34,190 nt of DNA from an uncultured Holophagaceae bacterium (GTDB lineage: Bacteria > Acidobacteriota > Holophagae > Holophagales > Holophagaceae). Below are positions 1 to 34,190 of the stretch, in pieces. Numbering within the stretch: the stretch's first letter is position 1; each line of letters opens with the position of its first letter. Below the pieces are notes generated by a model that did no database searches, had not been told where the DNA came from, and saw only the letters and a list, made by a program, of their open reading frames with translations. Position numbers and translations under genes: made by a program. The stretch is taken from positions 1-34,190 of the forward strand of contig CAITBU010000238.1 in the NCBI GenBank assembly GCA_903890595.1, given 5' to 3'.

Positions 1-119
1 CCCTCCAGCACATCGTCCGCCAGGAAGGAGATGTGGGCCCGCAGGGCCGCCTCTTCCAGGGCCGGGGCCTGGGGCAGCAGGGTGGAACAGGCGAGCAAGG
101 CAAGCAGGATGGATTTCAA
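1..119 (-). CDS. N-terminal fragment of a secreted M28-type (aminopeptidase-like) peptidase, truncated by window edge
   Basis: Reverse strand from a TTG at 119 reads LKSILLALLACSTLLPQAPALEEAALRAHISFLADDVLEG: signal peptide followed by the 'HISFLADDVLEG' motif typical of M28 family peptidases; GGGAGG RBS just upstream. Absent from the ORF track because it is open-ended. Confidence 0.65.
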   Translation of the reverse strand, partial: MKSILLALLACSTLLPQAPALEEAALRAHISFLADDVLE

Positions 120-264
120 CGTGGCCTCCCAGGGTCCACCTTAGACGGGACGGGCCCCCCGTGCAGTAGCAGCACTTATTTCCCTACAATTCCCAACCTC
201 GACTCAACGGCCGGAAGCCTCACGCCGTATGCTTCCTGGACCACCCCCGAGCCCGGAGATTCTC

Positions 265-3200
265 ATGCGCCTGCTTCCCTGTTTCGCCACGGCCCTGGTC
301 GTGGCCACCGCCCTCAGCGCCACCGCCCAGGTCGATGCCCGGCTGATGCGCTATCCCGCCGTCTCGGCCACTCAGATTGCCTTCACCTACGCCAACGACA
401 TCTGGCTGGTGCCCAAGACCGGCGGCATGGCCCAGCGCCTGTCCACCCCCAAGGGCGAGGAGTCCTTCCCCCGCTTCTCCCCGGATGGCCGGGAGCTGGC
501 CTTCTCGGCCAACTACGACGGGAACCAGGATGTCTACGTCCTGCCCGTGGCCGGCGGCGTGCCCACCCGGGTGACGCACCACCCCATGGCCGACCGCCTC
601 GTAGACTGGCACCCCAATGGCAAGTCGCTGCTCTTCGCCTCGGGCATGGAGTCCGGCAAGGACCGCTTCAACAAGCTGTTCCTCGTCCCCAAGGAGGGCG
701 GGCTGCCCGTGGCCCTGCCCCTGCCCTACGCCGAGTTTGGTGCCCTGTCCCCGGACGGCAAGCTCCTGGCCTACCAGCCCGTGAGCACGGACTTCCGCAC
801 CTGGAAGCGCTACCGCGGCGGCATGGCCTCGGAGATCTGGCTCTACGACCTGGAGCAGAAGACCGCCAGCCGTCTGCCCAGCCTGGGCGGCTCCAATGAC
901 TCCCTGCCCATGTGGCATGGCGGCAAGCTCTACTTCCTCTCGGACCGCGACGAGGTGAAGCGCAGCAACATCTGGTCCTACGACCCCGCCACCAAGGCCT
1001 TCCAGCAGCTCACCTTCTTCAAGGAATACGACGTCCACTTCCCCGCCATCGGACCTTCCGACATCGTGCTCGAGGCCGGCGGCCGTCTGCATCGCCTGGA
1101 GCTGCCCTCGGAGAAGCTCCAGGAGGTGAAGGTCGAGGTCATCACCGACCGGGCCACCCTGAAGCCCCGGGAGGAAAACGCCAGCAAGCTCCTCAAGCAC
1201 CCCGACCTTTCCCCCCAGGCCAAGCGGGCCGTGTTCGAGGCTCGGGGCGAGATCTTCTCTGTGCCGGCGGAGAAGGGCTACGTCGTCAACCTCACCCGCA
1301 GCCCCGGGGTTGCGGAGCGCTTCCCGGCCCTGTCCCCGGACGGCAAGCAGGTGGCCTACTTCAGCGACCGCTCCGGGGAGTACGAGCTGCACGTGCGGCC
1401 TGCGGACGGGTCCGGCGAGGAGCGCCAGGTCACCCACCTGGGTCCCGGCTTCCGGTACCACATCTCCTGGTCCCCGGATGCCAAGCGGGTGCTCTTCGTG
1501 GACCAGGCCATGCGCATCAACCTCTGCGACCTGGACACAGGCAAGGTTCAGACCGTGGACAAGGGGCTCGGCCTGTATGAGAACGCCCTAGAGGCCTTCC
1601 GGGCCAACTGGTCTGCCGACAGCCGCTGGGTCACCTACGCCCGGGACAACGCCAACCAGAACAGTGTGGTGGTCCTCTACGACACCAAGACCAGCCAGCG
1701 CCACGAGGTGACCTCGCCCTTCTACAGCGCGGGTGACCCGGTCTTCGACTCCGAGGGCAACCACCTCTTCCTCACCACGGGCCAGCAGTTCAACCCCACC
1801 TACAGCGACCTGGACAACACCTGGGTCTATGCCTCCACCACCCGCCTGGCGGCTCTCCCCCTGCGCAAGGACGTGGCCTCGCCCCTGGCCCCGCGCAACG
1901 ACGTGGACGCCCCCAAGGAAGACAAGCCGAAGGAGGACAAGCCGAAAGACGAAAAGGACGCCAGCGCCGACAAGAAGGAGGCCGCCAAGGCCGTGGAGAT
2001 CGACCTGGAGGGCATCGAGTCCCGCATGGTCCTCCTGCCGCCCCCAGCGGGCTACTACGACAACCTGGCCGCCCCCAAGGGCAAGCTGGTCTACCGGCGC
2101 ACCGCCCACCGGAACGCCGACGGTGAGGACAAGGCCACGCTGTACACCTTCGACTTTGAGGAGCGCGAGGAGAAGGCCGTGCTGGCGGATGTGGATGGCG
2201 CCCTCCTGAGCTCAGACGGCAAGAAGGTCCTGGTGAACCGCAAGCAGGACTTCGCCCTGGTGGACCTCAAGCCCGACCAGAAGTTCGAGAAGAAGCTGCC
2301 CACGGGTGAGCTGCCTATGACCGTAGATCCCCCGGCGGAGTGGCAGCAGATCTTCAACGACACCTGGCGCCTCCAGCGAGACATGTTCTACGACCCCGCC
2401 ATGCATGGCGTGGACTGGGCCGCCATGCGGGTCCGCTACGGCAAGCTGCTGAAGGACTGCGTCACCCGCGAGGACGTGAACTTCGTCATCGGTGAGCTCA
2501 TCTCCGAGCTGAACGCCTCTCACGCCTACCGGGGCGGTGGCGACGTGGAGGCCTCCAGCCGCCAGGGGACGGGTCTGCTGGGTGCGGACTTCAGCCTGGA
2601 AAACGGTGCCTTCCGCATCAAGACCATCCTCCGCGGTGCGACCTGGGATGCCGTGCACCGGGGACCGCTGGCCCAGCCGGGCTTGAAGGTGAAGGAAGGC
2701 GACTACCTGCTGGCCGTGAACCGCAGGGTCCTCGATACCAAGAAGGATCCCTGGTCTGCCTTCCAGGGTCTGGCTGGCAAGACCGTGCTGCTGACCGTCA
2801 ACGACAAGCCCTCCCTGGAAGGTGCCCACGACGTCCTCGTCGAGACCGTGGCCAATGACTACTCGCTGCGCTACTGGGCCTGGATCGAAGCCAAGCGGAG
2901 CTATGTGGAGAAGGCTACCAACGGGCGCCTCGGCTACGTCTACGTGCCGGACACCGGCATCGGCGGCCAGAATGACCTGGTGCGCCAGTTCCGCGGCCAG
3001 TGGGACAAGGCCGGCCTGGTCATCGATGAGCGCTTCAACAGCGGCGGGCAGATCCCGGACCGCTTCGTGGAGATGCTGGGCCGGAAGACCCTCAACTACT
3101 GGGGCGTGCGCGACGGCAAGGACTGGCAGTGGCCCCAGGTAGCTCACGAAGGACCCATGGCCATGCTCATAAACGGCTGGAGCGGCTCCGGGGGCGATGC

Positions 3201-3531
3201 CTTCCCCCGCTACTTCAAGCAGGCTGGGCTCGGCCCCCTCATCGGCCGCCGCACCTGGGGTGGACTCATTGGCATCACCGGCGCCCCCGCCCTCATCGAT
3301 GGCGGCTACCTGACCGTCCCCACCTTTGGCCTCTACTCCCGCGAGGGCCAGTGGGTGGTCGAGGGCTACGGTGTGGATCCCGACATCGAGGTGATGGACG
3401 ATCCGGCGCTGCTGGCCCAGGGCAAGGATCCCCAGCTGGACCGGGCCATTCAGGAGGTCGAGGCCTCCCTCAAGAAGAACCCGCCCTTGGTCACCCCCAA
3501 GCCGGCCTACCCGAAGCGCTCGGGGTTCTGA
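265..3531 (+). CDS. Tricorn-protease-like S41 family peptidase (WD40/beta-propeller-like N-terminus, PDZ, S41 protease domain), secreted
   Basis: ORF 229-3531; likely start at 265 (MRLLPCFATALVVATALSATAQ signal peptide). 'FSPDGRELAFSANYDG', 'LSPDGKQVAYFSDRSG' propeller repeats; C-terminal 'LINGWSGSGGDAFPRYFKQAGLGPLIGRRTWGG' S41 catalytic region. Confidence 0.9.
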   Translation: MRLLPCFATALVVATALSATAQVDARLMRYPAVSATQIAFTYANDIWLVPKTGGMAQRLSTPKGEESFPRFSPDGRELAFSANYDGNQDVYVLPVAGGVPTRVTHHPMADRLVDWHPNGKSLLFASGMESGKDRFNKLFLVPKEGGLPVALPLPYAEFGALSPDGKLLAYQPVSTDFRTWKRYRGGMASEIWLYDLEQKTASRLPSLGGSNDSLPMWHGGKLYFLSDRDEVKRSNIWSYDPATKAFQQLTFFKEYDVHFPAIGPSDIVLEAGGRLHRLELPSEKLQEVKVEVITDRATLKPREENASKLLKHPDLSPQAKRAVFEARGEIFSVPAEKGYVVNLTRSPGVAERFPALSPDGKQVAYFSDRSGEYELHVRPADGSGEERQVTHLGPGFRYHISWSPDAKRVLFVDQAMRINLCDLDTGKVQTVDKGLGLYENALEAFRANWSADSRWVTYARDNANQNSVVVLYDTKTSQRHEVTSPFYSAGDPVFDSEGNHLFLTTGQQFNPTYSDLDNTWVYASTTRLAALPLRKDVASPLAPRNDVDAPKEDKPKEDKPKDEKDASADKKEAAKAVEIDLEGIESRMVLLPPPAGYYDNLAAPKGKLVYRRTAHRNADGEDKATLYTFDFEEREEKAVLADVDGALLSSDGKKVLVNRKQDFALVDLKPDQKFEKKLPTGELPMTVDPPAEWQQIFNDTWRLQRDMFYDPAMHGVDWAAMRVRYGKLLKDCVTREDVNFVIGELISELNASHAYRGGGDVEASSRQGTGLLGADFSLENGAFRIKTILRGATWDAVHRGPLAQPGLKVKEGDYLLAVNRRVLDTKKDPWSAFQGLAGKTVLLTVNDKPSLEGAHDVLVETVANDYSLRYWAWIEAKRSYVEKATNGRLGYVYVPDTGIGGQNDLVRQFRGQWDKAGLVIDERFNSGGQIPDRFVEMLGRKTLNYWGVRDGKDWQWPQVAHEGPMAMLINGWSGSGGDAFPRYFKQAGLGPLIGRRTWGGLIGITGAPALIDGGYLTVPTFGLYSREGQWVVEGYGVDPDIEVMDDPALLAQGKDPQLDRAIQEVEASLKKNPPLVTPKPAYPKRSGF

Positions 3532-3532
3532 G

Positions 3533-3566
3533 GAGAGCCCCGGGCCCGGTTGGGCTCGGGGCTCTC
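3533..3566. terminator. Strong hairpin between convergent genes (bidirectional terminator candidate)
   Basis: GAGAGCCCCGGGCCC-GGTT-GGGCTCGGGGCTCTC: about 15-bp stem with one G-T wobble, 4-nt loop, directly after the stop codon at 3531 and before the convergent gene end at 3575. No clear T-tract. Confidence 0.6.
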
Positions 3567-3574
3567 AATCGCCC

Positions 3575-4333
3575 CTAGAAGATCTCCTGGAAGAAGGCCT
3601 TCATGTGGTCCCAGCTGCGGCGGTGGGCGGCCTCGTTGTAGGCGGCGCCCTTGCTGTTGTCCTTGCCAGCTTCCTTCTGGGTGAAGGCGTGGACGGCACC
3701 GGCATAACCGACGAAGACATAGTCGGCCTTGCTCTTGCGCATCTCGTCCTGGAAGGCGGCCACATCCTTGGCGGGCACGAAGGGATCATCGGCCCCGTGG
3801 CACACCAGCACCTTGGCACTGATGGGACCTGCTGCGTAGTCCGCGGGCACGTCCAGGCCACCGTGGAAGGACACCACACCCTTCACCGGCAGGCCCGCGC
3901 GGGCAGCCTCCAGGGCCCCGGTGCCACCAAAGCAGTAACCGATGACCGCCAGGCGGGAGGGGTCCACCCCCTTCTGGGCCTTGAGGGCTTCCAGGGCCGC
4001 CGAAACACGACGGCGGTAGAGGGCCCGGTCGCCCTTGAAGCTGCCCGCCAGCTTGCCGGCCTCGCCGCCTGTCTTGGGCCTCACCCCTTCGCCGTAGAGG
4101 TCGGCCGCCAGGGCCACATAGCCCAGCTTGGCTAAATCGTCCGAGACCCGGCGCTCATGGTCCGAGAGGCCCATCCACTGGTGGATCACCAGCACGCCGG
4201 GCACCTTACCCTTGGCAGCGGATGGCTGGGCCAGGTAGCCCGCCAGCTTGGTGGGGCCTTCCTGGTAGGCGAGGGGCTCACCGGCAAAGGCCGGAAGGAC
4301 AGCAAGGGAAAGGGCAAATACCGTTCGGCGCAT
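3575..4333 (-). CDS. Dienelactone hydrolase family protein, secreted
   Basis: 252 aa with signal peptide; 'GVLVIHQWMGLSDHERRVSDDLAKLGYVALAADLYGEG' and 'GYCFGG' Cys nucleophile elbow, 'GAVHAFT' His region. Confidence 0.88.
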   Translation of the reverse strand: MRRTVFALSLAVLPAFAGEPLAYQEGPTKLAGYLAQPSAAKGKVPGVLVIHQWMGLSDHERRVSDDLAKLGYVALAADLYGEGVRPKTGGEAGKLAGSFKGDRALYRRRVSAALEALKAQKGVDPSRLAVIGYCFGGTGALEAARAGLPVKGVVSFHGGLDVPADYAAGPISAKVLVCHGADDPFVPAKDVAAFQDEMRKSKADYVFVGYAGAVHAFTQKEAGKDNSKGAAYNEAAHRRSWDHMKAFFQEIF

Positions 4334-4407
4334 GGGATCTCCGGTGTTACGACACCCATCCTAGTCTCGACAGGACCAGAATGCCAGGGGAAGCAAAAGC
4401 AACCACT

Positions 4408-4486
4408 CTCGCAGAGGACGCGGAGAGAGCAGAGAGTCGCAGAGGACCTCTGTGCTCTCCGCGCCTTCCTCCGCAGCCTCTGCGAG
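4408..4486. repeat. Intergenic imperfect palindrome made of 9-nt-periodic GCRGAGRNN repeats (STRR-like)
   Basis: CTCGCAGAGG (4408-4417) ... CCTCTGCGAG (4477-4486) perfect 10-bp terminal inverted repeat; interior gcagaggac/gcggagaga/gcagagagt periodicity; centre CAGAGG-A-CCTCTG. Confidence 0.75.
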
Positions 4487-4498
4487 GGTAGTTAATCC

Positions 4499-4954
4499 CT
4501 ACCGCCCCGTGCTGCCGTAGCCGCCGCTGCCGCGACCGGTGTCGCCCAGGGCTTCCACGCTGGGCTCGGGGGTCCAGGTCCAGTGAGCCGCCGGGGCCAC
4601 CAGCAGCTGGGCGATGCGCTCGCCGCGGCGCAGGTCGAAGGGGGCGTCGCCGTGGTTGATGAGCAGGACCTGCACCTCGCCCCGATAGTCGGCATCGATG
4701 GTGCCCGGCGCATTCAGCACCGTCAGGCCATGCTTCAGCGCCAGCCCCGAGCGGGGCCGCACCTGACCCTCGTAGCCCGGCGGGATGGCCATGACCAGCC
4801 CCGTGGGCACCAGGCGCCGCTGGCCCGGCACCAGGGTCCAGGTCTCGCCCTCGGGCGTGGCCGCCCGCAGGTCCATCCCCGCCGAGTGGGCCGTGGCGGC
4901 CGAGGGCAGGTCAAGGCCAAGGCCGTGGGGAAGCTGATGAACCGGGATGCGCAT
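4499..4954 (-). CDS. dut: dUTP diphosphatase
   Basis: '[10 protein letters not shown]', '[37 protein letters not shown]', '[11 protein letters not shown]', C-terminal '[11 protein letters not shown]' dUTPase motifs. Start ambiguous between 4954 ([11 protein letters not shown]) and 4969. Confidence 0.93.
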
Positions 4955-5005
4955 CCAAAAAGCATCCACGCAAAGGTGCAGGGGGGTCTATGGAAAAGAC
5001 AGGTT

Positions 5006-5116
5006 GAACGCAGAGGACACCCGAGGGGCAGAGGAGCGCAGCGCCAGCAGTATCCCCTTCCTCCCCTTCATCCCTGTTTTCACGAAAAAGCATCGGGGAC
5101 AGGGATGAAGGGGATA
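5006..5116. repeat. Composite intergenic repeat: 9-mer GCAGAGGAC-type arm plus CCCCTTCATCCCTGT palindrome
   Basis: GAACGCAGAGGACACCCGAGGGGCAGAGGAGCG (9-nt periodic) followed by CCCCTTCATCCCTGT (5063-5077) and its exact inverse ACAGGGATGAAGGGG (5099-5113), loop containing AAAAAGCAT (5085-5093). Confidence 0.8.
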
Positions 5117-5176
5117 ATGGCAGAGACTTCCTTGCCAGCCTGAACACCGATTACGTGCCGGATTGAACCCGGGCTG

Positions 5177-6295
5177 CTAGCCCCGTTCCTGCCCAACCTC
5201 GTTGTCCTTACGGCCCAGACCGGGCGCCTTCACCAGCTGCCCGCAGGCCCCCTGGATGTCGCGGCCTCGGCTGCGGCGGACGGTGACGAAGCAGCCGCGG
5301 GCCTTGAGGCGCTGGGCGAAGGCCTGGACGCGGTCCTCCTCCGGGGTGCGGAAGGTGCTGGCGTCGTGCTCGTTGAGGGGGATGAGGTTGAGGTTGTGGG
5401 CGCTGCGCAGGTCCCCCAGCCAGTCCGCTAGGCGCTCGGCATCGGCCTCGGTGTCGTTCTCGCCGGCGATGAGCACGTACTCGAAGGTGAACTTCTCGCC
5501 CCGGCGCAGGCCCCAGCGGTCCAGGGCCTCCCGCAGACGGGCCAGATTCCACACCCGATTCACGGGCATTGTGCGGCTGCGGGCCTCGTCGGTGGTGGCG
5601 TTGAGGCTGAGGGCCAGCAAGGGTCTCGGCTCCATCAGCGCCAGCTTCTCCAGGCCGCTCACTAAGCCGGCGGTGCTCACGGTGATGCGGCCCTTGCCCA
5701 GGCCCAGGCCCGACTCGTGACAGAGCAGGCGGATGGCGCGGTGCAGGTTCTCCAGGTTGTGCAGAGGCTCGCCCATGCCCATGAACACCAGGGTCAGCTC
5801 ATGGCCCCGGTCGGGGCCCAGCGCCGCCATGAGGGCCAGCACCTGGCCCAGGATCTCGCCAGCCTGCAGGTTGCGCAGGATGCCCATGCTGCCCGTCGCG
5901 CAGAAGGTACAGCCCATGGCGCAGCCCACTTGGCTGGACACGCAGTAGGTCACCCGGGGGTTGCGCACCCGCCGGGGCATGTGGACGGCCTCAATGCGCT
6001 TTCCGTCGCCCAGTTCGAGGGCCAGCTTGGTGGACCCGTCCTCCGAAGGCTGCTGCTCCACCAGGCGCGGCAGGCTCAGGTCAGCCACGCCCTCCAGCCA
6101 GCGGCGGATGCCTGGGCCCAGTGCCGGGGCGCCATCCTGCCAGGTCCAGGGGCGGTGCAGACGGCGAAAGGTCTCCAGGGCACTGCCGGGACAGCCCAGG
6201 GCCGCCAAGTCCTCCGGGAACAGGGACCAAGCCGAGGGCAGGCCCCCCCGCTCGGGGGCGGGGCGATCCCAGGGCATGTTCGAAGGCGCTTCCAT
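5177..6295 (-). CDS. rlmN: 23S rRNA (adenine(2503)-C(2))-methyltransferase (radical SAM)
   Basis: CxxxCxxC radical SAM motif 'CAMGCTFC', 'LVFMGMGEPLHN', 'ITVSTAGL', 'RRSRGRDIQGACGQL'. Start chosen at ATG 6295 (MEAPSNMPWDRP) within the longer ORF. Confidence 0.93.
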   Translation of the reverse strand: MEAPSNMPWDRPAPERGGLPSAWSLFPEDLAALGCPGSALETFRRLHRPWTWQDGAPALGPGIRRWLEGVADLSLPRLVEQQPSEDGSTKLALELGDGKRIEAVHMPRRVRNPRVTYCVSSQVGCAMGCTFCATGSMGILRNLQAGEILGQVLALMAALGPDRGHELTLVFMGMGEPLHNLENLHRAIRLLCHESGLGLGKGRITVSTAGLVSGLEKLALMEPRPLLALSLNATTDEARSRTMPVNRVWNLARLREALDRWGLRRGEKFTFEYVLIAGENDTEADAERLADWLGDLRSAHNLNLIPLNEHDASTFRTPEEDRVQAFAQRLKARGCFVTVRRSRGRDIQGACGQLVKAPGLGRKDNEVGQERG

Positions 6296-6393
6296 CGACC
6301 CAGTGTAGTGTCCAGGATTTGCTAACATGCCAGATTCGCCGCGCCCGCTAGCATCAACCACACATATACGATGAAGACCTCTCGGAGTCAGCC

Positions 6394-8439
6394 ATGAGCA
6401 CCCGAACCACGCTACGTATTCTGCTGGCCCTGCTGTGGGCCAATAGCCTGGCACCTGCGGCAGAGCCCGTGGTGCCCTCGAACTTGAGTCGCCAGGTGGA
6501 ACTGTTCACGGCCCAGCCCACCCTGGGCCCGGCCCAGACCGTGCAGAACTGGAAGTTGCCCGTGGGCCGGATGACGTTCCAGATGACCTCCGGCACCGTG
6601 GCCCCCTTGGTAGCCAGCGGCCGCACCCTCGGCTTCCACTTTTCGGGCCGGGCATCCTTCCGTTATCGCGCCGAAGACGAACTCGAACGCACGACCCTGA
6701 AGTCCAATTTCCGGAAGAACCTGGAAAAATTCGCCGCCAAGGTGACCCTGGCTGAAAGCGAAGGTTCCCTGGTGGTGACCGAGGAAGTAAAGAGCTTCAC
6801 CCTCTGGTATACGGGCCTGGACCTTTTGCTCCCCGCAGGAACCCCAGCCGAGGCACCCAAGGCGTCCTTTGCCACCGACTGGGCCTACTTCAAGCGGGAA
6901 GGACTCGGGGACCGGGGGCAGGACTTTGCGCTCCATCTCGCCAACACCCCCCGCACCAAGCTGGTGCGGGCTGAGATCACCGGCGCCGACAGCCCATTCC
7001 TCTACGCCCTGGACGAAAGTGGCAGCCAGAAGGAGTCTCTCTCCTTCGTGGCCGACCCCGCTCAGCCTGCCATTTACGATGGTTTGAGGAGGGTCCTGCT
7101 TTCGGAGCAGCCCTTGGGGTGGACCTGGAAGGCCCCCCTTTCGCCCCTGCTCAGCCTCACGGCCGTAGACATCAACCTGCAAGCAGGTAAGAGCCTAGCC
7201 ACCCTGAAGGTCACCGAAACCCTGGTGGCCGGTGACGAAGGGCTGGCCGTGCTGTCGCTGAATCTCTACAACATGGCAGAACGAGTCGAAAACCTTGGCG
7301 TCTATCAGGTCTCCCGGGTGCTTGATGCCCAGGGTCGCTCACTCCCCTTCCACCACCGCAATGACACGCTCCTTGTTGAGCTGGTGAAACCCTACCCGGC
7401 TGGCCAGCCTTTCACCCTCACCTTTGAATACGGGGGCAGAATCCTGCTGCGTCCCGGCGGCGATAACTACTGGCAACTCGGTGTGGAGCCGTGGTTCCCC
7501 CAGCCAGAGATGGGCGGCCAGGCCTACACCGTCCACGCCCTTATCCAGAGCCCCAAGGAGGATGTGCCCATAACCGGCGGCAAGACCCTGCGCCGGGTGC
7601 AGACGGCGGAGGGGAACCTCCTTGAAGTTCAAGTCGACAAACCCATCCAGTTCTTCACCATCTTCGCTGGCGCCTACACGCTGACCGAGGAGATAAAAGA
7701 TGGGATCACCATCCGGGTGGCCGCCTACGGCGACAAGGGTGGCGGCATGCAGAAGCGGCTCATCAACATCGCCAGCCAGACCATTGGGTTCTATGAACAG
7801 CTGTTCGAGGCCTTCCCCTTCCGGGAATTCAACATCGTCCAAGTGAACGCACTGGGCTTCGGGCAGGCACCTCCGGGGATGATGCTCATCACCAACGAGG
7901 CCTTCGAGGGGAAGTCGGATGACCTGAGCAGTCTATTCACTCGAGGCATCAACCAGCGCTTCGCCCATGAGATCGCCCACCAGTACTGGGGGCACCTGGT
8001 AAAGATGCCCTCAGAGGAAGAGCAGTGGGTGACCGAGTCCTTCGCCAACTACGCTTCGGCCCTGGCCATGCGCAGCATGAAGAACCAGGGCACCAGCGCC
8101 TACGAGGGAATGATCAGCCGCTGGCGCAGCCAGGCCTCGGCTTACGCGGACTCATCCACCATCCCCTTTGCCAACCGCCTGAAATGGATCAACGATCCCC
8201 GCGGGGCCTTCCTGGCGCGCTTCACCCTGCTCTACGAGAAGGGCGCTCTCATCCTGGCCAACCTGCACAAGGAGATGGGCGACAAGGCCTTCGCCCTCTT
8301 CATGAAGTCCATCATCGCCAACTTCCGGTGGAAGACCGTCACCACCGCCTCCATCGAGCAGATCGCCGCCATGGCGGGCCGCAAGGACTTCGGCCCCCTC
8401 TTCCGGGACTGTTACTGGGGCAGCCAGATGCCCAAGTAG
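6394..8439 (+). CDS. M1-family-like (gluzincin) metallopeptidase, secreted
   Basis: Signal peptide; 'RFAHEIAHQYWGH' HExxH zinc motif with downstream 'WVTESFANYAS' E ligand; 'FNIVQVNALGFGQAPPGMMLITNEAF' in place of GAMEN. Confidence 0.8.
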   Translation: MSTRTTLRILLALLWANSLAPAAEPVVPSNLSRQVELFTAQPTLGPAQTVQNWKLPVGRMTFQMTSGTVAPLVASGRTLGFHFSGRASFRYRAEDELERTTLKSNFRKNLEKFAAKVTLAESEGSLVVTEEVKSFTLWYTGLDLLLPAGTPAEAPKASFATDWAYFKREGLGDRGQDFALHLANTPRTKLVRAEITGADSPFLYALDESGSQKESLSFVADPAQPAIYDGLRRVLLSEQPLGWTWKAPLSPLLSLTAVDINLQAGKSLATLKVTETLVAGDEGLAVLSLNLYNMAERVENLGVYQVSRVLDAQGRSLPFHHRNDTLLVELVKPYPAGQPFTLTFEYGGRILLRPGGDNYWQLGVEPWFPQPEMGGQAYTVHALIQSPKEDVPITGGKTLRRVQTAEGNLLEVQVDKPIQFFTIFAGAYTLTEEIKDGITIRVAAYGDKGGGMQKRLINIASQTIGFYEQLFEAFPFREFNIVQVNALGFGQAPPGMMLITNEAFEGKSDDLSSLFTRGINQRFAHEIAHQYWGHLVKMPSEEEQWVTESFANYASALAMRSMKNQGTSAYEGMISRWRSQASAYADSSTIPFANRLKWINDPRGAFLARFTLLYEKGALILANLHKEMGDKAFALFMKSIIANFRWKTVTTASIEQIAAMAGRKDFGPLFRDCYWGSQMPK

Positions 8440-8513
8440 GGGACCCCTGGGCAGGGACCCAGAGTGGGTAGCAGGGAACGTCTAGCCAAGAGCAACCCTC
8501 CACTCGGGTGGCA

Positions 8514-8580
8514 GTAATCAGGTGCCGATACTCAACCCGGACCAGGAATCGGCCGATTCGGATGGGTCATTCCTGATTAC
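8514..8580. repeat. Nested inverted repeat upstream of the hybrid histidine kinase
   Basis: GTAATCAGG (8514-8522) / CCTGATTAC (8572-8580) perfect 9-bp outer arms enclosing the perfect 14-bp palindrome GAATCGGCCGATTC (8546-8559). Confidence 0.7.
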
Positions 8581-8619
8581 CGGGGACTGCCTGGGGTCTG
8601 GTGGCGTTTGGGGGTCTGG

Positions 8620-11211
8620 ATGGATCACCGAGGGATCCGTGGGGAGGCTGCGTTGAGGCTGCCAGCAAGGCTGCGCCTGGCCTGCTGGGCCCTGGGCCTC
8701 CTTCTGGCTTGCAGGACCTGCCTCCTGGGTGCGGCCTCAGCCCCAAACCCCGTCCCCGTGCGCATCGGCGTCCTGGCCTACCGCCCAGTTCCCCAGGTCC
8801 AGGCCCAGTGGCAGCCCATGGCCGCCGCCCTCCACAAGGCCATGCCCGACCGCACCTTCGTGGTGGAGGCCCTCTCCTATCCAGAGCTGACCCTGGCCCT
8901 CCGGGAGAAGCGCCTGGACTTCGCCCTGACCAACCCGGGCCACTTCGTGCTGCTGAACCGCCAGGGTGTCCTGTCCCCCCCCCTGGCCACCCTCTCCGTC
9001 TACGAGTCTGGCCGCTCGACCTCCGTCTTCGGGGGGGTGATCTTCTGCCTGGCAAATGAGCCTCGCCCGGATGCCCTGGAGAACCTGAAGGGGAGGAAGA
9101 TCGCCATTCCCAGCCTGGACTCCCTGGGCGGCTACCAGATGCAGGCTCACGAGCTGAAGCATGCGGGGGTGCGCCTGCCCCAGGACGCCAGCCTGGTTGT
9201 TACAGGCATGCCCCACGACCGGGTTGTGGATGCGGTGCTGGCCGGATCTGCCGACACAGGGTTCGTGCGCACCGGGGTGCTGGAAGGCATGGCCCGGGAG
9301 GGGAAGCTCGACATGAGCCGCATCCGCATCCTGAACGAGCGCATGGAGACGGGCTTCGCCACCCGTTCCTCCACCCCGCGCTATCCGGAGTGGCCCTTTG
9401 CGGCCGCAGCTTCCAACACCGACGAGGTACTCGCCCGCTACGTGACCTCTGCCCTGTTTGTCTTCGAGCGTGACCGGTCCCTTACCGAGGCCCTGGACAT
9501 CTGCGGGTTCCTGGTTCCAGCGGACTATGGGGCCGTGGAGGACCTCCTCCGGGACCTGCGCTTGCCACCCTTCGAGGAGGCTCCAGCCTTCACCATGGGG
9601 GATGTGGGGAAGCGCTTTCGCTGGCCCCTGGCGGGGGCCGCACTGGCGATCTGCCTGATTCTGGTCCTGAGCATCAGCCTGCAGGTGGCCAACCGCCGCT
9701 TGGCCCAGGAGAAGGAGCGGGTGCTTTTGCAGCAGGAGCGACTCGACCTGGCGCTGAATGCCACGGGCCTGGGCCTCTACGACTGGAACCCACTCACGGG
9801 CGTGGTGGTCTACGACGAGCGCTGGGCGGCCATGTTCGGCCATCGACTGGACGAGCTGACCCCCGATTTCACCACCTGGTCCGGCCGAGTCCATCCCGAT
9901 GACCTGGCCCACTCCCGGGCGGCCTTCGAGCACGCCAGCCAGGGCCATGTGCCCTATACCTGCGAGTACCGGATGCGGCACCAGGATGGCTCCTGGCGCT
10001 GGATCCTGGACCAGGGCCGCATCGTCTCCAGGGATGCCGAAGGCCACCCCCTGCGGGTGGTGGGAGCCAACCTCGACATCACCGAGCGCAAGTACCTGGA
10101 GTCCCAACTCAGCCACTCCCAAAAAATGGAGGGTCTGGGCATCCTGGCCGGCGGTGTGGCCCACGACATGAACAATGTCCTGGGGGCCATCCTGGGCCTG
10201 GCCTCCATCCACCTTGAGGTCCAGCCCCCAGGGACGCCCATCTACCGCTCCCTCCAGACCATCACCAAGGCCTGCAACCGCGGCGGGGAGCTGATTCAGC
10301 GCCTGCTGGGCTTTGCCCGCCAGCGGCTGGCAGAGGGCCGGGAGCTGGATCTGAACGCCCTCATCGGGGAGGAGGTCCGCCTGCTGGAGCGCACCACCCT
10401 GGCCCGAGTCAGCCTCCAGACGGACCTCGCCGACAACCTGAAGCCCATCCGGGGCGATGCCGGGGCCCTCTCCCAGCTGCTCATGAACCTCTGCGTGAAC
10501 GGCGTGGATGCGATGCCGGAGGGTGGCGTCCTGATGCTGCGGACCCGCAACCTGGAAGGCGAGTGGGTCGAGGTGGAAGTGGAGGACTCAGGCATGGGCA
10601 TGTCGCCTGAGGTGCTGGCCCAGGCCACCGCCCCCTTCTTCACCACCAAGGACCCGGGCAAAGGCACGGGACTGGGCCTGTCCATCGCCCACAGCACCAT
10701 GAAGGCCCACCAGGGTTCCATGAAGATCGACAGTGAGCCGGGGCGAGGCACCCGCGTGACCCTGCGCTTTCCCGCCTGCGTGACCCAGAGCCTGGAGCCT
10801 GAGGCCGAGCCAGCGCTCGCCATGGCGGCCGGGAGCCCCGAGGGAGCCCCCCTGCACATCCTGCTGGTGGACGATGACGAACTCATCCGGCAGTCCATGC
10901 GGGCCAGCCTCGAGCTGATGGGTCATCGCCTCACCACCGCGCCCTCCGGGGAGAGTGCCCTGCAGCAGATGGCGGCAGGCCTGCAGCCGGACTTGGTCAT
11001 CCTGGACATGAACATGCCGGGCCTGGGAGGCTCGGGGACCCTGCCCCGCCTGCGCGACCTTCGGCCAGGCCTGCCTGTGATCCTGGCCACGGGCCGGGTC
11101 GACCAGCGGGCCCTCGACCTGCTGGAAGCCCATGCTCCTGTGACCCTGCTGCCCAAGCCCTTCGACATGGCCGCCCTGAGAGAGCACCTCAACCCGCTCG
11201 TCCCGGCCTGA
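8620..11211 (+). CDS. Hybrid sensor histidine kinase: PhnD-like periplasmic binding domain, TM, PAS, HisKA/HATPase, receiver
   Basis: 'RIGVLAYRPVPQVQAQWQPMAAAL' PhnD-like start; TM 'LAGAALAICLILVLSISLQVA'; PAS 'GLYDWNPLTGVVVYDERW'; H-box 'GGVAHDMNNVLGAI'; N/G boxes 'NLCVNGVDAMP', 'GKGTGLGLSIAHSTMKAHQG'; REC 'ILLVDDDELIRQSM...DLVILDMNMPG'. Confidence 0.9.
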   Translation: MDHRGIRGEAALRLPARLRLACWALGLLLACRTCLLGAASAPNPVPVRIGVLAYRPVPQVQAQWQPMAAALHKAMPDRTFVVEALSYPELTLALREKRLDFALTNPGHFVLLNRQGVLSPPLATLSVYESGRSTSVFGGVIFCLANEPRPDALENLKGRKIAIPSLDSLGGYQMQAHELKHAGVRLPQDASLVVTGMPHDRVVDAVLAGSADTGFVRTGVLEGMAREGKLDMSRIRILNERMETGFATRSSTPRYPEWPFAAAASNTDEVLARYVTSALFVFERDRSLTEALDICGFLVPADYGAVEDLLRDLRLPPFEEAPAFTMGDVGKRFRWPLAGAALAICLILVLSISLQVANRRLAQEKERVLLQQERLDLALNATGLGLYDWNPLTGVVVYDERWAAMFGHRLDELTPDFTTWSGRVHPDDLAHSRAAFEHASQGHVPYTCEYRMRHQDGSWRWILDQGRIVSRDAEGHPLRVVGANLDITERKYLESQLSHSQKMEGLGILAGGVAHDMNNVLGAILGLASIHLEVQPPGTPIYRSLQTITKACNRGGELIQRLLGFARQRLAEGRELDLNALIGEEVRLLERTTLARVSLQTDLADNLKPIRGDAGALSQLLMNLCVNGVDAMPEGGVLMLRTRNLEGEWVEVEVEDSGMGMSPEVLAQATAPFFTTKDPGKGTGLGLSIAHSTMKAHQGSMKIDSEPGRGTRVTLRFPACVTQSLEPEAEPALAMAAGSPEGAPLHILLVDDDELIRQSMRASLELMGHRLTTAPSGESALQQMAAGLQPDLVILDMNMPGLGGSGTLPRLRDLRPGLPVILATGRVDQRALDLLEAHAPVTLLPKPFDMAALREHLNPLVPA

Positions 11212-11212
11212 C

Positions 11213-12481
11213 TCAGGCCACGAGGTCCTGGGGGCGGATGTCGCAGCCGCGGCGGGTGCCGAGGGCGCTGAGGCCCACCTGGGCGGGGTCCAGGAGGTCC
11301 TGAGCCACGCGCAGCAGGTCATCCGGGGTGACGGCTTCGATCTCGGCCATCTGCTGATCCAGGCTGCGCAGCTCGCCGTGGTGGATGGCCTGGTGGGCCA
11401 GGCTGAACATGCGGCTGCTGCTGCTCTCCTGGCTGAAGACCAGGCCGGTGCGGGCCTGGAGCTTGGCCCGCTCCAGCTCGGCGTCCTCCACCCCGGAGAG
11501 GCGGAGCCGGGCGCACTCCGCCAGGGCCCGCTTCACCAGCTCCCGCAGCTGGGCCGGGGCACAGGAGGCACTGATCTGGAGGGCACCGGAGTCGGCGTAG
11601 GGGCTCAGGTAGCTGCCCACCTGGTAGCAGAGGCCCCGGCGCTCTCGGAGCTCCATGAACAGCCGGGAGGCCATGCCGCCACCCAGCACGTGGCTGAGGA
11701 GGTGGACGGCGGCACGGTCCGGGGAGCGGTGGCCAGGAGCCGGGAAACCCAGCACCAGGCTGGCCTGCTGGAGGTCCTTGCGGGGGGTGTTGAGCAGGAA
11801 GGGGCGGGTGCCCACCGGGGCTGGGGAGGCGGGTGCTGCGGTCGCCGGCAGCTTGGCCAGGAGGGGGGCCAGCAGGTCCAGGAAGGGCCCCGGCTCCAGG
11901 GCCCCGGCCGCGGCCACCACCAGGTTGGGGGCGCGGTAGGTGTGGTCGAAGAAGGCCCGGGCCTCGGGGGCACCGTACAGAGACACCTGATCCCGGCGAC
12001 CCAGGATGGGGTGGGCCAGGGCTGAGCCCTCCCAGAACCGGCCGTAGAACAGCTCGCTCACCCAGTCGTCCGGCTGATCCTCGCTCTGAGCGATCTCCTC
12101 CAGGATGACGTTCCGCTCCCGCACCAGCTCCTCTGGATCGAAGATGGGGGCGGTCAGCAGGTCGCCCAGCAGGTGCACCAGCTCCGGCAGCTGATCGTTC
12201 AGCACCTTGCCGTAGAAGCAGGCCACTTCCTTCCCCGTGAAGGCATCCACATGGCCCCCCAGGCGATCCGTGGCCTCGGCCAGCGCATCCGGCGTGGGGT
12301 AGGCCTCCGTGCCCTTGAACACCGTGTGCTCCAGGAAGTGGGCCAGACCCTCCTCCGCCGGTCCCTCGTGGCGGGATCCGCGCCGCACCCAGAAGCCCAG
12401 GGCGCAGCTCCGCACATGGGGCAGGGTCTCCACCAGGATCTCGGTGCCACCGGGGGTGAGGGTGCGGAAGGGTTCGGTCAT
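11213..12481 (-). CDS. M16 family zinc peptidase (mitochondrial processing peptidase-like)
   Basis: Inverted zinc motif HxxEH in 'GLAHFLEHTVFKGT', 'NVILEEIAQSEDQPDDWV', 'VLGGGMASRLFMELRERRGLCYQVGSY'. Confidence 0.93.
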   Translation of the reverse strand: MTEPFRTLTPGGTEILVETLPHVRSCALGFWVRRGSRHEGPAEEGLAHFLEHTVFKGTEAYPTPDALAEATDRLGGHVDAFTGKEVACFYGKVLNDQLPELVHLLGDLLTAPIFDPEELVRERNVILEEIAQSEDQPDDWVSELFYGRFWEGSALAHPILGRRDQVSLYGAPEARAFFDHTYRAPNLVVAAAGALEPGPFLDLLAPLLAKLPATAAPASPAPVGTRPFLLNTPRKDLQQASLVLGFPAPGHRSPDRAAVHLLSHVLGGGMASRLFMELRERRGLCYQVGSYLSPYADSGALQISASCAPAQLRELVKRALAECARLRLSGVEDAELERAKLQARTGLVFSQESSSSRMFSLAHQAIHHGELRSLDQQMAEIEAVTPDDLLRVAQDLLDPAQVGLSALGTRRGCDIRPQDLVA

Positions 12482-12602
12482 CCCGCCAGTCTATCGTCCC
12501 CGGGAGCACCCTGATCCGGCAGATTCCCGGGGTGTCCAACCGAGCGAGGGCGATGGCTCCGAACCCAAAATTGCCCCAGACTGCAGACCTAGGGAGGCAC
12601 CC

Positions 12603-13589
12603 GTGAGCCATCGCATCGAGTACGCCGTGACCGGAGGACCCGAGGTCCTGCAGTGGGTGGAAGCGCCCCTTACCGACCCCGGTCCGGGCCAGGCACGGGT
12701 CCGCCACACGGCCATCGGCGTGAACTACATCGACGTCTACCAGCGCAGCGGTGCCTACCCCGTGCCCCTGCCGGGGGCGCCGGGCTTCGAGGCCGCCGGG
12801 GTGGTGGAGGCCCTGGGCGAGGGGGTCACCGGCCTTGCTGTGGGCCAGCGGGTGGCCTACGTGGACGGCCCCACGGGCGCCTATGCAGAGGCCCGGAACT
12901 ACGCCGCCCACCGTCTGGTCCCCCTGCCGGAGGGCGTGACGGACGAGGCGGCGGCGGCCCTGCTCTTCAAGGGGCTCACCACCCACATGCTGATCCACCG
13001 GGTCTGGCGGCGGGACAACGGCCCCTGGGCCCTGGTCCATGCCGCAGCTGGCGGCGTCGGCCTGCTGCTCACCCGCTGGCTCACCCACGAGGGGGCCAAG
13101 GTCATCGGGGTGGTGAGCACGCCGGAGAAGGCCAAGGCCGTTGAGGCCGAGGGCGCCGAGGCCGTGCTGGTGGTGGCCCGAGGGGGTTCCTACGAAGGCA
13201 TCCCTGCCGAGGTCAAGCGCATCACCGGTGGGACCGGCGTGGGTACGGCCTTCGACTCTACGGGCAAGGACACCTGGGAGGCCTCTCTGGACAGCCTGGC
13301 TCCCTTCGGCCTGCTGGCCGCCTTCGGTCGGGCCAGCGGACCCCAGCCCCCGGTGGAGCTGGCGGACCTGGCCAAGCGCGGCTCCCTGGCGGTGCAGCGG
13401 CCCACGTTCTTCAACCACGTGGCCACCCCCGAAGCCCTGCGCGCCGCCGCCAAGGACGTCTGGGATGCCCACCTCCAGGGCATCCTCACCGCCCGCATCC
13501 ACGCCCGGATCCCCCTGCAGGAAGCCGCCGCCGCCCACACCCTCATCGAGTCCAGAACCACCACCGGGGCCCTCATCCTCGTGCCGTAG
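12603..13589 (+). CDS. Quinone oxidoreductase (zinc-independent MDR/QOR family)
   Basis: GTG start with GGGAGG RBS: VSHRIEYAVTGGPEVLQWVEAPLTDPGPGQARVRHTAIGVNYIDVYQRSGAYP; 'HAAAGGVGLLLTRW' nucleotide-binding motif. ORF track extends it spuriously to 12309. Confidence 0.92.
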   Translation: MSHRIEYAVTGGPEVLQWVEAPLTDPGPGQARVRHTAIGVNYIDVYQRSGAYPVPLPGAPGFEAAGVVEALGEGVTGLAVGQRVAYVDGPTGAYAEARNYAAHRLVPLPEGVTDEAAAALLFKGLTTHMLIHRVWRRDNGPWALVHAAAGGVGLLLTRWLTHEGAKVIGVVSTPEKAKAVEAEGAEAVLVVARGGSYEGIPAEVKRITGGTGVGTAFDSTGKDTWEASLDSLAPFGLLAAFGRASGPQPPVELADLAKRGSLAVQRPTFFNHVATPEALRAAAKDVWDAHLQGILTARIHARIPLQEAAAAHTLIESRTTTGALILVP

Positions 13590-13592
13590 GAC

Positions 13593-14378
13593 TCAGCCTT
13601 CAGATTCACTGCCGGCGAGGCCGACGGGGGTGCGGTGGAGCTGCCAGCCGGCCAGGGCCCAGCAGAGGGCTCCGAAGGCGATGAGCACGAGGAAGGCGAG
13701 AACCGGGTGGGTGCTGACCTGCTCCTGGGCCAGCATCTGCTGGACCTTCACGTCCGTGGCGCGGCTGCCCGCCAGGCTCTCGATGTGGTGGGTGAAGGTG
13801 AGGCGCTGGAGGAAGGGTGGGAAGACCCGCACCAGGGGCTCCCAGATGAAGAAGTACAGCGCACCCCAGAGGGTGCCCCGCTTGAAGACGAGGCCCACCA
13901 GGGTCAGCAGGGCCAGCTCGCCCCACCAGGCCCCGACCAGGGCCAGGATCCGGCCCAGCAGCTGGCTCGGGTCGCCCCCCAGGGACTGGAGGGAGAGGAC
14001 ACCCAGCACCAGCCAGAGGGTGCCCCACAGGAACCAGGGGAGCCCCTTGCCCAGCGGCAGGGCCCAGGCCGGTGCCGGGCGCGCCAGCATCAGGGGGAGG
14101 GTGCGCTGCTCCAGGTCCTCGCGGATACCCGCTGGGGCGGCCACCAGGGCCATGATGGGCAGCATCACCTTGGCGAGGCCGTCATGGAAGACCCGCAGGG
14201 CCTCGCCGGGATGAGTATCCAGGCCCTTCATGCGGCCGATGGCCGCGATGACCAGGCTGAGCCCGACGGGTACGGCCACCAGGGCCGCCAAGGACCAGCC
14301 GCGGCCCTGCAAGAGGCGGGGCGCATAGCCCAGCGCCGTGGCCCGGATCGTCGAGAGAGGAGAAGGAGCGGCGCTCAT
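13593..14378 (-). CDS. ABC-2 type transporter permease
   Basis: Hydrophobic 261-aa protein starting MSAAPSPLSTIRATALGYAPRLL; 'REDLEQRTLPLMLARP' typical of ABC-2 permeases; start overlaps the upstream ATPase stop (ATGA-type overlap 14375-14378). Confidence 0.8.
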   Translation of the reverse strand: MSAAPSPLSTIRATALGYAPRLLQGRGWSLAALVAVPVGLSLVIAAIGRMKGLDTHPGEALRVFHDGLAKVMLPIMALVAAPAGIREDLEQRTLPLMLARPAPAWALPLGKGLPWFLWGTLWLVLGVLSLQSLGGDPSQLLGRILALVGAWWGELALLTLVGLVFKRGTLWGALYFFIWEPLVRVFPPFLQRLTFTHHIESLAGSRATDVKVQQMLAQEQVSTHPVLAFLVLIAFGALCWALAGWQLHRTPVGLAGSESEG

Positions 14379-15295
14379 GCATGGTCCTTCGTTAAGTACT
14401 GGAACACCGCATCGAGGTTGAGGTCCAGGGGATCCAGGGACCGCACGGGGATCGTGCCTGCAGCGACCGCCGCCTGCAGGCGGGGCAGGATCTCCCGGGG
14501 GGAGCGCACGGAGATCACCACGCCCTCCTCCTCCACCCGCAGCACCGCCAGCTCCGGCTGCTCCACGGCCCAGCGGGCCAGGGCCAGGGGCTCGCCCACG
14601 AGGCGCAATTCCACCGGATGGCGATCCAGCAGCTGCCGGATTTCGGGCACCGAGCCCTCCGCCAGCAGGCGGCCCCGGAACAGCAACAGGATGCGATCCG
14701 TGAGCTGGGCGATCTCCCCCAGGATGTGGCTGGAGACCAGTACCCGGACACCGCCGTCTGCCAGGGTCCGCAACAAAGCCATGAGGACCAGGCGGGCCTC
14801 GGGGTCCAGGCCGTTGAAGGGCTCGTCGAGGATGAGCAGGTCCGGCCCGTGCAGGAGGGCCTGGGCCAGGCGGATGCGTTGGCGCATGCCCTTGGACATG
14901 CTGGCAAAAGGCAGGTGGGCGCGGTCGGCCATGCCCACGGTGGTCAGGGCCCGGGCCTGGGCCGCCGGCAGCTCGGCGGCTGGAATGCCGGCCAGCTGGC
15001 CCATCATCCGCAGCCAGCGATCGGCGCGCAGGCCCGAGGGCATGCGGTCCCCTTCGGGCACCAGACCGAGGCGGGCCAGCACCGCGGGGTTGCGGAAGGG
15101 GGCCTGGCCAAAGACCCGGACCTCGCCGCCCGAAGGGGGCAGCAGGCCCGAGAGCAGCTGGATCAGGGAGGACTTCCCCGCCCCGTTGGGCCCCAGCAGG
15201 CCCGTGATGCCACCGGCTTCCGGCAGCTCGAAGGAGGTGGGGCTGAGGCCGAGGATGGGCCCATAGCGGAGGGAGGCACGGTCGAGGCTGATCAT
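14375..15295 (-). CDS. ABC transporter ATP-binding protein
   Basis: Walker A 'GLLGPNGAGKSSLI', signature region 'SMSKGMRQRIRLAQALLHGPDLLILDEPFNGLDPEAR'. Confidence 0.93.
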   Translation of the reverse strand: MISLDRASLRYGPILGLSPTSFELPEAGGITGLLGPNGAGKSSLIQLLSGLLPPSGGEVRVFGQAPFRNPAVLARLGLVPEGDRMPSGLRADRWLRMMGQLAGIPAAELPAAQARALTTVGMADRAHLPFASMSKGMRQRIRLAQALLHGPDLLILDEPFNGLDPEARLVLMALLRTLADGGVRVLVSSHILGEIAQLTDRILLLFRGRLLAEGSVPEIRQLLDRHPVELRLVGEPLALARWAVEQPELAVLRVEEEGVVISVRSPREILPRLQAAVAAGTIPVRSLDPLDLNLDAVFQYLTKDHA

Positions 15296-16155
15296 CAGAG
15301 AATCGCCTCAGAGGGGCGGGTCCGGCGGACCGCCAGAGTGACCCAGAGGGCCATGTGGAGGGCGGTGCCCACCACCGTCGGCACCCAGGCCACGAAGGGC
15401 CGCTCCACGCCCACCAGCAGCTGCGGCCAGGCCTCCGCCAGCAGGACGGGGTTGAGGGCATCCACCGCGGCGATACCGGTCATGCCCCGCAGCAGCCCCG
15501 CCAGGGCTCCGGCACCCAGCACGCTGCCCAGCACCCAGCTCACCCCGGCGCGGGGCGTGGCCGCCAGGCTGGAGGCCCCCACCGCCAGGGACCCCATGAG
15601 GATCGAACTGATGGCCATGGCCGGCAGCAGCCGCAGGGGAGCCGTGACCCACACCGGCCCATCCAGGCCCGCCAGGAGCAGGGACATGAGCCAGGGCAGG
15701 AGCACGAAGGGCAGCAGGATCAGGAAGGGGAGCCCGGAGGCAAAGCCGAGCTTGGCCAGCAGGTAGTCCCGGGGAGACACGGGATGGGCGTAGATGAGGG
15801 GGCGCACCCGGTAGAGGGTGTCCCGGGCCACCAGGCCACCGCCCACCAGAGCCACCAGGAACCACAGCAGGTAGCTGGCGGGGCTCAGCAGGTCCGCCTG
15901 GAAGGAGGCCCCCTGGGTGAGGATGCTCTGGGCAAAGTCCTTCACCGGGCGCAGGGCGGCATTGGTCTGGAGCAGGTGGCCGACATAGATGCGGGCCACC
16001 TTGAAGAGCAGGAGGGCCAGGAAGCCGAAGCCGAAGAAGCGGCCGATCTTCTGCCGCCAGAGGCGGGCCAGGTCGAAGCGCATGAGGACCAGCACCGGGG
16101 GCTGACCCAGCGAGAGGTCCGGGGCGGGCGGCAGGGTGGGGGCGTAGATGGGCAT
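15295..16155 (-). CDS. ABC-2 type transporter permease
   Basis: Polytopic membrane protein starting MPIYAPTLPPAPDLS; 'GGGLVARDTLYRVRPLIYAHPVSPRDYLLAKLGFAS'; downstream of and adjacent to its ATPase gene. Confidence 0.8.
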   Translation of the reverse strand: MPIYAPTLPPAPDLSLGQPPVLVLMRFDLARLWRQKIGRFFGFGFLALLLFKVARIYVGHLLQTNAALRPVKDFAQSILTQGASFQADLLSPASYLLWFLVALVGGGLVARDTLYRVRPLIYAHPVSPRDYLLAKLGFASGLPFLILLPFVLLPWLMSLLLAGLDGPVWVTAPLRLLPAMAISSILMGSLAVGASSLAATPRAGVSWVLGSVLGAGALAGLLRGMTGIAAVDALNPVLLAEAWPQLLVGVERPFVAWVPTVVGTALHMALWVTLAVRRTRPSEAIL

Positions 16156-16156
16156 G

Positions 16157-17092
16157 TTAGTTCCCCCCCATGGATGTGGCATCCCCATGCAGCGCACGGA
16201 GCAGCACCTCGTCCAGGCGGTCATGGCGGGGCGTGAGCTGGATGAGGGTGGCCCCCTGAGCCTGGGCCCAGCGGAAGGCCGCGGCGGGGTCCGGCACTGC
16301 CAGCTCCAGGTCGTAGAGGCCGTTGCGGGCATCTAGCACTGTGCCCAGCTCCGTAAGGGCCGCCTCCTGCGCGGGCACCAGGGGATCCAGGAAGCGCAGC
16401 TCCACCCGCCGCGCCAGGGCCCGCCGCAGCCCGGCCATGGAGCCCGCTGCCTTGATCTGGCCCTGATCCAGGATGACCAGCTGATCGGCCACCCGCTCCA
16501 CGTCGCCGAGCAGGTGGGAGGCCAGGATGACCCCGGCCCCCAGCTCGGCATGGACCCGGAGCACCAGGTCCAGCATCCGCCGGCGGCCATCCGGGTCCAG
16601 GCCGTTCGTGGGCTCGTCCAGGAAGACCAGGGCCGGGCTGTGGACCAGGGCCTGGGCCAGCTTCACCCGCTGGCGCATGCCGGTGGAGTAGCCGCTAACA
16701 GAGCGGTAGCGGGCCTCATCCAGGCCCACGAAGTAGAGCACCTCGTGGGCGCGGTCCCGGGCGGCCTCGGGGGCCAGACCACTTAGCTCACCCCAGAAGG
16801 CCACCTGCTCGTAGGCAGAGGCATCCTCGATGAGGGCGTCGTACTCCGGCATGTACCCGATGCGGCCCCGCAGGCGCCGGGCGGCTTCTGAACCCAGGGG
16901 CACCCCGAGCACGGTGCCAGTCCCGGCGCTGGGGGTGAGCAGGCCCAGCCAGGTCTTCAGGAGGGTGGACTTGCCGGACCCATTGGGCCCCAGCAGACCC
17001 ACGATGCCCCGCTCCAGGGACAGGGTCAGGCCCCGGAGGGCCGGCGTGGTCGCCTGGGGGTAGCGCACTTCCAGGTTCTCGAAGGCGATCAA
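16157..17092 (-). CDS. ABC transporter ATP-binding protein
   Basis: Walker A 'GLLGPNGSGKSTLL', signature 'YSTGMRQRVKLAQALVHSPALVFLDEPTNGLDPDGR'. Confidence 0.94.
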   Translation of the reverse strand: MIAFENLEVRYPQATTPALRGLTLSLERGIVGLLGPNGSGKSTLLKTWLGLLTPSAGTGTVLGVPLGSEAARRLRGRIGYMPEYDALIEDASAYEQVAFWGELSGLAPEAARDRAHEVLYFVGLDEARYRSVSGYSTGMRQRVKLAQALVHSPALVFLDEPTNGLDPDGRRRMLDLVLRVHAELGAGVILASHLLGDVERVADQLVILDQGQIKAAGSMAGLRRALARRVELRFLDPLVPAQEAALTELGTVLDARNGLYDLELAVPDPAAAFRWAQAQGATLIQLTPRHDRLDEVLLRALHGDATSMGGN

Positions 17093-17275
17093 CAGGGGCC
17101 CCCCATGGTGCAGTCAGTGGTTCCAGCATAAGCGGTCCGGCCGCAGGGGCCGCACCGGGCCGCTCAGATCAGGGGCCAAGGCGGCTACGGAGGGGTCCGT
17201 GATCGGATTAGGGTGGGCTCGGCACTGGGGTCGGGGGACTTGCCCGCCGGGCCCCCATCCAGCGGAGAATGGGGC

Positions 17276-20200
17276 ATGAGCTTCGCGCACCTGCACCTGC
17301 ACACCGAACACTCCCTCCTGGACGGCCTGACCCGCATTCCGGACCTGGTCAAGAAGTGCCAGGCCACCGGCATGCCCGCCGTGGCGGTCACGGACCACGG
17401 CAACATGTTCGGCATGATGAAGCTCTACGACGCCTGCGAAAAGACGCAGGACGGGAGCGGCAACTGGGCGGTGAAGCCCATCCTGGGCTGTGAGGTCTAC
17501 GTGGCGCCCAAGACCCGCTTCGACCGGAAGCTCGAGGCCCGCAGCCCCACCGGGGAAGAAGGTCTGGAGGACTGCGAGGACCCCAGCGGCTCGCGAGATG
17601 CTGGCTACCACCTGGTGCTGCTGGCCAAGGATTCCGTGGGCTTTACCAACCTATCCCGCCTCGTCTCGGCAGGCTTCACCGAGGGTTTCTACTACAAGCC
17701 CCGGGTGGACAAGGACCTCCTGCGCCAGCACAGCGAGGGCCTCATCGCCCTCTCCGCCTGCCTGGGCGGCGAGGTGCAGGCCCGCCTGCTGCAGAACCGA
17801 CCCGATCGAGCCGAGCAGGTGGCCCGGGAGTTCCGGGACATCTTCGGCGAGGACTTCTTCCTGGAGATCCAGGACCAGGGCTTCGAGCGGGAGCAGCAGA
17901 TCATCCCGCTCCAGCAGGAGCTCTCGGCCCGCCTGGGCATCCCCCTCGTGGCCACCAACGACGCCCACTACCTCAACCACGAGGACGCCGACCTCCACGA
18001 CACGCTCCTCTGCATTGGCACCAAGACCACCAAGTCCAAGGAGAAGCGCATGCGCTTCGCCACGGACCAGTTCTTTGTAAAGGACCCCGAGGAGATGCGG
18101 CGGGTGTTCCCGGGCCACCCGGAGTACCTGGAGCGCACCCTGGAGATCGCGCAGCGGGTGACCCTCTTCCCCATCACCCGCAAGCCCATCACGCCGCGCT
18201 TCCCGGTTCCCTCCGACCACACCCTGGAGAGCTACTTCGTCCAGGTGGCCAAGGAGACCTTTGAGGAGCGCCTGGCGGTGTGCCAGCCGCTCTGGCAGAA
18301 GGGTGTCCTGAAGCACCCGGAGACCGCCTACCGGGAGCGTCTGGCCTTCGAGCTGGACATGATCCTGAAGATGGGTTTCCCCGGCTACTTCCTGCTGGTC
18401 TGGGACTTCATCCGCAAGGCCCGGGAGATGGGTGTCCCCGTGGGCCCGGGCCGTGGCTCCGCCGCCGGCAGCATCGTGGCCTGGTCCATGAAGATCACGG
18501 ACATCGACCCCATGCAGTACGACCTGCTCTTCGAGCGGTTCCTCAACCCCGAGCGCAAGTCCATGCCCGACGTGGACATCGACTTCTGCCGGGACGGCCG
18601 CCAGAAGGTCATCAACTACGTCACGGAGAAATACGGCCAGGACAAGGTCAGCAACATCGTCACCATCAACCAGCTCAAGACCAAGGCCGTCATCAAGGAT
18701 GTGGCCCGGGTCTTCGACAAGGACTTCGCCTACGCCAACAACCTCACCAAGCTCGTCCCGCAGGAGCCGGGCAAGCCCATGACGGTGAAGGATGCCCTGG
18801 AGAAGAGCGAGGGGCTGCGCAAGCTCTACAACGAGGACAAGGAGGTGCGGAACATCCTCGACATTTCTGCCCGGCTGGAGGGCCTGTCCCGCAATACCGG
18901 CGTCCATGCGGCCGGCATCATCATCGCCCCCGACGAGCTGACCCGCTTCGCCCCGCTGTGCAAGGACAAGGACAACAAGGTGATGGTGCAGTACACCATG
19001 GTCGAAGCGGAGCGCGCGGGTCTGCTGAAAATGGACTTCCTGGGCCTGGAGACCCTCACCCAGATCGCCAAGATCCAGGAGGTCATCGCCCGCCGCCACG
19101 GCCAGCCCCTGGACATGACCACCATCCGGGGCTACGACGACAAGAAGACCTTCGACCTCTTCTCCGCGGGTGACACGGACGGCGTGTTCCAGTTCGAGTC
19201 CGGTGGCATGAAGCAGCTGCTCCGGCAGCTGGGCCCCAACCGCTTCGATGACCTCATCGCCCTAAACGCCCTCTTCCGCCCAGGCCCCCTGGGCGCTGGC
19301 ATGGGCAATACCTATGTGGAGCGCCGCCACGGCCGCGAGCCCGTCACCTTCCTGTTCCCGGACATGGAGCCCATCCTGTCGCCCACCTACGGCGTGATCC
19401 TCTACCAGGAGCAGGTCATGCAGCTGGCCAGCCTGCTGGCCGGCTACTCCCTGGGCGAGGCCGATACGCTGCGGCGGGCCATGGGCAAGAAGGACCACGA
19501 CAAGATGGCCCAGGAGAAGTCCAAGTTCATCGAGCGGGGCGCCTCCCGAGGCTACGACCGCACCAAGGTGGCGGACACCTTCGACCTCATCGAGTACTTC
19601 GCCGGCTACGGCTTCAACAAGAGCCACAGCGCCGCCTACGCCATGGTGGCCTACGAGACGGCCTACCTGAAGGCCAACTTCCCCGTGGAGTTCATGGCGG
19701 GCCTGCTGTCCACCAAGTCTGGCCGCACGGAAGACATCGCCAAGTACGTGCAGAACTGCCGGGAGCGCGGCATCGAGGTGCAGGGGCCCGACATCAACGA
19801 GTCGGCCCTGGACTTCACCGCCACCGGCGATCGCCTCATCCGCTTCGGGTTTGCCGCAGTAAAAGGACTGGGGGAGGCTGCGCTGCAGGCCATCCTCGAG
19901 GCCCGCACAGCGGAGGGGCCCTTCAAGGACCTGTTCCACGCCCTCAAGAGCACCGACCTCCAGAAGGCCAACCGGAAGGTGTGGGAGTCCCTCATCAAGG
20001 CCGGTGCCTTCGACAGCCTGGAGCCCAACCGGGCAGCCCTCCTCCTGGGCCTGCCAGACGCTGTCTCGGCAGCCTCCAAGGGGGGCGGGGACATGGGCAT
20101 GACCAGCCTCTTCGACGATGCGGAGATGGCCAGCCTGAGCGCCGAGTGGCGAGTACCTGAGAATGTCGAGCCCTGGGACCGCAAGACCCGCCTCGCGGCC

Positions 20201-20902
20201 GAGCGGGAGGTGCTGGGCCTCTTCGTCAGCGGGCATCCCCTGGAGGAGTTCGCCGACGCGATCCAGGTCCACACCCGCGGCACCATCACCCAGACCCTGG
20301 AGGAGGTGGCCGCCGGCCGCCTGCGGGACCGCAACGAGGTCGTCCTGGGGGCCATGGTCACCTCCGTGACCTTCAAGACCAACCAGAAGGGCGAGCCCTG
20401 GGCCATCCTCCAGGTGGAGGACCTGAGCGGCAAGCTGGAGGTCCTGCTCATGGCCTCCCGCTGGGATCCCCTCACCAAGAAGCAGGGGCCCAAGCCCTTC
20501 GAAAACTACCGCCAGTTCGCCGTACCGGAAGCCATGCTCCGCATCACGGGCGAGGTGCGAGTGGAGACCATCCAGGCCAACGGCAGCGGCGACCCCGAGG
20601 AAGAGGAGGAGGAGAAGACCGTGGTCAAGGTCTTCGCCCACGTGCTGGAGAGCCTGGAGAGCTACCAGGGCCGAGGCTTCACCGGAGCCCTCATCCGCCT
20701 GCCCCCGGGCGAGTGCCCCCCCCGCCTGGGCGCCATCCTGGCGGACCACTCGGGGGACCTGCCCGTGACCTTCGAGTACCGCTCCAAGGAGGGCCTGGTG
20801 GCCCGGGTGAAGGCCGGCAAGGACCTGCGCCTGCGGCATGATCCAGGCCTGGCGGAGCGCCTGGCCCGGGACACGGGCTGTGGCCTGACCTGGACCTTTT
20901 GA
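17276..20902 (+). CDS. dnaE: DNA polymerase III subunit alpha
   Basis: N-terminal PHP 'SFAHLHLHTEHSLLDGLTRIPDLV', 'GPGRGSAAGSIVAWSMKITDIDPMQYDLLFERFLNPERKSMPDVDIDFCRDGR', 'FNKSHSAAYAMVAYETAYLKANFPVEFMAGLL', C-terminal OB-fold. Start at ATG 17276. Confidence 0.97.
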   Translation: MSFAHLHLHTEHSLLDGLTRIPDLVKKCQATGMPAVAVTDHGNMFGMMKLYDACEKTQDGSGNWAVKPILGCEVYVAPKTRFDRKLEARSPTGEEGLEDCEDPSGSRDAGYHLVLLAKDSVGFTNLSRLVSAGFTEGFYYKPRVDKDLLRQHSEGLIALSACLGGEVQARLLQNRPDRAEQVAREFRDIFGEDFFLEIQDQGFEREQQIIPLQQELSARLGIPLVATNDAHYLNHEDADLHDTLLCIGTKTTKSKEKRMRFATDQFFVKDPEEMRRVFPGHPEYLERTLEIAQRVTLFPITRKPITPRFPVPSDHTLESYFVQVAKETFEERLAVCQPLWQKGVLKHPETAYRERLAFELDMILKMGFPGYFLLVWDFIRKAREMGVPVGPGRGSAAGSIVAWSMKITDIDPMQYDLLFERFLNPERKSMPDVDIDFCRDGRQKVINYVTEKYGQDKVSNIVTINQLKTKAVIKDVARVFDKDFAYANNLTKLVPQEPGKPMTVKDALEKSEGLRKLYNEDKEVRNILDISARLEGLSRNTGVHAAGIIIAPDELTRFAPLCKDKDNKVMVQYTMVEAERAGLLKMDFLGLETLTQIAKIQEVIARRHGQPLDMTTIRGYDDKKTFDLFSAGDTDGVFQFESGGMKQLLRQLGPNRFDDLIALNALFRPGPLGAGMGNTYVERRHGREPVTFLFPDMEPILSPTYGVILYQEQVMQLASLLAGYSLGEADTLRRAMGKKDHDKMAQEKSKFIERGASRGYDRTKVADTFDLIEYFAGYGFNKSHSAAYAMVAYETAYLKANFPVEFMAGLLSTKSGRTEDIAKYVQNCRERGIEVQGPDINESALDFTATGDRLIRFGFAAVKGLGEAALQAILEARTAEGPFKDLFHALKSTDLQKANRKVWESLIKAGAFDSLEPNRAALLLGLPDAVSAASKGGGDMGMTSLFDDAEMASLSAEWRVPENVEPWDRKTRLAAEREVLGLFVSGHPLEEFADAIQVHTRGTITQTLEEVAAGRLRDRNEVVLGAMVTSVTFKTNQKGEPWAILQVEDLSGKLEVLLMASRWDPLTKKQGPKPFENYRQFAVPEAMLRITGEVRVETIQANGSGDPEEEEEEKTVVKVFAHVLESLESYQGRGFTGALIRLPPGECPPRLGAILADHSGDLPVTFEYRSKEGLVARVKAGKDLRLRHDPGLAERLARDTGCGLTWTF

Positions 20903-21004
20903 GGCCGCTGCCCATAGGGAAAGCCTGAATCCCCGTTCCAGCCTTGAGCGGCCTGCGTCATTCTGGAGTCGGGGGTTGCTACCCTGCCCCCTTCCGGAGC
21001 ACCC

Positions 21005-21904
21005 ATGGCCGCAGCGCCTCAGCCCGATCCCAACGCGAACCTCCACGCCGTGGTGGACGCCCTGGTAGCGGCGTCGACCGCCCTCACGGAGATGCCCCTG
21101 GGGCGCCGGGAGTTCCCCTCCCGGGCGGCCCTGGCCGAGCTGGTCGATGATCTGCGGGCCCTGCTCTTCCCGGGCTACTTCGGTCCCTCGGACCTCACGG
21201 GCGAGACCCTCCGCTACCACCTGGGTGCCCGCATGGACCGGGTGCTGCACGGCCTGCGCGACCAGATCCAGCGGGGCATGATGGCCGCCGACCCCAGCCT
21301 GCCACCCTGCGGGGAGCGGGCCCTGGAGCTGGCCCGGGCCTTCCTCTCCCGCCTGCCCAAGGTGCGCCACCTGCTGGCCACGGATGTCCAGGCCGGCTTC
21401 GAGGGCGACCCCGCCGCCACCAGTCCCGACGAGGTGCTGTTCTGCTACCCGGGTCTGCTGGCCATCACCAGCCAGCGCCTGGCCCACGAGATGCTGGACC
21501 TGGGCGTGCCCCTGCTGCCCCGCATGATCACCGAACACGCCCACAGCCTCACGGGCATCGACATCCACCCCGGCGCCCAGATCGCCGAGCGGTTCTTCAT
21601 TGACCACGGCACCGGCGTGGTCATCGGCGAGACCTGCGTCATCGGCCGAAATGTGCGCATCTACCAGGGCGTCACCCTGGGGGCCAAGAGCTTCCCCCTG
21701 GACGCCGAGGGCCACCCCATCAAGGGCGTGCCCCGCCATCCCGTGGTGGAGGATGACGTGATCATCTACTCCAACGCCACCATCCTGGGCCGCATCACCC
21801 TGGGCAAAGGGTCTGCCATCGGCGGCAACGTGTGGCTCACCCGCAGCGTGCCGCCCGGGAGCATCGTCACCCAGGCCAACGAGAAGGATGGGATGCCCAC
21901 ATGA
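21005..21904 (+). CDS. Serine O-acetyltransferase (EpsC/CysE type)
   Basis: Left-handed beta-helix hexapeptide region 'GIDIHPGAQIAERFFIDHGTGVVIGETCVIGRNVRIYQGVTLGAKSF'. Confidence 0.9.
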   Translation: MAAAPQPDPNANLHAVVDALVAASTALTEMPLGRREFPSRAALAELVDDLRALLFPGYFGPSDLTGETLRYHLGARMDRVLHGLRDQIQRGMMAADPSLPPCGERALELARAFLSRLPKVRHLLATDVQAGFEGDPAATSPDEVLFCYPGLLAITSQRLAHEMLDLGVPLLPRMITEHAHSLTGIDIHPGAQIAERFFIDHGTGVVIGETCVIGRNVRIYQGVTLGAKSFPLDAEGHPIKGVPRHPVVEDDVIIYSNATILGRITLGKGSAIGGNVWLTRSVPPGSIVTQANEKDGMPT

Positions 21905-22299
21905 CCCTGCTGCTGCGCTTCTTCTTCTCCGCCATCGGCCTGCTGGTGGCCTCGGCCCTGCTGAAGGGCATCACCACCGGGAGCTTCCTGGACCTGCTGG
22001 TGGTAGCCGTCCTGCTGGGGGCCCTCAACACCACCGTGGGCTCACTGCTCAAGGCCCTGGCCTTCCTGCCCGTGGCCTGCTCCTTCGGCTGCTTCAGCCT
22101 GGTCATCAACGGTCTGGTGTTCTGGCTCGCCGGCACCCTCTCCGCCAACCTGGGCCTGGGCTTCCGCGTCGAGGGCTTCTGGCCCGGCTTCTTCGGCGCC
22201 CTGGTGACCAGCGTCGTCGCCTCCGTCCTCGGCGCCATCTTCATTAGCAAAGACCGCCAGCGGCCCGAGCCGCCTAGGCCGATCAAGATCATCAACTAG
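21901..22299 (+). CDS. Phage holin superfamily IV-like 4-TM membrane protein
   Basis: MTLLLRFFFSAIGLLVASALLKGITTGSFLDLLVVAVLLGALNTTVGSLLKALAFLPVACSFGCFSLVINGLVFWLAG; ATGA overlap with the preceding gene. Confidence 0.75.
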   Translation: MTLLLRFFFSAIGLLVASALLKGITTGSFLDLLVVAVLLGALNTTVGSLLKALAFLPVACSFGCFSLVINGLVFWLAGTLSANLGLGFRVEGFWPGFFGALVTSVVASVLGAIFISKDRQRPEPPRPIKIIN

Positions 22300-22306
22300 C
22301 GCTGGG

Positions 22307-22909
22307 CTACGGCGCAGGGAGGACCGTGGCTTCTTTGAGGCGGACGGGGAACTGGGGGATGTCGCCCATGCCTCGGCGCCACTCGGTCTTCACCTTGCCG
22401 ATGCGGTCCACTGCGTCCATGCCGGAGACCACGCGGCCGAAGACGCAGTACCCGTAGCCGGCCTCAGTGAGGTCCCGGTTGTCCAGGCGGGGGTTGTCCA
22501 CCAGGTTGATGAAGAACTGGGCCATGGCGCTGTGGGGATCGTTGGTGCGGGCCATGGAGATGGTGCCGCGTAGGTTCTTCAGGCCGGCTTTGGCACCGGC
22601 AGGGGCCTCGTTGGCGATGGGGGCCCGGGTGGGCTTCTCCGCCATGGACTCCAGGAAGCCGCCGCCCTGGATCATGAAGCCGTCGATGACCCGGTGAAAG
22701 ATCGTCCCGGCGTAGAAGCCGTCCTGCACGTACTTGAGAAAGTTGGCCACCGTCTGGGGGACCGCCTGGGCCTCCAGCTCAATGACCACTGGGCCGTAGG
22801 AGGTCATAAGCTGCACCCGGGGCTTGGCAACGGGGGCCGGCTGGGGGGCCTGGGCCAGGGCCGGCAGGGCCAGGGCGAGCAGGAGGGAAGTCAGCAGGGG
22901 ACGAATCAT
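22307..22909 (-). CDS. Peptidyl-prolyl cis-trans isomerase, cyclophilin type, secreted
   Basis: Signal peptide; 'GFYAGTIFHRVIDGFMIQGGG', 'NLRGTISMARTNDPHSAMAQFFINLVDN', 'YCVFGRVVSGMDAVDRI'. Confidence 0.94.
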   Translation of the reverse strand: MIRPLLTSLLLALALPALAQAPQPAPVAKPRVQLMTSYGPVVIELEAQAVPQTVANFLKYVQDGFYAGTIFHRVIDGFMIQGGGFLESMAEKPTRAPIANEAPAGAKAGLKNLRGTISMARTNDPHSAMAQFFINLVDNPRLDNRDLTEAGYGYCVFGRVVSGMDAVDRIGKVKTEWRRGMGDIPQFPVRLKEATVLPAP

Positions 22910-22974
22910 GGACACTCCGGGGTGACGTTCTATATTGCCGCAAACCGGGCCAAGGTCCCCGCTATCGTAGTCCC

Positions 22975-23889
22975 ATGTTCCTTGCTGACCTGCCCCCCTG
23001 GCTCCTGGCCCTCCTGCTGGCTCCCTTCGGCCTGGCCTTCGGCTCCTTCGCCAATGTGCTGATCCACCGCCTGCCCCAGGAAGACCCGGCCCAGAGCAAC
23101 GTCACCACGCTGCCCAGCCACTGCCCGTCCTGCCAGGCCCGCATCCGCCCCTGGCACAACGTCCCCCTGGTGGGCTGGCTCATTCTGCGGGGGAAGTGTG
23201 CGGACTGCGGCTGGCGCATCCCCGGCCGCTACCCCCTGGTCGAGTTGCTGGGGGGCCTGCTCTTCGCCGCCTCGCCCTGGCTCTTCCCCTTCGGCACGCT
23301 CATCTGGTTCAAGGGCATGGTGTGCGGCTACGCCCTCCTGGTGCTGTTCTTCACCGACTTCACCGAGATGATGCTGCCGGATGCGATCCAGTATCCGCTC
23401 ATGGCCCTGGGCGTCCTGCTCACCCTGCCTCAGCTGCAGTGGCCCGACGCCCTGATCAAGGTCTGGGTTGCCCCCGGCCATGCCCTCCAGACACTGGTCA
23501 GCTACAACGGCCTGCAGCCTGCCCTGCTCTACAAGGGCTTCGAGCCCGCGGTCACCTGGGAGCAGAGCCTCATCGGCCTGGCGGTGGGCTACGGCGTGCC
23601 GGACCTCATCAACCGCCTCTACAAGGCCCTGCGCAAGACCGACGGCCTGGGCATGGGCGACTTCAAGATGCTGGCCTGGCTGGGTGCCTTCTGGGGCTGG
23701 GCGCCGATGCTGGGCATCCTCTTCCTGGGGGCCGGACTGGGTGCCGCCGTGGGCGTGCCCCTCATGCTCATGCGGAAGTCCGACGGTCAGACCATGCTGC
23801 CCTTCGGCTGCTTCCTCGCCCTGGCCACACCGATCATCGTCTTCTTCGGCCGGGCCCTGTGGCTGGGCTACCTGGGGGTGGTGGGGTAG
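22975..23889 (+). CDS. Prepilin peptidase (A24 family, PilD/GspO)
   Basis: 'GSFANVLIHRLP', tetracysteine 'CPSCQ...CADCG', 'LFFTDFTEMMLPDAIQYPL' and 'GLGMGDFKMLAWLGAFWGW' aspartyl protease motifs. Confidence 0.94.
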   Translation: MFLADLPPWLLALLLAPFGLAFGSFANVLIHRLPQEDPAQSNVTTLPSHCPSCQARIRPWHNVPLVGWLILRGKCADCGWRIPGRYPLVELLGGLLFAASPWLFPFGTLIWFKGMVCGYALLVLFFTDFTEMMLPDAIQYPLMALGVLLTLPQLQWPDALIKVWVAPGHALQTLVSYNGLQPALLYKGFEPAVTWEQSLIGLAVGYGVPDLINRLYKALRKTDGLGMGDFKMLAWLGAFWGWAPMLGILFLGAGLGAAVGVPLMLMRKSDGQTMLPFGCFLALATPIIVFFGRALWLGYLGVVG

Positions 23890-23892
23890 GCC

Positions 23893-24681
23893 TCAGCGCT
23901 TCGTCCGCCGCTGGGCGAGGAGCCACGCGCTGAAGGACTGGGAGCCGTAGGCGGCGTCCCAGGTGTTGTGGTCCAGGCCTGGGTACTCGGTGTAGCGCAC
24001 GGGGGCGGACACGGCCTTCAAGGCCTCAGCCGCATCCCGGGAGCCCTGCACGGGCACCACGCTGTCCATTTCCCCGTGGAAGATCCAGACGGGCATTTTG
24101 GCGAGGCGGCGGGCCAGGGCCGGCAGGGCGGGGCCGTCCTCCGGGGGCACCACCGGCACCCCGAAGGCGTGGCTGGCAAGGTCCTTGGTCCACCCGCAGA
24201 TGGGTGCCACAGCGGCGAAGCGCTCCGGATTCCGGTAGGCCAGGTACCAGGTGCCGTGACCGCCCATGGAAAGGCCCGTGAGGTACACCCGGTCCAGGTC
24301 CACCTTGAACTCCCCGAGGGTACGGTCCAGGGCCGCCAGGGCCATGTCAGCCTGGGCACCGGCCCACTGGGTCTCCGGGCGGGCATGGGGGAACACCACG
24401 ATGGCGGGGAAGCGCTGGGGGTGGCGGCGGATGGCCGGGGCAAGGCCCGCCACGGTGGGTCGCAGGCCGTCCACGCCCCGCTCCCCGGCACCGTGGAGGT
24501 AGAGGATCACGGGCCAGGCCTTGGCTGGCGAGTAGTCCGCGGGGACATAGACCTGGTACCGGTAGCGCTGGCCGCCCAGGTCGAGGGTGCGGTCGAGGAA
24601 GCCGGTCTCGGCACCCTGCACCCCCAGGGAACCCGCCCACAGGCAGCCTGCGATCAGACCGGCGAGGTCGGCTCTAAACAC
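23893..24681 (-). CDS. Secreted alpha/beta hydrolase (carboxylesterase/PHB-depolymerase-like)
   Basis: 'WPVILYLHGAGERG', nucleophile elbow 'GLSMGGHGTW', 'WIFHGEMDSVVPV', 'YPGLDHNTWD'. Confidence 0.85.
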   Translation of the reverse strand: MFRADLAGLIAGCLWAGSLGVQGAETGFLDRTLDLGGQRYRYQVYVPADYSPAKAWPVILYLHGAGERGVDGLRPTVAGLAPAIRRHPQRFPAIVVFPHARPETQWAGAQADMALAALDRTLGEFKVDLDRVYLTGLSMGGHGTWYLAYRNPERFAAVAPICGWTKDLASHAFGVPVVPPEDGPALPALARRLAKMPVWIFHGEMDSVVPVQGSRDAAEALKAVSAPVRYTEYPGLDHNTWDAAYGSQSFSAWLLAQRRTKR

Positions 24682-24718
24682 GGGGCACCTCCTCAGGTCT
24701 GGGTGGACCTACCGAGCA

Positions 24719-25129
24719 TTAGTGGGCCATGCCCTGGCTCAGCTCGATGAGCACGCCGCCGGTCTCGGCGGGGTGGAGGAAGGCCACGCGACAGCCGTGG
24801 GCGCCCTTGCGGGGAGCCTGGTCGATCATGCGCACACCCTTGGCCAGCAGGCCCGCCACGGCGGCGTCGATGTCGTCCACCTCGAAGCAGACGTGGTGGA
24901 TGCCAGGGCCGCGCTTCGCCAGGAACTTGCCGATGGGGCCCTCGGGATCGGTGCTCTCCAGGTACTCCAGCGTGCTCTCACCCACCGGGAAGAAGGCCGT
25001 CTTCACCTTCTGCTCCGCCACCTCTTCCGTGTGCTCCGGCCCCATGTCGAAGAGGCGGGCCATGCGGTCCATGGCCTCAGAAAGGCCCGGCGTCGCAATG
25101 CCCAGGTGGTTGATGCGCAGCAGCTTCAT
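24719..25129 (-). CDS. mce: Methylmalonyl-CoA epimerase
   Basis: 136-aa VOC-fold protein 'INHLGIATPGL', 'GPGIHHVCFEVDDIDAAVAGLLAKGVRMIDQAPRKGAHGCRVAFLHPAETGGVLIEL'. Confidence 0.9.
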   Translation of the reverse strand: MKLLRINHLGIATPGLSEAMDRMARLFDMGPEHTEEVAEQKVKTAFFPVGESTLEYLESTDPEGPIGKFLAKRGPGIHHVCFEVDDIDAAVAGLLAKGVRMIDQAPRKGAHGCRVAFLHPAETGGVLIELSQGMAH

Positions 25130-25234
25130 GGGGCCTCCGGGTAGGTGACACCAGTTTCCATCGAAAACCCCGTCAGCCCAGCAGAAAACCAGGGACCACC
25201 GGAATTGGGGCGGGCCTGAAAAGCCAGGAGAGAT

Positions 25235-25467
25235 GAACGCGGAGGAAAGATAGAGAAGCGGAGGGGAGCGGAGAAAGAACTGTTATCGAGTGAACCAGGG
25301 GATCTTTGGTTCCCTACCCCCTTCATCCCCTCCATCCCTGTAAAAAAAGCATTTTGAACAAGGATGAAGGGGATGAAGGGGAGTTCAAGCTGGCCCGGTC
25401 TCAGTCTGCAGACCGCGGCTAGGCAGGCGAACCTCCGCGCTCCTCCGCTCCTCCGTCCTTCCTCTGC
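25235..25467. repeat. Composite nested inverted-repeat element (9-mer arms flanking CCCCTTCATCCC palindrome)
   Basis: Outer arms GAACGCGGAGGAAAGATAGAGAAGCGGAGGGGAGCGGAG (from 25235) and CCTCCGCGCTCCTCCGCTCCTCCGTCCTTCCTCTGC (25432-25467); inner CCCCTTCATCCCCTCCATCCCTGT (25318-25341) / ACAAGGATGAAGGGGATGAAGGGG (25358-25381), 22/24 complementary; loop AAAAAGCAT (25344-25352). Confidence 0.8.
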
Positions 25468-25497
25468 TTACATTCAGTGCTTTCCCAGCTGGTGCCC

Positions 25498-25740
25498 TCA
25501 GTGCTGACACGCCGGGGCGTGGCCCAGGCTCACGGTGCCGTTCTGCACGGTGACTTTGCCTTTGCTGCCCAGGAAGCCGAGGACGCCGTCGAAGTCGAAG
25601 CTGTCGCCACCACAGTTGCAGTAGACGGCGGCAGGACCGTGGGCGGCGGCAGAGGCGGTGCGCAGGTCCTCGAGGGAACAGGTCCCGCCCTTTTCCAGCA
25701 GAAGGCCCAGGAGGTCGTGACCAAAGAGGGGTTCAGACAT
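25498..25740 (-). CDS. YecH/DUF2492-like small putative metal-binding protein
   Basis: 80 aa: MSEPLFGHDLLGLLLEKGGTCSLEDLRTASAAAHGPAAVYCNCGGDSFDFDGVLGFLGSKGKVTVQNGTVSLGHAPACQH; resembles the YecH pattern (N-terminal GH, central Cys, 'FLxxKGK', terminal CxH). Confidence 0.65.
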   Translation of the reverse strand: MSEPLFGHDLLGLLLEKGGTCSLEDLRTASAAAHGPAAVYCNCGGDSFDFDGVLGFLGSKGKVTVQNGTVSLGHAPACQH

Positions 25741-25819
25741 GGGGGGGCTCCGAATTAGGACATAAGACTCTTTAACTATTCTAGCCCGAAAAACCGGGAT
25801 GGCAACCCCGGCTCAGCCC

Positions 25820-26836
25820 CTAGGTCAGAGACAGGGCCACTTCCCGCATCAAGGGGTCGGGGCTGAGGTTGCGGGGCAGGTGCCGCAGGGCCTCCAGCAC
25901 CGCCTCCTGGGGGGACTTCAGGTCCCGGGGAATGGCAGCCAGGGGCGCCAGGGCCTCTCGCCAGGGCAGCAGGACCGGGGGCTCGCCAGCCTGTAGGCGG
26001 GCCAGGTCCGCCAGGATCCGCAGCAGCAGCTCCAGGGGCTGGCGCAGCTGTTCCCCCTGGGCCAGTAGGGCGTCTTTCTCGGGCAGCAGGATCCCCGCGG
26101 TCTGGCTGTAGGGCCGGCCCGCCAGCAGGTCCAGCCAGGCCTCCAGCTGGGCCTCGGCCCGCCGGTACTCCGCTTCTCCCAGCAGACGCAGGCTGCCCTC
26201 GCCCAGGGCGGACCAGCGCTCCCGGTCGGCCTCCTGCCAGCCGTGGCGCGCGGCCACCTCCCAGGCCTCTCGGGGGGCCAGGGGCGCAAAGGAGATGCGC
26301 TCGCAGCGGCTACGGATGGTCTGCAGCAGGGCCTCGGGACGGTGGGTCACCAGGATGAAGTGGGTGCCCTCCGGGGGCTCTTCCAGGGTCTTCAGCAGGA
26401 TGTTGCCGCTGGACTCGTTGAGGCGGTGGGCCTCCTCCACCAGGACCCAGCGGTGGCAACCCAGGGCCGGCGCCAGGGCGGCCCACTCGATGACCCCCCG
26501 GCTGAAGCGGGGCTGGCCGTTGGAGTCCAGGCCTTCCCGCACCTGGTCGATGCGGATGACACCGGCCTTGCCCTCGGGGACGATGCGCAGCAGGTTGGGT
26601 AGCTCGAAGGGCAGGTCCTCCCCCTCCAGCATGCGGCAGCCCTCGCACTGGCCGCAGGCACAGCGGCGCAGGCAGATCTCGCGCTGGGCCAGCTCCAGCG
26701 CCACGCGCCGCTTGCCGATGCCCTCGGGCCCCGTGAAGAGCAGGGAGCCGCGGATCCGGCCGCCCTGGATCCGATCCAGCAGGCGCTGGCGGATGGCCTG
26801 GTGCCCGCTGACCTTGGCCGAGAAGGGCCCGGTCAT
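25820..26836 (-). CDS. holB: DNA polymerase III subunit delta'
   Basis: 'GSLLFTGPEGIGKRRVALELAQ', zinc-binding 'CLRRCACGQCEGCRML', 'VLVEEAHRLNESSGNILLKTLEEPPEGTHFILVTHRPEALLQTIRSRCERISF'. Overlaps tmk stop. Confidence 0.92.
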   Translation of the reverse strand: MTGPFSAKVSGHQAIRQRLLDRIQGGRIRGSLLFTGPEGIGKRRVALELAQREICLRRCACGQCEGCRMLEGEDLPFELPNLLRIVPEGKAGVIRIDQVREGLDSNGQPRFSRGVIEWAALAPALGCHRWVLVEEAHRLNESSGNILLKTLEEPPEGTHFILVTHRPEALLQTIRSRCERISFAPLAPREAWEVAARHGWQEADRERWSALGEGSLRLLGEAEYRRAEAQLEAWLDLLAGRPYSQTAGILLPEKDALLAQGEQLRQPLELLLRILADLARLQAGEPPVLLPWREALAPLAAIPRDLKSPQEAVLEALRHLPRNLSPDPLMREVALSLT

Positions 26837-27501
26837 GGATCCACCGAGAAGCCGGCGTTGCGCAGAAGCGGGGCCACCCGCAGCCAGATCGCCGCTTCCA
26901 CCTGGTCGGCAGTCGCCCGGGAGGGAATGAGGGCCACGCGGTTGGGGTGGGCCTGGGCGATGGCCAGGAAGCGCTTCCGCACGCGCCGGTGGAAGTCCAG
27001 CTCGGCCCCGTCGAAGCGGGTCTCGGCGAACTCCGGTCCCAGGGCCTGGTTCCGGCTATTCACCCGCAGGAGAGAGACCTCCGGGTCCATGTCCAGGAGG
27101 ATGGTGAGGTGGGGACGCAGGCCCCGCAGCACCAGCTCGCCCAGGCGGTCCAGGGCGGAATCCGAGACTCCGCTGGCCCCCTGGTAAGCCCGGGTGGAGT
27201 CCTCGAAGCGGTCCACCAGCACCACCTTGCCTTCGGCCAGGGAAGGCCGGATCACCTGCTCCAGGTGCTGGGCGCGGTCGGCGTAGAAGAGCAGCAGCTC
27301 GGCGTCCGGGCACCAGGCCTCGCCGCAGTCGTGGGGCTCCAGCAGCAGGCGGCGGACCTCGCGGCCCAGGGCCGTGCCACCGGGCTCCTTGGACACCACC
27401 AGCGGCAGGTACAGACGCCTGAGGCGCTCCGAAAGCCGCAGGAGCTGGGTGGACTTGCCCGACCCCTCCACGCCCTCGATGGTGATGAACACGCCCTGCA
27501 C
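26833..27501 (-). CDS. tmk: Thymidylate kinase
   Basis: 'GVFITIEGVEGSGKSTQLLRLSERLR', 'SKEPGGTALGREVRRLLL', 'LLFYADRAQHLEQVIRPSLAEGKVVLVDRFEDSTRAYQG'. GTG start with GGAGG RBS; ORF track overextends to 28488. Confidence 0.93.
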   Translation of the reverse strand: MQGVFITIEGVEGSGKSTQLLRLSERLRRLYLPLVVSKEPGGTALGREVRRLLLEPHDCGEAWCPDAELLLFYADRAQHLEQVIRPSLAEGKVVLVDRFEDSTRAYQGASGVSDSALDRLGELVLRGLRPHLTILLDMDPEVSLLRVNSRNQALGPEFAETRFDGAELDFHRRVRKRFLAIAQAHPNRVALIPSRATADQVEAAIWLRVAPLLRNAGFSVDP

Positions 27502-27591
27502 GGTGCCTCCAGACTTTGAGGATACCCGGGCCGGCCGGGCGACATGCTCACAGCGGAGTGCTATCCTTTTCCCCACCCCCAGGAGTGCCAG

Positions 27592-28647
27592 GTGGCCGAA
27601 GCGATCCATTGCCCGAGCTGCTCCACCCGCTACCGCCTTCGGCTGGAGCGTGTCCGACTTGCCCATCGCCGGGCCAGATGCTTCACCTGCGGCGACATCT
27701 TCCCCGTGGATGAGGCTGTGCAGCGCCTGCTGATCGAGGCCTTCCCCGTGGAGGAGGCCCCTGCCCCCGAGCCAGTCCCCGAGGCCGAGGCGGTTCCCGA
27801 CCCCGAGCCGATGACCGAGCTGGTTCCCGCCCTGACCCTGGGCGATCTGGAGCCTGAACCCGAGGAGCTCTACGAGGAGGCCCTGGACGAGGAGCCCCCG
27901 GCCGCCCTGGCCGATACGCTGGCTGACGCCCCGCTGATCCTGCCGGAATCCAAGGACCCCTTCCTGCCCACGGAGCAACCCGCCGCCGAGGCAGACCCGG
28001 TCACCGCCTCGGGCTACACCTCGGCTCGGGATGCCATCGACAAGCTCTTCGCCGACACCCCGCTGCAGGCCCCTGCCATGCACTTCGAGCGGGGCGAGGG
28101 TCCCATGGACATGGATGCTGCCCTGTCGGCCCTGGACGCCACCCTGCCCTCCCCTCCAGCCGTCCCCGAGACGGTGGCTTCCGGCGTCCCCGGGGACGAC
28201 CCCCTGGCCCCGGAGTCTCCCAGTGCCCTCAGCGGTGCGAGCAATGCCACCGTCCGCATCTCCCAGGAGGAGCTGCTGGCGGCGCTGGCCACGGTACCTG
28301 CCTCTGTCGTCGAGGAACCAGCCCCGGAGCCAGCCTTCCAGGCCCTGCCCGAGGCTGCCGAGGTGGGGGCCGAGCTGCTGCGCCTCAAGGTGGGGGCCGA
28401 GATCTACGGTGGCCTGACCATGCCCCAGCTCATCGCCTGGGTAGAAGAAGGCCGCATCCTGGAGCAGCACCTGATTGCACGCCAACACAGCGAGAATTGG
28501 CTGGAAGCCTTCAAGGTCCCGGGACTTCGGCCGGTCTTCGAGCGCCTCCGCCGCACCCGCACCGGCAGTGTGCCCACCCTGGAGTCTCCTGCTCCCGAGC
28601 CGGAGCCCAAGAAGGGCTTCCTCAGCAGCCTGTTCGGAAGGAACTGA
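27592..28647 (+). CDS. MJ0042-type zinc-ribbon protein with acidic Pro/Glu-rich linker and C-terminal GYF_2-like segment
   Basis: GTG start (AGGAG RBS): VAEAIHCPSCSTRYRLRLERVRLAHRRARCFTCGDIFPVDEA; long E/P/A-rich linker; C-terminus 'LKVGAEIYGGLTMPQLIAWVEEGRILEQHLIARQHSENWLEAFKVPGLRPVFERLRR'. Confidence 0.7.
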   Translation: MAEAIHCPSCSTRYRLRLERVRLAHRRARCFTCGDIFPVDEAVQRLLIEAFPVEEAPAPEPVPEAEAVPDPEPMTELVPALTLGDLEPEPEELYEEALDEEPPAALADTLADAPLILPESKDPFLPTEQPAAEADPVTASGYTSARDAIDKLFADTPLQAPAMHFERGEGPMDMDAALSALDATLPSPPAVPETVASGVPGDDPLAPESPSALSGASNATVRISQEELLAALATVPASVVEEPAPEPAFQALPEAAEVGAELLRLKVGAEIYGGLTMPQLIAWVEEGRILEQHLIARQHSENWLEAFKVPGLRPVFERLRRTRTGSVPTLESPAPEPEPKKGFLSSLFGRN

Positions 28648-29121
28648 ATGCAGACCATCCTCTTCGCCGCCTGCCTGGCCCTGGCCCAGGTGCCAGCCGC
28701 ACCCGCCAAAGAAGCCACGGTTCCCGTAGCCGCGCCCCTCTCCTTTTACTCGGAGTCCTTCCCCTTCCAGTGGGACCGCACCATCCCCCTCACCGCCAAC
28801 GTGGACGGCCTGAAGGTCAGCAAGATCTTCTTCAACAAGCGCATGATCCAGGGCGGTGTCCTGGGCATGCTCAAGACCACCGAGTTCGGCACCCGGGCTC
28901 AGGTGGAGGTCACCAATACCAGCACGCTGCCCCGAGTGCCAGGCTTCGCCGTGGCGGTGCTGGACCGGGATGGTCGCCTCCTGGGCGTCGCCTCCGGCGG
29001 CACCAAGCTGGGCACCCTCAGCCCCGGCGAGACCGAGACCTTCGACCTGAACTTCACCCAGGTGAAGGAGCGCCTCGCCTCGGGGGCGACGTTTATTCTG
29101 GCCGTGGAGTTACGGAACTGA
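28648..29121 (+). CDS. Secreted hypothetical protein (possible beta-sandwich/FxLYD-like)
   Basis: 157 aa, signal peptide MQTILFAACLALAQVPAAPA; 'RAQVEVTNTSTLPRVPGFAVAVLDRDGRLLGVASGGTKLGTLSPGETETFDLNF'; starts immediately after the upstream stop codon. Confidence 0.7.
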   Translation: MQTILFAACLALAQVPAAPAKEATVPVAAPLSFYSESFPFQWDRTIPLTANVDGLKVSKIFFNKRMIQGGVLGMLKTTEFGTRAQVEVTNTSTLPRVPGFAVAVLDRDGRLLGVASGGTKLGTLSPGETETFDLNFTQVKERLASGATFILAVELRN

Positions 29122-29127
29122 GTCCTT

Positions 29128-29274
29128 GGCTATCAGCTGTCGGCTATCAGCCATCAGCCAAGACTGGACGCCGACCCACCCGATCAGGCCAGCTTGTCCT
29201 GCACGCAATGAACAGGCACGGCTCACCCATTCGAGCCAGGACCTGCTTTAGCTGATAGCTGACAGCTGATAGCC
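29128..29274. repeat. Inverted-repeat element with heptamer-based CTATCAG/CTGATAG arms
   Basis: Left arm GGCTATCAGCTGTCGGCTATCAGC (29128-29151) vs right arm GCTGATAGCTGACAGCTGATAGCC (29251-29274): 23/24 complementary; 7-nt internal periodicity. Confidence 0.8.
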
Positions 29275-29279
29275 ACCAA

Positions 29280-30284
29280 TCAATTCGCTTCCTGCTCCCG
29301 GTAGTGCGCCAGGATCTCTTCGGGGGAGGCGGTGGCGGTGCCGACTTTGGCGACCACCACGCCGGCGGCGGCGTTGGCCAGCATGGCCGCTTCCCGCCAG
29401 TCGGCACCGGCCCCCACGGCGGCGCTGAAGGCGGCGATGACGGTGTCACCCGCGCCGCTCACGTCGTAGACTTCGCGAGCCTCGGTGGGGATCATCCAGG
29501 GGGTGCCCTGCCCGGTCTCCGGGGAGAACAGCGCCATGCCCCGCTCGCTGCGGGTGATGAGCAGGCCCTTCAGGCCCAGGTCGGCCATGAGCTCCCGGCC
29601 CGCGACGGTGACTTCCATGTCCGAGCGGGCCGCGCGAGCCGCCAGCTCAGCGGTCTCCTTGGTGTTGGGGGTCATCAGCGTGGCCCCGCGGTAGAGCTCC
29701 CGGTGGGCGGGCTTGGGATCCACGATCCAGGGCAGGTTGCGGGCGGCGCAGAGGGCGCGCACGGAGGCCATCACGGGCGCACTCACGGCCCCCTTGGCGT
29801 AGTCCGAGATGATGAGGGCGGAGGCCTCTGCGAGGGCCCGCTCCAGGCGGTCCTTGAGGCCCAGCAGCACCGCCGGATCCGGTGGCCCGGCCTCTTCCCG
29901 ATCGATGCGGAGCATCTGCTGCTGCTGGCCGATGACCCGGGTCTTGATGATGGTGGGGCGGGAGGTGTCCAGCACCAGGCCCGAGATGGAGACCCCGAGG
30001 CCTGCGAGCAGGCCCAGAACCCGGTCGCCAGCGGCGTCCTTCTGGAGGGTGCCGATGAGGAGGGGTTCGGCCCCGAGGGCCTTGAGGTTGGCGGCCACGT
30101 TGGCAGCTCCACCCAGCACCGCCTGCTCCCGGGTCACCCGGACGATGGGCACCGGTGCTTCGGGCGAGATTCTGTTCACCTCACCGAAGAGGTACTCGTC
30201 CAGCATCACATCGCCGAGGACGGCCACCTTGCAGCCCTCCATGCGGCGCAGGAGGGTCGCCGCCTGGTCCCGGTCGAGCCTCAT
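29280..30284 (-). CDS. D-glycero-beta-D-manno-heptose-7-phosphate kinase (PfkB family)
   Basis: 'VAVLGDVMLDEYLFGEVNRISPEAPVPIVRVTREQAVLGGAANVAANLKALGA', 'DVSGAGDTVIAAFSAAVGAGADWREAAMLANAAAGVVVAKVGTATAS': RfaE1/HldE kinase domain. Confidence 0.93.
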   Translation of the reverse strand: MRLDRDQAATLLRRMEGCKVAVLGDVMLDEYLFGEVNRISPEAPVPIVRVTREQAVLGGAANVAANLKALGAEPLLIGTLQKDAAGDRVLGLLAGLGVSISGLVLDTSRPTIIKTRVIGQQQQMLRIDREEAGPPDPAVLLGLKDRLERALAEASALIISDYAKGAVSAPVMASVRALCAARNLPWIVDPKPAHRELYRGATLMTPNTKETAELAARAARSDMEVTVAGRELMADLGLKGLLITRSERGMALFSPETGQGTPWMIPTEAREVYDVSGAGDTVIAAFSAAVGAGADWREAAMLANAAAGVVVAKVGTATASPEEILAHYREQEAN

Positions 30285-30448
30285 GCCTCCACCTTCTTTG
30301 CGGAGTCCAGCAGCATCACGGGGATGCCGTCCTCGATGGGGTAGAGCAGGCCGCAGGCCGTGCAGCGTAGGCCGTCGGTCCGCTCCTCCAGGTCCCCGCC
30401 ACAGGCAGGGCAGCAGAGGATCTCCAGGAGGCGTGGGTCGAGCGGCAT
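30281..30448 (-). CDS. Trm112/UPF0434-like small zinc protein
   Basis: Not in ORF track (55 aa): MPLDPRLLEILCCPACGGDLEERTDGLRCTACGLLYPIEDGIPVMLLDSAKKVEA; stop overlaps the kinase start (ATGA). Confidence 0.88.
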   Translation of the reverse strand: MPLDPRLLEILCCPACGGDLEERTDGLRCTACGLLYPIEDGIPVMLLDSAKKVEA

Positions 30449-30482
30449 GGGCCTAGCTTAGCGGAATTCGCAGCGGTTCCGC

Positions 30483-31484
30483 TCAGAGGGACATTCGTTC
30501 CAGGATCTGCTGATGCAGGTGGTCCAGGAGGGCATACCGCCGGGCATAGAGCGCCCGCTTATTGGGCTTGACGGCCTCCGGAGCCCGGCGCGGCGTCACG
30601 AGAGGGACCCTGAACCAGCCGCCCTCCACTGGGACCCCACCGAGCTCGGTCCAGAGGGCATCGAAGTCAAACCGGATGTCCCGGACAGGCACCAGGAAGC
30701 TACCCCTGCGGGCCCGGTAGACCTGAATGCCATTGCCCACCCCGTCGATTCGAGCAATCCCCAGTGCCCGGGCGAGTTCCTGCACCACCAGGAGCAGGAG
30801 GTTCTTGGGACGGAGGCCGCAGAGAGCCTTGGTGGCCAGCTTGATGGTGGCCTCGTCCCCACCCCGGCGGCCCTGGAGGCCACCGATCCGGAGGGTCCAG
30901 CCCACCTCCCGCTCCAGGGAGAAGGCCAGGCCGGAAATGGCCCCCTTCACCCCTTCCAGCTCAAGGAAGATCGAGATCTCCCCCTCCTTGCGGAACTGGG
31001 CATCGCTCCCCAGGCGAATCAGGGCCGTCTGCCCCCGATCCAGCTCCAAGCGCGCCAGGAGCAGCCCCCCGGACTGCTGCATGGCCTCCAGGAGGAACCC
31101 AGACCGCTCGACCAGAAACCGGTAGGTGTCCTTGATGACCTTGGTCCGGCGCTCCAGACCCCAGCCCACGGACATGTAGCGCGTCAGGGCCCTGAAGATG
31201 AGCCTGGGATTGGTCTGAACGAAGCCCTCCATGGCCGGCGCATCGTGAAAGGAGAACCAGGCCAGGGCGGCCTCGGGATGGACGGCAGCGGCGGTAGCCC
31301 AGCGCAGGTGCCGCTTGTAGAGGCGCATGCTCCCAACGTGGGGCTGGTAGACAAGGACGCTCCAGTCCCAGGCCGTGCGTGCCGCTTCCCAATAGACCCG
31401 AACCACGGGTTTCCCCCGATCGACAAAGGTTATTGTACCCAACAGGTATACCTCTGGGCCCTGGCAAGGCAGGGCGGGACTCAA
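30483..31484 (-). CDS. VirK/YbjX (DUF535)-like protein
   Basis: 'SGLAFSLEREVGWTLRIGGLQGRRGGDEATIKLATKALCGLRPKNLLLLVVQELARALGIARIDGVGNGIQVYR' and C-terminal 'KPNKRALYARRYALLDHLHQQI' match the DUF535 pattern as I know it. Start uncertain. Confidence 0.75.
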   Translation of the reverse strand: MSPALPCQGPEVYLLGTITFVDRGKPVVRVYWEAARTAWDWSVLVYQPHVGSMRLYKRHLRWATAAAVHPEAALAWFSFHDAPAMEGFVQTNPRLIFRALTRYMSVGWGLERRTKVIKDTYRFLVERSGFLLEAMQQSGGLLLARLELDRGQTALIRLGSDAQFRKEGEISIFLELEGVKGAISGLAFSLEREVGWTLRIGGLQGRRGGDEATIKLATKALCGLRPKNLLLLVVQELARALGIARIDGVGNGIQVYRARRGSFLVPVRDIRFDFDALWTELGGVPVEGGWFRVPLVTPRRAPEAVKPNKRALYARRYALLDHLHQQILERMSL

Positions 31485-31556
31485 CGGCCCTGCGCTAACA
31501 TGGGTCCAACCTCTAGACCGTCACCCCTTCCCGCCACCCCCCAGGCAGGGGTTCCC

Positions 31557-32207
31557 ATGCACTTCACCTCCGAGACCGGCTTGCACCTGAGATCCCTATT
31601 GATGTCCATGGGCGCCGCCCTCCTGTTGGGGTGCGGCGGTGGGGTCAAGGGCGACACCAACAACATCGAGATCCGCGCCCTGAACATGGCCCTGGCCAAC
31701 AAGGCGAGGGACCTCAACCTGATCTATCTGGACACCTACGCCATCCTGCTCACCAACGCCGGCAAGCCCCTGGTGTTCTTCTACGAGCACGATGGAGAGC
31801 ACCTCTCGGAGCTGGGTTACCTGCGGTGGGCGGACGCCATCCTCGTCCCCTACATCAAGTTCAACAAGGTCACCTGCGCAGGCATGGTGGGGGACTCGAT
31901 CACCCGCCGGGTGAGTGTGGTCCAGATGCAGAACCCCACCCGGGACGCCACCTGGGATGACCTGTTGGGCATCAAGACCTACAACATGGGTGTCGACGGG
32001 GAGACCTCCGGGGATGTCCTCAAGCGGCTGGACCAGCTGATCCAGCCAGACATTGACCGCTACTTCCTGATGATCGGGAACAATGACCTCCACGCCGCCA
32101 TCCCCATTCCCCAGGTCATCGCGAACGTCGAGACCATCGTCCGCTACCTGAAAGATCACAGCGGGAAGCCAGTGGTGATCCAGGCCGTGATGCCCTTGAA
32201 CCGCTAG
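31557..32207 (+). CDS. SGNH/GDSL-type hydrolase-like lipoprotein with permuted block order
   Basis: Lipobox 'LLLGCGGG'; 'FFYEHDGEHLSELGYLRWADAIL' (block V, D79/H82), then 'VGDSITRR' (block I, S114), 'YNMGVDGETSGDVLKRL' (block II), 'LMIGNNDL' (block III, N176), ends 'PVVIQAVMPLNR'. ORF track overextends upstream to 30513. Confidence 0.8.
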   Translation: MHFTSETGLHLRSLLMSMGAALLLGCGGGVKGDTNNIEIRALNMALANKARDLNLIYLDTYAILLTNAGKPLVFFYEHDGEHLSELGYLRWADAILVPYIKFNKVTCAGMVGDSITRRVSVVQMQNPTRDATWDDLLGIKTYNMGVDGETSGDVLKRLDQLIQPDIDRYFLMIGNNDLHAAIPIPQVIANVETIVRYLKDHSGKPVVIQAVMPLNR

Positions 32208-32228
32208 CCCGCTTCCGAAAGCAGCCCC

Positions 32229-32837
32229 ATGCCCCATCCGTTCCACAGGATCCTCGCCTCCTGCCTCGTCGGCGGCGGGATGCTCTCGGCTGCCGAGCCC
32301 ATGACCCCGGGCCTGCACCTGTCCATCGCCGATGCGCAGGGCGACTTCCGAAACGAGATGGGCTCGAAGCATGCCCCAGGTCTAGGCCTTTCCCTGGGGA
32401 TACCCCTGACCCGGACCCTGGCCGTGCGCCCCATGGTCTCCTTTCAGTCCTTCCCCACGCTCGACTACCAGTACGCCTACAAATCCAGCCGCTACTCTGA
32501 CCTGGGCGCCGAGTCTGCCCGCTGGAGCGCCTGGACCATGGGTGCCGACTGCCTCTACCGGCCCGGTGGCCCAACGGGCAGGCTCTACTTCCTGGCCGGA
32601 GCCCACATGAAGGTCTGGCGGCTACACAGCTTTGGGACCTACACCACCAGCGACCGCGTGAACCCCACCCGCACCTACACGGTGAACGACGCCAGCACCA
32701 AGGATGAACCCGCCCTTGCGGCAGGCCTGGGCTGGACCTTCCTCCGTCATGTAAGTGTGGAGAGCCGCTACGTCTTTGGCAGCTACCGGGGGCTTACCTA
32801 CAACACGCTGGAAGCCTCCCTGGTGCTGACCTACTAA
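32229..32837 (+). CDS. Putative outer-membrane beta-barrel protein
   Basis: Signal peptide; alternating-hydrophobicity barrel-like strands ('LGLSLGIPLTRTLAVRPMVSFQSF', 'GRLYFLAGAHMKVW', 'AAGLGWTFLRHVSVESRYVFG') and terminal aromatic 'LEASLVLTY'. Confidence 0.7.
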   Translation: MPHPFHRILASCLVGGGMLSAAEPMTPGLHLSIADAQGDFRNEMGSKHAPGLGLSLGIPLTRTLAVRPMVSFQSFPTLDYQYAYKSSRYSDLGAESARWSAWTMGADCLYRPGGPTGRLYFLAGAHMKVWRLHSFGTYTTSDRVNPTRTYTVNDASTKDEPALAAGLGWTFLRHVSVESRYVFGSYRGLTYNTLEASLVLTY

Positions 32838-32909
32838 GAGCCCCTTGAGGGCGAACTATGTATCCTGGGACACCAACCCATCCTTCCATCCCCTGCCTTC
32901 AGGTGCCCC

Positions 32910-34190
32910 ATGGACCGTCCCTGGACCCAGCACTATGATCCCGGCGTGCCCCGGGATTTGGTCTTCGAGCCCTGCACCGTCCTGGAACTCTTTGACCGCA
33001 GCGTGACCACCTGGGGGGATCGTCCCGCCGTCACCCTCAAGGGTCGGACCCTCAGCTACCGGCAGCTGGCAGATCACGTGGACCGCTTCACCACGGCCCT
33101 GGCGGGCCTGGGGGTCGAGAAGGACACCCGGGTCGCGCTCTGGATGCCCAACCTGCCGCAGATGGTGATCGCCTTCCTGGCCACCCTCCGCCTGGGGGCC
33201 CAGGTGGTGAACACCAACCCCCTCTATGTGGAGCGGGAGCTGGAGCACCAGTTCAACGATGCCGGGGTGACCGTGGTGGTGACCCTGGACTACCTCTGGA
33301 TGCATAAGCTGCGGCCCATGCTGGCGCGCACCGGGGTGCAGCAGGTGGTGGTGGCTTCCATTCCCGACTACCTGCCCTTCCCCTTGAACCTGCTGGCGCC
33401 CCTCAAGCTCCGCCGGACCGGGCACCACGCCAAGGTCCCCCGGGAGGCGGGCGTCCACAGCTTCCGCGACCTCATCACCCGGACCCCGCCCACACCACCC
33501 CGACCGAGCTTGCCCCTGGATCACCTCGCGGTGCTCCAGTACACCGGGGGCACCACGGGCCTCTCCAAGGGCGCCATGCTCTCCCACCGCAACCTCTCGG
33601 CCAATGTTCAACAGGCCGCATCCTGGTTCCCGGATGTGCGGCCCGGCCACGAGGTGCTGCTGGCCTGCCTGCCCTTCTTTCATGGCTTCGGGATGATGGT
33701 GGGGATCCTCTGGCCTCTCAGCACCGGGGCCCACATCGTGCTGGCGCCCAATCCCCGGGACATCGCCGACCTGGTGAAGTCCATCCACAAGCACCGGGTC
33801 AGCCTCTTCCCGGCCGTGCCAGCGCTCTTCCAGGCCATCACCACCTTCCCCGGCGTGCACCGCCTGGACATGTCCAGCGTGCGGGCCTGCTTCTCCGGGT
33901 CAGCGCCCCTGCCGGTGGAGGTCATGGCCCGCTTCGAGGCCATGACGGGCGGCAAGATCACCGAGGGCTTCGGCATGACCGAGACCACCACGGCCACCCA
34001 CGGCAATCCCCTCCATGGCCTCCGGAAGCCCGGCTCTGTGGGGATTCCTTTCCCGGCCACCGAAGCCCGGGTGGTGGACCTGGAGACCGGGGAGCGGGAC
34101 CTGGGTGTGGGCGAGGAGGGCGAGCTCATCGTTCGGGGACCCCAGATCATGGCGGGCTACTGGAACCGGCCAGAAGAGACGGCCCTCGTC
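32910..34190 (+). CDS. Long-chain fatty acid--CoA ligase (AMP-binding), 3' truncated by window end
   Basis: MDRPWTQHYDPGVPRDLVFEPCTVLELFDRSVTTWGDRPAV; AMP-binding motif 'LQYTGGTTGLSKGAMLSHRNL', 'EGFGMTETTTATHGNP'. Not in ORF track because it runs off the end. Confidence 0.93.
   Translation, partial: MDRPWTQHYDPGVPRDLVFEPCTVLELFDRSVTTWGDRPAVTLKGRTLSYRQLADHVDRFTTALAGLGVEKDTRVALWMPNLPQMVIAFLATLRLGAQVVNTNPLYVERELEHQFNDAGVTVVVTLDYLWMHKLRPMLARTGVQQVVVASIPDYLPFPLNLLAPLKLRRTGHHAKVPREAGVHSFRDLITRTPPTPPRPSLPLDHLAVLQYTGGTTGLSKGAMLSHRNLSANVQQAASWFPDVRPGHEVLLACLPFFHGFGMMVGILWPLSTGAHIVLAPNPRDIADLVKSIHKHRVSLFPAVPALFQAITTFPGVHRLDMSSVRACFSGSAPLPVEVMARFEAMTGGKITEGFGMTETTTATHGNPLHGLRKPGSVGIPFPATEARVVDLETGERDLGVGEEGELIVRGPQIMAGYWNRPEETALV

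Follow-up and report, generated by a model that had tools for sequence, protein, structure and literature searches.

A probable circularly permuted yet complete SGNH hydrolase lipoprotein in a genus of Holophagaceae

Can an SGNH/GDSL hydrolase whose catalytic blocks stand in the wrong order along the chain be a complete enzyme, or is it the remains of one? The question is raised by a gene at 31557–32207 (+ strand) in a 34,190-nucleotide stretch of DNA from an uncultured Holophagaceae bacterium (the window; it is contig C238 of a genome of 3.19 Mb in 526 contigs). An earlier note, made from the letters alone, had described its product as a permuted but complete domain. The motifs and their order were confirmed as first described. 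All the superfamily blocks are present, namely I (GDS), II (G), III (GxND) and V (DxxH), but the protein does not follow the canonical S-G-N-H order. Its chain runs H-S-G-N, with block V (D71/H74) followed by S106, G137 and N168. Hence, it is a permuted derivative of the SGNH/GDSL superfamily and not a canonical member. The features of the locus are as follows.

30468–32850, no strand assigned: module of three genes, which sister species lack in its entirety (empty site at locus L105 of genome G027).
30483–31484, − strand: DUF535 (VirK/YbjX-like) gene (PF04393, 192 bits), transcribed away from the hydrolase gene.
31581–32207, + strand: permuted SGNH/GDSL hydrolase lipoprotein, 208 aa, its TTG start favoured by homologue starts.
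31581–31634, + strand: putative lipoprotein signal peptide with lipobox LLGC; codon of the putatively lipidated, invariant Cys18 at 31632–31634.
31635–31868, + strand: former C-terminal half, residues 19–96 (alpha helix, beta-5, block V loop, C-terminal helix).
31791–31802, + strand: block V, D71-G-E-H74, the presumed catalytic Asp and His, invariant in all ten homologues.
31869–32204, + strand: former N-terminal half, residues 97–208 (beta-1 to beta-4, ending in MPLNR; PF13472 positions 2–111).
31890–31898, + strand: block I, G104-D105-S106, with the presumed nucleophile Ser106; invariant.
31989–31991, + strand: block II, Gly137 of the presumed oxyanion hole; invariant, in the alignment column that holds the block II Gly in canonical relatives.
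32076–32087, + strand: block III, G166-N-N168-D, with Asn168 of the presumed oxyanion hole; invariant.
32229–32837, + strand: outer-membrane beta-barrel protein (PF13505), 202 aa, 21 nt downstream of the hydrolase gene.

The start of the gene had been placed at ATG 31557, which would give a protein of 216 aa. Since the homologues start at a codon aligned with TTG 31581, preceded by a GGAGG site in two of them, this TTG was taken as the probable true start. Residues are numbered from it; numbering from the ATG is higher by 8, so that D79, H82, S114 and N176 of the earlier note were correct and correspond to D71, H74, S106 and N168 here. Cys18 follows a short hydrophobic signal and was invariant in all the homologues aligned. 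The residue at position −1 of the lipobox (identified by eye) is G or S in nine of the ten homologues, and Asn in that of G031.

The protein scored 61.6 bits against PF13472 (curated cut-off 32.9), and all ten homologues matched this family. As it is the sole PF13472 match in its own genome (G000), with one catalytic set, no canonical copy substitutes for it. The claim that each catalytic element occurs only once thus held good: the genome has this single match, and the next gene begins at 32229. A long open frame upstream of 31557 was considered and set aside; it lies antisense to the DUF535 gene and has no SGNH match.

It had been predicted that a profile search would return two non-collinear matches in swapped order. 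This was what hmmscan gave for PF13472, and the same swap was seen against PDB 6njc, the sialate 9-O-acetylesterase PvSAE of Phocaeicola (Bacteroides) vulgatus. When the halves were tested alone, residues 18–96 matched PF13472 positions 122–176, and residues 97–208 matched positions 2–111. In phmmer, query 127–215 aligned with chain positions 35–125 of 6njc, and query 26–100 with positions 127–201. The two stretches match opposite ends of the 6njc chain, and are therefore complementary and swapped in order.

When the mature sequence was rotated so as to begin at residue 97, it gave one PF13472 match covering positions 2–176 of 178 (72.1 bits). The rotated sequence also gave one continuous alignment to 6njc, with 68.1 bits (E 9e-18) as compared with 49.5 bits in total (E 4.5e-12) for the unrotated one. 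Every rotation of the mature sequence was also scored with a profile built from canonical Acidobacteriota relatives only. Native order gave 52–58 bits (best single domain) across all ten homologues, and in each of them the score peaked, at 83–101 bits, when the chain was opened immediately ahead of the old beta-1. The six canonical proteins used as controls, which also belong to the profile, peaked unrotated. Judged by these alignments, the motif arrangement is a circular permutation and not a product of chance.

The permuted gene was found full-length and without stops in 10 of 47 genomes (species) of one Holophagaceae genus, the homologues being 70–81% identical to the window protein; the permuted order is thus conserved. 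D71, H74, G104-D105-S106, G137, G166, N168, D169 and Cys18 are invariant in all ten, and every homologue stops within a few residues of one common point (MPLNR and variants). Pairwise dN/dS was 0.08–0.40 (Nei-Gojobori; first 18 columns excluded), showing that the gene is under purifying selection. In the named collections every carrier is a Holophagaceae MAG (Acidobacteriota), and the isolate names suggest lake and sediment samples.

These data bear on whether a tandem duplicate might have left the gene behind as a remnant or hybrid without function, or whether the assembly put its parts in the wrong order. The contigs do come from MAGs and the gene is restricted to one lineage, but the same architecture and ends recur in ten species, in separate assemblies and with differing flanks, and dN/dS is well below 1. 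Conservation on this scale, with no stops and with invariant catalytic residues, rules out both an assembly artefact and a decaying fragment, the two possibilities named earlier as refuting the permutation. We therefore hold this explanation to be extremely improbable. A frameshifted tandem pair was likewise considered and rejected.

Outside the genus, 396 genomes of the phylum yielded only partial matches to the block I–III half, consistent with canonical proteins. Among viral contigs, phages and plasmids there was no full-length permuted relative, and a viral scan for the canonical group also found nothing. When rotated and canonical sequences were placed in one tree, the ten proteins grouped as a single clade (support 1.0) with a long stem, next to canonical proteins of about 33% identity. 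A single permutation event is the simplest reading.

We modelled the fold with AF2. From the ten permuted homologues alone no usable model was obtained (pLDDT 49). The successful alignment additionally contained, as separate rows, stretches taken from canonical relatives (46 of the N part and 46 of the C part); MAFFT misplaced the half-sequences in several layouts, and the layout used aligned the catalytic columns correctly. The resulting model had a pLDDT of 89.6 and a pTM of 0.83 and was poor only at residues 1–22, with the caveat that split rows may bias AF2 towards the canonical docking of the halves. It has helices and strands as in SGNH proteins, and residues 48–50, the former beta-5, were assigned as a strand. 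As its own half has no other strand of at least three residues, this strand presumably pairs with the sheet of the other half.

Foldseek, which aligns in chain order, placed one half of the model, the former N-terminal one, on 6njc/7pzg (110 columns, 1.6–1.7 Å, TM about 0.44). The 50 best matches included no full-length collinear one, either for the PDB or for the viral libraries. A match to one half only is what a permuted SGNH fold is expected to give in a sequential aligner. The description as a permuted but complete domain is therefore upheld by the homologues, the rotation test and the confidently predicted fold, and the triad presumably converges in one site. Permutation and domain swapping are related phenomena, and canonical PvSAE is a dimer; the protein might accordingly fold only as a domain-swapped dimer, with halves pairing across two chains. 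The monomer model has high confidence in both halves, and although a monomer prediction is compatible with swapping, we regard this arrangement as unlikely.

The earlier note knew of no description of such a permutation, and at the level of the superfamily this was wrong. The H-S-G-N order has been published for AlgX and AlgJ (PMC4148444), WssI (PMC10302187) and PatB1 (PMC9487903), and is also discussed by the authors of the OatA study (PMC5697884), so that the original claim of novelty was too strong. No other permuted SGNH/GDSL case of the present kind was found in the open-access literature, a search that took in few subscription papers.

Could the window protein then be a divergent member of one of these lineages, with no new permutation event? 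AlgX, AlgJ and WssI, which serve alginate and cellulose O-acetylation, share with it a permuted H-S-G-x order (PMC4148444, PMC9487903, PMC10302187), and so does the DHHW family with PatB1 (PMC9487903). The former, however, are larger acyltransferases with a cap and long antiparallel strands. They have GTSYS in block I, Tyr or Asp in block III and DxH in block V, where the permuted protein has GDS, GxND and DxxH, and its His and Ser lie 32 residues apart as against about 96 in AlgJ. The DHHW proteins, from Bacilli and Clostridia, have extra domains and KDS, DxRY and TDHHW motifs, which are absent from the permuted protein. The ALGX and DHHW Pfam models matched none of the ten members at E up to 10, whereas PF13472 matched every one. 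AlgX and PatB1 structures were also missing from the 50 best Foldseek matches, and the tree puts the permuted clade beside canonical proteins. Descent from the known lineages is thus very unlikely. Since the hydrolase blocks are intact, the domain is minimal and neither ALGX nor DHHW matches, the permutation is probably independent of them.

The nearest proteins in the phylum are canonical PF13472 proteins of other Acidobacteriota (L060, L122, L124 and others), about 33% identical over the domain but different in having the canonical order. After rotation, the best match was PvSAE (6njc/7pzg; 68 bits, gap-poor), which shares the triad and the GxND and DxxH blocks and superposes over 110 columns at 1.6 Å. 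PvSAE differs in its canonical S-G-N-H order, in having GNS rather than GDS in block I, and in an N-terminal helix that forms a dimer cleft and is without counterpart in the permuted protein. Its catalytic set is Ser52, His202, Asp199, Gly75 and Asn103 (PMC9063846), and it is by comparison with this enzyme that a serine esterase role may be assigned to the permuted protein. PvSAE is the nearest solved relative only, and 9-O-acetylated sialic acid is not assigned as the substrate.

We propose that the gene product is probably a secreted lipoprotein and a naturally circularly permuted yet complete SGNH hydrolase. The opening of its chain would lie in the loop that follows beta-4 (after MPLN), and some three to five residues would link the old C-terminal helix to beta-1. 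If the fold, the Ser106-His74-Asp71 triad and the Gly137/Asn168 oxyanion hole are retained, as is presumed, the protein should hydrolyse esters of small acyl groups (e.g., acetyl) through the usual serine-esterase mechanism. It would probably be tethered in the periplasm or at the outer membrane through lipidated Cys18, and probably works with the beta-barrel protein encoded next door.

An O-acyltransferase that moves acyl groups onto an envelope glycan has to be weighed here. The permuted SGNH enzymes characterised in the cited papers are all O-acyltransferases, which makes hydrolysis uncertain, and the gene adjoins envelope genes. Against this, the hydrolase-type Asn of block III and the DxxH are kept, the nearest solved relative is a 9-O-acetylesterase, and the partly annotated flanks showed no recognisable MBOAT-type acyl donor gene. 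We give acyl transfer a small but appreciable chance.

Catalytic loops of the SGNH fold lie at the C-terminal ends of the strands. With an opening after beta-4, the two new chain ends come to lie at the C-terminal strand ends, beside these loops. The lipid anchor would then hold the active-site side to the membrane through about nine residues. In a canonical lipoprotein of the family the tether would precede beta-1, on the opposite side, at the bottom of the sheet.

The beta-barrel gene is probably cotranscribed with the hydrolase gene. Its orthologue, 58–74% identical, adjoins the hydrolase gene in all ten carriers, and elsewhere in the genus the barrel had no match above about 33% identity. 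The DUF535 gene adjoins in nine carriers; in the tenth, the contig ends there. The outer flanks of the trio in the window are an rfaE-type kinase and an acyl-CoA synthetase, and other genes take their place in G371/G030, G003, G004, G016, G031 and G017. The two species nearest by the kinase (about 99%), G027 and G035, are both without the trio. In G027 (L105) the site is empty: flanks 91–92% identical are joined by seven different bases (CCAGGAG). In G035 (L104, about 4372–5151), another reverse-strand ORF, which reads like an outer-membrane beta-barrel protein, replaces the trio. The three genes behave as one unit in gain or loss, and the site looks variable; no transposase or obvious repeat was seen by eye at the ends of 30468–32850. 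In Shigella, the DUF535 relatives VirK and YbjX reportedly help to maintain outer-membrane integrity (PMC12562796), and an envelope role would agree with this.

It may be noted that a 64% identical DUF535 gene occurs without the hydrolase and barrel genes in G012 (L092, 131–1084), where a kinase-like gene adjoins instead. DUF535 genes elsewhere in the genus, about 50% identical, were considered as the ancestral locus and rejected; in G002, the one examined, the context differs.

As to the origin of the permutation, tandem duplication with subsequent loss of the outer halves had been suggested as a possible route, and the homologue search found neither an SGNH–SGNH intermediate close to the permuted group nor a close canonical ancestor. 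In another Acidobacteriota family, ORFs of 503 and 526 aa (L084 of G149 and L069 of G390) have two tandem SGNH domains. These may serve as a model for the intermediate that permutation needs.

Put together, a classical full-motif SGNH hydrolase may have been permuted independently, the opening after beta-4 shifting the lipid anchor to the active-site side so that the enzyme would face the membrane or its barrel partner. Such an adaptation of orientation, spread in a movable three-gene envelope module, is a tentative scenario that we rate as possible rather than probable.

Few natural circular permutations of common enzyme folds are well documented. The known permuted SGNH proteins are few, larger and divergent acyltransferases with altered motifs, and this divergence makes the permutation event hard to reconstruct. 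New here is a minimal permuted domain that has all the hydrolase motifs, aligns over its full length with canonical relatives and occurs in ten related species, and hence offers a tractable system for studying permutation. It may be added that annotation pipelines which assume collinearity may label such a gene as a fragment. How a permutation arises, how it affects activity and folding, and whether relocation of the anchor was itself the benefit are questions that become accessible with this family.
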